A model generated the notes under the pieces. It searched no databases. It saw only the letters and a list, made by a program, of their open reading frames with translations, and was not told the origin of the DNA. A stretch of DNA of 64,000 nt from Sphaerisporangium corydalis. GTDB taxonomy: Bacteria > Actinomycetota > Actinomycetes > Streptosporangiales > Streptosporangiaceae. Shown piece by piece: positions 1-64,000 of the stretch. The stretch is taken from contig NZ_JANZYP010000056.1 of the NCBI RefSeq assembly GCF_025506355.1, positions 1-64,000 of the forward strand. Reading direction: 5' to 3'. Both the position numbers and the translations under genes were made by a program. The first letter of the stretch is position 1, and every line of letters begins with the position of its first letter.

Positions 1-846
1 GGGGCCGCCTTCGGGGGGGTGGGGGGTCGTGGTCGCGGCGGGGCGGAACAGGGTCTCCTGGCCGTGGAGCAGCAGGTCGACGCCGGTGACGGCAGCGGCC
101 GCCGGCGTCCGGCCGTCCAGGGTGGCGATGTCCACGCTTCGCAGCGGTACGCCGGGGGTGTGACCGGCGTCGCCGAAGGACCGCAGGTAGAGGCGGTGCT
201 GGGCGGTGAGCAGCGCGATGACCGTGAGCAGGCGCCCGTCGACGTGCCCGGCGGACAGTTCCCGTGCGACGTCGGGGGTGACGCCGAGCCGCGCGTTGCC
301 GAGCAGTTTGCGCCCGGCGTAGCGGCGGTCGGCCCGGTCGGCCGCCTGTCGTGCCTTGTAGACGGCCGTCCCGCCGGGCGCGACCTCGCGTACCTCGAAG
401 CGGCTCGCGCCGGTGCCGAACCGCGCGAGGACGTCGGGGGCGAGCAGCGGCTTGAGCTGGGCGCCGAGCGCGCCGCGCACCTGGGCCGTCACGATCACCA
501 CGTCGCTCTGCAGGATCGCCTCGGGGCCGCCGATCGGGAGGAGCGCCCCCGCGGGGGTCCCCCTCCTGGCGAGTTCCCGGCACATCGGCTGGTCGCAGGC
601 GACGGTCCTGCTCCGGTCGAGTTCCCGTACGGCCCACTCGGCGGTGCTCGCCCGCCATTCGGCGGCGGCGTCGACGCTGACCAGGGACGCGGATCCGGTG
701 CCGCGCGGTAAGGCGGCCCGCTGCGTGCCGCCTCGGTTCGCCACGACCACGACGGTCGCCAGGAGTGCCGCCACCGCGATTCCCAGGGCCACGGCGACCC
801 TGCCTTGAGGGGTGACGACCCATGGATGAACCGTTCCAGTGGACAA
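1..846 (-). CDS. Membrane-anchored protein of unknown function (3' end outside window)
   Basis: This frame stays open from a TTG at 846 to the left edge, 282 codons, so the C-terminus is missing. A GTG at 792, preceded by an AAGG-like stretch, is an equally plausible start. Just after the start lies one hydrophobic segment (VAVALGIAVAALLATVVVVA), which reads as a signal anchor or uncleaved signal peptide. The rest is hydrophilic and probably extracytoplasmic, with no motif I recognise; two cysteines lie close together in a CDQPMC stretch. In-frame stops block any start upstream of 846. The opposite-strand frames over this region are arginine/glycine-rich and not protein-like. Strand and reading frame are fairly sure; the start and function are not. 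Confidence 0.6.
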   Translation of the reverse strand, partial: MSTGTVHPWVVTPQGRVAVALGIAVAALLATVVVVANRGGTQRAALPRGTGSASLVSVDAAAEWRASTAEWAVRELDRSRTVACDQPMCRELARRGTPAGALLPIGGPEAILQSDVVIVTAQVRGALGAQLKPLLAPDVLARFGTGASRFEVREVAPGGTAVYKARQAADRADRRYAGRKLLGNARLGVTPDVARELSAGHVDGRLLTVIALLTAQHRLYLRSFGDAGHTPGVPLRSVDIATLDGRTPAAAAVTGVDLLLHGQETLFRPAATTTPHPPEGGP

Positions 847-1112
847 CCCGAATCCCCATCAGTGCGCATATAGCTCTATATAGAGGTGGTTAGGTTACCG
901 GTTAACTGCGCTCCGTTACAGAGGAAGGTGGTCGAATTCGTCGGCACATGAAGATGACGGCCCGTTTCGCGTATTTCATCCCATTCGGCGCGCGGAGGAC
1001 GGCCGCATGCCGCGTCGCCCGGCCCTCAAGGGTTCCTCGGGCGATCCGCATCAAATGATCTTGCATCGTGCCAACGCGGCGGCGAACCCACAGCGCCCCG
1101 CGCGAGAAACGC
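847..1112. other. Intergenic region with a 12-bp perfect palindrome
   Basis: No gene is visible. CTCTATATAGAG at 874-885 is a perfect palindrome just upstream of the leftward gene that starts at 846 or 792, so it could be an operator. TCGCCCG (1015-1021) and CGGGCGA (1038-1044) form a weak inverted repeat beyond the end of the transporter pair and might act as its terminator. Confidence 0.4.
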
Positions 1113-1337
1113 TCAGCCGCCGAAGAGCTGGGTGAGCTTCTGGAACAGCTCGTAGACCCCGTAGGCGAACGGAAGGCCGACCCACGCCCAGGCCAGCACC
1201 ATCAACGTCGTGTACCGGCCCGTGTCCGGAGACCCGCCGCCGGCCGAGCCGTCGCCGGGGGCCAAGGGGATCTCGCCGGGGGCCGAAGGACGGCCAGGGC
1301 CCGAGTCCGCCGGGGCCGGGTCGCGGTCGGTGGTCAT
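1113..1337 (-). CDS. Small membrane protein, MFS transporter small subunit type
   Basis: A 74-residue protein. Residues 1-42 are Pro/Gly/Ser/Asp-rich; they are followed by one transmembrane helix (about 44-62) and a short tail. Its ATG overlaps the stop codon of the transporter gene by 4 nt (ATGA), so translation is almost certainly coupled. Small single-helix proteins encoded right after OFA-type MFS transporters are annotated in other actinobacteria as transporter small subunits. The match here rests on position and topology. It probably sits in the membrane beside the transporter and stabilises or modulates it; the role is inferred. Confidence 0.7.
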   Translation of the reverse strand: MTTDRDPAPADSGPGRPSAPGEIPLAPGDGSAGGGSPDTGRYTTLMVLAWAWVGLPFAYGVYELFQKLTQLFGG

Positions 1338-2761
1338 CGCGCGTCTCCCTGACTGGTGGCGAGCGGCGGTTCGGGCCGCGTGAGCGCCCCGGCCGGGCGT
1401 TCGTGGTGGACGGGGTTGACGGGCCGGATCAGCTCGTTGGCCAGGAAGCCCACGACCAGCAGCCCGATCATGATGTAGAGGGAGGTGGTGTAGAGCGTCG
1501 GCCCGGAACGGCCGGCGGCCTTGCCCGCGTCCGCGATGGCGTTGACGATCAGCGGGCCGAGCACCCCGGCGATCGACCACGCGGTCAGCAGCCGGCCGTG
1601 GATGGCACCCACCTGGTAGGTCCCGAACAGGTCCTTCAGATAGGCGGGGACGGTGGCGAACCCGCCGCCGTAGAAGGACAGGATGCCGAGCGCGCAGATG
1701 ATGAACAGCGGCTTGGAGGAGTTCCCCGCGAGCGCGATGACCAGGTAGAACAGGGCGCCGGCCCCCAGGTAGACGCGGTACATGTTCTTGCGGCCGATCA
1801 GGTCGGAGGTGGAGGACCACACGATGCGCCCGGTCATGTTGGCCAGCGACAGCAGGGCCACGAAGCCCGCCGCCGCCCCGGCCGCCACCGGCGTCGCGGT
1901 CGCCGAGAAGAAGTCGCGGATCATGGGCGCGGCCTTCTCCAGGATGCCGATGCCCGCCGTGACGTTGAAGCACAGCACGATCCACAGGCACCAGAACTGC
2001 GGCGTCCTGATCGCGTTGCGCGCCGAGACGTCGGCGGTGGTGATCAGCGGCCGCGCGGCGGCCTTGGCCGGCGTCCAGCCGCGCGGGAGCCAGCCGTCCG
2101 GCGGTACGCGGACCAGGAGCACGCCCACCGACATGAAGACCGCGTACACCAGGCCGTGCACGAGGAAGGCCTTGGCGATGCCGTCGGTGCCGGTGCCGAA
2201 TGCGTCGAGCATCTGCGAGGACCACGGCGAGGCGATGAGGGCGCCGCCGCCGAACCCCATGATGGCGATGCCCGTCGCCATGCCGGGCCGGTCGGGGAAC
2301 CACTTGATCAGCGTGGAGACCGGCGAGATGTACCCGATGCCGAGGCCGATGCCGCCCACGAGCCCGTACCCGAGCACGACCAGCCAGTAGTTGCGGGTGG
2401 CGACGCCGAGCGCGGACAGCAGGAAGCCGGACGAGAAGCACGTCATCGAGACGAACATCGCCCAGCGCGGGCCCTTGCGCTCGACCAGCGTGCCGCCGAA
2501 GGCGGCGGACAGGCCGAGCATGACGATGCCGAGCTGGAACGGCAGCGCGCTGGCGGTGCCCGTCAGGCCGAGCGACGACTCCAGCGGCGGCTTGAACACG
2601 CTCCAGGCGTACGCCTGGCCGATCGCGAGGTGGACGGAGAGCGCCGCCGGGGGGACCAGCCATCGGCTCCAGGCCGGGGGCGCGACCGTGCGGGAGCGGC
2701 TGAGGAATCCAGGAGAGGTCGGTGATACCGGCGTGCGACTCACTTCACCTGCCATGGTCAT
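1334..2761 (-). CDS. OFA-family MFS transporter (oxalate/formate antiporter type)
   Basis: A 475-residue major facilitator protein with about 12 membrane helices. The N-terminal half carries HLAIGQAYAWSVFKPPLE and LVERKGPRWAMF, the second being the loop 2-3 signature of MFS proteins. The order of motifs fits the oxalate:formate antiporter family, which exchanges or takes up small carboxylates; the substrate cannot be read from sequence. I chose the ATG at 2761 because GGA lies 7 nt upstream; ATGs at 2755, 2779 and 2803 are also in frame. The gene is followed, with a 4-nt overlap, by a small single-helix protein, so the two form an operon. The family is clear; the substrate is open. Confidence 0.85.
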   Translation of the reverse strand: MTMAGEVSRTPVSPTSPGFLSRSRTVAPPAWSRWLVPPAALSVHLAIGQAYAWSVFKPPLESSLGLTGTASALPFQLGIVMLGLSAAFGGTLVERKGPRWAMFVSMTCFSSGFLLSALGVATRNYWLVVLGYGLVGGIGLGIGYISPVSTLIKWFPDRPGMATGIAIMGFGGGALIASPWSSQMLDAFGTGTDGIAKAFLVHGLVYAVFMSVGVLLVRVPPDGWLPRGWTPAKAAARPLITTADVSARNAIRTPQFWCLWIVLCFNVTAGIGILEKAAPMIRDFFSATATPVAAGAAAGFVALLSLANMTGRIVWSSTSDLIGRKNMYRVYLGAGALFYLVIALAGNSSKPLFIICALGILSFYGGGFATVPAYLKDLFGTYQVGAIHGRLLTAWSIAGVLGPLIVNAIADAGKAAGRSGPTLYTTSLYIMIGLLVVGFLANELIRPVNPVHHERPAGALTRPEPPLATSQGDAR

Positions 2762-2803
2762 ACAGTATTCCGTAGCCATTACCCCGTCGAGAGAGATCGA
2801 CAA

Positions 2804-3151
2804 AAGTGATCGAATCCCCCTCCGGGCGCGACGTCGACCAGACCACCCCGTAGCCCATCAAAACACATTTTTCGCTACTTAGCGTGACATAATCCATGAT
2901 TATCGCCTCTCAACCTCGACGTCTGCGCAAAGCCGGGTTTGACCCTCACTCCGCTCGGTAACCAGACTCGATGCGACCCTACGGAGGTGAGCCGACGCGG
3001 TACCGGGAGCGACGCCGTGTGCCACGCGCCGGCGACGACCCCCGATGGAGATCCTTCGGACGGCCTCGCGTGATCATCCAGTCGCGGCCCGCGCACCGCC
3101 TCCGAGACGGGCCACGGAGGCGCCGGTGACCGGCGTCAAGGAGGGAGCGCG
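2804..3151. other. Divergent intergenic region, no gene seen
   Basis: About 350 bp between the leftward transporter and the rightward glycosyltransferase. Open frames here (for example 2875-3096 on the minus strand) lack a ribosome site and protein-like composition. The stretch around 2800-2900 is clearly more AT-rich than its surroundings and probably holds the transporter promoter. The only clear element is the strong AAGGAGGG ribosome site just before 3152. Confidence 0.5.
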
Positions 3152-4353
3152 ATGAGGATCGCCCTGGTATCGGAGCACGCGAGCCCGCTGGCCCCCGTCG
3201 GCGGGGTCGACGCGGGCGGGCAGAACGTCCACGTCGCCGAGCTGGCCGCCGCCCTCGCCACCCTCGGCCACGACATCACGGTGTACACCCGGCGCGCCGC
3301 CGCCGAGGGGCCCGGCACGATCCGGATGGCGCGCGGCGTGACCATCGAGCACGTGCCCGCCGGCCCGCCGCGACCGCTGTCCAAGGACGAGCTGCTCCCC
3401 CACATGCCCGCCTTCGCCGCGCACCTCGCCCGCCGCTGGGAGGCCGAGCGGCCCGACGTGGCGCACGCCCACTTCTGGATGAGCGGGTGGGCCGCCCTCA
3501 TGGCGGCCGGCGACCTCGGCATCCCGGTCGTCCAGACCTTCCACGCGCTGGGGACGGTGAAACGGCGCTGGCAGGGCGCCGCCGACACCAGCCCGCCGAG
3601 CCGGGTCGCCATCGAGTACGACATCGGGCAGCGGGCGGCCGCGGTCATCGCCACCTGCGCCGACGAGGTGCGGGAGCTCGCGGCGATGGGCGTGCCCGCC
3701 GATCGCGTCACGGTGGTCCCGTGCGGGGTCGACCTCGGCGCCTTCCGCCCGGACGGGCCCATCAGACGGCACCCCGGGAACACCGGACATGTCCGGATCC
3801 TCGGCATGGGCAGGCTCGTCCCCCGCAAGGGATTCGACACGATCATCGAGGCGCTGGCCCAGGTGCCGGGCGCCGACCTCGTCATCGCGGGCGGCGAGCC
3901 CGGCGACCGGGAGTCGGCGCGGCTGCGCGACCTGGCGACCTCGGCCGGGCTGGACGGCCGGGTGCGGCTGATCGGCGGCGTTGAGCGCGCGGACGTCCCC
4001 GCCCTCCTGCGGTCGGTGCAGGTCGTCGTCAACGTGCCGTGGTACGAGCCGTTCGGCATGGTGCCGCTGGAGGCCATGGCCTGCGGGGTCACGGTGGTCG
4101 CCTCGGCGGTCGGCGGCCACCTGGACACGGTCGCGGGCTGCGGCGTGCTGGTGCCGCCCCGGCGGCCCAGGGTCCTGGCCGAGACGCTGCGCGACCTGCT
4201 GGCCCGGCCGGACCTCCGGGCCTCGCTGGCGACGTCCGGGATGTGGCGCGCCCGAACCAGGTACGGGTGGGCGGGGGTGGCCGAGCGGACCTTCGAGGTG
4301 TACCGCCGCCTGACCGGCGGCCGGGTGCCCACCCTCGCGCCGGCGGAGTCCCG

Positions 4354-4357
<4 letters not shown>
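3152..4357 (+). CDS. Family 4 glycosyltransferase (GT-B fold, MshA-like)
   Basis: A 401-residue retaining glycosyltransferase that moves a sugar from a nucleotide donor. The N-terminal Rossmann half has [16 protein letters not shown] (about 17-32), the phosphate-binding loop typical of GT4 enzymes such as MshA and sucrose-phosphate synthase, then HAHFWMSG. The C-terminal half opens with [12 protein letters not shown] and contains the EX7E motif (E299 and E307). Length is normal for GT4. A strong AAGGAGGG ribosome site precedes the ATG. The stop overlaps the next gene, a UDP-glucuronate decarboxylase-like enzyme, by 4 nt, so the pair is co-translated. UDP-xylose or UDP-glucuronate could be the donor, which is inference. 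The acceptor is unknown, and I do not call it mshA. Confidence 0.87.
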
Positions 4358-5316
<959 letters not shown>

Positions 5317-5333
5317 CACCGCCGGGCGGGGGT

Positions 5334-5344
5334 TGAAAGTTTCA
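5334..5344. promoter_or_regulatory. Palindrome TGAAAGTTTCA
   Basis: A perfect 5+1+5 inverted repeat between the sugar-enzyme gene and the polysaccharide lyase. The GAAA-N-TTTC core resembles operators of repressors that control plant-polysaccharide degradation in actinomycetes. It lies 234 bp upstream of the lyase start, so direct control of that gene is only a suggestion. Confidence 0.35.
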
Positions 5345-5539
5345 GCACGTATCATCCGGGCTCCCGGTGATCTCACGGCCATGCCCGCAGGTGGGCACGC
5401 GGGTGCCGCGCGCCCGGCGCGCGCCCGGCGCGACCGCCGCCGACCGGCCCGATAGCGGTATCGGGCGGCGTCATCTACGTTCCGGGCACGATTCATCGAC
5501 GCGGGCGTCCCGCTTCCCCGGTTTCGCCCCGCGCCCCGA

Positions 5540-5555
5540 ATCGAAGCGCTTCGAT
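5540..5555. promoter_or_regulatory. LacI/GalR-type operator ATCGAAGCGCTTCGAT
   Basis: A perfect 16-bp palindrome with the central CG step and GAAGCGCTTC core typical of LacI-family operators. It ends 22 bp before the ATG of the rhamnogalacturonan lyase, where a bound repressor would block transcription or early elongation. No LacI gene lies in the window, so the regulator must be elsewhere. Confidence 0.7.
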
Positions 5556-5577
5556 AATCTCTCGGAAAGGGAGAGCC

Positions 5578-7860
5578 ATGCGCCATATCGCGAAATCGCC
5601 GGTACGCCGGCTGGCGGTCATGGGGTCGGCGGCCGCGCTCGCGCTGGCCGCCACGGTGACCTCGCTGACCGCGCACGCCGCCGCCGCGGGATGCCAGGTC
5701 GCCTACACGGTCGCCACCCAGTGGGCGGGGGGCTTCACGGGCGACGTCAAGGTCACCAACCTCGGCGACCCGGTGGACGGCTGGACCCTGACGTGGGCCT
5801 TCGCCGCGGGCCAGCAGGTCTCGCAGGCGTGGGGCTCCACGGTCACCCAGAGCGGCGCCCAGGTGAGCGCCGCCGACGCCGGCTACAACGCGGCGCTCGC
5901 GACCGGCGGCACGGCCTCGTTCGGGTTCAACGCCTCGTGGAACAACTCCAGCAACCCCGTACCGGCGTCGTTCGCGCTCAACGGCGTCACCTGCACCGGC
6001 TCGGCCGGGCCGACGACGACGCCGACCGTGACCCCGACGGTGACCCCGACCGTGACGCCCACGGTCACGCCCACGCCCACGGTGACCCCGACCGTCACCC
6101 CGGCGGCCGGCGCGCGGCAGGTCGAGCGGCTCAACCGCGGCCTCGTCAGCTCCAGGTCCGGCAGCGCCAACCTCGTCTCCTGGCGCCTGCTGGGCACCGA
6201 CCCGTCGGGCGTGGCCTTCAACGTCTACCGGGGCTCGGCGAAGCTGAACGCCTCACCCATCACCGGGTCGACCAACTACCTGGACAGCGGTGCCGCCGCC
6301 GACGCGTCGTACACCGTGCGGCCCGTCGTCAACGGGGCCGAGCAGGCGGCGTCGGAGTCCTCGCTGAGGTTCGGCGGCGGCTCCTACTTCGACGTGCCGA
6401 TCTCGCCGCCGTCCGGCGGCACCACACCCGACGGCGTCTCGTACACCTACAGCGCCAACGACGCCAGCGTGGGCGACCTGGACGGCGACGGGCAGTACGA
6501 GTTCGTCCTGAAGTGGGACCCGTCGAACGCCAAGGACAACTCCCAGTCCGGCTACACCGGCAACGTCTTCGTGGACGCCTACCGGCTCAACGGCACACGC
6601 CTGTGGCGGATCGACCTCGGGCGCAACATCCGGGCCGGGGCGCACTACACCCAGTTCCAGGTGTACGACTACAGCGGCGACGGCAGGGCCGAGGTGGCCA
6701 TGAAGACCGCCGACGGCACCAGGGACGGCACCGGCGCGGTGATCGGCAGCTCCAGCGCCGACTACCGCAACTCCTCCGGATACGTCCTGACCGGCCCGGA
6801 GTACCTGACCATGTTCAACGGCCAGACCGGCGCCGCGATGTCCACGGTGAACTACAACCCCGCGCGCGGCACCGTGTCCTCCTGGGGCGACTCCTACGGC
6901 AACCGGGTCGACCGCTTCCTCGCCGGCACGGCGTACCTGGACGGCACCAGGCCCAGCCTCATCATGGCGCGCGGCTACTACACCCGCACGGTCATCGCGG
7001 CCTGGGACTTCCGCAACGGCGCACTGACCCAGCGGTGGACCTTCGACTCCAACTCCTCGGGGAACAGCGCGTACGCCGGCCAGGGCAATCACCAGCTCTC
7101 GGTGGCCGACGTGGACGGCGACGGCAAAGACGAGATCGTCTACGGCGCCATGTGCGTCGACGACACCGGCCGGGGCCTGTGGAACACCGGCCACGGGCAC
7201 GGCGACGCCATGCACGTCGGCGACCTGGACCCCTCGCGGGCCGGCCTGGAGGAGTTCAAGGTCGACGAGGACTCCAGCAAGCCCAGCTCGTGGATGGCCG
7301 ACGCCCGCACGGGACAGGTCCTGTGGACGACCCCGGCGAACGGCGACAACGGGCGCGGCGTCTCCGCCGACATCTGGTCGGGCAGCGCGGGCGCCGAGTC
7401 GTGGTCGGCCGCCGCCGACGGCCTGCGCAACCCCAAGGGTGCCAGCGTGGGCACCAAGCCGTCCTCGATGAACTTCCTGGCCTGGTGGGACGCCGACCCG
7501 GTGCGCGAGCTGCTCGACAAGACCTATGTCAACAAGTACAACGGCAGCGGTGAGACGCGGCTGCTCACCGGGTCCGACGTGCACTCCAACAACGGCACCA
7601 AGGCGACGCCGTCGCTGTCGGGCGACCTGTTCGGCGACTGGCGCGAGGAGGTCGTCTGGCCCACCACGGCCAACACGGCGCTGCGCGTCTACACCACGCC
7701 GAACCTCACCGACCGCCGGATCGTGACCCTCATGCACGACACGCAGTACCGCGCGGCCATCGCCTGGCAGAACACCGCCTACAACCAGCCGCCCCACCCG
7801 AGCTTCTTCATCGGCAACGGCATGTCCACCCCACCGCTCCCGAACGTCTACACCCCGTAG
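5578..7860 (+). CDS. Secreted CBM2 - rhamnogalacturonan lyase (PL11 family)
   Basis: A 760-residue exported enzyme. Residues 1 to about 36 form a signal peptide ending in AHA-A. A family 2 carbohydrate-binding module (about 38-140) follows, bounded by two cysteines and carrying the usual surface tryptophans. Next is a Thr/Val/Pro linker of TVTP repeats (about 144-175) and a PL11-type catalytic region to the end, starting QVERLNRGLVS and containing several GDLDGDG/DVDGDGKDE calcium-binding loops. PL11 enzymes cleave the rhamnogalacturonan I backbone of pectin by beta-elimination; the CBM2 would hold the enzyme on plant cell wall. GGAAAGGGAG precedes the ATG. The LacI-type palindrome at 5540-5555 suggests sugar-dependent repression. 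A strong hairpin follows the stop. Exo- or endo-action cannot be told by eye. Confidence 0.93.
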   Translation: MRHIAKSPVRRLAVMGSAAALALAATVTSLTAHAAAAGCQVAYTVATQWAGGFTGDVKVTNLGDPVDGWTLTWAFAAGQQVSQAWGSTVTQSGAQVSAADAGYNAALATGGTASFGFNASWNNSSNPVPASFALNGVTCTGSAGPTTTPTVTPTVTPTVTPTVTPTPTVTPTVTPAAGARQVERLNRGLVSSRSGSANLVSWRLLGTDPSGVAFNVYRGSAKLNASPITGSTNYLDSGAAADASYTVRPVVNGAEQAASESSLRFGGGSYFDVPISPPSGGTTPDGVSYTYSANDASVGDLDGDGQYEFVLKWDPSNAKDNSQSGYTGNVFVDAYRLNGTRLWRIDLGRNIRAGAHYTQFQVYDYSGDGRAEVAMKTADGTRDGTGAVIGSSSADYRNSSGYVLTGPEYLTMFNGQTGAAMSTVNYNPARGTVSSWGDSYGNRVDRFLAGTAYLDGTRPSLIMARGYYTRTVIAAWDFRNGALTQRWTFDSNSSGNSAYAGQGNHQLSVADVDGDGKDEIVYGAMCVDDTGRGLWNTGHGHGDAMHVGDLDPSRAGLEEFKVDEDSSKPSSWMADARTGQVLWTTPANGDNGRGVSADIWSGSAGAESWSAAADGLRNPKGASVGTKPSSMNFLAWWDADPVRELLDKTYVNKYNGSGETRLLTGSDVHSNNGTKATPSLSGDLFGDWREEVVWPTTANTALRVYTTPNLTDRRIVTLMHDTQYRAAIAWQNTAYNQPPHPSFFIGNGMSTPPLPNVYTP

Positions 7861-7865
7861 ACCAC

Positions 7866-7906
7866 CGGCGGCCCCCCGAGCCACGCGTCGGCTCGGGGGG
7901 CCGCCG
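7866..7906. terminator. Bidirectional hairpin terminator
   Basis: A perfect 17-bp GC-rich stem (7866-7882 with 7890-7906) and 7-nt loop lies between the convergent lyase and NUDIX genes. No U-tract follows, as is common for actinobacterial terminators. Confidence 0.8.
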
Positions 7907-7910
7907 CGCT

Positions 7911-8372
7911 TCAGGTGAGGTAGTACGTGCCGCCGGGCCGTACGGCGAGGGCTTCGTGGAGCCGCCGGACGAGGTAGGGCGGCATCAGGTCGCGGGCCTG
8001 GTCCTCGTCGAAGAAGCCGCACTCGTCGAGCTCCTCCTCCTGCAGGACGATGTCCCCCGCCCCCGGCACGGTGCCGCAGTCGAACAGGAAATGCACCAGG
8101 GGCAACGGCCGGTCGGGGAACGGCGGGACCCAGTGCACGCCGAGCAGCCTGCCGACCCGCAGCCGCAGCCCGAGCTCCTCGGTCACCTCGCGGGCGCAGG
8201 CCCGCTCGGGGGTCTCACCCTCGTCGACGTGCCCTCCGGGCCAGCCCCAGTGGTCGCGGTAGTTCGGCTTGACCAGCAGCACCCGGCCCGCAGGGTCGGT
8301 GATCAAGGCACCCGCCGCTGCGACGGTCTTGTTGATCTTTTCGTAGAAGTCGTCCGGCGAGATCCAGGCCAT
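7911..8372 (-). CDS. NUDIX hydrolase
   Basis: A 153-residue cytoplasmic protein with a complete Nudix box (GX5EX7REUXEEXGU) at residues 47-69, including the metal-binding R61-E62...E65-E66. Nudix enzymes hydrolyse nucleoside diphosphates linked to another group, such as oxidised dNTPs, NDP-sugars or NADH; the substrate is not visible. Upstream of the box the protein reads GALITDPAGRVLLVKPNYRDHW, normal for the fold. It converges on the lyase gene across a strong terminator and has its own promoter region toward 8400-8550. Confidence 0.9.
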   Translation of the reverse strand: MAWISPDDFYEKINKTVAAAGALITDPAGRVLLVKPNYRDHWGWPGGHVDEGETPERACAREVTEELGLRLRVGRLLGVHWVPPFPDRPLPLVHFLFDCGTVPGAGDIVLQEEELDECGFFDEDQARDLMPPYLVRRLHEALAVRPGGTYYLT

Positions 8373-8509
8373 GGACCGACCGTAGCGGTGCCACGCCCCA
8401 GCGACCCCTAGGGGCTCACCCGTAGGCCGGAAGATGGACGCTGGGACCTCGCCCTAAGCCTTCCGCACTACCCAGGATCTGCATTTCACGGCCGATGTAC
8501 CGACCTGTC

Positions 8510-8548
8510 CTCCCCCATAACGTCAGAGTAAAACCACAGATGGGGGAG
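8510..8548 (+). promoter_or_regulatory. 5'-leader hairpin that would cover the MMPL ribosome site
   Basis: CTCCCCCAT (8510-8518) is a perfect complement of ATGGGGGAG (8540-8548). The right arm is the ribosome-binding sequence of the MMPL gene at 8556. In RNA the two would form a 9-bp stem with a 21-nt loop and hide the Shine-Dalgarno. The pairing is visible; its use as a switch is inference. Confidence 0.45.
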
Positions 8549-8555
8549 ACGTGAG

Positions 8556-10811
8556 ATGAGACGCCGGAGGAATCTGGCCGCCTCGATCGGCGGGTGGAGC
8601 GCACGCCACCGCTGGGCGGCACTGGTGATCTGGATCGCCTTCGTGGCCGTGGCCACGATCGCGGGCAACGCCGTCGGCACGGCCAAGATGAAGGACTACG
8701 AGAGCCAGAACGGCGATTCCCGGAAAGCCGGTCAGATCCTCGACGGCGCGAACTTCAAGGACGTCGCGGGCGAGGTCGTCCTGATCCAGTCCAAGGACGG
8801 CGCCCTGTCGGTGAGCGACCCCCGGTTCCGCGAGGCCGTGACCCGCGTGAAGGACGCGGTGACCGCCACCGGCCAGGTCGAGGGCGTGCGCACGCCGTAC
8901 GACAAGGAGCCCTCGCCGGTCACCCCCGACAAGCACGCCACCCTCGTCCAGTTCAACATGAAGGGTGAGGGGAAGACCGCGGACGGGCGGGTGCAGCCGG
9001 TCCTCACCGCCGTCGCGGGCGTGCAGGCGGGCTTCCCCGAGCTGCGCGTGGAGGAGGCCGGCGGCGCCAGCGCGGGCAAGATGATCGGCGAGGCGATCGA
9101 CAAGGACTTCGTCCGGGCCGAGCAGCTCTCGCTCCCGATCACCTTCGGCATCCTGCTGGCCGCGTTCGGCGCGCTGCTCGCGGCGCTGGTCCCGCTCGCC
9201 CTGGCGATGACCGCGATCATCGGCGCCACCGGCCTGCTCGGCCTCACCAGCCATCTACTCCACGTCGACGACGCCACGCCGAACCTGATGCTGCTCATCG
9301 GCCTCGCCGTGGGCGTGGACTACAGCCTGTTCTACATCCGCAGGGAACGGGAGGAACGGGCCAAGGGCCGCGACAAGCGCCGCGCCATCGAGATCGCCGC
9401 GGCGACCTCAGGGCGCGCCGTGCTGATCTCCGGCATCACGGTGATCGTCGCCATGGCCGGCATGTTCCTCACCGGCAACGGCACCTTCATGGGCTTCGCG
9501 GAGGGCACGATCCTGGTGGTGCTGACCGCCATGATCGGCTCGCTGACCGTGCTGCCCGCGCTGCTGTCCCTGATCGGCGACAAGGTCGACGCGCGGCTCA
9601 TCCACGGCACCGTGCGGGTGCTGACCCGGGGCCGGGTCACCTGGGCGCGCAAGCTCGGCGGGCGCAACGGCGAGGGCCGGTTCTGGAACAAGGTGCTCGA
9701 CGGGGTGCTGCGCCGCCCGCTGGTCTCCGCCGTGCTGGCGGGCGGGCTCCTGGTCGCGCTCGCGATCCCCGCGTTCTCGCTGCGCACGGGCACGCAGACC
9801 ATCGACGACCTGCAGGGCAATTACGCGATCGCCGAGACGTTCAAGCGCATCGACAAGGCGTTCCCCGGGGGCAACGAGCCGGCGATCGTCGTGCTCAAGG
9901 CGGCGGACGTCACGACCCCGGCGGTCACCTCGGCCATCGACCGGTTCAAGCAACAGGCGTTCGCGACGGGCGAGGCCAACGAGCCGTTCGGCGTCGAGGT
10001 CAACCCCGGCAAGAACGTGGCGCGCATCTCCATCGGCCTCAAGGGCGACGTCGCGGCCACCGAGCACGCCGTGCGCACCCTGCGTGACACGGTCGTCCCG
10101 GCGACGCTCGCGGGCGCCGGCGAGGCCCACGTCACGGGCAACGCGGCGGGCTCGATGGACTTCAACGACCAGCTCGCCAGGACCATTCCGCTGGTGTTCG
10201 GGTTCGTGCTGCTGCTCGCCTTCCTGCTCCTGCTGACGTCGTTCCGCTCGCTCGTGGTCGCGGTCAAGGCGATCCTGCTCAACCTGCTGTCGGTGGCGGC
10301 GGCGTACGGGGTGCTGGTCCTGGTGTTCCAGAAGGGGTACGGGGAGGGCCTGCTGGGCTTCACCTCGACCGGGTACATCACCGACTGGCTGCCACTGTTC
10401 CTGTTCGTGATCCTGTTCGGCCTCTCGATGGACTACCACGTGTTCATCCTCAGCCGGGTGCGCGAGGCCTACGACCGGGGCATGCGCACCGAGGACGCGA
10501 TCAGCTTCGGCATCAGGTCCACGGCGGGCGTCGTGACCAGCGCCGCGCTCATCATGGTCGCGGTGTTCTCCACCTTCGCCACCCTGTCGCTGCTGACGTT
10601 CATGCAGATGGGCGTCGGCCTGGCGGCGGCGATCCTGATCGACGCCACCATCGTCAGGGCGGTCCTGCTGCCGGCCACGATGAAGCTGCTCGGCGACTGG
10701 AACTGGTACCTGCCGCGCTGGCTCGGCTGGCTGCCGCAGCTCTCGCACGGCGACGACGATGACGACCTCGAACCGCTCCCCCAGGAGAAGCTGCCGGTCC
10801 CCGTCGGCTGA
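8556..10811 (+). CDS. MMPL/RND-family membrane transporter
   Basis: A 751-residue integral membrane protein in the MmpL (RND superfamily) layout: one N-terminal helix, a large extracytoplasmic domain, a bundle of helices with GLAVGVDYSLFYIRRERE, a second external domain, and a second bundle with LFGLSMDYHVFILSRVREAYDRG. The conserved GxxxDYxxF...R signatures in both halves mark the proton-relay helices. MMPL proteins export lipids, siderophores, pigments or antibiotics using the proton gradient. At about 750 residues it is the compact form seen in actinomycetes. GGGGGAG lies 7 nt upstream of the ATG and can be masked by a leader hairpin. The neighbours do not point to a substrate. Confidence 0.92.
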   Translation: MRRRRNLAASIGGWSARHRWAALVIWIAFVAVATIAGNAVGTAKMKDYESQNGDSRKAGQILDGANFKDVAGEVVLIQSKDGALSVSDPRFREAVTRVKDAVTATGQVEGVRTPYDKEPSPVTPDKHATLVQFNMKGEGKTADGRVQPVLTAVAGVQAGFPELRVEEAGGASAGKMIGEAIDKDFVRAEQLSLPITFGILLAAFGALLAALVPLALAMTAIIGATGLLGLTSHLLHVDDATPNLMLLIGLAVGVDYSLFYIRREREERAKGRDKRRAIEIAAATSGRAVLISGITVIVAMAGMFLTGNGTFMGFAEGTILVVLTAMIGSLTVLPALLSLIGDKVDARLIHGTVRVLTRGRVTWARKLGGRNGEGRFWNKVLDGVLRRPLVSAVLAGGLLVALAIPAFSLRTGTQTIDDLQGNYAIAETFKRIDKAFPGGNEPAIVVLKAADVTTPAVTSAIDRFKQQAFATGEANEPFGVEVNPGKNVARISIGLKGDVAATEHAVRTLRDTVVPATLAGAGEAHVTGNAAGSMDFNDQLARTIPLVFGFVLLLAFLLLLTSFRSLVVAVKAILLNLLSVAAAYGVLVLVFQKGYGEGLLGFTSTGYITDWLPLFLFVILFGLSMDYHVFILSRVREAYDRGMRTEDAISFGIRSTAGVVTSAALIMVAVFSTFATLSLLTFMQMGVGLAAAILIDATIVRAVLLPATMKLLGDWNWYLPRWLGWLPQLSHGDDDDDLEPLPQEKLPVPVG

Positions 10812-10818
10812 CCGGCCC

Positions 10819-10845
10819 GGGCCTCCGGCACCGCGCCGGAGGCCC
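10819..10845 (+). terminator. Hairpin terminator after the MMPL gene
   Basis: An 11-bp perfect stem (10819-10829 with 10835-10845) and a 5-nt loop begins 8 nt after the stop codon. Confidence 0.7.
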
Positions 10846-10854
10846 GCCGAGAAC

Positions 10855-10947
10855 GTGTACGGCTCGCGCGCGGAGGCCGTCTCGGGGGAGACGGTCGTCC
10901 GGAGGAGGCCCGCTTGAGGGAGGGAGGCCTTCGCGCGGGCCGTACAC
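10855..10947. repeat. Long-range inverted repeat with GTACGG cores
   Basis: The 16-nt arm at 10855-10870 (GTGTACGGCTCGCGCG) pairs with 10932-10947 with one wobble. Inside is a smaller hairpin, GTCTC-GGGG-GAGAC, and just after it CCGTAC and GTACGG (10940-10957) form another. It lies between two convergent genes, so it may be a second terminator or a repetitive extragenic element. Confidence 0.5.
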
Positions 10948-10992
10948 ACGCGTACGGCTCCGGGTCAGGACGGCCCGGGTGAAGGAGCCGGG

Positions 10993-11763
10993 TCAGGACA
11001 GCTCGGTGAAGGAGTCGGGGAAGTGCGCGGTGCCGATCATGCCGCCCTGGCCGCGCACCCTGTCCAGCAGGGCCAGCCGGGTCGCCACCGCCACCTCAGG
11101 GTCCAGGTCGTGGGCGTACCGGATGGCCGGGTTGACGAGCTGGACGGGGTGGAGCACCACGTCGCCCGTCAGCGTCAGCGGCCCGATCTCGACGACCTGA
11201 TGGCCCGGCGTGTGGCCGGGGGCCAGGGCGACGCGGACGCCGGGGGCGACGGCGGCGTCGCCGTCCACGACGTCGACCAGGCCGGTCAGCGGGCGCAGGA
11301 TCCGGTCAAGGACGGGGTTCGGGCCGGCGTTCTCGATCCAGTCGACCTCGGCGCGCTGCAGCACGTGCCGGGCGTTGGGGAAGGCCGGGACGCCGTCGGT
11401 GACGGCGCCGCTGGCGTGGTCGGAGTGCAGGTGGGTGAGCACCACCGTGCCGATGTCCTCGGGCGCGACGCCCGCCGCGGCCAGCTCGCCGAGCAACCCG
11501 CCGGGCACCGGCGCCCAGGTCGACGCGGGCGAGCCCGGGGCGCCGATCCCGGTGTCGACCAGCACCGGGCGGCCGGTGCGGGGACGCAGCAGGTAGCAGC
11601 GGAAGTGCAGCACCCACTCATCGGACATCCCCGCCCAGTCCTCGGGCGACCCCCCGGACAGCGTCTCCCGCACCGGGCGCCGGAGCGACTCCCCCATCGG
11701 ACCCACGGCGTCGCAAAGCGGAACCACCTCGACACCGGCGACGGACCTGGGCGCGTACGACAT
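10993..11763 (-). CDS. Metallo-beta-lactamase-fold hydrolase
   Basis: A 256-residue cytoplasmic protein with the zinc-binding HLHSDH motif (residues near 115), followed by GHTPGHQ and TGDVVLHP, which carry the later His and Asp ligands. This is the AttM/lactonase-like branch of the MBL superfamily, whose members cleave lactones, esters or thioesters. I chose the ATG at 11763 because AAGGAG lies 5 nt upstream; the frame extends 10 codons further. It converges on the MMPL gene. The substrate is unknown; quorum-signal lactonase is a possibility, not a call. Confidence 0.87.
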   Translation of the reverse strand: MSYAPRSVAGVEVVPLCDAVGPMGESLRRPVRETLSGGSPEDWAGMSDEWVLHFRCYLLRPRTGRPVLVDTGIGAPGSPASTWAPVPGGLLGELAAAGVAPEDIGTVVLTHLHSDHASGAVTDGVPAFPNARHVLQRAEVDWIENAGPNPVLDRILRPLTGLVDVVDGDAAVAPGVRVALAPGHTPGHQVVEIGPLTLTGDVVLHPVQLVNPAIRYAHDLDPEVAVATRLALLDRVRGQGGMIGTAHFPDSFTELS

Positions 11764-11810
11764 GGATCTCCTTCGTCTGGTGTGTTCCGGCACAGACTAG
11801 CGATCAGGGG

Positions 11811-11841
11811 TTGCGCGGGGATCGCCCATTGCTGTTATCTT
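11811..11841 (+). promoter_or_regulatory. Probable promoter for the short rho gene
   Basis: TTGCGC (11811-11816) and TATCTT (11836-11841) are separated by 19 nt, with TTATCT one base earlier giving 18. The predicted start of transcription falls at about 11846-11848, exactly at an in-frame GTG. Confidence 0.45.
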
Positions 11842-11845
11842 TGAA

Positions 11846-12106
11846 GTGGCTCTTCAGCGCGATCGGCTCGGCCTCGCGCACATCTCAGAGTCGTTCTCTT
11901 CTCTCGCCGCCCCGCTGAGGGGCAGGCATCCCACCGTTCGGCGCCCGATCCGCCGCAGGCCTTCCGGCCGCGGCCCCGGTCCCCGAGCGGGCCCACCTCG
12001 CCGTCGCTCCGGCAGGCCGTCATGGCCGCCACGGGCGGTCTCCGTGGTGCGCCCGGCGTCCGCCGCCTCAGCCGGCCCGCGGCCCATCCCCAAGGACGGA
12101 CCATGA
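11846..12106 (+). CDS. Possible leaderless upstream ORF of rho
   Basis: An 86-codon frame whose GTG sits 5 nt after the -10 box TATCTT and whose TGA overlaps the rho start codon (ATGA at 12103-12106). This geometry suggests a leaderless mRNA beginning with a leader peptide coupled to rho. Against it, the peptide is Arg/Pro-rich and low in complexity and has no known domain; the same DNA could simply be a C-rich untranslated rho leader. The region 11,900-12,100 is about 260 bp that would otherwise be unexplained. Confidence 0.3.
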   Translation: MALQRDRLGLAHISESFSSLAAPLRGRHPTVRRPIRRRPSGRGPGPRAGPPRRRSGRPSWPPRAVSVVRPASAASAGPRPIPKDGP

Positions 12107-13311
12107 CCGTGACCACCGAAGCACCCCCACGCACCACCAGAACACGCACGACTCCCCGGACACCTCCGGCCGACGTCGTGCCAGAAACCACGACCGCGGC
12201 CAAGCCGCGCAGGCGGACGCCCGCCGCCGACCAGCCCCTGGAGCACGTCTCCGGGTTGCTGGAGGTCCGCGACCGGACCGCCTTCATCAGGACGAACGGC
12301 TACCTGCCCGGCGAGAACGACGTCCGCGTACCGCTGTCCCAGGTCACCGAGTTCGGGCTGCGCCCCGGCGACCTGGTGACGGGCAGCGCCCGCAGGCCGT
12401 ACGAGCGGCTGGCCGCGCTGGTGTCGGTCAACGGCCAGCTCCCCGGGCACGCCAGGCCGCACTTCGCGGCGCTGACGCCCATCCACCCCCGCCGGCGCAT
12501 GGTCCTTGAGACCGACTCCCTCATCACCCGGGTGGTCGACCTGATCGCGCCCATCGGCAGGGGGCAGCGCGGCCTGATCGTCGCGCCTCCCAAGGCCGGG
12601 AAGACCATGGTCCTCAAGGCGATCGCCGACGCCGTGACCCGGAACCACCCGGCCACCCACCTCATGATCGTGCTCGTGGGCGAGCGGCCCGAGGAGGTCA
12701 CCGACTTCCGCGAGTCCGTCCACGGCGAGGTGATCGCCTCGACGTTCGACCGGCCCGAGCGCGACCACACGGCCATCGCCGAGCTGGCCGTCGAGCGGGC
12801 CAAGCGGCTGGTCGAGCGCGGCCAGGACGTCGTGATCCTGCTGGACTCGCTGACCAGGCTCGGCCGCGCGTACAACGTCATCGCGCCGAACGGCGGCAAG
12901 ACCCTCACGGGCGGGATCGACGCGCAGGCCGTCCACCTGCCGAAACGCCTGTTCGGCGCGGCACGCGCGATCAGGGAGGGCGGCTCCCTGACGATCCTCG
13001 CGACCGCGCTCGCCGAGACCGGCTCCCGCATGGACGACTACTTCTTCGAGGAGTTCAAGGGCACCGGCAACATGGAGCTGCGGCTGAGCCGGGCCCTGGC
13101 CGAGCACCGGCTGTACCCGGCGGTCGACGTGAGCGCCTCCAGCACCCGGCGCGAGGAGCTGCTGCTCCCCGACGCCGAGCGGGAGACGATCTGGAAGCTC
13201 CGCAGGGTGCTGTCCGGGCTGGAGCGCGAGCAGGCGCTGACCGTGCTCCTTGACCGCCTCAAGGAGACCCCCTCGAACGCGGCCTTCCTGCGGCAGGTCA
13301 CCGTTTCCTGA
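12103..13311 (+). CDS. rho: Transcription termination factor Rho, short paralogue
   Basis: A 402-residue RNA-dependent ATPase. After a basic Thr/Pro-rich tail (1-45) comes the RNA-binding OB region (about 46-125), then the RecA-like motor with Walker A APPKAGKT (161-168), Walker B VILLD (244-248), the Q-loop region LTGGIDAQAVHLPKR and ETGSRMDDYFFEEFKGTGNMELRLSR. The RNP1 motif, DGFGFLRS in E. coli, here reads DRTAFIRT (57-64), so one stacking Phe is Thr59. The N-terminal helical bundle is absent. Main actinobacterial Rho proteins are usually 600-700 residues with a long insertion; this one is as short as the enterobacterial form and is probably a second copy. I chose ATG 12103, preceded by AAGGACGG. 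It might be a specialised or drug-tolerant Rho (inference). Confidence 0.9.
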   Translation: MTVTTEAPPRTTRTRTTPRTPPADVVPETTTAAKPRRRTPAADQPLEHVSGLLEVRDRTAFIRTNGYLPGENDVRVPLSQVTEFGLRPGDLVTGSARRPYERLAALVSVNGQLPGHARPHFAALTPIHPRRRMVLETDSLITRVVDLIAPIGRGQRGLIVAPPKAGKTMVLKAIADAVTRNHPATHLMIVLVGERPEEVTDFRESVHGEVIASTFDRPERDHTAIAELAVERAKRLVERGQDVVILLDSLTRLGRAYNVIAPNGGKTLTGGIDAQAVHLPKRLFGAARAIREGGSLTILATALAETGSRMDDYFFEEFKGTGNMELRLSRALAEHRLYPAVDVSASSTRREELLLPDAERETIWKLRRVLSGLEREQALTVLLDRLKETPSNAAFLRQVTVS

Positions 13312-13323
13312 CGGGCCCGGCCC

Positions 13324-13959
13324 TCAGTAGGCCACCCCGACCGCCTGCTTCACCGTCGCGGGGTCGTCGACGGTGGCGAGCATGGCGTGCGCCAGGTCGG
13401 CGCGCGAGATCGCGCGGCCGCCGGGCACGTTCCCCCCGATGACCCGCCGGTACTCCCCTGTGAGCGGCTTGTCGGTGAGCCGGGGCGGGCGGACGATCGT
13501 CCACTCCACGGCGCTGCGCCGCACCTCCTCCTCCATCGCCGCGAGGTCGGCGTACCCCTCGCGAAGGAGGCCGCGCAGCAGCGGCAGCGCGATCTTCCGG
13601 TACCAGAAGGGCTCCCCCTCGGGGACGGGGCCGACGGGCACGGCGCTCAAGACAACGAGGCGGCGCACCTCGGTGCCGTCGATCGCGCTCAGGATGGACC
13701 GCAGGGCGATCGAGGCGATGCCCACCTCCTTCCTGTTGTTCGGGCCGAGCGCGGAGATCACGGCCTCCCGGCCGGCGAGCGCGGGGCGGAGCGCTTCGGG
13801 ACCGGTCACCTCGGCGGTGACGACCTCCAGCGCGGAGTGGCTGACGGGCAGGCGCGCGGGATCGCGTACCACGGCGGTGACCTGGTGTCCCGCGTCCAGG
13901 GCCTGCCGGACGACTTCTCTTCCCGTACGGCCGGTCGCTCCGAAGACGGTGAGTTTCAT
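13324..13959 (-). CDS. NAD(P)-binding reductase (SDR_a5/NmrA-like)
   Basis: A 211-residue Rossmann protein starting MKLTVFGATGRTGREVV, the GXXGXXG dinucleotide motif of atypical SDRs related to biliverdin/flavin reductases and NmrA-like proteins. Later motifs are VISALGPNN, RLVVLSAVPVG and WTIVRPPRLTD, all typical of this family. The ATG at 13959 has GGGGGAAG about 7 nt upstream. The gene is divergent from a TetR regulator and shares a palindromic operator with it, so it is probably the regulated target; an inducer would relieve repression. The substrate is unknown, and NmrA-like binding without catalysis is possible. It converges on rho with a 12-nt gap. Confidence 0.85.
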   Translation of the reverse strand: MKLTVFGATGRTGREVVRQALDAGHQVTAVVRDPARLPVSHSALEVVTAEVTGPEALRPALAGREAVISALGPNNRKEVGIASIALRSILSAIDGTEVRRLVVLSAVPVGPVPEGEPFWYRKIALPLLRGLLREGYADLAAMEEEVRRSAVEWTIVRPPRLTDKPLTGEYRRVIGGNVPGGRAISRADLAHAMLATVDDPATVKQAVGVAY

Positions 13960-13979
13960 GAGACTTCCCCCCAAAGTTG

Positions 13980-13991
13980 GTGAGTACTCAC
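13980..13991. promoter_or_regulatory. TetR-type operator GTGAGTACTCAC
   Basis: A perfect 12-bp palindrome in the divergent promoter between the reductase and the TetR gene. A second half-copy, GATGAGTAC, lies about 12 bp further right. Position and symmetry fit autoregulation by the neighbouring TetR protein. Confidence 0.7.
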
Positions 13992-14062
13992 TCACATCAT
14001 AGGATGAGTACCCGCCGCGGGGCCGGGCAAAGCCCCGGCCGGTGAAAGGAAGAACCGTCCCG

Positions 14063-14677
14063 ATGCCCGACCAGCGCACCGCCTCCGGCGCCCGCACCCG
14101 GCAGCGCATCCTCGCGTCCGCCGAGCACCTCATGCGCACGGTGGGCCTGGCCCACGTCACCACCAAGGAGATCGCCCGCGCCGCCGGGTGCTCAGAGGCG
14201 GCCCTCTACCGGCACTTCTCGGGCAAGGAGGAGCTGTTCGTCGCCGTCCTGCGCGAGCGGCTGCCCTCCCTGGGGCCGTTGATCGCGGAGCTGTCCGAGG
14301 ACCCCGGCGAGCGGACCGCCGAGGAGAGCCTCACCGACATCGCACGCAACGCCACGCTGTTCTACGAGGCGAGCATGCCCATCGGCTCCTCCCTGTTCGC
14401 CGAGCCCGCCCTGCTCGCGCGCCACCGCGAAGGGCTGCGCGCGCTGAACGCCGGCCCGCACAAGCCGCTGGAGTCGCTCGCCGCCTTCCTCGAGGGCCTG
14501 CGCGCCGCCGGCCGCATCCGCGCGGACGCCGACCCCGGACCGGCCGCGGCCCTGCTCCTCGGCGCCTGCTACCAGCGCGCCTTCCTGCGGCACTTCATGG
14601 GCGAAGAGGGCTCCCCCGCGACCCTGGACGACTTCGCCACCGGCCTGACCCGCACCCTCCTGACCGGCATCGCCTGA
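14063..14677 (+). CDS. TetR-family transcriptional repressor
   Basis: A 204-residue regulator. The N-terminal HTH covers about residues 10-60 (TRQRILASAEHLMRTVGLAHVTTKEIARAAGCSEAALYRHFSGKEELF), a textbook TetR DNA-binding domain. The C-terminal two thirds is the all-helical ligand-binding and dimerisation part. I chose the ATG at 14063 with AAGGAAG upstream; a GTG at 14042 is possible but lacks a ribosome site. The palindrome at 13980-13991 between it and the divergent reductase is the likely operator. The ligand is unknown. Confidence 0.92.
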   Translation: MPDQRTASGARTRQRILASAEHLMRTVGLAHVTTKEIARAAGCSEAALYRHFSGKEELFVAVLRERLPSLGPLIAELSEDPGERTAEESLTDIARNATLFYEASMPIGSSLFAEPALLARHREGLRALNAGPHKPLESLAAFLEGLRAAGRIRADADPGPAAALLLGACYQRAFLRHFMGEEGSPATLDDFATGLTRTLLTGIA

Positions 14678-14768
14678 CCCTCGCTGACGCAAATGCGGAG
14701 GACCTTACATACACACGCAGCCGATGCCCGCGACATCCCAAGCGAGCCCAGTGGTCGATCCAGCATGT

Positions 14769-16994
14769 CTAGAGGTCCAGGTGTGACGCTAGCTTCTGGT
14801 ATTCAGCGCTAAGAGCCGCAGTCCGATCCTGCGAAGAGGGATCTATGAGGTTCAGTCGCACAAGAACCTGTCGCTCGCCTTCAGACAGAAGATCCGAGTA
14901 TGTACGACTCTCATAGAAGGATCGGAGAGTCCGAAGGTCCCAAAAACGCAGACGCAGATCCCGGAGGAGATTCCCTGACAAACGCCGGTAGATCGCTGCT
15001 CGTGTTCTGGACCAGTCTTGGCCAGCATCGACAAAAGTATGTAGATCAGCCTGGACGTCTCCGAAATATACCATCTGCACTGAACGGTTCATCCTCGCTT
15101 CATCTGGCTCGTCAAGCAGAGCAAGATATTTCTTCTCAATTTCAGAGTCACCTTGAAGAATGACACTCAATGCTGCTGAGCGTCGAAGCAGGGGATGTCT
15201 CTCGTTCGCAAATGCCCAGGACAGCACAGGGGGGATCTCGTTCAACGGTAGCCTCCCTATATAGTAGAGAATCTGTTCCCTGACCCTGTCCGCCTGATTC
15301 TGGTGATCCGTTGACCGAACGGTGGTCTCATCCACTGATACAAGCAACTCGTACCGTTCAGTCAAGTTTGCCAGGCACCGCTCGACGGAACGGCGGGGGG
15401 CCTCCAGCATCCCACTACGCACGAACACGTTCACGTCGTCGGCAACGGTTGTGTCGAGAGCGACGTCGATCTCCTCCCCACCCTCCAGGAAGGAGGTCAA
15501 AATGTGCTGAGCAATAAGGAACTCGCCGATAGTCTCATGGCGGAACCCTCTGACCAGGGCCTCGCCCGACTCGTCCCGATCGATCGTGAGGAGCTCGGAG
15601 AACGCCGAGTCATCCAGCGAGTCCAGCAAGCTCACCCCCACCACATCGCCGACAATCAACCGCAAAAGACTCACATCGCCCTTATTTCGATAAATCCATC
15701 GGGCAATGAGCAGATGCGCACGTCGGATGACCTTGGCATCGAAACCCCCAGTACCACGATGTCGCTCTTTCTTAATCCACTCATCGTAGAAGAGGCGATA
15801 CAGGCTATAGGGCTCTTTGAGATCGACCACATCCAATCGCGTTCCCACCGCCAGAAGATAGAGAAGCAGTGTGAGCCGCATCGGATTACTGATTAGATTG
15901 CGTGAGCCGGCGAAGTCCTCCATGATGCGCTCGATGACAGCCGAGATCGAGTCGTCGTCGACCCTCTCCGCGTAAAGTCGGGAAAACTCCCGCACATCGC
16001 CGTCATGCCAGCTACATATTTCCACGACCTCTGCCAGTTCCCCCACATGAGGGTGAAGTACAGGGTACTGGCGTTCAAAGAACTCCGTCCGAGAAGCGAC
16101 AATGACAACGGCGTTCAGCTGCAATAGCCTGCTCAGTGATCGCGCCAAATCCACCATGACGCTCTCGCTCGCCTCGTCCAGACCGTCGACCAGGACAGTC
16201 AGGGCGCTCTGCCTGTCAACCTTCGCGATGATCGAATCGATCTTAGTGCCGACTTCTCGAGCCTGGAGGAGGACTCGCTGTTCAGGAAATGCACCACCAC
16301 CCGACAAGAGGATTGTTCGCAGGGCGGTCGTCTTTCCCGATCCCGCATCACCGACTACTGCGATGCATGAGGACCTGAAAGGCTCAGGTTGTGCGAGCCA
16401 GCGCGACAACCTTGTCTCCGGACCTGGATGCTTGTGCAGTTTGATGCTAGGATCCATGATCATTTCTGGCCACACAAAATCAAAACTCGGTCCATTGAAG
16501 TTCAACCAAGGAAGGATCGGAGAGTTGAGCAGCGCGCGCTTCTGACGCTGGGTCTCATCACTGTCGACAGAGCGTCTGATACCAGCCCTTATGGCACTGA
16601 CTATTTCCTGAAGAGATCGCTCATAGTCAGCCGAGCGTCTGAAATCGATGTACTTCAGTCTGTGTAGCACGGAGGGCAGGCCGCAGTCCTGCAGGAGTAG
16701 GGGAAGAAGTACCCTGTCCACGGCCGCCGAGTCACGCCAGACGACCACTTCCTCCTCAAGTCTGCACCACTCGGATTCCAGCCATGAAGGCGTGACCACA
16801 GCTACCAGGTGCCGACAAGAGCCCAGCGCCTCCCGCAGGCCGCGCGGGATGGACTCGCCGGCTCCTATCGCCGCCGGCGCAAAGAAGATCTCAAGCGGCC
16901 TACCGCTCACCCGAAACCGCCGAAGGCGCCTATAGAGGCGATCAGCCCATTCGGCGTCCTGCAGGCTGTGACTCAAGAAGACGTCGTAGGCCAT
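14769..16994 (-). CDS. TIR-NACHT STAND-like NTPase (bacterial NLR-type immune protein)
   Basis: A 741-residue protein in three parts. Residues 1 to about 140 are a TIR domain: YDVFLSHS at the start, then SEWCRLE (74-80), whose Glu80 sits where NAD-cleaving TIR domains have their catalytic Glu. Residues about 205-480 are a NACHT-type NTPase with Walker A GDAGSGKT (215-222), Walker B ending LVDGLDEA (268-275) and an Arg-containing sensor stretch VIVASRTEFF. The rest is helical and probably senses or oligomerises. Proteins of this kind are immune sensors in which NTP-driven assembly activates TIR NADase and stops growth on phage infection. It is the last gene of the operon, 3 nt after the HD gene, with no ribosome site of its own, implying coupled translation. 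The trigger is unknown. Confidence 0.88.
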   Translation of the reverse strand: MAYDVFLSHSLQDAEWADRLYRRLRRFRVSGRPLEIFFAPAAIGAGESIPRGLREALGSCRHLVAVVTPSWLESEWCRLEEEVVVWRDSAAVDRVLLPLLLQDCGLPSVLHRLKYIDFRRSADYERSLQEIVSAIRAGIRRSVDSDETQRQKRALLNSPILPWLNFNGPSFDFVWPEMIMDPSIKLHKHPGPETRLSRWLAQPEPFRSSCIAVVGDAGSGKTTALRTILLSGGGAFPEQRVLLQAREVGTKIDSIIAKVDRQSALTVLVDGLDEASESVMVDLARSLSRLLQLNAVVIVASRTEFFERQYPVLHPHVGELAEVVEICSWHDGDVREFSRLYAERVDDDSISAVIERIMEDFAGSRNLISNPMRLTLLLYLLAVGTRLDVVDLKEPYSLYRLFYDEWIKKERHRGTGGFDAKVIRRAHLLIARWIYRNKGDVSLLRLIVGDVVGVSLLDSLDDSAFSELLTIDRDESGEALVRGFRHETIGEFLIAQHILTSFLEGGEEIDVALDTTVADDVNVFVRSGMLEAPRRSVERCLANLTERYELLVSVDETTVRSTDHQNQADRVREQILYYIGRLPLNEIPPVLSWAFANERHPLLRRSAALSVILQGDSEIEKKYLALLDEPDEARMNRSVQMVYFGDVQADLHTFVDAGQDWSRTRAAIYRRLSGNLLRDLRLRFWDLRTLRSFYESRTYSDLLSEGERQVLVRLNLIDPSSQDRTAALSAEYQKLASHLDL

Positions 16995-16997
16995 ATT

Positions 16998-17612
16998 TCA
17001 TTCTTTCGCTGGCGGCTGGTTCTCCCGCCGATATCCCAGTTCCCAGTAGGGGCGGTCACCGAGGTACTCACCGAGCCTCCTGGCGACAACCTCAGCCACC
17101 AGGGCAGCCGGGACGATCCCCAGTGCGTCGTAACGCGCGACGTCTCTTCGGTATTCGGAGATATCGCCCTGATTCTCCTTGGCGTAGTACATTGCCGCTG
17201 CTATGATCTGAAGTTCCTCCGCAGCCTCGACAAGCCTCGCTTCAAGCGTCTTGAGTTCGTGCAACTCGTCGAGCAACGGCAGAACTTCACCAGCAAGATC
17301 GCCAAGAATGTCGACGGCCGCTTCGCGTTCCGCCTTACGCTTGAACTCTCTTACATACGGACTGGATCGGCGGGGTAGATCAGTCAATCTCACCTCTCCG
17401 ACCTCATGAAACAAAGCCATTGTGAGAACTTTTCCCAGTTCGACCGGCTCGTCTATCTGTTGAGCAAGTATGTAGGCGATGATGGCAGTCTCAAAACAGT
17501 GGTCAGATACCGATTCCGGGTTCGCGACCCCTGCCAATACCCAGCCGATCCGTGGTAGCTTCGTCAATGCATGCAACTCGGCCATGCTATCGAGAGTCCG
17601 TTCTGCGTCCAT
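16998..17612 (-). CDS. HD-domain phosphohydrolase, YfbR/HD_3-like with HE variant
   Basis: A 204-residue soluble helical protein. RIGWVLAGVANPESVSDHCFETA (His38) and MALFHEVGEVRLTDLP match HD_3/YfbR-type hydrolases, which remove phosphate from (deoxy)nucleotides. Two changes stand out: the usual His-Asp pair is His69-Glu70, and the later metal Asp (the ADKL position) is Glu132 in AAEELQ. Both keep a carboxylate, so metal binding could survive with altered activity. The ATG overlaps the upstream radical SAM stop by one base (TGATG), and the TIR-NACHT ATG follows its stop after 3 nt. Within this operon it may process nucleotides or a signal; that is inference. Confidence 0.8.
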   Translation of the reverse strand: MDAERTLDSMAELHALTKLPRIGWVLAGVANPESVSDHCFETAIIAYILAQQIDEPVELGKVLTMALFHEVGEVRLTDLPRRSSPYVREFKRKAEREAAVDILGDLAGEVLPLLDELHELKTLEARLVEAAEELQIIAAAMYYAKENQGDISEYRRDVARYDALGIVPAALVAEVVARRLGEYLGDRPYWELGYRRENQPPAKE

Positions 17613-19327
17613 CAGGTCAATATTCCTCTCGCCGGAGATCGGGCGCTAGTCAGCAGATCGACATCGTGAGCTGCAATAGACGCCTGTCTTACCACCGCGT
17701 GGTCCGCAAGTCCTGATCTTAGGGTGCTGATCGCGTATTGCACGCATGAGGCTAGCGCGCCAGCGGCTTCAGAGAGGCTCGTTCGCAATTCTGACTCAGG
17801 GTCCTGCCCCTGCTCAAGACAGCCGATAGCGGACAACATGGCATCACATAGGTCATTACGAAAATCCACTATGGCCTGACGGAGGGGGTGCACTGCGGTG
17901 CCGAAAATTCCCGTTGATCCCGAACGAGACAAGTTCTTCGCAGGATAATACAGCGGATGCAGACGCTGGTTCCAGCTTTCGATCATTCTGAAGAACCGAT
18001 TGACGTCTGCTTCTGCGAACACATATCTGTGGGAAAGCGTGTCCGGGTCCATGGTCGATTCGTGCAGTGTCACACCGAACCTCTGCTCGTACTTCTCCAG
18101 CATGTTCAAGTAATGCGAGGACGTCTGCAGCCTGAGGCTGCTACTCAAGCCTGATGCCATGGCGGCCAAACCATGAGCTCGCATAAAACGAAGACTTTCC
18201 TCAATCTCACTTAAGCTACATAACGGATCGAAAAGGATGACACCGATCTCCACCCGGATGCCCAGCGCTAGGAGTCGTTCGACCGCCATGGCGGCCTCAT
18301 CGCGTGTGTGCCCTTTCGCATAACGCTTAAGCTGACCCGGGGAACATGATTCTATTCCGAGGAACACTTTCTGGAGTCCTAGGTCGGCGAGATGTTCAAC
18401 GACCCTCGCTCGGCGACAATCCTCTGCCGAGGAATCTCTTCGCGAGTAAACAGAATGAATTGTAAGGCTTGCATCCATCTTAGGAAAGGCGATTTTCCTC
18501 TCCGCAAGCTCCTCAACGAAACGTTCCGCATCGGCGAGCGAACCTCCTAGGAAGTCCTCATCCGCGATCGTCACATCGTGAACCCCAAGCTCGGTGAGCC
18601 CGTTCAGGTCGTTCGCCACTAATTCTGCTGACTTGCGCCGGTACTCCTGCGCTCGCCCTGCCACATCATTAAGGCCCCGAAGGCAGAACGTACAAGCCGC
18701 CCATGAGCAGCCTCGGCTTGTCTCCGTAAAGATTTGACCACCGTTCTTATAGATGCCCCGGACATGTCCACGGAACGGAGGTATTCCTGCGCGCAGGTCG
18801 ACGAGCAGACGGCGAGTCCTTACTCTTTTACCATCAGGCCCGATGTAGTGGATGTTGGGCACCGTCTCATAGGAGCGCCGAAGCCTCCACATCTCGACCA
18901 ACTGAGGGAGTGCCTCATCCGCCTCACCTACGATGAGGACCGCGTCGGGAGCCACGTCCGCCAGAAGTCGGTCACCGAGATACGTCGCGATAGGCCCACC
19001 AAAGGCGACAAGCGGATCGGGGCCATCAAGAGCGGACCGCAGAGCGTGATACTGCCGTTCAATGGTGCTAAACGTCCCATAGGCCAGTCCGATGGCCAAC
19101 ACGTTGGCTCGGACGGCACGTATCAGATCAACCGCTCGCCCGCAGTCCTCCTCACCCCACTCCACCATGTCCAGCACATGCATGCTGAATAAACTGCCTG
19201 GCATGGAGGCCAGCAGGCCCCCTGCCGCTACAGAGAGCCCGTGGCTTTCGCCTATTGCCGGATAATTCTTGGAATAGAGGCCTAAAAGAACCGCCCTGAC
19301 TTCACCTGGCTGATCCGCCTCGATCAT
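17612..19327 (-). CDS. B12-binding-type radical SAM enzyme
   Basis: A 571-residue protein. The N-terminal 150 residues have the Rossmann-like layout of B12-binding radical SAM enzymes (VLAIGLAYG, VAFGGPIAT, VLIVGEADEALPQLVE). The DXHXXG motif is absent, as is common in this class. The radical SAM barrel carries the iron-sulphur motif C207-X4-C212-X2-C215, one residue longer than the usual CX3CX2C, followed by DVTIADEDFLG and GLQKVFLGIESCSPGQLKRYAKGHT. The last 130 residues are a helical extension I cannot assign. Enzymes of this class methylate or rearrange unactivated carbons. It is the first gene of the island operon and overlaps the HD gene by 1 nt. The ribosome site is weak. The substrate is unknown; it is not a viperin homologue. 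Confidence 0.85.
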   Translation of the reverse strand: MIEADQPGEVRAVLLGLYSKNYPAIGESHGLSVAAGGLLASMPGSLFSMHVLDMVEWGEEDCGRAVDLIRAVRANVLAIGLAYGTFSTIERQYHALRSALDGPDPLVAFGGPIATYLGDRLLADVAPDAVLIVGEADEALPQLVEMWRLRRSYETVPNIHYIGPDGKRVRTRRLLVDLRAGIPPFRGHVRGIYKNGGQIFTETSRGCSWAACTFCLRGLNDVAGRAQEYRRKSAELVANDLNGLTELGVHDVTIADEDFLGGSLADAERFVEELAERKIAFPKMDASLTIHSVYSRRDSSAEDCRRARVVEHLADLGLQKVFLGIESCSPGQLKRYAKGHTRDEAAMAVERLLALGIRVEIGVILFDPLCSLSEIEESLRFMRAHGLAAMASGLSSSLRLQTSSHYLNMLEKYEQRFGVTLHESTMDPDTLSHRYVFAEADVNRFFRMIESWNQRLHPLYYPAKNLSRSGSTGIFGTAVHPLRQAIVDFRNDLCDAMLSAIGCLEQGQDPESELRTSLSEAAGALASCVQYAISTLRSGLADHAVVRQASIAAHDVDLLTSARSPARGILT

Positions 19328-19358
19328 GTTCGCCGTTTCTTTGCTCTAAATGAACCTA

Positions 19359-19389
19359 CACTGAGACACTTAGTGCACTTGCGACACTT
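19359..19389. promoter_or_regulatory. Four CACT repeats in the island operon promoter
   Basis: CACT(T) occurs at 19359, 19367, 19376 and 19385, spaced 8-9 bp, just upstream of the radical SAM start. CACTTAGTG (19367-19375) is also a small palindrome. On the minus strand TAGGTT near 19350-19357 could be the -10 box. Regular half-site spacing suggests binding of a cooperative regulator. Confidence 0.4.
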
Positions 19390-19878
19390 CGATGAGTTGG
19401 CCATCCGTCCCGCGAAACCCTGACAAGCAGTAATTTACACAGAGCATGGCCCGGCCACAATGCCGGCCAGGGGTTCTAGCGTAAGAAGCTGCAGATGTTC
19501 GGTCCGCTTATCTCTTGTCGATCGTCGCGCCGGGCGCAAAGGTGCCGGAACCCTTGATCCTCGGAGATTGCCAATGAGGAGATTCCTGAGCCAATGGGCC
19601 ATCCATGGTCATTTGGCCGAAAGTCGACGTTTTGTGCCATTAATCATTTATGTCCGTCCTGGTCCTCTATGGGCTGTCGGGTAAACGTAGTTTGAGTCAT
19701 CCCATACTTGGCAAGCGGAGTCGACCACTGCACTCTGCGAAGATCGGAGTGGATCCGAACCTTAGGAAGGGCACTCCATATCCGTCGCGATCGGCTTGCT
19801 TCCCCTCACCGCCGTAAAGGGTGCAGAGGTTCTTCAAGAGAAATTTCAAAGGCTGCAACGATCATTACCGAGGCCCAC
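19390..19878. other. AT-richer noncoding right end of the island
   Basis: About 490 bp without a convincing gene. A 74-codon frame at 19460-19684 lacks a ribosome site and a recognisable sequence. A small CCGGC/GCCGG hairpin lies at 19451-19466. CCAATGGGCCAT (19591-19602) and ATGGTCATTTGG (19605-19616) form an imperfect inverted repeat. No att-like repeat of the left edge was found. Confidence 0.45.
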
Positions 19879-21108
19879 TCAGACCCCGGTCATGGGCAGA
19901 TTCTTGTCGTCGTAATGCCTCAGGCGTGGGGCGGGGCGGTGGGTGAGGCGGAGGAGGGGGGCTGCGGCGACGGCGAGGCCCGCGAGGCGGCTGAGGCGGT
20001 TGCGGGTGCGGATGCGGCGCGCCGTGGCGGGGACGAGGCGGCTGTCGCCCTCCTTGACCCGCGCCTGGCCCTTGGCCACGACGGCGCGGTGCTCGGCCTC
20101 GTAGCGGGCGAACGCGCGGTGGTGGTCTCCCCCGGCGGCGTGCAGCTCGCCCGCGAGGACGTAGGCCCCCACCATCGCCAGCGTCGTGCCCTGGCCGGAC
20201 AGCAGGGCCGGGCAGTGGGCGGCGTCGCCCGCCAGCGCGACCCGGCCGCGCGACCAGGGCGTCATCCGGATCTGGCTGACCGAGTCGAAGTAGAAGTCGG
20301 GGGCCGCCGTCACCGCCGCGAGCAGCTCGGGCACCTGCCACCCGGAGACGGCGAAGGCCTCGGCGAGCAGCCGCCGCTGCCGGTCGCCGTCCCGCTCGCC
20401 GGTCACCGGGCCCGGCGGGCGGAACACGAAGATCCCGGTGGCCCGGTCGAGATAGCTGTAGATCCCGGCCATCCGCCCCGGCTCGTTGTACAGCACGACC
20501 TGGTCGTCCTCGCCGTACCGCCCAGTCACCAGCTCCTTCGGCACGTCGGCGGCGGCGACGTAGGAGCCGAGGTGGTGGATGAACCGGGACTCCTCGCCGA
20601 AGGCCAGCCTGCGGACGATCGAGTGCAGGCCGTCGGCGCCGATCACCAGGTCGAACCGCCTGGCGGCCCCGCGCTCGAAGGAGACCGTGACGCCGTCGTC
20701 GTCCTGGTCGAGGGTCTTGATCGAGTCGTCGTAGACATACTCGACGTCGCCCCAAGTGGCTTCGTGGAGGATCCGGACCAGGTCGCCCCGGGGAAGCTCG
20801 ATGTCGCCCGTGGGCAGGGCCTCGCGCAGCGCACGCGCGTCGAAGCCGCCCGACCTGCGGCCCTCGCGGTCGACGAAGGTCAGCGCCGCCATCTCCACGG
20901 ACGCGCGCCTGAGCTCGGGCAGGACGCCCATGCGGCCGGCCACGTCCACGCCCTGGCCCCGGACGTCGATCGGGTACCCGCCCTCGCGCGGCGCCTTGGC
21001 CCGTTCGACGACCACGGGCCGGAACCCGTATCGGGCCAGCCAGTAGGCCAGCACGGGACCGGTCACGCTGGCCCCGGAGATCAGCACGTCGCGGTTCCGC
21101 GTCGTCAT
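19879..21108 (-). CDS. FAD-dependent monooxygenase (aromatic hydroxylase/TetX-like)
   Basis: A 409-residue group A flavoprotein hydroxylase. The FAD-binding start is VLISGASVTGPVLAYWLARYG, where the usual GXGXXG reads GASVTG; DLVIGADGLHSIVR is the DG motif, and GRVALAGDAAHCPALLSGQGT is the GD motif that closes the flavin site. The enzyme would use NAD(P)H and O2 to hydroxylate an aromatic or polyketide compound; TetX-like drug inactivation is another option. GGGGG lies upstream of the ATG. It is divergent from a TetR-type gene with two CTGACC-N3-GGTCAG operators between them, so it is probably induced by a small molecule that also affects that regulator. Confidence 0.9.
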   Translation of the reverse strand: MTTRNRDVLISGASVTGPVLAYWLARYGFRPVVVERAKAPREGGYPIDVRGQGVDVAGRMGVLPELRRASVEMAALTFVDREGRRSGGFDARALREALPTGDIELPRGDLVRILHEATWGDVEYVYDDSIKTLDQDDDGVTVSFERGAARRFDLVIGADGLHSIVRRLAFGEESRFIHHLGSYVAAADVPKELVTGRYGEDDQVVLYNEPGRMAGIYSYLDRATGIFVFRPPGPVTGERDGDRQRRLLAEAFAVSGWQVPELLAAVTAAPDFYFDSVSQIRMTPWSRGRVALAGDAAHCPALLSGQGTTLAMVGAYVLAGELHAAGGDHHRAFARYEAEHRAVVAKGQARVKEGDSRLVPATARRIRTRNRLSRLAGLAVAAAPLLRLTHRPAPRLRHYDDKNLPMTGV

Positions 21109-21130
21109 GGTGCCCCCATCTCAGATGAAA

Positions 21131-21178
21131 CTGACCAATGGTCAGTGAGGACACTGTAGGTCGCTGACCGCCGGTCAG
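21131..21178. promoter_or_regulatory. Twin TetR operators CTGACC-N3-GGTCAG
   Basis: CTGACCAATGGTCAG (21131-21145) and CTGACCGCCGGTCAG (21164-21178) are two copies of the same inverted repeat with centres 33 bp apart, three helical turns. The second covers the -35 region of the regulator gene and the first lies close to the monooxygenase start, so one regulator could repress both divergent genes. Confidence 0.85.
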
Positions 21179-21193
21179 GCAAGCCGGTAGGCT
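21165..21193 (+). promoter_or_regulatory. Promoter of the TetR-HTH gene, leaderless
   Basis: TGACCG (21165-21170), a 17-nt spacer and TAGGCT (21188-21193). The GTG start follows after 6 nt, so the mRNA would begin at the start codon. The -35 box is inside the second operator. Confidence 0.6.
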
Positions 21194-21199
21194 GGGCCC

Positions 21200-22042
21200 G
21201 TGAACGAGAGACCGGCCGAGGACACCAGGACGAGAATCCTGCGCACCGCGCTCGAACTGTTCGGCGGGCGCGGCTACGAGCGCACGTCGGTGCGGGAGAT
21301 CGCCGAGCGGGTGGGGCTGACCAAGACCGCGGTCCTCTACCACTTCTCCACCAAGGCGGACATCCTCGTCGCGCTGGCGACCCCGATCATCGCCGACCTG
21401 GAGGCGGCCCTGGACGTCGGGACCGCGCCCGGCGACCCCCGCACGCGCTGGTCGGTCATCGAGGGCCTGCTGGAGACCTACCTCACCCATCGCGACGTCC
21501 TGCACATGGTCATGCAGGACATGAGGGTGCTCACACAGGAGCCGGTCTTCCACCGCTTCGTCGACATGATGACCCTGGCCAACCACCTGGTCGCCGGGCC
21601 GAGCGCGGGCCTCGCCGACCAGGTGCGCGCCGCCCAGGCGATCGCGATGCTGAGCGACCCGGTCATCCTGCTGGCGCGGACCCCGACCGGGCCGCTCCGC
21701 CTGGCGGTCCTGGACGGGGTGCGGCGCCTGTACGCCGTCGCGCCGGAGACAGCACCGGAGACCGTGCCGGGGGCCCCTCCGGAGTCCGTGCCGGAGGCCC
21801 CGTCGGAGGCGGCCGTGCCTGAGGCCCCGCCGGAACCAGCGCCGGAGACACCGCCGGACACCACGCCGAAGGCCGCGGACCAGGCGGCGCCGGGGCGGCG
21901 GGCCGGGCGGCCGGGCGCGATGACCCCCGAGATGATCGGCGCCGCCCGCCGCATGCACGCGAGCGGGGCGCACACCATGGCCGAGATCGCCGCCGCCGTC
22001 GGCGTCTCCCGCGCGACCCTCTACCGCCACCTGCCGGTGTGA
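21200..22042 (+). CDS. TetR-family regulator fused to a second resolvase-like HTH
   Basis: A 280-residue protein with two DNA-binding regions. Residues about 8-55 are a TetR HTH (TRILRTALELFGGRGYERTSVREIAERVGLTKTAVLYHFSTKADIL). A helical ligand domain runs to about 185. Residues about 186-235 are a Pro/Glu/Ala-rich linker of APETxP-type repeats, probably disordered. Residues 240-280 (RPGAMTPEMIGAARRMHASG...IAAAVGVSRATLYRHLPV) match the C-terminal HTH of serine recombinases. The usual TetR length is about 190-220, so the last 70 residues are an add-on. GTG is the start, apparently leaderless. Twin palindromes upstream and the divergent monooxygenase fit autoregulation. The role of the second HTH is unknown. 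Confidence 0.88.
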   Translation: MNERPAEDTRTRILRTALELFGGRGYERTSVREIAERVGLTKTAVLYHFSTKADILVALATPIIADLEAALDVGTAPGDPRTRWSVIEGLLETYLTHRDVLHMVMQDMRVLTQEPVFHRFVDMMTLANHLVAGPSAGLADQVRAAQAIAMLSDPVILLARTPTGPLRLAVLDGVRRLYAVAPETAPETVPGAPPESVPEAPSEAAVPEAPPEPAPETPPDTTPKAADQAAPGRRAGRPGAMTPEMIGAARRMHASGAHTMAEIAAAVGVSRATLYRHLPV

Positions 22043-22077
22043 CGCCGGCCGGGGAGGCCGCCGTCACATCGGTGTTT

Positions 22078-22110
22078 TGAGACGCTTTATGAGACGCTAT
22101 TTTGAGACGG
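22078..22110. repeat. Three short TGAGACG repeats between convergent genes
   Basis: TGAGACG occurs at 22078, 22090 and 22103, spaced 12-13 bp and separated by T-rich stretches. The third overlaps the end of the carotenoid oxygenase gene. Its role is unclear; the local T-runs could help termination. Confidence 0.4.
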
Positions 22111-23425
22111 TGACCGACGGGTCGGGGATCCACGAGCCGTGGAACCCGGCGGGGACGCGGCGCGGGAGCCGCACCGAGGCGACGAAGTCCAGCCCGCCGG
22201 CGTCCAGCACGAGCAGTTCAGAGCCCTCGCCCGCGTGGTCGCCGACGATGGACAGCAGCCAGCCGTCATCCTCGGACCGCGCCCCGGCGGCGGGCACGAA
22301 GACCGCCTCTCCAGGACGCCCGCCGACGTCACAGAAGCGGGAGGCCCCGGTCTCGGTGTCGTACTTCACCACCGCGCCCTCGGTCACCGCGTACAGGTAG
22401 GTGCTGGACCGGCCGAGGCGGTCCTCGTTGAACGTGGGGAACTCCACGTCGCGGTCGTCGGCCTGCTCCTCCTTCACCATCCCGCTCGCGGGGTCGAGCA
22501 CCCAGCGGTGCAGCGTGGCGCCGCCCGCCGCGTCCGGCGGCCCGGCGACGCCGCCGAGGCGGGGCCAGAGCTCGGCGAAGGAGTCACGGGAGTAGCGGAC
22601 CGCGTCCAGCACGATCCGGCCCGAGGCGTCCTCGCGGGCGTTGCCGACGTGGAACACGTAACAGGGGTCGATGTCGAACCAGGTCACCTTCCCCGCCCGG
22701 TCCATCACGCCGAGCCTGGCGCCGTAGGAGTCGTCCCACCGGAAGGCCATGCCGCCGGAGCCGGCGAGGTCCATGTCGAAGACGACCGGCAGGTCCAGCC
22801 ACACGACGTGGTTCTCGGTGATCGCGAAGTCGTGGACCATCGTCGGGCCGGGGACCTCCACCGCCCGGCTCTCCACCAGCTCCCCCTGGGCGGACAGGCG
22901 GTGGTAGGTCAGGTAGGGCGCGGTGAAGCCGTACCCGAAGAAGTGCAGTTCACCGGTGACCGGGTCCTGCTTCGGGTGCGCCGTCATGCCGGTGGTCAGC
23001 CGGCCGCCGAAGTCGACCGGCCCGACGGTCTCCAGCTCGGGCGTCAGCTCGTACGGCAGGCCGACCTCGACCAGGGCGAGGATCCTGTCGGCGTGGTGGA
23101 TCACGTGGGTGTTGGCGGAGACGGCCGTCCGGTCGAAGCCGCCGGGGCCGACGAACTTGGCGCCCTCGGTGAAGGCGCGCGTGCGCACCCACCGGTTGCG
23201 GTACCAGTCGGCGCGGCCGTCGCGGAGCCGGATGCCGTGGACCATGCCGGGGCCCGCGAACCAGTGGCCGGGGTCCTGGCCGGGGAGCGGGTTGGGGCCG
23301 TTGCGGAAGTAGCGGCCGGTGAGCTCGGCGGGCAGGGTGCCGGTGACCGGCAGGCCGACGGCGCCGATCTCGTCGGGGACGGGGGCGAGGTGACCGGACA
23401 GGTAGGTGGGGCGGGCGGTGTCCAT
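22097..23425 (-). CDS. Carotenoid cleavage oxygenase (RPE65/CCD family)
   Basis: A 442-residue beta-propeller enzyme with all four iron-binding histidines: His150 (TGMTAHPK), His198 (MVHDFAITENH), His259 (YVFHVGNA) and His429 (GFHGSW). FRNGPNP near residue 41 and the second-shell glutamates are also present. The family splits a carotenoid or stilbene double bond with O2, giving two carbonyl products such as retinal or apocarotenals. I chose the ATG at 23425 with CAGGAG upstream. The gene follows a membrane protein gene on the same strand after 89 nt, behind a promoter shared with a divergent PadR regulator. No carotenoid synthesis gene is nearby, so the substrate is open. Confidence 0.93.
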   Translation of the reverse strand: MDTARPTYLSGHLAPVPDEIGAVGLPVTGTLPAELTGRYFRNGPNPLPGQDPGHWFAGPGMVHGIRLRDGRADWYRNRWVRTRAFTEGAKFVGPGGFDRTAVSANTHVIHHADRILALVEVGLPYELTPELETVGPVDFGGRLTTGMTAHPKQDPVTGELHFFGYGFTAPYLTYHRLSAQGELVESRAVEVPGPTMVHDFAITENHVVWLDLPVVFDMDLAGSGGMAFRWDDSYGARLGVMDRAGKVTWFDIDPCYVFHVGNAREDASGRIVLDAVRYSRDSFAELWPRLGGVAGPPDAAGGATLHRWVLDPASGMVKEEQADDRDVEFPTFNEDRLGRSSTYLYAVTEGAVVKYDTETGASRFCDVGGRPGEAVFVPAAGARSEDDGWLLSIVGDHAGEGSELLVLDAGGLDFVASVRLPRRVPAGFHGSWIPDPSVTVSK

Positions 23426-23514
23426 GCTGGTCTCCTGAGAACTCTGCGGGACGTGCGGGTGCTTGCGCGTACGGCGGGCGGCGTTTGCGGGCGCGGACGG
23501 GCGCGCGGCCGGAG

Positions 23515-24069
23515 TCAGGCGTAGCGGGCGGCGACGATCTTGGGGTACCGGGCGGTGAAGACGGCGGGCGCCGCGAAGCCGATGACCTTGACGGCGATCA
23601 CGGCGGCGGTGGCGTGCGGTGCGCTGTACAGCAGCACGGCCAGCGCGACGCCGGCGACGACGAAGGCGGTGCCCCACACCGAGGTGATGACCGCGTTGAT
23701 CCGGTAGAACACCGGCGTCTCCCACACCTCCCGGGGCGCCATGCTCCGCGCGATGCCGAGGGTGAACGGCTTGCGGATGGCCAGGGAGCCCCAGGCGGTG
23801 AGCGCGAGCCAGCCGTCGACCAGGGCGGGTCCGTACCGCATGAACGAGGCGCCGGGGGCGGCCAGGGAGATCACGATGGCCAGGGTGAGGAACACCACCG
23901 CGCTGCATTCGATCACCATCTGATCCCACTGTTTGCCCGACCGGCGATCCAGGACGACGAGCACGAGCGCTATCGCGAGGCCGACCATGGCGCCGTACCT
24001 CCAGTTGTCGCTGGTCGCGAGGACGGCGTAGGCGATCCAGGGGAGGAAGCCGAGGAGGCTGCGGATCAT
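23515..24069 (-). CDS. Multi-pass membrane protein
   Basis: A 184-residue protein with about five or six hydrophobic helices (LLGFLPWIAYAVLA, MVGLAIALVLVVL, SAVVFLTLAIVISLAA, TSVWGTAFVVAGVALAVLLY, AAVIAVKVIGFAA). I chose the ATG at 24069 because AAGGAG lies 6 nt upstream; an ATG at 24090 is in frame but has no such site. It heads the unit with the carotenoid oxygenase, and its promoter faces a PadR gene across a large inverted repeat. I recognise no family. A role in handling the oxygenase's lipophilic substrate or product is only a guess. Confidence 0.75.
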   Translation of the reverse strand: MIRSLLGFLPWIAYAVLATSDNWRYGAMVGLAIALVLVVLDRRSGKQWDQMVIECSAVVFLTLAIVISLAAPGASFMRYGPALVDGWLALTAWGSLAIRKPFTLGIARSMAPREVWETPVFYRINAVITSVWGTAFVVAGVALAVLLYSAPHATAAVIAVKVIGFAAPAVFTARYPKIVAARYA

Positions 24070-24086
24070 GGGGGGCTCCTTGATTG

Positions 24087-24149
24087 ACATTCCACTTGTG
24101 ACATGTCGAACCTAGAACGTCCGCTGGCGACCTGTCAACAGTGGAATGT
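24087..24149. promoter_or_regulatory. PadR operator pair (22-bp inverted copies)
   Basis: 24087-24108 and the reverse complement of 24128-24149 agree at 19 of 22 positions, sharing ACATTCCACT, TGACA and GTCG. The two copies face each other across the PadR/membrane-protein divergent promoter, with the right copy ending 11 bp before the PadR ATG. This is strong positional evidence for PadR binding and autoregulation. Confidence 0.8.
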
Positions 24150-24160
24150 AGGATCCGGCC

Positions 24161-24730
24161 ATGAGCCTTCGACACGCCCTGCTCGGCCTGCTCGCCCAGG
24201 GACCCGCCAGCGGATACGACCTGATGAAGATCTTCGACATCTCCCTGGCGAACGTCTGGCCGGCCACGCAGAGCCAGGTCTACGGCGAGCTGTCCCGGCT
24301 CGCCGACGCCGGCCTGGTCAAGGTGGCGGCCGAGGGCCCGCGCGGCCGCAAGGAGTACGCCATCGACGACACCGGGCTGGCCGAACTGCGCCACTGGCTG
24401 ACGGAGGTCGAGCCCACCCACGTCCACCGCAGCGACATGCTGCTTCGCGTCTTCTTCCTCGGGCGGCTCGACCGGGAGCAGGCCGCCGGCTACCTGCGGC
24501 GGCAGGCGGAGTTCGCGGCCGGCCGGCACGAGAGCCTGGCGGGTCTGGTGGACATCGTGTCCGAGGGGGAGGACGACCTCTCGGTCTACGGCAGGCTCGC
24601 CCTGGAGTGGGGGCTGCGGTTCACCAACCTGCATCGCGAGTGGGCCGAGTGGGCCACGGCCGAGATCGAGAAGTGGCCCTCGCCCCGCGACCCGCTCACC
24701 GGGGAGGCCCCTCGGGAGACCGGCGGCTGA
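24161..24730 (+). CDS. PadR-family transcriptional regulator
   Basis: A 189-residue regulator. The N-terminal winged helix begins MSLRHALLGLLAQGPASGYDLMKIFD and includes SQVYGELSRLADAGLVK and GRKEYAIDDTGLAEL, the standard PadR layout. A C-terminal helical dimerisation domain (Vir_C-like) follows, with long coiled helices. It is divergent from the membrane protein/carotenoid oxygenase unit, and two inverted 22-bp copies fill the space between. PadR proteins usually repress a neighbouring unit until a small, often aromatic or hydrophobic, ligand binds. Confidence 0.92.
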   Translation: MSLRHALLGLLAQGPASGYDLMKIFDISLANVWPATQSQVYGELSRLADAGLVKVAAEGPRGRKEYAIDDTGLAELRHWLTEVEPTHVHRSDMLLRVFFLGRLDREQAAGYLRRQAEFAAGRHESLAGLVDIVSEGEDDLSVYGRLALEWGLRFTNLHREWAEWATAEIEKWPSPRDPLTGEAPRETGG

Positions 24731-24832
24731 GGCTCATCACAGGGCCGCACCCCCCGCGCTCTCGAAGGCTCAGGCCCCGCGTTTCCGGGCCGGACCCCCG
24801 CGCTTTCCCGGCGCCGGGCCATGGCATCATGT

Positions 24833-24844
24833 TACTCACGAGTA
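24833..24844. promoter_or_regulatory. Inverted repeat TACTCACGAGTA upstream of fadA
   Basis: A perfect 5+2+5 inverted repeat 38 bp before the fadA GTG, where a repressor would sit over the promoter. TetR-type fatty-acid regulators use sites of this shape; which protein binds here is not known. Confidence 0.55.
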
Positions 24845-24882
24845 GCACTAGCCGGAAGCTACCGAGCAGCGAGGAGCCAACC

Positions 24883-26082
24883 GTGCCTCCGTCCCGTGAC
24901 GTCGTGTTCGTCGACGGCGTACGCACGCCTTTCGGCAAGGCCGGCCCCAAGGGCCTGTACGCCGAGACGCGCGCCGACGACCTGATCGTCCGTGTCATCC
25001 GCGAACTGATGCGGCGCAACCCCCACCTGCCGCCCGAGCGGGTCGACGAGGTCGCCATCGCGGCCACCACCCAGATCGGCGACCAGGGCCTGACCATCGG
25101 CCGCTCCGCCGCGGTGCTGGCCGGGCTGCCCAAGTCGGTGCCCGGCTACGCCATCGACCGCATGTGCGCGGGCGCGATGACGGCCGTCACCACCGTGGCC
25201 GGCGGCATCGCCTTCGGCGCCTACGACGTCGCCATCGCCGGCGGCGTGGAGCACATGGGACGCCATCCGATGGGCGAGGGCGTCGACCCCAACCCGCGTT
25301 TCCTGTCCGAGAACCTCGTCGACGGCTCAGCGCTGGTCATGGGCATGACGGCGGAGAACCTGCACGACCGCTACCCCGGCATCACCAAGCGGCGCGCCGA
25401 CGCCTACGCCGTGGCCTCCCAGGAGAAGGTGGCCAAGGCCTACGCCGACGGCAAGATCCAGCCCGACCTGGTGCCCATGGCGACCCGCAAGGCGGCCGAG
25501 GGCTGGGGCCTCGCCACCGAGGACGAGCCCCCGCGCCCCGGCACCACCCCCGAGGGCCTGGCGGCGCTCAAGACGCCGTTCCGCCCGCACGGCAACGTCA
25601 CCGCCGGGAACTCGGCGGGCATCAACGACGGCGCCACCGGCAGCCTCATCGCCGCCGCGGACACCGCGGCCGAGCTGGGGCTGACGCCCAAGATGCGGCT
25701 CGTCTCCTACGCCTTCGCCGGCGTCGACCCCGAGGTGATGGGCGTCGGGCCCATCCCCTCCACCGAGCGCGCGCTGCGCCTGGCCGGGTTGTCCATCGGC
25801 GACATCGGCCTGTTCGAGATCAACGAGGCCTTCGCCGTGCAGGTCCTGGCGTTCCTGTCGCACTTCGGCATCGACGACGAGGACCCCCGGGTCAACCCGT
25901 ACGGCGGCGCCATCGCGTTCGGCCACCCGCTCGCCTCCTCGGGCGTGCGGCTGATGACCCAGCTCGCCCGGCAGTTCGGCGAACGGCCCGAGGTGCGCTA
26001 CGGCGTCACCACGATGTGCGTCGGCATGGGCATGGGCGGAACGGTCGTCTGGGAGAACCCCGCCTGGGAGGGCGCCAAGTGA
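24883..26082 (+). CDS. fadA: Acetyl-CoA C-acyltransferase (3-ketoacyl-CoA thiolase)
   Basis: A 399-residue thiolase that cleaves 3-ketoacyl-CoA with CoA in the last step of fatty-acid beta-oxidation. The nucleophilic Cys is in IDRMCAGAMTAV. Other signatures are GGVEHMG, GNSAGINDGA, NEAFAVQ, GGAIAFGHPLASSG (catalytic His) and the C-terminal CVGMGMGG (second Cys). Start: GTG 24883 with GAGGAG 7 nt upstream. The stop overlaps the start of the next gene by 4 nt (GTGA), so thiolase and the multifunctional alpha subunit are made together, as expected for a complex. A palindrome upstream suggests fatty-acid-responsive repression. Confidence 0.95.
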   Translation: MPPSRDVVFVDGVRTPFGKAGPKGLYAETRADDLIVRVIRELMRRNPHLPPERVDEVAIAATTQIGDQGLTIGRSAAVLAGLPKSVPGYAIDRMCAGAMTAVTTVAGGIAFGAYDVAIAGGVEHMGRHPMGEGVDPNPRFLSENLVDGSALVMGMTAENLHDRYPGITKRRADAYAVASQEKVAKAYADGKIQPDLVPMATRKAAEGWGLATEDEPPRPGTTPEGLAALKTPFRPHGNVTAGNSAGINDGATGSLIAAADTAAELGLTPKMRLVSYAFAGVDPEVMGVGPIPSTERALRLAGLSIGDIGLFEINEAFAVQVLAFLSHFGIDDEDPRVNPYGGAIAFGHPLASSGVRLMTQLARQFGERPEVRYGVTTMCVGMGMGGTVVWENPAWEGAK

Positions 26083-28178
26083 GCGGAATCACCGGCATCC
26101 ATGACGACGAGGCCGTGACCCACGCCCTCGTCCGCGACGTCACGCTCCCCGGCGAGGCGGGCACCATGGCCCTGATCACACTGGACAACGGCTTCGACCA
26201 CACCAAGCCGAACACCTTCGGGCCGCGCGGCCTCACCGAGCTGGACGAGGCGCTCGACGCCATCTGCGAACGCTCGGACCTCGCGGCGGTCGGCGTCACC
26301 GGCAAGCCCTTCATCTTCGCCGTCGGCGCCGACCTGACGGGCGCCGCGCGGGTGCGCACCCGCGCCCAGGCCGAGGAGATCGGCCGGCTGGGCCACGAGG
26401 TGTTCCGCCGGCTCGGCGAGCTGGAGGTGCCGTCGTTCGCGTTCGTCAACGGCGCGGCGATGGGCGGCGGCCTGGAGATCGCCCTGCACTGCACGTACCG
26501 CACGATCTCGTCAGGCGTCCCGGCGGTGGCGCTGCCCGAGTGCTTCCTCGGCCTGGTGCCGGGCTGGGGCGGCACGCAACTGCTCCCCCGGCTGATCGGC
26601 CCGGCGAACGCGCTCAAGCTGATCATCGAGAACCCGCTGTCCCAGAACAAGATGATCAAGGGGACCGAGGCGTTCAAGCTCGGGGTCGCCGACGCGGTCT
26701 TCGAGCCCGCCGACTTCCTGGAGGAGTCCCTGAGCTGGGCCTCGCGCGTGCTGACCGGCGAGGCGGCCGTGCCCCGCCCGCCGTTCACCGAGGACGCCGG
26801 CTCCTGGGAGGCGGCGGTCGCGGGCGCGCGTGCGCTGGTGGACATGAAGCTGCACGGCGCCTCCCCGGCCCCGTACCGCGCGCTGGAGTTGGTGGAATTG
26901 GCGCGCACGGCCCCCCGTGACCAGGGGTTCGAGGCCGAGACCCAGGCCCTGGCCGACCTGCTGACGGGCGACGAGCTGCGGGCCGGGCTGTACTCCTTCG
27001 ACCTGGTCCAGCGCAGGGCCAAGCGGCCCGCAGGGGCGCCGGACCGTGCGCTGGCCCGCACGATCACCAAGGTGGGCGTGGTGGGCGCCGGGCTGATGGC
27101 CTCGCAGCTCGCGCTGCTGTTCGCCCGCCGCCTCCAGGTCCCGGTGGTCCTCACCGACCTCGACCAGGCCCGCCTCGACAAAGGCGTGGCCTACGTGCAC
27201 GCCGAGATCGCCCGGCTGCTGGCCAAGGGACGCATCGGCGCCGACACGGCCAACCGGCTGACGGGCCTGGTGACCGGGTCGCTGACCAAGGACGCGTTCG
27301 CCGACGCCGAACTCGTCATCGAGGCGGTGTTCGAGGACCTCAAGGTCAAAAGGCAGGTCCTGTCCGAGGTCGAGGCGGTCGTGCGCCCCGAGTGCGTGCT
27401 GGCCACCAACACCTCCTCGCTCTCGGTCACGGCCATGGCGGCGGAGCTGCGGCACCCCGAGCGGGTCGTCGGCCTGCACTTCTTCAACCCGGTCGCCGTC
27501 CTGCCGCTGCTGGAGGTCGTCCGGGGCGAGCGCACCGACGACGCCTCGCTGGCCACCGCGTTCGCGGTCGGCAAGGCGCTGCGCAAGTCGGGCGTGCTGG
27601 TGAAGGACGCCCCGGCGTTCGTGGTGAACCGGCTGCTCACCCGCTTCATGGGCGAGGTCATCGGCGCCGTCGACGAGGGCACCCCGATCGAGACCGCCGA
27701 CCACGCCCTGGACGGCCTGGGCCTGCCCATGACGCCGTTCACGCTGCTCCAGCTCGTCGGGCCCGCCGTCGGGCTGCACGTCGCCGAGACGCTGCACGAG
27801 GCCTTCCCCGGCCGGTACAAGGTGTCGGCCAGCCTGGCGAACCTCGTCAAGGCCGGCAAGCCCGGCGTCTACGCGCCGGACTTCACGATCGACCCCGAGG
27901 CGCGGGAGATCTTCGAGTCCCAGACGATCGGGACCGCCGGGCCTGACGCGGAGCAGGTGCGCCAGCGGGCGCTCGGCGCGCTGGCCGAGGAGGTGCGGCT
28001 GATGCTCGACGAGGGCGTGGTCGCCGCCGCCGAGGACATCGACCTGTGCATGATCCTCGGGGCCGGCTGGCCGTTCCACACCGGCGGCATCACGCCCTAC
28101 CTCGACAGGACGGGCGTGTCGGAGAAGGTCACCGGGCGTCGTTTCCTGGCGCCGGGCGTGGCCTCCGTTCCCGACTGA
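26079..28178 (+). CDS. fadB: Fatty acid oxidation multifunctional protein (enoyl-CoA hydratase/3-hydroxyacyl-CoA dehydrogenase)
   Basis: A 699-residue protein. The N-terminal crotonase domain (about 1-290) has the two catalytic glutamates in NGAAMGGGLEIALH and LPECFLGLVPGWGG. The central NAD-binding domain begins at about 325 with VGVVGAGLMASQLA, where the last Gly of the common GAGLMG is Ala. It continues with the catalytic GLHFFNPV (His) and KDAPAFVVNRLL, and ends with two C-terminal dehydrogenase repeats. It hydrates enoyl-CoA and oxidises 3-hydroxyacyl-CoA before FadA acts. The GTG start overlaps the fadA stop. The last 50 bp overlap the convergent ICMT-like gene. Confidence 0.94.
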   Translation: MSGITGIHDDEAVTHALVRDVTLPGEAGTMALITLDNGFDHTKPNTFGPRGLTELDEALDAICERSDLAAVGVTGKPFIFAVGADLTGAARVRTRAQAEEIGRLGHEVFRRLGELEVPSFAFVNGAAMGGGLEIALHCTYRTISSGVPAVALPECFLGLVPGWGGTQLLPRLIGPANALKLIIENPLSQNKMIKGTEAFKLGVADAVFEPADFLEESLSWASRVLTGEAAVPRPPFTEDAGSWEAAVAGARALVDMKLHGASPAPYRALELVELARTAPRDQGFEAETQALADLLTGDELRAGLYSFDLVQRRAKRPAGAPDRALARTITKVGVVGAGLMASQLALLFARRLQVPVVLTDLDQARLDKGVAYVHAEIARLLAKGRIGADTANRLTGLVTGSLTKDAFADAELVIEAVFEDLKVKRQVLSEVEAVVRPECVLATNTSSLSVTAMAAELRHPERVVGLHFFNPVAVLPLLEVVRGERTDDASLATAFAVGKALRKSGVLVKDAPAFVVNRLLTRFMGEVIGAVDEGTPIETADHALDGLGLPMTPFTLLQLVGPAVGLHVAETLHEAFPGRYKVSASLANLVKAGKPGVYAPDFTIDPEAREIFESQTIGTAGPDAEQVRQRALGALAEEVRLMLDEGVVAAAEDIDLCMILGAGWPFHTGGITPYLDRTGVSEKVTGRRFLAPGVASVPD

Positions 28179-28701
28179 GGCCCGGCGCGTCCGCGCCGTC
28201 CCCGCCCGGCCGCCATGGGCGCAGCCGTGGCAGCCAGGCCGGGACGGCGCGGCGGTACTCCTCGTACTCCGCGCCGAACCGCCGTGCCAGCTCGGGTTCC
28301 TCGTACCAGTGCACGAACGCGGCGGGCACGACCCATACGGCGGCGGCGTAGAGGAGCAGGACGGGCCGCCCGAGTATCAGGGCCTGGCCGACGATGCCCG
28401 CCAGCACCGCCACGTACATGGGGTTGCGCACATATCTGTACAGGCCGCCCACGACCAGGTGCTCGGGCGCGGCGACCGGGGCGGGCGTGCCGCGTCCCTC
28501 GGTGACGAACCGGGAGAACGTCCACACCAGCGCGGCCACCGCGGCGAGGAGCAGGACCGCCCCTGCCACCCGAAGCGGCGGCCAGGGGGCGGGCTCGCCC
28601 ACCCGCCAGTGGGTGATCCACCACGGGATCAGGACCAGCACGGTCCCGGGGGCGACCAGGAAGAACACGGCACTACCGGCAGCGGCGGCGGGCTTGCGCA
28701 T
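28129..28701 (-). CDS. Isoprenylcysteine carboxyl methyltransferase-like membrane protein
   Basis: A 190-residue protein with about four membrane helices. Its C-terminal half has the ICMT/PEMT signature GLYRYVRNPMYVAVLAGIVGQALILG and WYEEPELARRFGAEYEEYRRAVPAWLPR, which forms the SAM-binding site in this family. Bacterial members methylate small lipids, isoprenoids or unknown targets; the substrate is not known. I chose the ATG at 28701 with GAGGG 6 nt upstream; an ATG at 28707 is also in frame but its ribosome site is too close. The 3' end runs 50 bp into the fadB gene on the opposite strand. Confidence 0.82.
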   Translation of the reverse strand: MRKPAAAAGSAVFFLVAPGTVLVLIPWWITHWRVGEPAPWPPLRVAGAVLLLAAVAALVWTFSRFVTEGRGTPAPVAAPEHLVVGGLYRYVRNPMYVAVLAGIVGQALILGRPVLLLYAAAVWVVPAAFVHWYEEPELARRFGAEYEEYRRAVPAWLPRLRPWRPGGDGADAPGLSRERRPRPAPGNDAR

Positions 28702-28852
28702 CGCCATCCCTCGATTCGCGACGCTCCGCCCTGGAGGCGGAGGAATTCCCTGGATGGTGAATATGACGGTACTCCGATGCGCGCGTCGTGCCGGCGGCCC
28801 CCGGGTCACGATCTCATCAATCAGTGAGTTCTCTGGCCTGCCAGGGTCGGCG

Positions 28853-29704
28853 ATGATGGACGGCGTGCTGGCCGACGTCATCGAACACCTCGCCTGCCCG
28901 GTCTGCCGCGGCGACCTGGTCCTCGGCGGCGGCGCGGCGCGGTGCGCCCAGGGCCACGCGTTCGACGTGGCCAGGCAGGGGTACCTCAGCCTGCTCACCG
29001 GCTCGGGTGTCCCCGGCACGGCCGACACCCCGGCCATGGTCGCCGCGCGGGACGCGTTCCTCGGCGCCGGGCACTTCGCCCCGCTCTCCGGCCGCCTGCG
29101 CGAGCTGGTCGCCGGGATCGGCGACACGGGGGGCGCCAAGGTCGTGCTGGACGCCGGAGCGGGCACCGGCCACTACCTGGCGGCGGTCCTCGGCCCCGGC
29201 GACACGGGGATCGCCCTGGACATCTCCAAGCACGCCCTCAGGCGGGCCGCGCGCGCCCATCCCCGGGTCGGCGCCGTCGTGACGGACGTGTGGCGGCCCC
29301 TGCCGGTCAAGGACGGCCGCGTGGACGTGCTCCTGGACGTCTTCGCCCCGCGCAACGGGCCGGAGTTCGCCCGCGTGCTGCGCCCCGGCGGCACGCTCAT
29401 CGTGGTGACCCCGACGCCGGCGCACCTCGCCCCCCTGGTCGGCGCGCTCGGCCTGCTGTCGGTGGACGAGTCCAAGGGCCGGCGGGTCGAGGAGGCGCTC
29501 GGCGGCCATTTCGCCGGGACCGGGCACCTCATCGAGGAGGCGGAGATGCGGCTGGACCACCGGGCCGTCGAGGCCGTGGCCGGAATGGGACCGAGCGCCT
29601 GGCACACCGATCCGGCCGCGCTCAGGAAGGAGATCTCACACCTTGCGGACCCGATGGCCGTGAAAATGTCATGCCGGATCTCTCTCTTCCGTAAGATCAC
29701 CTAG
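28853..29704 (+). CDS. 23S rRNA (guanine-N1)-methyltransferase, RlmA type
   Basis: A 283-residue SAM-dependent methyltransferase. A zinc-finger start with Cys15-X2-Cys18...Cys31-X3-His35 (ACPVC...RCAQGHAFD) is followed by DVARQGYLSLL, a hallmark of RlmA/TlrB enzymes. Then come the SAM motif VLDAGAGTGHYLAAVL (about 97-112), DISKHALRRAARAHP and DVFAPRNGPEFARVLRPGG. RlmA enzymes methylate G745 or G748 of 23S rRNA in the exit tunnel; the actinomycete TlrB type gives resistance to tylosin-like macrolides. Which base is modified here cannot be decided by eye. ATG 28853 is preceded by AGGG. Confidence 0.88.
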   Translation: MMDGVLADVIEHLACPVCRGDLVLGGGAARCAQGHAFDVARQGYLSLLTGSGVPGTADTPAMVAARDAFLGAGHFAPLSGRLRELVAGIGDTGGAKVVLDAGAGTGHYLAAVLGPGDTGIALDISKHALRRAARAHPRVGAVVTDVWRPLPVKDGRVDVLLDVFAPRNGPEFARVLRPGGTLIVVTPTPAHLAPLVGALGLLSVDESKGRRVEEALGGHFAGTGHLIEEAEMRLDHRAVEAVAGMGPSAWHTDPAALRKEISHLADPMAVKMSCRISLFRKIT

Positions 29705-29819
29705 ACACGCTAGATTTACCAATTTCCCCGACTTTTTAGGCCATCTCCGTTTCGAAGCGACATACTTAACGGCAACCCGCCGATCCCTTTCCGGGAGAGC
29801 GTGAGGGAGGGGCACGCCC

Positions 29820-31610
29820 ATGAAGGCCGAGGAACGCTGGCAGGCCAGGTTCCGCGCGGCACGTATGACGCTGCCCATCTGGGCACGGCTGGCACCCGCC
29901 CGCGCCGTGTACCGCTGCAACATCTCCGGAATCTGGGAGATCCACGCCTGGGACCGGTCGACCGGCACCACGCGCCAGGTCACCAGCCGTCCGCGAGGCA
30001 CCTCCCACGCCGCCATCGATCCGACCGGCCAGTGGATCTGGTGGTTCTCCGACACCTACGGCGACGAGTACGGCATCTGGATGCGCCAGCCGTTCAACGG
30101 CGGCCCCGAGATGCCCGCCCATCCCGACCTCGCCCCCGGTCACCCGACGGGCCTGGCCCTCGCGGCCACCGGCACCGCCGCCGTCGGCAGGAGCAGCCGC
30201 CACGGCTTCCAGGTGCTCCACACGCGGATCGGCTCCGACGAGAAGCCCACCGTGATCTACGAGTCCCGCGAGTTCGTCCAGGTCGCCGGCATGTCGCTCG
30301 ACGGCACGCTGATCGCCCTGAACCACAGCGAGCACGGCGACTCGCGCCACCCCGCCCTGCGGGTGATCAAGGCCAACGGCCAGATCGTCGGCGACCTGCA
30401 CGACGGTCCGGGCAAGGGCTTCTCCGGGGTGCGGTTCGCCCCGACCATGACCGACCGGCGCGTCCTCGCCCTGCACGAGCGGCGCGGCCGCCGCGAGCCG
30501 CTGGTCTGGGACCCGGTGACCGGCGAGCAGCGCGAGATCTGGCTCAGGGTGCCCGGCGAGATCACCGCCGACTGGTACCACGACGGCCGCGCCCTGCTGA
30601 TCGGCCACAACAACCGCGCCAGGACCGAGCTGTTCCGGTACGACCTCGGTGGCGGCGGCCTCACGCCGATCAAGACCCCGCACGGCGTCATCCACGACGC
30701 GATGCCGCGCCCCGACGGCACGGTCGAGTACTCCTGGTCGAGCGCCGCGCACCCGCCGGTGGTCAGGTCCAGCGAGGGTCACGTCGTCATGAACCAGTCC
30801 GGCCCCTCGGCGCCGCCGTCGGTGCCGCTGGAGGACATCTTCGTCGAAGGCCCCGGCGGGCGGATCCACGCCCTGGTGTCCCGGCCCGAGGGCGGCCCGT
30901 CGCCGGCCCCGACGGTCTTCCTGCTGCACGGCGGGCCCGCGGCGCAGGACGACGACTCCTTCCTGCCGAACCTGGCCGCCTGGGTCGACGCCGGCTTCGC
31001 CGTGATCCGCGTCAACTACCGGGGCTCCACTGGATACGGCTCGGCCTGGCGGGACGCCCTGCGCGGTGACGTGGGCCACATCGAGCTGGCCGACGTGGCC
31101 GCGGTCCGCGACTGGGCCGTCGGCCAGGGCATGTCCGACCCCGAGCGCCTGGTGCTCGCGGGCGCGTCGTGGGGCGGCTACCTCACCCTGCTCGGCATCG
31201 GCACCCAGCCGAAGGCCTGGGTCGCGGGCATCGCCGCCGTGCCGATCGCCGACCACGCCGTGGCCTACAGCGACGAGACCGAGGGGCTGCGCGCCTACCA
31301 CCGCGCGCTGTTCGGCGGCTCGCCGCAGGAGGTGCCCGAGCTGTACGCGGCCTCCTCGCCGATCTCCTACCTCGACTCGCTCCAGGCGCCGCTGCTGGTC
31401 CTGGCGGGCGAGAACGACCCGCGCTCGCCGATCAACCAGATCGAGAAGTACCTGGACAAGCTGGCCGAGCGCAAGCACGAGGTCGAGGTGTACCGCTACA
31501 CCGCAGGCCACGGCACCCTGGTCATCGAGGAGCGGATCCGCCAGATGGCGGCCCAGCTCGACTTCGCCCGCAAGCACGTCGGCCTGGCCCAGCCCTCCGG
31601 CCGGGGCTAG
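29820..31610 (+). CDS. S9 family prolyl oligopeptidase/acylaminoacyl-peptidase
   Basis: A 596-residue serine peptidase with no signal peptide, so cytoplasmic. The first 340 residues form a beta-propeller-like region with repeated D-x-G-x-W/F strands. The C-terminal alpha/beta hydrolase domain has VFLLHGGPAAQ (oxyanion region), NYRGSTGYG and the catalytic triad Ser450 (GASWGGY), Asp533 (GENDPRSP) and His564 (GHGTL). S9 enzymes cleave short peptides or release N-acylated residues. GAGGGAGGGG lies upstream of the ATG. Its TAG stop shares the palindrome CTAG (31607-31610) with the convergent phosphatase gene. Confidence 0.9.
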   Translation: MKAEERWQARFRAARMTLPIWARLAPARAVYRCNISGIWEIHAWDRSTGTTRQVTSRPRGTSHAAIDPTGQWIWWFSDTYGDEYGIWMRQPFNGGPEMPAHPDLAPGHPTGLALAATGTAAVGRSSRHGFQVLHTRIGSDEKPTVIYESREFVQVAGMSLDGTLIALNHSEHGDSRHPALRVIKANGQIVGDLHDGPGKGFSGVRFAPTMTDRRVLALHERRGRREPLVWDPVTGEQREIWLRVPGEITADWYHDGRALLIGHNNRARTELFRYDLGGGGLTPIKTPHGVIHDAMPRPDGTVEYSWSSAAHPPVVRSSEGHVVMNQSGPSAPPSVPLEDIFVEGPGGRIHALVSRPEGGPSPAPTVFLLHGGPAAQDDDSFLPNLAAWVDAGFAVIRVNYRGSTGYGSAWRDALRGDVGHIELADVAAVRDWAVGQGMSDPERLVLAGASWGGYLTLLGIGTQPKAWVAGIAAVPIADHAVAYSDETEGLRAYHRALFGGSPQEVPELYAASSPISYLDSLQAPLLVLAGENDPRSPINQIEKYLDKLAERKHEVEVYRYTAGHGTLVIEERIRQMAAQLDFARKHVGLAQPSGRG

Positions 31611-33160
31611 TCGGCGCGCAGGACGAGGATCGCCATGTCGTCGGCGCTCGGCTCGACGGCGAACTCCTCGACGGCGCGCCGGATCCGTTCGGCGACCGCG
31701 CGCGCGGACAGGTCGGCGCACTCCGCCAGGAGCCTGGACAGCCCGCCGTCGTCGTCGAGGAGGCGTTCGCCGGCGCGGCGCTCGGTGACCCCGTCGGTGA
31801 CGCCCAGCAGGACGTCCCCGGGCGCCAGGTGGACGTGGTCGGCGGTGAACTCGGCCTCGGGGAAGACCCCGAGCAGCGACTGCGACGTCACGACCGCCTC
31901 GACCTGCCCGGTCGGCCGCAGCCGCAGGGCCTCGGGATGCCCGGCGGAGATCAGCGACAGATCGAGGCCGTCGGAGGTGCGCCTGATCTCACCGTGCAGC
32001 AGGGTGAGGAACCTGGCCCGCTCACCCTCCTCCAGGATCGCCTGGTTGAGCCGCGAGACGACCGAGGCCACGTCGTACCCCTCGCGGGCGAGCAGGCGGA
32101 TCGTGTGGCGGGCCAGGCCGGTGACCGCGGCGGCCTGCGGGCCGGTGCCGCAGACGTCGCCGATCGCGAACCGCCAGGAGTCCTCACCGGTGGCGAACAG
32201 GTCGTAGAAGTCGCCGCCCACCTCGTTGGTCTCGCCCGCCGGCTCGTACACCACGGAGTAGTCGAGGCCGGGGGTCTCGGCGGGGGTGCCGGGCGGCAGC
32301 AGGCTGCGCTGGAGGGCGCGGTTGGCGTCGGCCTGCTGGGCGTACAGCCGGGCGTTGTCCATGGCCAGCGCCGCCCGCCGCCCGAGATCCTCGGCGAGCT
32401 GGGCGACGTCGTCGGGGAAGCGGCCCGCGCGCCCGAGGCACATCATGCCGAGGCTGCGCCCCCGGGCCAGCAGGGGGAAGGCCAGCGACTGCCAGTCGGC
32501 GAGCTGGACCGGCAGCGGGGTCAGGTTCTCCGCCTGGGGGATGGCGGCGTGGTCGAGTTCCTCGCGCAGGGCGTCGATCTGGGACTCGTCGGCGTGCCAG
32601 AGATAGGCGAGGCCGAGCGGGCCGTGGCCGGCGTCGGCCGTGTAGACCGCGCACCAGGTCGCGAGCCGGGGCACCACGATCTGGGCGATCAGCGCGGGCA
32701 CCATGTCGGGGTCCAGGGTGCCGGCGAGCAGGTCGCTGGCGTCGGCGAGGAAGCCCAGCCAGCTCTGGCTCTGCGAGGCGCGCTGGCCGGCCCAGTCGTC
32801 GACGGTGCGGGTGCCGCCGCCTCCGGGGAGGCCGAGACGGGCCCAGCGGGTGCGCGTCGAGCCCGCGAAGCTCACCCCCCAGACCGTGACCGGCCCGGAC
32901 GGCGGGATCGCGGCGGCCCGGTCGCTGTCCTTCTGGCTGACCTCGATCTGAAGAGAATCTCCCTGATGTACCCATACAATCTCAAATGGGACATCGTCCA
33001 TCTCGGAGACCAGCTCTCCGGTCAACCGCTCGGCGTCCATGCCGATCGACGAAGCGGCCCACGCGGTCATGACCTCATGAGTGAACCGCTTCGCGTCGGG
33101 TAGGGCCGTTCTGCCGGGCGCGAAGGAAGCGGCCAGCACACCCCGGGAAGAACTTGTCAT
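31607..33160 (-). CDS. GAF-PP2C (SpoIIE-type) serine phosphatase
   Basis: A 517-residue cytoplasmic signalling protein. Residues about 20-100 are an unassigned N-terminal domain, perhaps a degraded ATPase or anti-sigma-like fold. Residues about 130-290 are a GAF domain ending in the helix DDVAQLAEDLGRRAALAMDNARLY. Residues 305-517 are the SpoIIE phosphatase with metal-binding aspartates in GGDFYDLF, IGDVCGTGPQAA, VTDGVTERR and SADDMAIL. Such phosphatases dephosphorylate anti-anti-sigma factors and so switch on alternative sigma factors. It is divergent from the HAMP-array kinase with 121 bp between, so the two may serve one stress pathway. The ATG at 33160 has only a weak ribosome site. No partner anti-sigma or STAS gene is in the window. 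Confidence 0.9.
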   Translation of the reverse strand: MTSSSRGVLAASFAPGRTALPDAKRFTHEVMTAWAASSIGMDAERLTGELVSEMDDVPFEIVWVHQGDSLQIEVSQKDSDRAAAIPPSGPVTVWGVSFAGSTRTRWARLGLPGGGGTRTVDDWAGQRASQSQSWLGFLADASDLLAGTLDPDMVPALIAQIVVPRLATWCAVYTADAGHGPLGLAYLWHADESQIDALREELDHAAIPQAENLTPLPVQLADWQSLAFPLLARGRSLGMMCLGRAGRFPDDVAQLAEDLGRRAALAMDNARLYAQQADANRALQRSLLPPGTPAETPGLDYSVVYEPAGETNEVGGDFYDLFATGEDSWRFAIGDVCGTGPQAAAVTGLARHTIRLLAREGYDVASVVSRLNQAILEEGERARFLTLLHGEIRRTSDGLDLSLISAGHPEALRLRPTGQVEAVVTSQSLLGVFPEAEFTADHVHLAPGDVLLGVTDGVTERRAGERLLDDDGGLSRLLAECADLSARAVAERIRRAVEEFAVEPSADDMAILVLRAD

Positions 33161-33281
33161 TGCACCGTGCTTACCACAGTCGGGTCTTACGTGCGGTCAT
33201 TCGACCGGGCGACCGCATAGCGTCCTTCATGCCAGACTGGCAGTACTCCGTGTCCCGCCCGAACAGCGTGAAGGAGGCTTC

Positions 33282-37462
<4,181 letters not shown>

Positions 37463-37463
<1 letters not shown>

Positions 37464-38092
37464 TGCCGGACAGAGCGAGGATCCTCCTGGTCGACGACCG
37501 CGAGGAGAACCTCATCGCCCTCGAGGCCATCCTCAGTTCCCTGGACGTGGTCGCCGTACGCGCCCGGTCCGGTGAGGAGGCGCTGAAGGCGCTGCTCGGC
37601 ATCGAGTTCGCCCTCATCCTGCTCGACGTCCGCATGCCCGGCATGGACGGCTTCGAGACCGCGGCGCACATCAAGCGGCGCGAGCGCACCCGCAACATCC
37701 CGATCATCTTCCTGACCGTGGTCGACAGCGCCCCCGACTACGCGTTCCGTGGGTACGCCGCCGGCGCGGTCGACTACCTGACCAAGCCGTTCGACCCCTG
37801 GGTGCTCCGGGCCAAGGTGTCGGTCTTCGTCGAGCTGTACACCATGAACCGCCGGCTCACCGAGCAGGCGTCCCTGCTGCGCGAGCGGCTCAGCGTCGAG
37901 CTGCCGGACGGCGCGGGCGCCGAGGTGCTCCCCGAGCTGTCCCGGCGGCTGACGGCCGTGGAGGACGAGCTGACGCGGGTGACCGAGCTGGCGGAGAAGG
38001 CCGGCAACGGCGGCGCGCCCATCACCGGGCCGCTGGGCGACCTGGCCGAGCGCGTGGTCCACCTCCGCGCCGGCTTCGACGCCCTGTCCTGA
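37463..38092 (+). CDS. Single-domain response regulator with C-terminal coiled coil
   Basis: A 209-residue protein. The receiver domain (1-125) has the acidic pair D11-D12 in ILLVDDREENL, phospho-acceptor Asp55 (LLDVRMPGMDG) and the Lys of LTKPFD. The rest (about 130-209) is a charged helical stretch with no DNA-binding domain, probably a coiled coil or protein contact. It overlaps the kinase stop by one base (TGATG), so it is co-translated and is the likely phosphorelay partner or antagonist of that kinase. Output through protein contacts, perhaps to the divergent PP2C phosphatase, is inference. Confidence 0.9.
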
Positions 38093-38142
38093 CCCGCCGC
38101 CGCGCACGGCCGCCCGCCCGCGACCGCATCCGCTCATAGTGG

Positions 38143-39858
38143 TCAGGCAGGGTCGGTGGTGAGTTCGGCGACCAGGCTCGCCAGGTCCACGGCGCCCGCC
38201 TCGACGGCCGCGTACATGTCGTCCAGCTCGCGGTACCCCAGGCGGCCCGCCACGCTGCCCGACACGCCACGACACTCCAGGTCCAGCAACTCCATGCCGG
38301 CGGCGGCGAGGGCGTCCGCCACCATGCGCCGGCCCGTCTCGGCCGCGTCGTCCTCCTGCTGGGCCGCGAGGTGCCGCCGGATCAGCAGCCGGGCCGTGGG
38401 CGTCGTGGCCGCGTTCAGCCCCTCGGCCGACGGGCGGGCCGTGTCGGCGGTCAGGATGTGCACCACCGCGCCGTTGTCGAGCCGCGCGTGCAGCGGGGCC
38501 AGCTTCCCGTTGACCAGCGCGCCGATGGCGTGGTTGCCGATCTCCGGGCCGAGGGCGTACGCGAAGTCGATCGGGGTGGCGCCGGGCGGCAGCGGGATCA
38601 CCTCGCCGCCCGTCGTGAACGCGGCGATGAGGTCGGGCCGCAGGTCGCCGCGCAGCGACTCAAGGAAGTCGGCCGAGGTCGCGTCGTTCTGCCAGGCCAG
38701 CAGCCGGCGCAGCCATTCGAGGTCGATGCGCCCCGCCACGTCCGCCCGCTGCCCCTTGGCGACGTCGTGGATGTGGGCGGCCAGCCCGCGCTCGGCCATG
38801 CGGTGCATCTGGCGGGTGCGGATGATGACGTCCATCACCTTGCCGCCGTCGGCGATGACGCGGGTGTGCAGCGCGCGGTACAGGTTGAACCTCGGCAGCG
38901 AGATGAAGTCCTTCAGCCGGCCGGGCACCGGGCTCATGCTGGTGTGGACGGCGCCCAGCGCGATGTAGCAGTCGCGGTCCTCGCCGTCGACCAGCACCAG
39001 CAGCCGGAACAGGTCGGCGGGCTGGAGGGTGTCGAGATGGTCGCCCACGTCGAGGTGTACCGCCCACAGGTGGCGGCGGTGCAGGATGACCTGCGCCGAC
39101 AGGCGCTGGTCCTTCAGCGCGGCCCTCAGCCGCCGCACGGCGGGGTCCAGCAGCAGCCGCCCCCCGGCCTCCCTGGCGGCCAGCGCGGTGTCGATGGCGG
39201 CGTGCGCCTCCGGCTGTAACACCGAGAAGCACAGATCGTCCATCTCCCGTTTGAGCTCGTACATGCCGAGCCGCTCGGCGAAGGGGATCAGGAGCTCCTG
39301 GGACTGGCGGGCGATGCGCTGCCGTTTGTGCGCGGGCTGGAAGCCCAGGGTGCGGAGGTTGTGCAGCCGGTCGGCGAGCTTGATCAGCAGGACGCGCAGG
39401 TCGGCGGCGGCGGCCAGGACCATCTTGCGGAACGTCTCGGCCTCCGCCCGCTCCCCCCAGCGTGACCCGTCGAGCTTGGTCACCCCGTCGACCAGGACGG
39501 CGACCTCGTCCCCGAAGTCCGCGCGCAGCTCGTCCAGTGTGTAGGAGGTGTCCTCGATGGTGTCGTGCAGCAGCGCCGCCTGGAGCGTCGCGGTGTCCAG
39601 GCCGAGCTCGGCCAGGATCAGCGTGACCTCGATCGGGTGGATGATGTACGGCTCGCCCGACTTGCGGCGCTGACCGCGGTGGGCCAGCTCGGCGGCCTCG
39701 TACGCCTTGCGCACCGGGGCGAGCCTGGACTTCGGGTAGCCGGCCCGGTGGGCACGCAGGACGGGGTCGAGGGCGGCCATGTTCGCGGCACGCTCGGCAC
39801 GCGACGTGACGTCTCTCAGAGCCCGGGCGGCACGGCCCGGGGGCTGCTCGTCACCCAT
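38143..39858 (-). CDS. Rel/SpoT-family (p)ppGpp hydrolase paralogue with degraded synthetase
   Basis: A 571-residue protein: HD hydrolase (about 40-200), synthetase-like domain (about 245-365), then a TGS domain (TTGGEVIPLPPGATPIDFAYAL); the ACT and other C-terminal regulatory parts are missing. The hydrolase site is intact: His74, His98-Asp99, Glu102-Asp103, Asp163 and Asn168. The synthetase site is not: the usual DLVGIRV reads DLFRLLV (282-288), losing its Arg, the Glu of VELQIRT is Asp343, and the RXKXXXSIY region is unrecognisable. So it should degrade but not make (p)ppGpp. Full-length actinobacterial Rel is about 780-850 residues and should lie elsewhere. GAGGGGGAA precedes the ATG. The gene follows the NYN gene by 58 nt. 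Confidence 0.88.
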   Translation of the reverse strand: MGDEQPPGRAARALRDVTSRAERAANMAALDPVLRAHRAGYPKSRLAPVRKAYEAAELAHRGQRRKSGEPYIIHPIEVTLILAELGLDTATLQAALLHDTIEDTSYTLDELRADFGDEVAVLVDGVTKLDGSRWGERAEAETFRKMVLAAAADLRVLLIKLADRLHNLRTLGFQPAHKRQRIARQSQELLIPFAERLGMYELKREMDDLCFSVLQPEAHAAIDTALAAREAGGRLLLDPAVRRLRAALKDQRLSAQVILHRRHLWAVHLDVGDHLDTLQPADLFRLLVLVDGEDRDCYIALGAVHTSMSPVPGRLKDFISLPRFNLYRALHTRVIADGGKVMDVIIRTRQMHRMAERGLAAHIHDVAKGQRADVAGRIDLEWLRRLLAWQNDATSADFLESLRGDLRPDLIAAFTTGGEVIPLPPGATPIDFAYALGPEIGNHAIGALVNGKLAPLHARLDNGAVVHILTADTARPSAEGLNAATTPTARLLIRRHLAAQQEDDAAETGRRMVADALAAAGMELLDLECRGVSGSVAGRLGYRELDDMYAAVEAGAVDLASLVAELTTDPA

Positions 39859-39916
39859 CGTTCCCCCTCGCCACCGCCGGGAGCCATGGGACGCGGCGCG
39901 CCCGCATCCTCCAACG

Positions 39917-42685
39917 TTAGCGCCGAGCGCGTTCCAGGGCGTCCCAGAAGCCGCGGCGCAGCGCGTGGCGTACCTCGTCGTGCAGCAGGAAGTCGATCGG
40001 GAGCGACGATCCCTGGAGCAACCGGGCCTCCAGGTCGGACGGCATGCGCGGCTTGCGGGCGAGCACGGCCTCCAGCCACAGGGCGGGGGCGTCCCTGGCG
40101 ACGGACTCGCCGAAGTCGTGCCCCTCCTTGTGCGCGGCCTTCACCGCGTCGGCCAGGGTGGTGGTGCCGGGCGCGGTGTGCGAGGGCACCGGGGCGGGCT
40201 GGGGGCCGGTGTAGGGGCCGAGCTGCGGGTAGGTCGGCGGGCCGCTCGCGCCCATGTTGTACTGGCTCGGCACCGAGGAGGACTGCGGCGGGACCGGCGC
40301 CGCCATGGGCGCCTGCGGTGGTGCCTGCTGGTGGGTGGCCTGCTGCGCCTCGGCCGAATAGCTGGAGTAGGCCGGGGGGAGCGCGGGCTGGGAGGAGCGC
40401 GGCGGGGGCGGCGACTGCGCGGGGAGCCCGCGCGAGCCGGAGCCGTGTGAGCCCGGCCCCTGCTGCGACCCGCCGTAGGAACCCTGGCCCTGCGCACCGG
40501 AGCCCGGCGAACCAGGCGTGCCGAGCCCGCGCGAGCCGGACCCGTGGGAGCCGTGGCCGCCGGCGTCCTGCGCGCCGGAGCCGAAGGAGCCGTGCGAGCC
40601 CTGGTCCGGGGCGTCGGCACCCCCCGAGGAGCCGTGGGACCCCGAGCCGAACGTGGACCCCATCGCGCCGGACGGCGGGGGACCGGACGCGGGCGGGCTC
40701 GACGCGGGCGGCTTACCGCCAGGCGTGGCGTGGGAGCCGGACCCGAACGCGTTCTGCCCCGGCGACGACCCGTGCGTACCCGAACCTGACCCGCCCGTCC
40801 CGGAGGACGAACCGTAGGAGCCCGAACCTGACCCGCCCGATCCCGAGGACGAACCGTACGAACCCGAACCCGACCCACCCGACCCCGAGGACGAACCGTA
40901 CGAACCCGAACCCGACCCACCCGACCCCGAGGACGAACCGTACGAACCCGAACCCGACCCGCCCGTCCCCGGCGAATAGTCATAGGAGCCGGATTCGCCG
41001 GTCCCGGAGGACGAACCATAGGAACCCGGACCGGACCCGCCCGACCCCGAGGACGAACCGGAGGACGTGGGACCGAGGGGGCCTGCGCCCGGGGGGGACC
41101 CGTGCGAGCCAGAACCCGGGGACGAGGCGGGCGCGGAGGACCCGTAGGCGCCCGGCTCGGACCCGTAGCCGCCGGGGTCGGCGGCCGGCGAACCGTAGCC
41201 GCCGGGCTCGGCGGAGGATCCGTAGCCTCCGGACTCGGCGGACGGCGAACCGTACCCGCCCGCGTCAGGCGGCGACCCGTACCCGCCGGGCTCCGGCGAG
41301 GAGCCGTAACCGCCCGGCTCGGCGGAGGAGCCGTAGCCGCCGGGCTCGGCGGACGTGCCGTGCGGCCCGGACTCGAACATGCCCGGCTCGGTGGACGAGG
41401 GGCGGGGACCCTGGCCGTACGCGCCCGGGTCCTGACCCGGGCCGTGCGAGCCCGAGCCGAGGGTCTCCGGCGCGTGGGACGAGGCGTTCGGTGAGCCGGG
41501 ACCCGAGGAGCCCTGACCGGACGAGCCGGACCCGGCGTTCGCCGCGTGCGGGCTGGACCCGAGCCCGCCGAGCGCGCCGAGCGCCCCCGGGCTGTGCGAG
41601 CCGGAGCCGCGCGAGCCCGGTCCCGGACCCGGCGAGCCGTGCGAACCGGACGAGACGCCTCCCGTGCCGGATCCACCGGACGCGTGGGAACCGCCGGAGG
41701 TCGGACCGCTGGTGAGGCCGCCGGAGGAGCCGCCGGTCAGGGCGCCGCCCGAACCCGAGCCGTGCGATCCGGAGCCGTGTGAACCGGAGCCCGCGGAGCC
41801 CGTGCCTTGCGGGTCGGATCCAGAGGTGCCAGAGGTGTGCGTGCCGGACCCGAGGGCGCCGGACGTCCCACCCAGGGTGCCGGAGTCATAGGAGCCGCCG
41901 AGCGCGCCGCCCGGGGCATGCGAGCCGTGGCCCGGGCGGGACCCGGACCCGGTGACGGCCGACCCGCCGGGGCCTGCGGCGGCCATGGACCCGGTCGAGG
42001 GGGGCTGCGCGCCGCCGTCCCGCGTGTGGGTGAGCCCGTTGCCTCGGGTGAGGCCCTCGCGGGACAGGCCGTTGTCACGGGACTGGCCGTTGCTGAGCCG
42101 CTGCGGCAGGCCGTTGCCCGCGCCGTTGTCGGGCGGGCCGATCACGTTGCCGGTCACCAGGTTGACGTACGGCCGGAGGTGGCCGCCGCCGATCTCGATG
42201 AGGTCGTCGCACTCCTGCTGGAGCGTGCGGGAGACCGCCCAGCTCCCGTCGGCCGCGATGTGGATGACGGTGACCCGGATGCCGAGGTCCTGGGCGTCGC
42301 TCACGACCTGGGCGAGGTCCTCGTCGCCGCTGACCACCACCGCGTCGCAGATGGCGTTGTTGCGGGCCAGGGTCATCAGGTCGCGGTGGACCTGGGCGTC
42401 GACGCCCTCCCTGCGGCCGGGCCTGATGCGCGCGAGCCGCAGCTTGAGACCGGGGATGTCGGCCAGCGCGTCGTGCTCGGGGGTGCGCCTGCCCTCGACG
42501 GTCGCCTCGTACCAGTAGCAGCGCAGGAGCGGCAGGTCGGTGCGTTCGCGGGACAGGGTGGACAGGAGCTGGAGCAGACCGGGGTAGTCCCAGGCGACGG
42601 CCTCGCGATGGCGGGTCCCATGAACGGCCATGGCGCCGTCCGCCAGCAGATAGCCCGCGTCCACGAACAGCGCGCAGCGATCCAC
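39917..42685 (-). CDS. NYN-domain (PIN-like) putative RNase with long disordered Gly/Ser/Pro region
   Basis: A 922-residue protein. Residues 1-165 are a LabA/DUF88-type NYN domain with acidic residues that would bind metal: Asp9 (CALFVDAGYLL), the VDAQVHRDL Asp pair and SGDEDLAQ. Such domains cleave or bind RNA. Residues about 185-800 are low-complexity (Gly, Ser, Pro, His, Tyr), with GSYGSSSGSGGS and EPGGYGS repeats, and must be disordered. Residues about 840-922 are a compact helical domain (ADAVKAAHKEGHDFGESVARDAPALWLEAVLARKP). The architecture recalls proteins that phase-separate or form RNA granules (inference). It lies upstream of the Rel paralogue on the same strand. Confidence 0.87.
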   Translation of the reverse strand: MDRCALFVDAGYLLADGAMAVHGTRHREAVAWDYPGLLQLLSTLSRERTDLPLLRCYWYEATVEGRRTPEHDALADIPGLKLRLARIRPGRREGVDAQVHRDLMTLARNNAICDAVVVSGDEDLAQVVSDAQDLGIRVTVIHIAADGSWAVSRTLQQECDDLIEIGGGHLRPYVNLVTGNVIGPPDNGAGNGLPQRLSNGQSRDNGLSREGLTRGNGLTHTRDGGAQPPSTGSMAAAGPGGSAVTGSGSRPGHGSHAPGGALGGSYDSGTLGGTSGALGSGTHTSGTSGSDPQGTGSAGSGSHGSGSHGSGSGGALTGGSSGGLTSGPTSGGSHASGGSGTGGVSSGSHGSPGPGPGSRGSGSHSPGALGALGGLGSSPHAANAGSGSSGQGSSGPGSPNASSHAPETLGSGSHGPGQDPGAYGQGPRPSSTEPGMFESGPHGTSAEPGGYGSSAEPGGYGSSPEPGGYGSPPDAGGYGSPSAESGGYGSSAEPGGYGSPAADPGGYGSEPGAYGSSAPASSPGSGSHGSPPGAGPLGPTSSGSSSGSGGSGPGSYGSSSGTGESGSYDYSPGTGGSGSGSYGSSSGSGGSGSGSYGSSSGSGGSGSGSYGSSSGSGGSGSGSYGSSSGTGGSGSGTHGSSPGQNAFGSGSHATPGGKPPASSPPASGPPPSGAMGSTFGSGSHGSSGGADAPDQGSHGSFGSGAQDAGGHGSHGSGSRGLGTPGSPGSGAQGQGSYGGSQQGPGSHGSGSRGLPAQSPPPPRSSQPALPPAYSSYSAEAQQATHQQAPPQAPMAAPVPPQSSSVPSQYNMGASGPPTYPQLGPYTGPQPAPVPSHTAPGTTTLADAVKAAHKEGHDFGESVARDAPALWLEAVLARKPRMPSDLEARLLQGSSLPIDFLLHDEVRHALRRGFWDALERARR
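40803..40970 (-). repeat. Four 42-bp tandem repeats in the NYN gene
   Basis: Units start at 40803, 40845, 40887 and 40929. Each codes for a 14-residue GSGGSGSGSYGSSS-type block. The two central copies are almost identical at DNA level, so copy number is probably unstable; partial copies flank the array. Confidence 0.85.
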
Positions 42686-42906
42686 GTGACACCGCCCTTT
42701 CCTACTTGGCCCAAGCCCGGTGGCAGCCGAAGCCCGGCCCTATCCCAGGGTAATGAAGCCACTGATCGTGCGAGAGTGAATCCCGGCGATTCAGCACCCG
42801 CATGACCATATCCAGGGACGTCCACGCAGACCGTACCAGTTTGTCCTCTTTAACTGACCTGGGGTGATAAACGAGTGGCGCAGCGGCCCGGCCGAATCCC
42901 CATCTC

Positions 42907-42912
42907 TAGGCT
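42907..42912 (+). promoter_or_regulatory. pyrE -10 box TAGGCT, leaderless start
   Basis: TAGGCT ends 6 nt before the pyrE ATG, with GGCCCC between, the same arrangement as at 21188-21200. No Shine-Dalgarno is present, so the transcript probably starts at the ATG. No clear -35 box is visible. Confidence 0.55.
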
Positions 42913-42918
42913 GGCCCC

Positions 42919-43455
42919 ATGAGCGACCATGCGAACCTACTGGACGAGATCAAGAAAAAGGGAGTGGTGCACGGCCGGGTCGTGCTCTCCTCCGGCCGCG
43001 AGGCCGACTGGTACGTGGATCTGAGGCGCATCACGCTGGACGGCGCCGCCGCCCCTCTGGTCGGCCGGGTGATGCTCGATCTCACCGAGGACCTCGGCTA
43101 CGACGCCGTGGGCGGGCTGACCCTGGGCGCCGACCCGGTGGCCGTCGCGATGCTCCACGCGGCGGCGGCACGCGGGCGCAGGCTCGACGCGTTCGTCGTG
43201 CGCAAAGCGGGCAAGGCGCACGGGCTGCAGCGCCGCATCGAGGGCCCGGACGTCGCGGGCCGCCGTGTGCTGGCTGTGGAGGACACCTCGACCACCGGAG
43301 GGTCGGTCCTCACGGCGGTGGAGGCCCTTCGGGAGGCGGGCGCCGAGATCGTGGGCGTCGCGACGATCGTCGACCGGGGCGCCGCGGCGAAGATCGAGGA
43401 GGCGGGCTTCACCTACCGCACCGCCTACACGCTGACCGACCTCGGCCTCGGCTGA
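42919..43455 (+). CDS. pyrE: Orotate phosphoribosyltransferase
   Basis: A 178-residue cytoplasmic enzyme of pyrimidine synthesis joining orotate and PRPP to give OMP. The PRPP-binding loop is VLAVEDTSTTGGSVLTAVEAL (about 115-135), and the flexible loop VVRKAGKAHGLQRRIEG carries the lysines that close the site. SSGREADWYVDLRR near residue 25 is typical of PyrE. It stands apart from other pyr genes, beside a DedA/aldolase/purA block. The start looks leaderless. A 25-bp tandem array begins inside its stop codon. Confidence 0.94.
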   Translation: MSDHANLLDEIKKKGVVHGRVVLSSGREADWYVDLRRITLDGAAAPLVGRVMLDLTEDLGYDAVGGLTLGADPVAVAMLHAAAARGRRLDAFVVRKAGKAHGLQRRIEGPDVAGRRVLAVEDTSTTGGSVLTAVEALREAGAEIVGVATIVDRGAAAKIEEAGFTYRTAYTLTDLGLG

Positions 43456-43545
43456 GCACCGGCCGTACGCCTCGTGCTGAGCACCGGCCGTACGCCTCGT
43501 GCTGAGCACCGGCCGTACGCCTCGTGCTGAGCACCGGCCGTACGC
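43451..43545. repeat. 25-bp tandem array, 3.8 copies, with GGCCGTACGCC core
   Basis: Units at 43451-43475, 43476-43500 and 43501-43525 appear identical; a 20-nt partial copy ends at 43545. The first unit contains the pyrE stop codon. AGCAC of one unit pairs with GTGCT spanning the next boundary, so each unit can form a hairpin around the GGCCGTACGCC palindrome. Confidence 0.9.
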
Positions 43546-43549
43546 CCGG

Positions 43550-43590
43550 CCCGCCCTGAGCCGCCGTACGCCCGGTGTGCCCAGGGCGGG
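43550..43590. terminator. Hairpin between convergent pyrE and membrane-protein genes
   Basis: CCCGCCCTG (43550-43558) pairs with CAGGGCGGG (43582-43590) across a 23-nt loop, ending next to the stop of the convergent gene. Confidence 0.5.
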
Positions 43591-43592
43591 CG

Positions 43593-44072
43593 TCAGCCGG
43601 GCGTCGCGCGCTTGGCGGTGAAGCTCTGGCGCTCCCCGGGCTCCCCTGGGGGGCGCGGCCTGCCGTTCACCTCGACGTACACGGTGGAGGCGTCGTCGAG
43701 CACCACTTCGAGGCCGGCCTCGGAGTAGGACGCCTGCTGGCCCTTGCCGAGCTCGCGGTCCTCGACCACGTCACCGCCGCTGGCGCGGACGAACAGCGGG
43801 CACCGGTCGGCCCGGCACTCGACGAACAAGGTGGGGATGTCGGTGTCGGCGGCGGTGCGCACCGCGGAGACCGAGACCGGGGGCGCGGACGACGCGGGCC
43901 CGCCCTGCGGCACCTGGGCCGAGCCGGCCGGGGAGGGCCCCGGCTCATCCGACTTCAGCGACCCGATGAGGGAGAGGGCGCCCACGACGATCAGCACCAG
44001 CACCACGAGGATCGCCACGCCTACGAGGAGCAGACGGGCGATGCCCATGGGGTCAGACCGATGGCGTCCCAT
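43593..44072 (-). CDS. Single-pass membrane protein with RodZ-C-like (DUF4115) external domain
   Basis: A 159-residue protein. After a short cytoplasmic start comes one membrane helix (IARLLLVGVAILVVLVLIVVGALSLI, about 11-36), a Pro/Ser/Ala-rich linker, and an external beta domain (about 75-150): LFVECRADRCPLFVRASGGDVVEDRELGKGQQASYSEAGLEVVLDDASTVYVEVNG. That pattern, ending in vNGrp, is close to the C-terminal domain of RodZ-like proteins. Two cysteines (VECRADRC) may form a disulphide. It follows the DedA gene on the same strand after 89 nt. Its function is unknown, perhaps envelope-related. An ATG at 44048 is an alternative start. Confidence 0.72.
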   Translation of the reverse strand: MGRHRSDPMGIARLLLVGVAILVVLVLIVVGALSLIGSLKSDEPGPSPAGSAQVPQGGPASSAPPVSVSAVRTAADTDIPTLFVECRADRCPLFVRASGGDVVEDRELGKGQQASYSEAGLEVVLDDASTVYVEVNGRPRPPGEPGERQSFTAKRATPG

Positions 44073-44161
44073 GTACCGGAGGGTAGCGCCTGCGTGGCGG
44101 CGCCAAGGCCGCTCCGAACAGGACTCTTATGGCTCGGGGCCCGAAACCGGCGCCCTGGCCG

Positions 44162-44854
44162 CTACATCGGGGAGGCGGGATCCCTGTGATGACGGCCACG
44201 CGGCTCGGCCGGACCGTCCTTCGGCTCCCGGCGGTTCTTCAGCACCTCACGCACGATCGGGATGATCGACAGCAGCACGATCACGACGGCGCCGGGGATG
44301 ATGTAGTGGTCCACGTCCGGGATGACGCTGCCCGCGAAGTAGCCGATGAGGAGCATCGACTCGGTCCACAGGACGCCGCCGACGATGTTCCACACGAGGA
44401 ACTTCCCGGCGGGCATCCCGAGCATCCCGGCGACCGGGTTGAGGAAGGTGCGGACGATGGGGATGAACCTGGCGAGCACCACGGCCTTGGAGGGCCCGAA
44501 CTTCGCGAAGTAGTGCTCGGCCTTCTGGACGTACTCCATCTTGAACAGCCGGGAGTCGGGCCGCGAGAACAGCCGGGGGCCGGACTTGGCGCCGATGAGG
44601 TGGCCGAGCTGGGCCCCGGCGATGGCGCAGATCGGCGCGCACACCAGCAGGACGCCCAGGGGGAACGGCGCGTCCAGGCCGACCGAGGACGCGACCGCCG
44701 CCGACGCCCCCATCCCGGCGACCACCAGCAGCGAGTCTCCGGGCAGGAAGAAGCCGACGAGCAGCCCTGTCTCGGCGAAAATGATCGCGAGAATGCCGAT
44801 GAGCCCGAAGGTGACGATCCACCATTGGGCGTCCAGAAGATTTGTGAGGTCCAT
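44162..44854 (-). CDS. DedA-family membrane protein
   Basis: A 230-residue polytopic protein of the DedA/VTT superfamily. It has ETGLLVGFFLPGDSLLVVAG near the start, the re-entrant-loop signature VVLARFIPIVRTFLNPVAGMLGMP and a hydrophobic C-terminal helix followed by a charged tail. Bacterial DedA proteins recycle undecaprenyl phosphate or move phospholipids across the membrane. I chose the ATG at 44854; a GTG one codon earlier and longer in-frame starts exist, all with poor ribosome sites. The gene is divergent from the aldolase gene. Confidence 0.9.
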   Translation of the reverse strand: MDLTNLLDAQWWIVTFGLIGILAIIFAETGLLVGFFLPGDSLLVVAGMGASAAVASSVGLDAPFPLGVLLVCAPICAIAGAQLGHLIGAKSGPRLFSRPDSRLFKMEYVQKAEHYFAKFGPSKAVVLARFIPIVRTFLNPVAGMLGMPAGKFLVWNIVGGVLWTESMLLIGYFAGSVIPDVDHYIIPGAVVIVLLSIIPIVREVLKNRREPKDGPAEPRGRHHRDPASPM

Positions 44855-44964
44855 CACGGATGAGGGTACCCCCTGCTTCCTCGTCCGCCGCTCCTTCGCA
44901 ATACTTGCCCGGGGGAGGACCGAGCCCCGCACCCGCCACCATTCCGACCAGGGAGATGACTCCG

Positions 44965-45987
44965 ATGCCTATCGCGACCCCAGAGGTCTATGCCGAGATG
45001 CTCGACCGGGCCAAGGCCAATGGTTTCGCATACCCGGCGATCAACGTGACGTCCTCGCAGACGTTGAACGCCACGCTCCGCGGCTTCGCCGAGGCCGAGA
45101 GCGACGGCATCGTCCAGGTGTCGACCGGCGGCGCCGAGTACCTGTCGGGCACGTCGGTGAAGGACATGGTCACCGGTGCGGTGGCCCTGGCGGAGTACGC
45201 GCGCGCCGTCGCCGACAAGTACCCCGTGAACATCGCGCTGCACACCGACCACTGCCCGAAGGACAAGCTCGACGGCTTCGTGCGCCCGCTCCTTGAGATC
45301 TCGCTCGCCCGGGTCGCCGAGGGCAAGGACCCCCTGTTCCAGTCGCACATGTGGGACGGTTCCGCCTGCCCGCTCGACGAGAACCTCCAGATCGCCCGCG
45401 AGCTGCTGGAGAAGGCCAGCCGGGCGCACGTCGTCCTGGAGGCCGAGATCGGCGTCGTGGGCGGCGAGGAGGACGGCGTCGTCGGCGAGATGAACGAGAA
45501 GCTCTACAGCACGCCCGAGGACGCCCTGGCCACCGCCGAGGCGCTCGGCCTGGGGGACAACGGCCGCTACCTGCTGGCCGCCACCTTCGGCAACGTGCAC
45601 GGCGTGTACAAGCCGGGCCACGTCAAGCTCCGCCCGAGCGTCCTGAAGGACATCCAGGACGCCGTCGCCGGCAAGTACGGCACCGAGAAGCCCTTCTACC
45701 TCGTCTTCCACGGCGGCTCCGGCTCCTCGCTCGAGGAGATCCGCGAGGCGATCTCCTACGGCGTGGTGAAGATGAACATCGACACCGACACGCAGTACGC
45801 CTTCACCCGCCCGGTCGCCGACCACATGTTCCGCAAGTACGACGGCGTTCTCAAGATCGACGGCGACGTGGGCAACAAGAAGGACTACGACCCGCGCGCG
45901 TGGGGCAAGGCGGCCGAGGCCGGGATGACGGCCCGCGTTTCGCAGGCCTGCCAGGACCTGCTGTCCACCGGCACGAGGATGTCCTGA
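44965..45987 (+). CDS. fbaA: Class II fructose-bisphosphate aldolase
   Basis: A 340-residue zinc-dependent glycolytic aldolase. Zinc ligands are visible in ALHTDHCPK, in LEAEIGVVGGEEDG (with its Gly-rich phosphate loop), in ATFGNVHGVYKPG and in VFHGGSGSS; KMNIDTDTQYAF binds the substrate phosphate. Length fits the class IIA enzymes of actinobacteria. I chose the ATG at 44965 with AGGGAG about 9 nt upstream. A hairpin terminator follows 67 nt after the stop. Confidence 0.95.
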   Translation: MPIATPEVYAEMLDRAKANGFAYPAINVTSSQTLNATLRGFAEAESDGIVQVSTGGAEYLSGTSVKDMVTGAVALAEYARAVADKYPVNIALHTDHCPKDKLDGFVRPLLEISLARVAEGKDPLFQSHMWDGSACPLDENLQIARELLEKASRAHVVLEAEIGVVGGEEDGVVGEMNEKLYSTPEDALATAEALGLGDNGRYLLAATFGNVHGVYKPGHVKLRPSVLKDIQDAVAGKYGTEKPFYLVFHGGSGSSLEEIREAISYGVVKMNIDTDTQYAFTRPVADHMFRKYDGVLKIDGDVGNKKDYDPRAWGKAAEAGMTARVSQACQDLLSTGTRMS

Positions 45988-46054
45988 TCTTCTCCGCCAT
46001 CAGGTGGATCACCAGGTAGATGTATGAGTCACGACATGTTCTGACTTGTAGTGG

Positions 46055-46082
46055 AACGGGTGGTCTGTGAAGACCGCCCGTT
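46055..46082 (+). terminator. Terminator after the aldolase gene
   Basis: A 12-bp stem (46055-46066 with 46071-46082, one G-U pair) and GTGA loop, running into TTT. Confidence 0.75.
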
Positions 46083-46163
46083 TCATGTGAATTTCCTGAG
46101 AAAAATCGCGAAAAGAGATGATTGCGAGGCTGTTGTAACAAATACGTCGTTAGCATGAGCTAA

Positions 46164-47804
46164 ATGTCCATCTCCTACCGAGCACGGCCATATGTCTGCG
46201 GTGCCATCGGAAAGTGGGATGCGCGCGTGGTGGAGCGGCTGCTGGCCGCCTCCCCGCGCGACCTCGACGAGGTGCACCGCTCCCCCTCCGCCGTCCTGTG
46301 GTCGTCGGGCGAGCCGGAGAGCTGGTCGGACGGATCGCGGTCCGGCTACCTGTGGTGGCCCGCCGCCGGCGGCCTGCCGCAGCCCCGTTCGTGGCAGGAG
46401 TCCTCCGAGCGGCGCCTGGCGGCGGGACTGGTCCTCGACCCCGACGGCGTCGTGCTGCACACCGACGCACTCGGCCTGAACGAGCTCGACGTCCGCCGCG
46501 TCGGCGACGCGCTGTACTTCTCGGTCCGGCAGGACCCGCTTGTGGAACTGGACGGCTCCCCCCTCCACGTCGACTGGCCGGCCTGGGCGAGCCTGCTCAT
46601 GATGACCACGCCGATCGGCGACCAGACGCTCTTCTCCGAGATCAAGCACCTGGAGCCGGCCACCGCCTGGCGCGCCGCCGGCGGACGGCTGGAGCGGCTG
46701 GGCTTCGAGCCCTCGTGGCTCGCCGCCGAGCCGGACCGCCCGCCGTCCCCCGAGGAGATGGTCGAGCTGGTCGCGGCGGCGATCCCGCGCCGCGCGGGGC
46801 CGGTCGCCATCGGGCTGAGCGGAGGCTGGGACTCCCGGCTGCTGGCCTCGTTGGTGTCCCGCCGCCCCGAGAGCCGTCTCACGGCGTGGACGACCAGCAC
46901 CGACGACGGCCTGGACCTCGACATCACCTGCGCGAGTGCCGTCGCCGAGACGCTCGGCCTGCCCCACCACCTGGTGACGCCCGGGCCGGAGTCGTGGCTG
47001 GAGGAGCACGGCGAGGTGCGGCTCCGCACCCAGTACCAGACGCTGCACCACGGCTGGGCGATGCCGTACGCGCGGGCGGTCCACGGCCTGCGGGGGCCGC
47101 TGATCGACGGCTGCCTCGGCGACGCGCTGCTGCGCAGCCGGGGCGACCACGCGGAGGTCCCGCTCGCGGCGAGCCACGAGCAGGCACGGAAGATCTCCTG
47201 GGACGTCATGACCGGGCACGCCCCGCGCCATGAGCAGATCTGGGCGCCGGGCGTGGTGGACGTGCTCGCCGACCTGAGCCTTTCGGCCTTCCACCAGGTC
47301 ATGCGGCCGGTCGAGGGGCACCACGCCATGCCCGTGCTGGCCAGGCTCGTCTCCCACCGGGGCGTCTTCGCCTCGGCGGCGTGGCTGCTCGGGCCCGAGG
47401 CGGAGGTCTGGCTGCCGTTCGTCCACCCGGACGTGATCGCGGGCTCCCTGCGCGTACCGCTGGCCGAGCGCAAGGACCACGCGTACTACCTGGCGATGCT
47501 CGCGCACGGCGCGGGCGAGGTGGCCGCCCTGCCCTCGACCAACGACCCCGGCGCCAAGCCCGAGGCGGGCCCTCGGCGGACGACCTCTCCGGCCGCGCTG
47601 GCCTCGCTCGCCGGGGACATCGCCGGATCGGAGGAGGTGCGGGCCCTGCTCGGCCCCCGCCTGCTGGCCGCGCTCGGCGACCCGGAACTACGGGCGCGGC
47701 AGGCACGGTGGACCGGGCCGCTCTACGTCCTGCAGTGGGCGAGCATGCTGGCCCGCTGGCAGGCCCGATACCGCTCTCGCCTGGCATGGGAACCCTTGAC
47801 CTGA
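46164..47804 (+). CDS. Asparagine synthase-like ATP-dependent amidotransferase
   Basis: A 546-residue protein. The C-terminal half has the ATP pyrophosphatase loop SGGWDSR (the SGGXDS of asparagine synthases) and DGCLGDALLRSRGDH. The N-terminal half has the outline of the glutaminase domain (LHTDALGLNELDVRR, YFSVRQDPLVE, STR-like contacts) but residue 2 is Ser, so the Cys nucleophile that releases ammonia from glutamine is missing. It may use free ammonia, an amine or another nucleophile. It begins a same-strand run with a membrane methyltransferase and two GT2 enzymes, so an amide on a surface glycan is plausible. TAGCAT ends 7 nt before the ATG, suggesting a leaderless mRNA. A lasso-peptide role is unlikely: no precursor is seen. 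Confidence 0.85.
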   Translation: MSISYRARPYVCGAIGKWDARVVERLLAASPRDLDEVHRSPSAVLWSSGEPESWSDGSRSGYLWWPAAGGLPQPRSWQESSERRLAAGLVLDPDGVVLHTDALGLNELDVRRVGDALYFSVRQDPLVELDGSPLHVDWPAWASLLMMTTPIGDQTLFSEIKHLEPATAWRAAGGRLERLGFEPSWLAAEPDRPPSPEEMVELVAAAIPRRAGPVAIGLSGGWDSRLLASLVSRRPESRLTAWTTSTDDGLDLDITCASAVAETLGLPHHLVTPGPESWLEEHGEVRLRTQYQTLHHGWAMPYARAVHGLRGPLIDGCLGDALLRSRGDHAEVPLAASHEQARKISWDVMTGHAPRHEQIWAPGVVDVLADLSLSAFHQVMRPVEGHHAMPVLARLVSHRGVFASAAWLLGPEAEVWLPFVHPDVIAGSLRVPLAERKDHAYYLAMLAHGAGEVAALPSTNDPGAKPEAGPRRTTSPAALASLAGDIAGSEEVRALLGPRLLAALGDPELRARQARWTGPLYVLQWASMLARWQARYRSRLAWEPLT

Positions 47805-47856
47805 CGAGGAATAACCTGGAACCGCCCGACCACCCAAAACGTCAGAAAGGGTAATA

Positions 47857-49083
47857 ATGCGGACATTACCCCCACGCCTCCTGTTGATCGCCGGCGCGGC
47901 CCTCGCGGGTCTCGCGGTGATCACACTGGTGCCCCTGTCCGCCGCGGGAGTCGTGGCCCCCGCCCTGGCCGTCCAGATCGGCCTCTCCATCCTGGTCCTG
48001 GCCCTTGCGGCCGCGATCGTGGCGAGCGTGCGCCGTACCGACGGCAAGGCCCAGCGGATCGACGCGCGCACCAAGCGCCACGAGGCCGCCCTAGGAAGGA
48101 CCGAGCAGAGCGTCGCCACGCTCGCCGCCACGCTCGACGGGCTGGCCGGCCGCATGGAGGAGGCCGGCCGCCACCAGTCGCGCGTCGTCCTGTCGGCGCT
48201 CGGCGAGGACCGGATGGAACTGACCGCCCAGGCGGACCGGATCTCCCAGCTCGCCTCCGCCGTGGCCCGGATCGACACCACCGTGCGCCAGAGCGCCGCC
48301 GACCTCGACGACCTGCGTAAACTCCGCCACGACCACGAGCAGCTCACCGGCCTCACCGGCACAGCCGTCCAGGCCGTGCGCGAGATCTCCGAGCGGCTGG
48401 ACACCCTGAGCGGCACCGTGCGCGACGGCCAAGCCGGCCTGGCGAGGACCGTGCGCCAGACCTACGCGCAGCTAGAGGCCCTCATCGACATCCGGGCCCT
48501 GCTGCACCCGCGCGCCCCGCTGCCCCGGCTACGCGGCTGGGCGGCCTCCCCCGACATCCTGCGCCTGCTCATCGAGCGGATCGCGGTGGACGGCGCCGGC
48601 ACCGTCGTCGAGTGCGGCAGCGGCGCCTCCAGCGTGTGGCTCGGTTACGCGCTGGAACGTTTCGGTGGCGGCCGGGTCATCGCCCTGGAGCACGACGAGC
48701 GGTTCGCCGAGGCCTCGGCCGACCTCGTGCTGGCCCACGGGCTGCAGGACGTCGTCGAGGTCAGGCACGCGCCGCTCACCCCCTGGGCCCGCGGTGAGGA
48801 GACCATCCCCTGGTACGACACGCGGGTGGTGGACGACCTGACCGGCATCGGCCTGGTCTTCGTGGACGGGCCGCCCGGCGCCACCGCCCCGCTCGTGCGG
48901 TACCCGGCGCTGCCGGTGCTGCTGCCGCGGTGCGCGGACGACGCGTGGTTCGTCATGGACGACACCGACAGGGCCGCCGAGCGCGAGGTCGCCGACCGCT
49001 GGCTGCGGGAGTACCCCGAGCTGACCGGCTCGGCGTTCTCGGCGGAGAAGGGCGCGATGCTGCTCCGGCGGAACCCCCGATGA
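47857..49083 (+). CDS. Membrane-tethered SAM-dependent methyltransferase with coiled coil
   Basis: A 408-residue protein. Two hydrophobic helices (about 7-26 and 33-58) anchor it; residues about 60-205 are a long charged coiled coil with Asp/Glu/Gln/Arg heptads; residues 210-408 are a class I methyltransferase with VVECGSGASSVWLGYAL (SAM loop), VIALEHDERF and GLVFVDGPPG. The last motif resembles FkbM- or O-methyltransferase-like enzymes. The coiled coil may hold glycosyltransferases together or measure chain length (inference). AAAGGG precedes the ATG. The next GT2 gene starts 16 nt after its stop. Confidence 0.85.
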   Translation: MRTLPPRLLLIAGAALAGLAVITLVPLSAAGVVAPALAVQIGLSILVLALAAAIVASVRRTDGKAQRIDARTKRHEAALGRTEQSVATLAATLDGLAGRMEEAGRHQSRVVLSALGEDRMELTAQADRISQLASAVARIDTTVRQSAADLDDLRKLRHDHEQLTGLTGTAVQAVREISERLDTLSGTVRDGQAGLARTVRQTYAQLEALIDIRALLHPRAPLPRLRGWAASPDILRLLIERIAVDGAGTVVECGSGASSVWLGYALERFGGGRVIALEHDERFAEASADLVLAHGLQDVVEVRHAPLTPWARGEETIPWYDTRVVDDLTGIGLVFVDGPPGATAPLVRYPALPVLLPRCADDAWFVMDDTDRAAEREVADRWLREYPELTGSAFSAEKGAMLLRRNPR

Positions 49084-49099
49084 CCGGCGGAGACGGGTG

Positions 49100-51034
49100 A
49101 TGGCCGCCCGGCTCGCCCCGGTCGGCATGGCCTCCGAGCTGGCCAGGATGAGCGGGAAGATCGCCGTCGCCGTGGCCGGGGTGGAGGTCGCGGGACTCGA
49201 CGCGCTGCTGCCCGGTGTGGCCTTCGAGGCCGCGGACGTGGACCTCATGGGCACCGCGCCCTGGGCCACCGCAGAGCCCGCCGCCGTCGTCGTGGTCGCG
49301 AGGACCTCCACCGACCTGCGCCGCGCGGTGACCGTCAGTGGATCGTTCCCGGCCACGACCATGGTCGGCGTCGTCGTCCTGGAGACGCCGCAGTGGTGCG
49401 ACGCCCCCGGCGTCCCGCTGTCGCCCGGCCTCGGCCGGCGGTTCCTGCGCGACGTCAGCGTTTCGCGGTACGACAAGAGCGGCTGGCGGGTCAAGGTCCG
49501 CTTCTCGCAGCCCCGTCCCGCCGGCGAGGTCGTGGCGGCGGTGGCCAGGAGCTTCGGCGGGCACCACCTCAGTGGGTACGCGCTCCCCATGGCCGGGCTG
49601 GCCGGTCCCGGGCTCGCCGTGTGGCGGCCCGGCGACCCCAACGTCACCTTCGCCGACGAGCGTGGCCCCGCGCCCGACCGCTCGGACGTGCCCACCGCCG
49701 ACCTGGCCGTGCGCGCCGTCCCGGTACCGCCTGGCGAGGGCTGGGCCGACCCGAGGGTCCCGGCCGCCGACCGGCCCGCGGAGGTCACCTGGGAGCGTCT
49801 CGGCTCCCCCGGCGGGTACGGGGAGCTGCGCGCCTCGGCGCTCGAGCCCGGCTCGGTGCCGCCGGTCGACGAACGGTCGGTCAACCCGCGCGGCTTCCTC
49901 AAGACGCCGTCCGAGCCGGTCGCCGACCTCACCCAGCACGACGGGCGATGGGAGGTCCGCGCCGAGGACCGGACGCTCGTGCGCCTGGCCGCGTCCGGCG
50001 GGGTGACCGACGCCGACATCGGCCGCTTGCGGCGCCTGCGCGGGCTCCGCGTCGCCTGGAGCCCCGCCCACACCGGCCCGGTCGCCGCCGTCCACGCCGT
50101 CGCGGGGCTCGCCGCCGCCGGGATCCCGCTGCTCTCCGACCCGCCCCCGGCGTGGGCCGCGTCGGCGCTCGGCCCCGAGCTGTCCGCGCGGGTGTCCGCC
50201 GCGACCGAGCACGAACTGGCCGACGAGCTGCGACGCGAGGAGCACAGCGTGCTGTTGCGCCGGCTGGCGCTGGCCGGGCACGGCACCATGGCGCGCTGGC
50301 GCTCGCTCGCGGCGCTCGCCGGGGTCGCCACCCCGGCCGAGCCGAGCCTGTCGGTCGTCCTGTGCACCCGCCGCGCGGACCTGGTGCCCTTCGCCCTCGG
50401 CCAGATCGCCCGGCAGCGCGGGGTGGACCTGGAGGTCCTCCTCACCCTGCACGGGGTGTCCGCCGCCGTCCCCGAGGTGGCCGGGGCGGTCGCGGCCTTC
50501 GGCCGCCCGATCACGATCGTGGAGGCCGACTCCCGCCTGCCGTTCGGCAGCGTGCTCAACCAGGCCGCCGCCCAGGCGACCGGGTCCTACCTCAGCAAAT
50601 GGGACGACGACGACTGGTACGGCCCCGACCACCTCGCCGACATGATGCTCGCCCAGGCGTACTCGGGGGCCGAGCTGGTGGGCGCCGCCTCGGAGTTCTT
50701 CTACCTGCAGCAGATCGACGTCACCATCCGCCGCGACTGGACCAGCGAGACGATGTCCGACCACGTGGCGGGCGGCACCTTCGTGGTGTCGCGGTCCGCC
50801 TTCGAGGCGCTGGGCGGCTTCCGCCCGGTGGCGCGTTCGGTGGACGTCCAGTTCTTCCAGGACCTGCTCAGGGCGGGCGGGGCGATCTACCGGACGCACG
50901 GGCTGGGTTTCGTCGCGCGCAGGGCGGCTAGAGGCGTGCACACCTGGCAGGAGCCGGTCGGGTACTTCCTGGCCAGGGCCAAGGAACAGTGGCGGGGATT
51001 CCGGCCGAGCCGACTGATGGAGTGGGAACAGTGA
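49100..51034 (+). CDS. GT2 glycosyltransferase with long N-terminal domain
   Basis: A 644-residue protein. The first about 410 residues resemble no family I know; parts such as DIGRLRRLRGLRVAWSPAHTGP and GIPLLSDPPPAWAA look like a degenerate second sugar-binding fold. Residues about 413-640 are a GT-A family 2 domain: SLSVVLCTRRADLVPFALGQI at the nucleotide site, WDDDDWYGPDHL (the metal-binding DXD) and GGTFVVSRSAFEALGGF as acceptor loop. It would add sugars to a surface polymer from the cytoplasmic side. GGAG lies upstream of the ATG at 49100; a GTG one codon earlier is possible. Its stop overlaps the next gene (GTGA). Confidence 0.87.
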   Translation: MAARLAPVGMASELARMSGKIAVAVAGVEVAGLDALLPGVAFEAADVDLMGTAPWATAEPAAVVVVARTSTDLRRAVTVSGSFPATTMVGVVVLETPQWCDAPGVPLSPGLGRRFLRDVSVSRYDKSGWRVKVRFSQPRPAGEVVAAVARSFGGHHLSGYALPMAGLAGPGLAVWRPGDPNVTFADERGPAPDRSDVPTADLAVRAVPVPPGEGWADPRVPAADRPAEVTWERLGSPGGYGELRASALEPGSVPPVDERSVNPRGFLKTPSEPVADLTQHDGRWEVRAEDRTLVRLAASGGVTDADIGRLRRLRGLRVAWSPAHTGPVAAVHAVAGLAAAGIPLLSDPPPAWAASALGPELSARVSAATEHELADELRREEHSVLLRRLALAGHGTMARWRSLAALAGVATPAEPSLSVVLCTRRADLVPFALGQIARQRGVDLEVLLTLHGVSAAVPEVAGAVAAFGRPITIVEADSRLPFGSVLNQAAAQATGSYLSKWDDDDWYGPDHLADMMLAQAYSGAELVGAASEFFYLQQIDVTIRRDWTSETMSDHVAGGTFVVSRSAFEALGGFRPVARSVDVQFFQDLLRAGGAIYRTHGLGFVARRAARGVHTWQEPVGYFLARAKEQWRGFRPSRLMEWEQ

Positions 51035-52701
51035 CGCAGCAGGGGAACCCGGAGCGGGACGTCCCGGAGGGGCGCGAGCGGCCGGCCGGGCCGAGGATCC
51101 GGCACAACGACTACGGCCCGCTGGACCCGCCCGCCGTCGGGACCTGGCGCCCGAGCCTGTCGGTGAGCGTGGTGATCGCGGCCTACGGGCACCAGGACAA
51201 GCTCGACCTGACGCTCGCCGCCCTCGCGGCCCAGACCTACCCCTCGCACCTCACGGAGGTGGTGGTCGTCGACGACGGGACCGTTCCCGCGCTGCGCCTC
51301 CCCGAGATCGTGCCCGGCAACACCCGGCTGATCGCCACCGAGCCGGGGGCGCGGGGCCGGTCCGACGCGCGCAACGCCGGGCTCGCCGTGGCCGGCGGCG
51401 ACGTCGTCCACTGGCTGGACGCCGACATGGTCACCTTCCACGACGAGGTGGAGGCGCACATGCGCTGGCACCACCTGGCCGGCTACCTGGTGGTCATGGG
51501 GTATGTGCGCTACGTCGACCACCGGCCGGGCTCGCCCACCCCGGCGGAGGTGTACGCCGCGGTGTCGGCCGGCGCGACCGAGAAGCTGTTCGACGAGGAG
51601 GCCAGCGAGCCGCACACCTGGATCGTCGACCTGGCCGAGCGCACCGACGGGCTCCGCACGGCCGGCGACTCGGCGTACCGCGTCCACGTGACCAACGCCG
51701 CGTCGGTGAACACCCGGCTGCTGCGCGCGGCCGGCCCGCTGGACACCGGCCTGGTCCTCGGCGAGGACACCGAGCTGGGCTACCGGCTCGCCCAGGAGGG
51801 CGCCGCGTTCGTGCTGGCCCCCGAGGCGCGCAGCCGCCACCTCGGCACCTCGATGATGATGCGCGACGGGGAGCAGGTCCTGCGCTACAACCGGGCGTTC
51901 GTGCCCGACCACATCCCGCACATGCGGTGGCTGCGCACCCACCCGCGCCGTCAGTGGCTCGTGCCGTACGTCGAGGTCGTGGTCGACGCCGGGGACGCGT
52001 CCTACGAGGACATACGGGCGACGGTGGACGGCGTCCTCGCCAGTTCGCTGAACGACATCCAGGTCACCCTCGTGGGACCGTGGGACACCGTCACCGAGGA
52101 CCGGCGCAACCCGCTGGACAGCCCGCGGCTCGACCTGCTGCTGGCACGCGGGCTGTACCGCGCCGAGCCCCGGGTCAGGTTCGCGCGGAGCGTCCCCGCC
52201 ACCGCGGCGCCCTCGCCGTACCGCCTGCGCTGCCCGGCCGGGTGGGTCCCCGGGCCCGAGACGCTGCGGCGGCTGGTGGAGCGCGCGGCCAAGGACGGGC
52301 ACGGGCTGGTCAGCGTGGCGCTCGACGAGGCCGACGACGTGGTCACCGCCCGGCTGGAGCACACCGGGGCGTTCGCCAGGGCCGCCCTGGTGCGCGGGCC
52401 GGACGAGTCTCTGGACGCCGCCGTCCACGACGTGCACGGCACGCACTGGCTGGACGGCAGGACGCTGGGGTTCCTCCCGGCGGCCGACGCCGAGCCGCCG
52501 AAGCGCGGCAAGAGCGAGGACCCGGCGATGGCGCGGGAGGTGGCCCGGCTGCGCGAGGAGAACGCCCGCCTGACCGCCCGGCTCGCGGCCCTGGAGGCGG
52601 AGGCACCGGAGCGGCCCGCCGGCGGCGGCCGTGAGAACGGCGCGGCGACGCGGTCACCGCGCCCGGGAGGCCCGAAGGCCCTGCTCAGACGCCTGCGCTG
52701 A
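51031..52701 (+). CDS. GT2 glycosyltransferase
   Basis: A 556-residue glycosyltransferase. The GT-A domain (about 40-300) starts LSVSVVIAAYGHQDKLDLTLAALAAQTYP, continues VVVVDDGT, GARGRSDARNAGLAVAGGDVVHWLDADMV (the DXD) and VTNAASVNTRLLRAAGPLD, and has GEDTELGYRLAQ as the catalytic ED motif. Residues about 310-470 are a further alpha/beta region. The end is a short coiled coil (REVARLREENARLTARLAALE) and a basic tail. The GTG start overlaps the preceding GT2 stop, so the two enzymes are made together and probably build one glycan. A strong terminator follows. Confidence 0.88.
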   Translation: MTQQGNPERDVPEGRERPAGPRIRHNDYGPLDPPAVGTWRPSLSVSVVIAAYGHQDKLDLTLAALAAQTYPSHLTEVVVVDDGTVPALRLPEIVPGNTRLIATEPGARGRSDARNAGLAVAGGDVVHWLDADMVTFHDEVEAHMRWHHLAGYLVVMGYVRYVDHRPGSPTPAEVYAAVSAGATEKLFDEEASEPHTWIVDLAERTDGLRTAGDSAYRVHVTNAASVNTRLLRAAGPLDTGLVLGEDTELGYRLAQEGAAFVLAPEARSRHLGTSMMMRDGEQVLRYNRAFVPDHIPHMRWLRTHPRRQWLVPYVEVVVDAGDASYEDIRATVDGVLASSLNDIQVTLVGPWDTVTEDRRNPLDSPRLDLLLARGLYRAEPRVRFARSVPATAAPSPYRLRCPAGWVPGPETLRRLVERAAKDGHGLVSVALDEADDVVTARLEHTGAFARAALVRGPDESLDAAVHDVHGTHWLDGRTLGFLPAADAEPPKRGKSEDPAMAREVARLREENARLTARLAALEAEAPERPAGGGRENGAATRSPRPGGPKALLRRLR

Positions 52702-52713
52702 CCGCCCGGCCCA

Positions 52714-52758
52714 GCCGTACGCCGGACGGCGTACGGCCCGAGCCGTACGCCGTCCGGC
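52714..52758. terminator. Two overlapping hairpins after the glycan cluster
   Basis: A 17-bp perfect stem (52721-52737 with 52742-52758, 4-nt loop) forms a strong bidirectional terminator between convergent genes. An alternative 10-bp stem (52714-52723 with 52728-52737) uses the same central arm, so only one can form at a time. Confidence 0.8.
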
Positions 52759-52772
52759 TTTCGGTACGGGGT

Positions 52773-53636
52773 CTAGGGCCTTTTCGGTACGGGGTGGAGG
52801 GCGCCACCGACGATGTCGCCGAAGAGGCGTACGCGCGCGCCGCTTCCCGCGACCCAGCCCAGGAAGGCGTCCAGCACCTTGGGCCGCACGCCGAACTCGT
52901 CGCAGGTGTCGCACACGTTGTGGAACTGGTAGGTCACCAGGCCGCCGCCGCGCTTTTCGGCCTCCAGCACGTAGTCCTTGAGGGTGGCGAGCGTGACCGA
53001 CCGGCGGACGGCCGGCATGGTGCGCAGGTGGTAGGCGTCGGTGACCCGGAGGTCCTCGGACCGGCCGCAGAGCGGGCAGGGGTCGCTCGGCGGCGCGAGG
53101 CCGCCGGACCTGCGGGCGCTGTCGTAGCCGCATCTGCGCACGACGGCCACGGTCGCGGCGTCGAACATGCCGTACGGGTAGGCGAAGGATCTCGGCCGGT
53201 AGCCCATGGCCATCAGGGCGCGCCGGTCGCCGCAGATCTGCCTGCGCTTGGCGGCGAGGGAGAGCGTGGGCAGGCGGGAGTGGGTCAGCGTGTGGCCGCC
53301 GATCTCGTTGCCGGCGGCGGCCAGCGTGTCGACCTGCGCCCTCGTCAGCCGTTTGGGCCGGCCGAGGAAGCCGCTGTTGATGTAGAACGTGCCAACCAGG
53401 TGGTGCGCGCGCAGGAGCTCGCCCGCGATGACCTGGGTCGCCCAGGCGTCGTCGAAGGTCAGGGCGACGATGGTCCTGGTGATGCCCGGCGCGTTCCCGC
53501 CCCGGAAGGCGGGCGGGCTGTCGTTCGCGACGCCGGGAGCGTTCCCGTCACGCTGCGCGTCCTGGCCACCGCACGCCGTGAGCGCGAGCAGTGCCATCAG
53601 GGTCACCACGGCGTACCGGGAGACGGAGAGGGTCAC
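52773..53636 (-). CDS. Lipoprotein polysaccharide deacetylase (CE4/NodB-like)
   Basis: A 287-residue exported lipoprotein. The N-terminus has a hydrophobic signal ending in the lipobox LTAC (Cys22). The NodB homology domain has TFDDAW (catalytic and metal Asp), HTLTH (the two metal histidines) and FAYPYG. Such enzymes remove acetyl groups from GlcNAc-containing polymers outside the membrane. The GTG at 53636 has GAAGGGG 8 nt upstream; the frame extends 19 codons further but that part does not look like a signal. CPLCG and CDTC suggest disulphides or a zinc site not usual in the family. It converges on the glycan cluster and may modify its product. Confidence 0.88.
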   Translation of the reverse strand: MTLSVSRYAVVTLMALLALTACGGQDAQRDGNAPGVANDSPPAFRGGNAPGITRTIVALTFDDAWATQVIAGELLRAHHLVGTFYINSGFLGRPKRLTRAQVDTLAAAGNEIGGHTLTHSRLPTLSLAAKRRQICGDRRALMAMGYRPRSFAYPYGMFDAATVAVVRRCGYDSARRSGGLAPPSDPCPLCGRSEDLRVTDAYHLRTMPAVRRSVTLATLKDYVLEAEKRGGGLVTYQFHNVCDTCDEFGVRPKVLDAFLGWVAGSGARVRLFGDIVGGALHPVPKRP

Positions 53637-53764
53637 GGTCTCGGCCCCTTCGCGAGTCCTTTGCACGGGCAACCGGGTCACCGTATCGGACAATTTTCGG
53701 CTTTCATCACATATCGCAGAAGGGAGTATGACCAGACGGCCGGAACACAGGTAAGACTGTGCTC

Positions 53765-54184
53765 ATGGAAACGCACGATAACCTTCTCGCCGGGCCACAG
53801 CCCACCCAGCTTCCGGACAACCCGGAGGCCAGGGAGGCCCTGGAATCCGGAGCCAAGGCCAGTGACGTCGCCGCGCGCTTCCCGGCCTTCCCCGCGGCCT
53901 GGGCGGCACTCGCCGACGAATACTTCGCCGCCGGGCACGCGGTGACCTCCTACGCCTTCGCCCGCACCGGATACCATCGGGGGCTCGACCAGCTTCGCCG
54001 GGCCGGCTGGAAGGGCCATGGGCCGATCCCCTGGGAGCACGAGCCCAACCGGGGGTTCCTCCGCTGCCTCAACGCCCTCAGCCGCGCCGCCCAGGCGATC
54101 GGCGAGAAGGACGAGGCCGAGAGGTGCGCCCAGTTCCTCCGCGATAGCAGTCCGGTGGCGGTAAAAGCCCTCAACTCCCCGTAA
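53765..54184 (+). CDS. DUF3151-family protein
   Basis: A 139-residue soluble helical protein (PEAREALESGAKASDVAARFPAFPAAWAALADEYFAAG...YAFARTGYHRGLDQLRRAGWKGHGPIPWEHEPNRGFLRCLNAL). This conserved actinobacterial family of unknown function is commonly found next to purA or fba, as here; the middle looks TPR-like. TGACCA and AAGACT give a promoter with the ATG 6 nt after the -10 box, so the transcript may be leaderless. It is divergent from the deacetylase gene. Its conservation beside purA suggests a housekeeping role. Confidence 0.85.
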   Translation: METHDNLLAGPQPTQLPDNPEAREALESGAKASDVAARFPAFPAAWAALADEYFAAGHAVTSYAFARTGYHRGLDQLRRAGWKGHGPIPWEHEPNRGFLRCLNALSRAAQAIGEKDEAERCAQFLRDSSPVAVKALNSP

Positions 54185-54191
54185 GCCGCGC

Positions 54192-54221
54192 TTGGGAGGC
54201 ATCAGCCTGCTCGGGTAGTCT
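54192..54221 (+). promoter_or_regulatory. Probable purA promoter
   Basis: TTGGGA (54192-54197), an 18-nt spacer and TAGTCT (54216-54221). Transcription would start at about 54228, 7 nt before a terminator-like hairpin. Confidence 0.55.
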
Positions 54222-54234
54222 CTCAACGCAAGAG

Positions 54235-54266
54235 CCCCTGTCGCGCTTGCGCCAGGGGTTTCGTTT
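54235..54266 (+). terminator. Intrinsic-terminator-like hairpin in the purA leader
   Basis: CCCCTG (54235-54240) pairs with CAGGGG (54253-54258), extended inside by GCG/CGC, and is followed by a T-rich tail (TTTCGTTTTT). It may end the DUF3151 transcript or, since it lies between the predicted purA start site and its ribosome site, act as an attenuator. Confidence 0.6.
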
Positions 54267-54285
54267 TTGTGTGCGGGAGTAAACC

Positions 54286-55569
54286 ATGCCGGCTGTCGTT
54301 CTCGTGGGCGCCCAGTGGGGCGATGAGGGCAAGGGTAAGGCCACCGACCTGCTCGGCGGCGAGGTGGACTACGTCGTCCGCTACCAGGGCGGCAACAACG
54401 CCGGCCACACCGTGGTCATCGGCGACCAGAAGTACGCTCTGCACCTGCTGCCCACCGGCGTGCTGTCGCCGGACGTGGTCCCGGTGATCGGAAACGGTGT
54501 GGTCATCGACCCCGGAGTGCTCCTGTCGGAGATCGACGGGTTGCAGGAGCGCGGCATCTCCTCCGACCGGCTGCTGATCTCGGCCAGCGCGCATTTGATC
54601 ATGCCCCACCACAAGGCGCTGGACAAGGTCACCGAGCGCTACCTCGGCAAGGCGCGCATCGGCACCACCGGACGCGGCATCGGCCCCGCGTACGGCGACA
54701 AGATCGCGCGGATGGGCATCCGGGTGCAGGACCTGCTCGACCCCGGCATCCTGGGCAAGAAGATCGAGATCGCGCTGCACGAGAAGAACCAGGTGCTGAC
54801 CAAGGTCTACAACCGCAGGGGCATCGACCCGGCCAAGGTCCTGGACGAGTACCTCGGTTACGCCGAGCGGCTCAAGCCGCACATCGCCGACACGTCCCTG
54901 ATACTCAACCGGGCGCTCGACCAGGACAAGGTCGTGCTCCTGGAGGGCGGCCAGGGCAACCTGCTCGACATCGACCACGGCACCTACCCCTTCGTGACCT
55001 CCTCCTCCCCGACCTCGGGCGGGGCGTGCGTCGGCTCGGGCATCCCGCCGACGCGGCTCACCCGGGTGATCGGTATCCTCAAGGCGTACACCACGCGCGT
55101 CGGCTCGGGCCCGTTCCCGACCGAGCTCACCGACGAGATGGGCGAGTGGCTGCGCACGACCGGCGGCGAGTACGGGGTCACGACCGGCCGCGACCGCCGC
55201 TGCGGCTGGTTCGACGCGATCATCGCCAGGTACGCCACCCGGATCAACGGTGTGACCGACTTCTTCCTCACCAAGCTGGACGTGCTGTCCGGCCTGGAGC
55301 GGATCCCGGTGTGCGTCGCGTACGAGGTGGACGGGGCGCGGTACGACGAGATCCCGATGACCCAGACCGACTTCCACCACGCCAAGCCGATCTACGAGGA
55401 GCTGCCCGGCTGGCAGGAGGACATCACCGAGGCCAAGACCTTCGACGACCTGCCGAAGAACGCCCAGAACTACGTGCGGACGCTGGAGGAGCTGAGCGGC
55501 GCCCCGATCTCCGCCATCGGCGTCGGCCCCGGCCGCACCCAGACCCTGTCCCTGCGGCCCCTCATCTGA
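54286..55569 (+). CDS. purA: Adenylosuccinate synthetase
   Basis: A 427-residue enzyme joining IMP and aspartate with GTP in the first step from IMP to AMP. The P-loop [16 protein letters not shown] lies at the N-terminus with catalytic Asp and Lys; [50 protein letters not shown] and [12 protein letters not shown] are all in order. The length equals the family norm. GGGAG lies 6 nt upstream of the ATG. A hairpin terminator follows the stop. Confidence 0.97.
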
Positions 55570-55579
55570 GCGCGGGCCC

Positions 55580-55619
55580 GTGTCCTTCGCCGGCGGCGAC
55601 CCCGGCCGGCGAAGGGCAC
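55580..55619 (+). terminator. Terminator after purA
   Basis: A 15-bp stem (55580-55594 with 55605-55619, one G-U pair) and 10-nt loop. Confidence 0.75.
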
Positions 55620-55693
55620 GTGGCCTGATCCGGCAGGGCGAAACGGCCCCACCTGAACGTGGTCATGGCGCCTGACCGATAGGGTGCGCCATT

Positions 55694-56614
55694 GTGCAGG
55701 TGGAGATACACGGCCACCGGGGGGCGCGGGGCCTGCGCCCGGAGAACACCCTCCCCGGCATGGCCTACACGCTGGAGCTCGGCGTACACGCGATCGAGCT
55801 CGACGTCACGCTGACCGCCGACCGCAAGCTCGTGCTGACCCACGATCTGACGGTCTCATCGGTGACCAGCACCGACACCGTCCCCGCGACGCCGGGCGAC
55901 CCGGCGTTCCCCTACGTCGGCAAGCCCATCGGCTCCCTGTCGCTGGCCCAGTTGCGCACCCTCGACGTCGGCGTGCGCCGGCCGCCAGGGGGGTCCGACC
56001 GCTTCACCCGCACCCAGGTCCCGATCCCCGGCACCCGGATGCCCACCCTCGGCGCCGTCCTCGGCCTGGTCGGCGCGTACGGGGCCGACGGCGTGCGGCT
56101 GGACGTCGAGCTGAAGACCGACCCGACCCGGCCGGGCATCTCCCCCGACCCCCGCATGCTCACCGAAATGGTGGTCGCCGAGCTCGACCAGCACGACCGG
56201 CTCGACCGCTCGGCGATCCTCAGCTTCGACTGGAGCGTCCTGCGCGCCGCCGAAGGGCTGGTGTCCAGGCGGTTCGCGCTGGTCGAGCGGGACACGCTCA
56301 CGCCCGCCTGGCTCGGCCTGCGCCACGACGAGGACTTCGGCGGCGACATCGCCGCGGCGGCGGCCTCCATCGGGGCCACCACCCTGTCGTGCCACCGCAC
56401 CCTGGTCGACGAGACGCTCATGGGCCGCGCCGCGCGGGCCGGGCTGCCGGTCGTCGCGTGGACGGTCAACGAGACCGCCGAGGCGTCGCGGATGATCGAC
56501 CTCGGGGTCGGCGGGATCGTCACCGACTACCCCGGCCGGATGCGCGAGCTGTGGGCGCAGCGCGGCCTGCCCCTCCCCGAGCCCGTCCCCGCCCTGCGCC
56601 CCGCCCCCGCCTGA
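55694..56614 (+). CDS. Glycerophosphodiester phosphodiesterase
   Basis: A 306-residue TIM-barrel enzyme hydrolysing glycerophosphodiesters to glycerol 3-phosphate and an alcohol. GHRGARGLRPENTLPGM (catalytic His and Arg), AIELDVTLTADRKLVLTHD (metal Glu/Asp and second His) and DVELKTD are the GDPD signatures; WTVNETAEASRMIDLGVGGIVTDYPGRM closes the barrel. No signal peptide is seen, so the protein is cytoplasmic. TAGGGT ends 8 nt before the GTG and no ribosome site is visible, suggesting a leaderless mRNA. A 13-bp direct repeat (GCCTGAACTCCCG) and a small hairpin lie just downstream. Confidence 0.92.
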   Translation: MQVEIHGHRGARGLRPENTLPGMAYTLELGVHAIELDVTLTADRKLVLTHDLTVSSVTSTDTVPATPGDPAFPYVGKPIGSLSLAQLRTLDVGVRRPPGGSDRFTRTQVPIPGTRMPTLGAVLGLVGAYGADGVRLDVELKTDPTRPGISPDPRMLTEMVVAELDQHDRLDRSAILSFDWSVLRAAEGLVSRRFALVERDTLTPAWLGLRHDEDFGGDIAAAAASIGATTLSCHRTLVDETLMGRAARAGLPVVAWTVNETAEASRMIDLGVGGIVTDYPGRMRELWAQRGLPLPEPVPALRPAPA

Positions 56615-56654
56615 ACTCCCGGCCCCGCGTCCCGCCCTCGCCTGAACTCCCGTG

Positions 56655-56673
56655 CCCGGCGCGTCACGCCGGG
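56655..56673 (+). terminator. Small hairpin after the GDPD gene
   Basis: CCCGGCG (56655-56661) and CGCCGGG (56667-56673) with a 5-nt loop, followed by AAA rather than a T-tract. Confidence 0.5.
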
Positions 56674-56764
56674 AAATGGAGCGCACGCGGGAGTATCGTG
56701 CGGTGAACTGAAGTGGCGGCGTCGGCCGCGGGGCACCACACCGCCGAGTACGGGAGGTCACACC

Positions 56765-57595
56765 ATGGTCGAGGAGCCGGGGATCTCGCGCTGGGCCACC
56801 GAGCGTTTCGGGGAGCGCGCCGCCTCGGTGCGCGGCCAGCTCGCCGCCTCGCTCCTGGAGGCGGCCGGCAACGCCCAGGACGCCCAGAAATCGTCCAGGA
56901 GCGACAAGCGGTACGCCTACGGCTCCACGCTGATGGCGCGCCGCTACGAGGCTCTGGTCGACGGCTTCAAGAACGACCCCGGGTTCCAGGTCGTGCGGCC
57001 GTACGGCTCGCCCCACCACCTGGTCGTGCTCGACGGCAACCTCATCCTGCCCTTCCGGTACGCCGAGGACGACACGACGCCGATCAGCGAGGCGCGGGTC
57101 AGCGACGGCCGGGTCTCCGCGCTCGTCCGCGAGCTGTTCACCCGCTTCGCCCCCGCCACCACCTACCACCAGGAAGTGCTGGACCTGGCCCTGGCCAGCG
57201 ACGACGAGGAGACCCAGCTCGCCGAGCTGGCCGCGGCGCGCCCGCTGCTCGCGCAGCTTCCCGCCGACACCCGCCTCATCCCGGTCGCCTACGCCGCCAA
57301 CGCGCAGGCGAGCCTGCTGAAGCTCTACTGGGGAGAGGCGGAGCTGCTGGACGACATGGGCAGGATCCACTGGACCCACGTCGAGCAGATCCCCCTGCTG
57401 ACCGCCCTGCCGTGGGTCACTCAGGGCCTCCCGACCGCCGAGCCCGACATGGCGGGGCGTTTCGACCACGGCGCCGAGCCCGACCTCACCCTGGTCCGCC
57501 GCCCCGCGGTGGAGCGCGAGAATGCGAAGATCTTCCCTGTGCACAGCGAGTCCACCGACGAGTCACCGATCGCCGACGCCGATGAGCGACCGTAG
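56765..57595 (+). CDS. Protein of unknown function coupled to the ImmA/IrrE gene
   Basis: A 276-residue soluble protein that I cannot place in a family. It has an alpha/beta feel in the middle (FQVVRPYGSPHHLVVLDGNLILPFRYAEDD, about 77-105), an Asp/Glu-rich helical part and a charged tail. GGGAGGTC lies upstream of the ATG at 56765. The last 14 nt overlap the start of the XRE-ImmA metallopeptidase gene, so both are made together; the protein could be its substrate, its partner or a toxin-like component. No transmembrane segment or signal is seen. Confidence 0.75.
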   Translation: MVEEPGISRWATERFGERAASVRGQLAASLLEAAGNAQDAQKSSRSDKRYAYGSTLMARRYEALVDGFKNDPGFQVVRPYGSPHHLVVLDGNLILPFRYAEDDTTPISEARVSDGRVSALVRELFTRFAPATTYHQEVLDLALASDDEETQLAELAAARPLLAQLPADTRLIPVAYAANAQASLLKLYWGEAELLDDMGRIHWTHVEQIPLLTALPWVTQGLPTAEPDMAGRFDHGAEPDLTLVRRPAVERENAKIFPVHSESTDESPIADADERP

Positions 57596-58778
57596 AGACG
57601 ACCGGTCCCAGATCCGCCTGTTCGATCCCGCCGGTGGCGGCACCGGGCGCGGGCCGAGCCCGCAGGCGGTGGCCGACGCCTTCGACCAGGCACGGCTGAC
57701 CCAGGCGCGCCGGCTGGCCGGGATGACCAAGAAGGACCTCGCCGAACGGGTGGGCGTGACCCCGGCGGCGGTCGGGCAGTACGAGACGGGCATGACCCAT
57801 CCCCGGCCCGACCTCATCCCCCGGCTGGCCGCCGCCCTCGCCGTCCCCCTGGCGTTCTTCCTGTCCGGCCGGCCGCACGCCAAGCTCGACGGGTCCATGG
57901 CGCACTTCCGCAGCCTGCGCTCCACCCGCGTCCACCAGCGGGCCAAGGCCGTCGCGTTCGTCGAGCAGGTCTGGGAGCTGACCCACGCCCTGGAGAAGCG
58001 CGTGCGGCTGCCGCACGTCGACCTGCCCGGGTTCTCCGGCGGCGAGGTGCACTCCGGGGTCGAGCTGCCGCGCGACCCGGCCGCCGCCGCCCGCGAGCTG
58101 CGCCGCCTATGGGGGCTCGGCACCGGGCCGATCGCGCACCTCGTCCGGCACATGGAGACCCGCGGCATCGTGGTGGTGCTGCCGCCGCCCGACGAGGACG
58201 CCACCACGGTCGACGCCTTCTCCACCTCGCAGCTCCCCCGGCCGATCGTCGTGCTGACCGCCAACCGGTTCGACGACATCCACCGCTACCGCTTCACCGC
58301 CGCCCACGAACTGGGCCATCTCGTGCTGCACGGCGACACCGCCGCCGGGGACGTCCAGCAGGAGCGTGAGGCCGACACCTTCGCCGCCGAGTTCCTCACC
58401 CCGCGCGAGAGCATCCTGCCCGAGCTGCCCCGGCGCCTGGACCTGCGCCGGCTGGTCGAGCTGAAGCACGCCTGGGGGGTGTCGGTCGACTCCCTGCTGT
58501 ACCGCTGCCGCGAGGTGGGCCTGCTGTCGGACTCCTCGGCCAGCCGCGCGTACCAGCGGCTCGGCGCCCTGCGCGATCAGCCCGGGTTCGCGGGCGAGCC
58601 CATCACCGGCTACCCCGGGGAGCACCCCGTGCTGCTGCGCCAGGCGTTCGACCTGGCGGTCGACGAGACCGGCCTCACCATGGCGGCCCTGGCCGCCCAG
58701 CTCGCCTGGCCGATCCCCCGCGTACGCGCCCTGCTCGGGCTCCGCGACCAGCGCCCCAAGCTCCAGCTCGTCCCCTGA
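57582..58778 (+). CDS. XRE-HTH and ImmA/IrrE-type zinc metallopeptidase fusion
   Basis: A 398-residue protein. Residues about 36-95 are an XRE helix-turn-helix (LTQARRLAGMTKKDLAERVGVTPAAVGQYETGMTHPRPD). Residues about 165-310 are an ImmA/IrrE peptidase with zinc motif HELGH (242-246) and the downstream EREADTFAAEFL helix with the third ligand. The last 90 residues are helical. Such proteins cleave a specific repressor after DNA damage or during mobile-element induction. The ATG at 57582 lies inside the end of the preceding gene and lacks a strong ribosome site, implying coupling. The partner may be that preceding protein. Confidence 0.9.
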   Translation: MSDRRDDRSQIRLFDPAGGGTGRGPSPQAVADAFDQARLTQARRLAGMTKKDLAERVGVTPAAVGQYETGMTHPRPDLIPRLAAALAVPLAFFLSGRPHAKLDGSMAHFRSLRSTRVHQRAKAVAFVEQVWELTHALEKRVRLPHVDLPGFSGGEVHSGVELPRDPAAAARELRRLWGLGTGPIAHLVRHMETRGIVVVLPPPDEDATTVDAFSTSQLPRPIVVLTANRFDDIHRYRFTAAHELGHLVLHGDTAAGDVQQEREADTFAAEFLTPRESILPELPRRLDLRRLVELKHAWGVSVDSLLYRCREVGLLSDSSASRAYQRLGALRDQPGFAGEPITGYPGEHPVLLRQAFDLAVDETGLTMAALAAQLAWPIPRVRALLGLRDQRPKLQLVP

Positions 58779-58793
58779 GTCGGGGCGGGTGAA

Positions 58794-59927
58794 CTAGAGC
58801 CAGCTGTTGCGGCGGAAGCCCCGGTACAGGATCGAGCAGATGAGGAGCATGACGCCGATCACGGCGGGATAGCCCCAGATGGCGGACAGCTCGGGCATGT
58901 GGCTGAAGTTCATTCCATAGATGCCGGCGATCATCGTGGGCACCGAGATGATGGCCACCCACGCGGAGATCTTGCGCATGTCCTCGTTCGCCAGGGCGTT
59001 GGACCTGGCGAGGGCGGCCTGCAGGATCGAGTTGCACAGCTCGTTCGACGACTCCACCTGCTCGCACACCCGGGAGAGGTGGTCCACCACGTCGCGGAAG
59101 TACTCGCGCATCTCCGAGGGGATCATGCGGCGCTGCGGCAGGGCGCCCAGCGGGGTCTGGAGCGGCGTGACCGCGCGCTTCATCTCGATCATCTCGCGCT
59201 TGAGCTGGTAGATGCGGCCGATGTCGCGCGAGCTGACGTCGGCGAAGACGGCGGCCTCGACCTCCTCCAGCTCGGCCTGCATCAGGTCGGCCACCGAGAG
59301 GTACTTGTCCACGACGTGGTCGGCGATGGCGTGCAGCACGCCGGCCGGCCCGCGGGACAGCAGCTTGGGCTTGTCCTCGAGGCGCCCGCGGACCTCGGCG
59401 AGGGGGCAGTGCTCGCCGTGGCGCACGGTGACCACGAAGTCGGGGCCGACGAACACCATGATCTCGCCGCTGGCGATGATCTGGCTGGAGGCGGTCAGCT
59501 CGTCGTGGTCGAGGTAGGCGATGGTCTTCAGGACGACGAACAGGGAGTCGCCGTAGCGCTCGACCTTCGGCCGCTGGTGGGCCTTGATCGCGTCCTCGAC
59601 CGCGAGGGGGTGCAGGCCGAAGACCTCGGCCAGCCACTCGACCTCGGGGGCCTCGGGCTCGTGCAGCCCCACCCACACGTAGGCGTTGCCCGTCTCGGAG
59701 GCGGCGTTGTGCTCGCGTACCAGGGTGACGGCCTCAGGGATGCCGGAGACGCGCACGCGCTTGCCGGCGACGTAGGCGCCGAACTCGACCAGCGAGTCGC
59801 TCGGCGGGACGCAGCGGCCGTTCATCGGGTCGCGGCGCAGGGAGCCGATCGACGCCGAGGGGCCGAGGCGTACGTGCGTGGTGCGGGGGTGCAGGTTGAT
59901 CCGCTGGAAAAGCGTGGACGAGCGCAT
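58794..59927 (-). CDS. corA: CorA-family magnesium/cobalt channel
   Basis: A 377-residue membrane protein with a long cytoplasmic N-terminal domain, a stalk helix and two C-terminal membrane helices. The first helix ends in the selectivity signature YGMNF (GIYGMNFSHMPEL); the tail FRRNSWL is basic. CorA channels form pentamers passing Mg2+ (or Co2+/Zn2+) with gating by cytoplasmic Mg2+. The ATG at 59927 has AAGGGA about 10 nt upstream. It converges on the ImmA gene with a 15-nt gap and is divergent from purD. Confidence 0.92.
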   Translation of the reverse strand: MRSSTLFQRINLHPRTTHVRLGPSASIGSLRRDPMNGRCVPPSDSLVEFGAYVAGKRVRVSGIPEAVTLVREHNAASETGNAYVWVGLHEPEAPEVEWLAEVFGLHPLAVEDAIKAHQRPKVERYGDSLFVVLKTIAYLDHDELTASSQIIASGEIMVFVGPDFVVTVRHGEHCPLAEVRGRLEDKPKLLSRGPAGVLHAIADHVVDKYLSVADLMQAELEEVEAAVFADVSSRDIGRIYQLKREMIEMKRAVTPLQTPLGALPQRRMIPSEMREYFRDVVDHLSRVCEQVESSNELCNSILQAALARSNALANEDMRKISAWVAIISVPTMIAGIYGMNFSHMPELSAIWGYPAVIGVMLLICSILYRGFRRNSWL

Positions 59928-60309
59928 GGCGGCGGTCCCTTCCCGCCCGACCTCAGGGAACCAGCGCGCGGAAAGACAAGAGTGCGACGGAAGCCGCAGA
60001 CAGGGGGCGCGTGACTCTCAGTCGGACACCGAATTGGAGTGGTCGGGTTTGCGCACGACGTACGTGCGCGAGCACGTACTGCTGGGATCACCAGAAGTCA
60101 TCCCGATTCCACCTCCAATCGCCAGGACACAGGCCAAAGCCGCCCTAACTTATCACAGCCAGGGCTCAGCACCCAGCTTACATGCCCTTTAACCCGCTCG
60201 ATCATCCCGGCGCCGGGCCGGTGCGCGCCCCCGTGCGTCGCAGGGCGTCCCACCTGCGCCGACCGCGCGGCCGTCCGGCGACCCCAGAGCCGACCCGTAG
60301 ACTCCCCAC
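59928..60309. other. Divergent corA-purD intergenic region with a 20-bp hairpin
   Basis: About 380 bp without a gene. GTACGTGC (60060-60067), GCGA, GCACGTAC (60072-60079) is a perfect 8-bp hairpin. In the corA direction the leader would exceed 100 nt, but I recognise no M-box or other Mg2+ riboswitch pattern. The half nearer purD is AT-richer and should hold both promoters. TAGACT at 60298-60303 ends 6 nt before the purD GTG, fitting a leaderless purD transcript. Confidence 0.5.
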
Positions 60310-61554
60310 GTGCGCGTTCTCGTGATTGGATCCGGCGGCCGTGAGCACGCCCTGTGCCGTGCCCTCGGGCTCGACCCCGCGGTGTCGGAGCTCCACTGTG
60401 CCCCAGGAAACGCCGGCATCGCCTCGGTGGCGACGGTGCATCCCGTCGTCCCCACCGACCCCGGGGAGGTCGCGTCGCTGGCCGTGCGGCTGGGCGCCGG
60501 GCTCGTCGTCGTCGGTCCCGAGGGGCCTCTGGTCGCGGGCGTCGCCGACGCCGTCCGCGCGGCGGGCGTCCCCTGCTTCGGGCCGTCCAAGGAGGCGGCC
60601 ATGATCGAGGGGTCGAAGGCGTTCGCCAAGGACGTCATGGTCGCCGCCGGCGTGCCCACGGCCGGGGCGCGCGTGTGCGCGACCCCGGAGGAGGCCGCGG
60701 CGGCCCTCGACGCGTTCGGCCCCCCGTACGTCGTGAAGGACGACGGGCTCGCGGCCGGCAAGGGCGTCGTGGTGACCACCGACCGCGCCGAGGCACTGGC
60801 CCACGCGGCGGCCTGCGAGCGCGTGGTCGTGGAGGAGTTCCTCGACGGCCCCGAGGTGTCGCTGTTCGCCCTGTGCGACGGCACGACCGCCGTGCCGCTC
60901 CAGGCCGCGCAGGACTTCAAGCGGGCCTACGACGGCGACCAGGGCCCGAACACCGGCGGCATGGGCGCCTACACGCCGCTGGCGTGGGCGCCCGCCGGGC
61001 TGACCGAGCAGGTCATGGCCGAGGTCGTGCTGCCGACCGTCGCCGAGCTGGCGCGGCGCGGCACGCCGTACACCGGTGTGCTGTACGCCGGGCTGGCCCT
61101 GACGGCCGCCGGGCCGAGGGTCATCGAGTTCAACGCCCGGTTCGGCGACCCCGAGACCCAGGTGGTGCTCGACCGGTTGGAGACCCCGCTGGCCGGCCTG
61201 CTGCTCGCCTGCGCGACCGGCTCCCTGGCGGCCGAGCCCGCGCCGCGCTACCGCGACGGCGCGGCGGTGACCGTCGTCATCGCGGCGGAGAACTACCCCG
61301 CCGACCCGGTCAAGGGCGACCCCATCGAGGGCCTGGAGCCGTCCGCCAAGGACGCGTACGTGATCCACGCCGGCACCGCGCTCGACGGGCGCGGCCGGGT
61401 CGTGTCGGCCGGCGGGCGGGTGCTGAGCGTCGTCGGCACCGGCCCGGACGTCGCCTCGGCGCGCGCGGCGGCGTACGAGCAGGTCAGCCGCATCACGCTC
61501 CGCGGGTCCCACCACAGGTCCGACATCGCCGCCCAGACCGGGGCAGACGGATGA
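60310..61554 (+). CDS. purD: Phosphoribosylamine-glycine ligase (GARS)
   Basis: A 414-residue ATP-grasp enzyme joining glycine to phosphoribosylamine in de novo purine synthesis. [16 protein letters not shown] is the N-terminal nucleotide fold; [29 protein letters not shown] and [21 protein letters not shown] are PurD signatures; [12 protein letters not shown] holds metal-binding residues. The GTG start follows TAGACT by 6 nt with no ribosome site, so it is probably leaderless. An unknown membrane protein starts 69 nt downstream and may be co-transcribed. Confidence 0.95.
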
Positions 61555-61623
61555 TCGCGAAAAGGTAGCGCGGGACCCGGGACGCACGGTAAGCCGGGGC
61601 CAGAGGCGAACCCTGGAGGGCGT

Positions 61624-62682
61624 ATGGCAGCCGACCCGGCCGTGCACGAAAGCGACACACGGGACGATGAGGACGCGCCCTACGAGGTGAGCAGAGAGGT
61701 GCAACGCTGGCCGGGCGTGTGGCGCGTCTACATCGCCGCCCGCAGCGAGGAGATCCTCGCCGACTCCGAGCGCTGCGTGGCGGCGCGGCCGGCCGAGCCG
61801 GGCCTGAAGGTGCTGCACCACGCGATCGAACGCCACCTCGCGCTGGCCGCCAAGTACTCCGGTGAACGCCAGGGCTGGCGGCGGTGGCTGACCGGGCAGG
61901 CGATCGAGGGCGCCTGGTCCAACGTGTTCGGCGCCACGATCCTGCTCTACGGGCTGCTCCCGGCGGGCGAGCTGAACGCCAGGGCGCCCGAGGTGCTCGC
62001 CACCGGACGCGCCTACCTCGCCGCCGACGACGCCCGGCTGACCCAGCTCGCGACCCGCGCCGCCGCCGGCGACATCGACGAGCGCGACCGTTCGCTGCTC
62101 ATGTCGGTGCTGCGCGCCGGGTACAACGCGGCCTCGATCGAGAGCGGGCGGGTGCGCAGCTTCCGCAACATGCTGTTCGGCGGCGTGGTCATCCTCACGC
62201 TGATCGTCAGCGGGCTGATCGCCATCGGCGCGATCTGGCCGCAGGCGATCCCGATGTGCGGCAACGGGACGCTTCTCGCGAGCTTCGGCGCACGCCAGAA
62301 CCAGGTGTGCCCGGCCGGCGCGAACGGCCCCACCGCCGGCGACGTGCCGCTGGTCGCGCTCATGGGGATGCTCGGCGCGGCGCTCGCCACCGCCGCCAGC
62401 CTGTCCACCCGCTCGGAGCTGTCCACGCGCTATTCCCTGGCGGTCGCCCAGAACCTGCTGAAGGCGCCCGCGGGAGTGGCGACGGCGATCGTCGGGCTGC
62501 TGATCCTGAACTCCGGGTTCGTCCCCGGGTTCGCCGGGCTCAGCTCCCAGACGTCGATATTGGTATGGGCGATGGTGTTCGGATACGCGCAACAGGTCGT
62601 CACGCGGTTCGTCGACCAGCGCGCCAACACCCTCCTGCACGCCGCCTCGCCCAACGCGCCGACCAGCCCGCCGTCGCGTTAA
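61624..62682 (+). CDS. Multi-pass membrane protein of unknown function
   Basis: A 352-residue protein with a cytoplasmic start of about 180 residues and four hydrophobic helices (about 187-208, 238-260, 283-300 and 310-325). A loop with two cysteines (MCGNGTLLASFGARQNQVCPAG) lies between the first and second helices, perhaps disulphide-linked outside. The N-terminal part is helical and charged (RVYIAARSEEILADSERCVAARP). I recognise no family. GGAGGG lies just upstream of the ATG at 61624. It may be co-transcribed with purD, although a role in purine synthesis is not implied. Confidence 0.75.
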   Translation: MAADPAVHESDTRDDEDAPYEVSREVQRWPGVWRVYIAARSEEILADSERCVAARPAEPGLKVLHHAIERHLALAAKYSGERQGWRRWLTGQAIEGAWSNVFGATILLYGLLPAGELNARAPEVLATGRAYLAADDARLTQLATRAAAGDIDERDRSLLMSVLRAGYNAASIESGRVRSFRNMLFGGVVILTLIVSGLIAIGAIWPQAIPMCGNGTLLASFGARQNQVCPAGANGPTAGDVPLVALMGMLGAALATAASLSTRSELSTRYSLAVAQNLLKAPAGVATAIVGLLILNSGFVPGFAGLSSQTSILVWAMVFGYAQQVVTRFVDQRANTLLHAASPNAPTSPPSR

Positions 62683-62737
62683 ACGATCACGTGTTTTCCG
62701 GGCGGCACAGTGACGTCAAATTGGCCGGGCCATCATC

Positions 62738-62766
62738 CTGAAAGAGCTACTGTGGGCGGATAACTT
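62738..62766 (+). promoter_or_regulatory. Promoter of the murA-like gene
   Basis: CTGAAA (62738-62743), a 17-nt spacer and TAACTT (62761-62766), placing the start of transcription about 50 nt before the ATG. Confidence 0.55.
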
Positions 62767-62822
62767 TGCCGCCGTCCGCTTCCCAGGCGCGTCATTTCCC
62801 AGATTCCGAGGAGCCTCATCAT

Positions 62823-64000
62823 ATGGTTCGTTACCGCGTGCGCGGTGGCAACGCCCTGCGCGGAACCGCCTTCATCCAGGGAGCCAAGAACGCCGTGCTC
62901 CCGATGATCGGTGCGGCTCTGCTCGCCGCGGAGGGCCGTACGGTCCTGCGCAACGTGCCGATCATCGAAGACGTCCGCCGTGCCCTGGAGCTGGCCGAGA
63001 CCGTGGGCGCCAAGGTGGAGCTGCACGAGGCCGAGCGCACTCTGGTCATCGACGCGTCCCGGCTCACCAGCCCGGTGCTGCCGGCCGAGATCGCCCGCCG
63101 GTTCCGCGGATCGGTGCTGTTCGTCCCCGCCCTGCTGCACCGCCTGGGCGAGGCCATCATCGAGGGCGTGGGCGGGTGCAACCTCGGCTCCCGCAACCTC
63201 GACTTCCACTACCTGGGATACAAGCGGCTCGGCGCCCTGGTCGACGAGGGCGAGAGCGTCATCCACGTCAAGGCCGCCGGGCTCACCGGCGCCCCGCTCT
63301 ACCTCGACACGCCCTCCCACACGGGCACCGAGAACCTCATCATGGCGGCGGCCCTGGCCAAGGGCACCACGATCATCGAGAACGCCGCGCTGGAGCCGGA
63401 GGTGCTCGACGTCATCGACATGCTGACGAAGATGGGCGCCCGCATCAGCGGCGGCGGCACCGGCTTCATCACCGTCGAGGGCGTGGACGAGCTCACCGCC
63501 GTCGAGCACCGCGTCATGCCCGACCGGCTCGACGCCGGGGTGTTCGCGATGGCCGCCGCCATCACCGGCGGCGAGGTCAACCTCGTCGGCGCGTCCCTGG
63601 AGCACCTCGGGGTGGTCCGCTGGAAGCTGGAGCAGATGGGCGTCGAGTTCTCCACCGACGGCGCGGTGCTCAACGTGCGGCGCGACCGGCCGCTGCGGCC
63701 GATCAACGTCATCACCGACACCTACCCCGGCTTCGCCACCGACCTGCAGTCGCCGATCATGACGGTCGCCTCGCTGGCCGACGGCGCCAGCTACATCCAC
63801 GAGCGCATCTTCGACGGACGCTTCGCCCTGGCGGGCGAGCTCAACAAGATGGGCGCCCACATCGAGGTCGAGGGCAGCCGCGCGGTCGTCCACGGACCCA
63901 CGCCGCTGACGGGCACGGACGTCACCGCGCACGACCTGCGCTCCGGGATCGCGCTGATCCTGGCGGGCCTGGCGGCGGGCGGCGAGACCGTCGTCTCCCC
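62823..64000 (+). CDS. murA: UDP-N-acetylglucosamine 1-carboxyvinyltransferase, MurA type (3' end outside window)
   Basis: The open frame runs 392 codons to the right edge. It has the MurA/EPSP-synthase fold markers: QGAKNAVLPMIGAALLA with substrate Lys22, Arg94/Arg96 region (RFRGSVLFVPALL), GGC with the fosfomycin-target Cys119, Arg124, PDRLDAGVFAMAAAITGGEV and YPGFATDLQSPIMTVASLADGASYIHERIFDGRFALAGELNKMGAHIEVEG. It transfers enolpyruvate from PEP to UDP-GlcNAc, the first committed step of peptidoglycan synthesis. The stretch GGCNLGSRNLDFHYLGY differs from the usual GGCXIGXRPXDXH, so this may be a second, divergent MurA. GAGGAG lies upstream of the ATG. Confidence 0.87.
   Translation, partial: MVRYRVRGGNALRGTAFIQGAKNAVLPMIGAALLAAEGRTVLRNVPIIEDVRRALELAETVGAKVELHEAERTLVIDASRLTSPVLPAEIARRFRGSVLFVPALLHRLGEAIIEGVGGCNLGSRNLDFHYLGYKRLGALVDEGESVIHVKAAGLTGAPLYLDTPSHTGTENLIMAAALAKGTTIIENAALEPEVLDVIDMLTKMGARISGGGTGFITVEGVDELTAVEHRVMPDRLDAGVFAMAAAITGGEVNLVGASLEHLGVVRWKLEQMGVEFSTDGAVLNVRRDRPLRPINVITDTYPGFATDLQSPIMTVASLADGASYIHERIFDGRFALAGELNKMGAHIEVEGSRAVVHGPTPLTGTDVTAHDLRSGIALILAGLAAGGETVVS

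Follow-up and report, generated by a model that had tools for sequence, protein, structure and literature searches.

A candidate anti-phage operon of Sphaerisporangium corydalis joining an OxsB-like radical SAM enzyme, a variant HD protein and a TIR-NACHT protein

In the actinomycete Sphaerisporangium corydalis, a low-GC insert holds three minus-strand genes, encoding a B12-type radical SAM enzyme related to OxsB, an HD-domain protein with an altered metal site and a TIR-NACHT protein, and this trio is, judged by its sequence, a rare mobile cassette in which the three genes are inherited together. The best reading is that it represents a form of nucleotide-signalling immunity not described before in the literature searched, and searches of papers returned no description of the trio. 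An explanation in five steps, by which the mobile operon would act against phages through an unusual nucleotide, draws on sequence and analogy and, as a whole, falls somewhat short of an even chance of being right. The features lie in the window, that is the whole stretch of 64,000 nucleotides that was analysed (contig NZ_JANZYP010000056.1, positions 1 to 64,000), as follows:

14690..19870, no strand: low-GC, horizontally acquired insert (GC 0.562 vs 0.721; GC steps)
19328..19865, minus strand: low-GC leader 5' of the operon, without picked gene or Rfam match
17612..19327, minus strand: B12-type radical SAM enzyme, OxsB-like, 571 aa (Pfam Radical_SAM 5.6e-11; OxsB matches)
18683..18709, minus strand: CX4CX2C cluster motif, C207-C215 (sequence; spacing in 9 of 26 aligned rows)
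16998..17612, minus strand: HD-domain (HE/E variant) relative of nucleotide phosphohydrolases, 204 aa (HD_3 7.8e-23, 81.6 bits for a cut-off of 22.5; YfbR-like 3.3e-11)
17403..17408, minus strand: H69-E70, HE replacing HD, with the partner Asp-to-Glu change at residue 132
14769..16994, minus strand: TIR-NACHT (NLR-like) protein, 741 aa (TIR_2 2.6e-18, 67.1 bits for a cut-off of 28)
16755..16757, minus strand: Glu80 of the TIR WxxxE motif, presumed NADase residue
16329..16352, minus strand: Walker A of the NACHT domain, residues 215-222

The sequence-only reading that preceded this work had proposed horizontal acquisition, and the composition bears it out: GC is 0.562 at 14690-19870 and 0.721 across the rest of the window, with steps at about 14650-14750 and 19850-19900, and the three genes have GC3 values of 0.60-0.64, the other picked ORFs of at least 200 codons having at least 0.81 with a single exception of 0.74, in a comparison where the ORF picking rule itself favours high GC3. 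The layout is also as first read, the radical SAM and HD genes overlapping by 1 nt (TGATG) and a 3-nt gap separating the HD and TIR-NACHT genes. No riboswitch was matched in Rfam (E up to 0.1) over 13.5-20.5 kb. A 29-nt inverted repeat (14744-14772 and 19707-19735, 72%) was rejected as a pair of terminal repeats; its exact core has 10 nt, a length that, estimated by hand, chance should produce within 5.6 kb, and it was not used as evidence. The flanking FAD gene has a homologue in nine of ten other genomes of the genus (E up to 1e-40), but at merely 36-54% identity, so that an orthologous empty site could not be demonstrated. The neighbours examined in the window have metabolic or regulatory roles.

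Conservation beyond this strain, on which the earlier proposal had been staked, was found in two further genomes, Paractinoplanes durhamensis and Micromonospora zingiberis, where the complete trio occurs in identical order, with identities of about 53/77/50% for radical SAM/HD/TIR-NACHT, and where the sequence shared between loci ends at the limits of the three genes. Recent transfer was rejected as the cause of the high HD identity, four-fold-site identity being low (0.20-0.34 for all genes and pairs, 0.23-0.34 for the HD). That the two enzymes usually occur without a TIR-NACHT gene holds for the broad radical SAM family only: the 20 regions retrieved around less close relatives of the radical SAM contained neither the trio HD nor TIR-NACHT; the HD subfamily, in contrast, was accompanied by all three genes in each of the three genomes found, a biased count, as two of them were located via the radical SAM. 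The genome samples comprised at most 396 per search out of 97,973.

PADLOC detected no defence island among the nine window neighbours scanned, returning two weak generic matches (a NUDIX protein to PDC-S07, 2.5e-11, and a TetR-like regulator to mad1, 1.2e-6). A prophage-like record (L060) carries Gabija together with a variant of the cassette, made of a NUDIX protein, a NACHT protein without TIR match and a radical SAM enzyme. No HD gene was seen in L060, which stops inside the radical SAM gene. In plasmid records, neither the TIR-NACHT protein nor the L060 NACHT protein had a match, the HD had 27, all below 60% identity and none covering 80%, and there were seven for the radical SAM and 15 for P0005.

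The closest solved relative of the radical SAM protein is OxsB (1.9e-32 by profile against the PDB; 6e-20 by Foldseek), an enzyme that contracts the sugar ring of dATP. As had been read from the sequence, the 4Fe-4S cysteines C207, C212 and C215 form a CX4CX2C motif, with the spacing of OxsB (CDYSRCTFC) that is found in OxsB, the window protein, L028, L029, L060, L040, L041, L044 and L045. The B12 assignment stood less completely: OxsB is the best relative, and fold comparison gives moderate support for a putative N-terminal corrinoid-binding Rossmann domain in a weak model (mean pLDDT 61), but Pfam B12-binding reaches 21.4 bits, under the curated cut-off of 32.1. The alignment begins at OxsB residue 113, the N-terminal OxsB domain being missing, and the position of Asn186 is occupied by A82 in the window protein and by Q in L028 and L029. 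In the tree, the trio enzymes pair with L060 (99/98) and then with L040 (89/89), and OxsB groups with L041, L044, L045, L049 and L059 (99/98) in a clade apart from the trio. The separate clade, the missing domain and the lack of Asn186 suggest that the reaction may differ from that of OxsB, whose Asn186 belongs to a water network beneath the cobalt according to the available part of PMC13331322.

The metal ligands of the HD protein are H38, H69-E70 and E132, both canonical Asp residues being Glu, which confirms the HE in place of HD first noticed in this hydrolase. The double Glu is found in all four distinct trio and phage HDs and in none of 30 other HDs compared, and by sequence these changes could impair hydrolysis. 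The counterparts of R18, W19, E72 and D77 of YfbR, which we take to be its active-site residues, are kept as R21, W24, E73 and D78 with a different R/W spacing, and D78, like D77 of YfbR, occupies the position of OxsA His75. Since this histidine suits the oxetane, as stated in the available part of PMC13331322, the HD protein would not be tuned to oxetane. The kinship of the two enzymes with OxsB and YfbR/OxsA agrees with nucleotide chemistry as their likeliest role, as the sequence-only reading had supposed. The link to OxsB and OxsA itself goes beyond that reading, as do the NUDIX variant and the phage HD.

That reading had also described a TIR-NACHT protein with Glu80 and intact Walker motifs, and both hold. 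W76 and E80 of the WxxxE motif are intact in the three trio proteins and align with AbTIR, in which we assume this glutamate to be catalytic, and Walker A (GDAGSGKTT) and Walker B (LVDGLDE) are both present; the Pfam NACHT match reaches 18.0 bits, under the curated cut-off of 26.7, but the NLR core has strong fold support, the model resembling NLRC4 and NLRP3. The protein resembles an animal immune receptor, with a TIR effector joined to an NLR-like core, and probably destroys the cell's NAD+ on activation.

On the explanation that we favour, the radical SAM enzyme would rearrange a (deoxy)nucleotide, most likely deoxyadenylate by analogy with OxsB, to an unnatural nucleotide, and the HD protein would remove phosphates, so that the phosphorylated unusual nucleotide stays low in healthy cells. 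Infection would upset this balance, whether by phage kinases, by arrest of the HD protein or by an altered dNTP pool. In its phosphorylated form the nucleotide would then activate, itself or by way of the two enzymes, the TIR-NACHT protein, an NLR core without large sensor, whose assembled TIR domains would hydrolyse NAD+, stopping the infection. An actinophage would escape by encoding such an HD eraser itself.

One actinophage encodes an HE-type HD 83% identical to one trio HD, known from this phage only, in two records that share 99.92% identity across 9,015 bp. Searches of the phage records gave no match for the HD or the radical SAM, leaving IMG/VR as the sole source of the phage evidence; among viral contigs, A3 retrieved nothing, A6, A5 and P0005 only the L060 contig, and the phage HD only the same phage. 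A tblastn comparison, for which L028 served as the positive control, found neither radical SAM nor TIR-NACHT in the phage, spanning the complete 26,243-base record (L063 and L131) and 11,115 bases of its counterpart; an A5 search of both records, run without positive control, was empty. The phage HD may instead supply the phage's own nucleotide pool. A weak match to phrog_7076 dATP triphosphohydrolase (5.1e-8) agrees with a phage metabolism enzyme lowering dATP or dAMP, unrelated to the function of the trio, which may have taken its HD from phages. The double Glu common to trio and phage HDs and missing from the other 30, and the lack of any named nucleotide-modification gene among nine other phage proteins scanned, make this reading, which bears on the phage-escape step only and is compatible with the alternatives below, fairly unlikely.

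In all three loci the radical SAM gene stands next to the HD gene in a constant order, which would also suit two makers of a chain-terminating nucleoside. The HD protein would then keep the product free of phosphate and harmless until kinases of the phage or the host activate it during infection, with the TIR-NACHT protein as a second arm that has a trigger of its own. By analogy, OxsA dephosphorylates phosphorylated oxetanocin A and OxsB reportedly needs OxsA to be present (available part of PMC13331322). The HD protein, however, does not have OxsA His75, a maker role leaves a phage HD without radical SAM unexplained unless the HD detoxifies, and in L060 a NACHT protein stands beside the radical SAM without an HD, although that record ends within the radical SAM gene; we regard such a poison as unlikely.

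Improbable too, in our estimation, is that the TIR-NACHT protein senses phage proteins as known bacterial NLRs do, the enzymes modifying tRNA, a cofactor of the host or what the TIR domain produces, and doing no more than tune or limit NAD+ loss. Its fold matches include Avs5 and Avs4, the latter bound to a phage portal, but the NLRC4-like core occupies residues 161-678 of 741, leaving no large, variable, separate C-terminal sensor domain, and conservation in the blocks at 601-680 (identity 0.57-0.70 between trio members) equals or exceeds that of TIR or NACHT. The argument that a conserved C-terminus proves a small-molecule sensor was itself weakened, as the C-terminus falls on the helical portion of the NLR core. 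Finally, a small metabolite or signalling operon with the NACHT protein as regulator would fit the metabolic or regulatory window neighbours and the weak HTH_31 match (E 0.063, below cut-off) of the TIR-less L060 protein, but is very unlikely given the intact WxxxE in all three proteins, the mobility, Gabija on the variant's record and the phage relative of the HD.

The favoured explanation can be set against known systems. The trio is like OxsB and OxsA, the oxetanocin A pair, in enzyme classes, CX4CX2C spacing and core motifs, and differs in its radical SAM clade, the lack of the N-terminal OxsB domain and of Asn186, the HE/E site, D78 for His75 and the joined TIR-NLR gene. Prokaryotic viperins are radical SAM enzymes producing an antiviral nucleotide; the trio enzyme is B12-type, probably of another kind, and matched no PADLOC family up to E 0.1, viperin models presumably being included there. 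Bacterial NLRs (Avs, bNACHT) and TIR-STAND proteins share the TIR effector and the NLRC4/NLRP3-type NACHT core, but the trio protein is without large C-terminal sensor and is tied to two nucleotide enzymes. KomA, KomB and KomC are absent from the operon of radical SAM, HD and TIR-NACHT proteins, given the domain make-up that we assume for KomABC. Kongming, as far as the accessible text of PMC12948488 goes, uses an unusual nucleotide signal and NAD+ depletion, and phage enzymes remove the nucleotide; the trio would work alike with different families, B12 radical SAM chemistry and a TIR-NLR effector. Clover, in the accessible text of PMC12265719, places an HD nucleotide hydrolase (the dNTPase CloA, with CloB) under nucleotide control against phages, CloA having, unlike the trio, the canonical HD motif and neither radical SAM nor TIR partner.

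It is possible, rather than probable, that these features define a distinct class of immunity via cobalamin radical chemistry, with an OxsB-like maker of a nucleotide altered in its ring, erasure by an HD or NUDIX enzyme, TIR-NLR readout by NAD+ loss, an eraser taken over by a phage to counter the defence and perhaps shared descent with oxetanocin-type nucleosides. If so, a single operon would connect the biosynthesis of antiviral nucleosides, phage defence by nucleotide signalling and the ancestry of TIR/NACHT immune receptors, and the radical SAM enzyme would yield a novel nucleotide, a possible lead for antiviral chemistry. The mechanism lends itself to direct testing, since the phage HD points to the step at which it could be interrupted.

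The idea that a hydrolase is a regular companion of the radical SAM genes in this clade was weakened after the neighbours of six OxsB-side relatives (10 proteins) were checked. A hydrolase is adjacent at two of nine non-trio loci on the OxsB side of the tree (L060 and L027), at L045 a NUDIX gene lies close by on the opposite strand, and the six other loci, with few neighbours scanned each, showed none. The neighbours comprise another radical SAM-like gene in each of L041 and L044, with CYTH in the former and a PfkB kinase in the latter, one protein without family as well as the NUDIX near L045, an adenylating enzyme and a methyltransferase in L046, and an aldo-keto reductase in L049 and L059.

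The low-GC insert that the sequence-only reading had proposed (window 14690-19870) has a GC content of 0.562, against 0.721 in the remainder of the window, and the three genes that it was said to carry agree with that account in strand, spacing and motifs:

19327..17612, minus strand, radical SAM gene (B12-type, OxsB-like), first in trio order
17612..16998, minus strand, HD gene (HE/E variant), second in trio order
16994..14769, minus strand, TIR-NACHT gene (NLR-like), third in trio order

Their GC3 is 0.60-0.64, against at least 0.81 in the other picked window ORFs of at least 200 codons, with a single exception. With the radical SAM protein as query, a scan of genome contigs gave two relatives, in Paractinoplanes durhamensis (L028) and Micromonospora zingiberis (L029), and the suggested conserved neighbourhood was recovered at both, each holding the full trio in the gene order and strand of the window, in a linkage test that is biased since both loci were reached via radical SAM. 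The scan used exact peptide patterns, and further trio members were possibly overlooked. The radical SAM, HD and TIR-NACHT proteins are 53, 75 and 50% identical to those of the window in L028, and 53, 78 and 51% in L029. DNA similarity between the window and each locus is confined to the three genes; the flanking DNA is thus different, and the unit that moves is the cassette. GC3 is likewise low in these two cassettes (0.65-0.72), while flanking picks of at least 200 codons have 0.69-0.98, mostly above 0.8.

The HD subfamily is rare. At E ≤ 1e-30 the window's own genome was its sole match among 394 from the class, and at E ≤ 1e-15 a sample of 396 from the phylum yielded two, the window's own and a 30% relative. 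At 1e-12, matches occurred in 58 of the 250 genomes sampled from the family to which the L028 host belongs. Two of these, G693 and G694, which carry L028 and L029, exceeded 440 bits, and none of the remaining 56 scored more than 69.8 bits; the three samples overlap and the counts are not additive. For the radical SAM protein, the order gave matches in 25 of 297 genomes at 1e-10, counting the window's own, and the top other match by E-value had 31% identity; the phylum gave 7 of 396 at 1e-20, again counting the own one. Profiles (E ≤ 1e-3) detected neither the trio HD nor the TIR-NACHT in 20 regions around more distant radical SAM matches (the own locus aside, 13 of 24 from the order and all 7 from the phylum, some of them truncated where a contig ends), while YfbR was detected in L061. 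The broad radical SAM family is therefore, as judged from these regions, not bound to the trio.

The best match of the trio HD profile was 1xx7 ("oxetanocin-like protein", 5.5e-24), followed by 2cqz, AF1432 chains, HDDC2 (6.9e-13), YfbR (1.8e-4) and OxsA, the HD partner of OxsB in the oxetanocin A pair (0.19). The ligands H33 and H68 of Escherichia coli YfbR and its residues R18, W19, E72 and D77 have counterparts in the trio HD, while D69 and D137 are replaced by Glu (E70 and E132). In an alignment of 36 rows (34 distinct sequences), Glu occupies both metal-Asp positions in each of the four distinct HDs from trio and phage, and Asp both positions in all 30 others, drawn from 28 of the 56 weaker-hit genomes, L031 and YfbR. 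This HE/E change may mean a different metal or a slower reaction.

The HD profile also found two viral records, L062 and L063; they are 99.92% identical over 9,015 bp and represent one phage seen twice. Family matches include tape-measure, endolysin, Sak4, exonuclease and helicase, and GC and HD kinship point to an actinobacterial host. The HD gene lies between tRNA-Thr/His and tRNA-Asn/Ile; close to this tRNA cluster, L062 also encodes a TROVE/VWA (Ro-like) RNA-binding protein (9339-10994). One record in full and 11,115 bases of the second gave no match to radical SAM or TIR-NACHT, the records being possibly genome fragments. The phage HD carries the HE/E change and has 83% identity with its counterpart in L028 and 74% with that of the window. 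Four-fold-site identity is down at 0.30 in each comparison, like other gene pairs, so selection has long maintained the protein in phage and cassette alike. Counter-defence is the simplest reading of the phage HD, which may instead serve the phage's own nucleotide pool.

A scan of viral contigs identified a variant, L060 (IMG/VR 2898945296, 25.9 kb), with NUDIX, NACHT and radical SAM genes, a tyrosine integrase adjoining the first. Its NACHT protein aligned with the trio profile from 175 to 732 (3.5e-70), the TIR part lying outside the alignment, and the sole match of its N-terminus was a weak HTH_31 (E 0.063); the radical SAM gene (35% identity) is cut by the contig end. About 7 kb beyond, the same record carries Gabija (L097, 11275-14996; GajA 3.6e-212, GajB 4.1e-176). 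On a conjugative Sphingobium plasmid (L027, 7033-10194), SurE, radical SAM (27%) and NUDIX genes stand in a row, this NUDIX resembling that of L060 only remotely (30% over 59 residues). Among six more OxsB-side relatives (L041, L044, L045, L046, L049 and L059; 1-2 nearby genes each), only L045 had a nucleotide hydrolase, a NUDIX one gene away on the opposite strand, so hydrolase neighbours mark the trio, L060 and L027, not the whole OxsB-side group. In both L041 and L044 another radical SAM-like gene, below the Pfam cut-off, lies beside the first. In L040 (G293:C208, 2142-4870), a radical SAM gene of 562 aa that belongs to the trio's wider clade is coupled to a further one of 347 aa directly upstream; the arrangement is comparable to albA/albB of albucidin, as described in PMC7074753, and the pair is possibly albucidin-like (AlsA/AlsB).

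We propose that the radical SAM enzyme would write an unusual nucleotide, the HD (or NUDIX) enzyme would erase it and the TIR-NLR would read it and kill, while the phage HD would be an eraser taken by the phage. This logic has its established precedent in Kongming, for which the review PMC12948488 describes a dITP signal, NAD+ depletion and dAMP-removing phage enzymes, although the trio itself is a system other than Kongming. Rivals to this writer-eraser-reader scheme remain in a poison model and a model with a protein-sensing NLR. No description of the trio appeared by title or abstract among the matches listed, in a literature mostly excluding subscription papers, nor in passages of PMC10853773, PMC13092281, PMC12169576 and PMC7159879, the last mentioning radical SAM once, for a vWA-MoxR system. 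PADLOC 2023 models gave no match to the HD or radical SAM protein up to E 0.1.

Elsewhere in the window, 12022-13311 encodes a 429-aa Rho-family protein matching the Rho model and, below cut-off, the short-form paralogue model paralog_Rho2. The C-terminal half of a picked 845-aa frame (22097-24634), whose actual start may lie further inside, matches RPE65-type carotenoid-cleaving dioxygenases.
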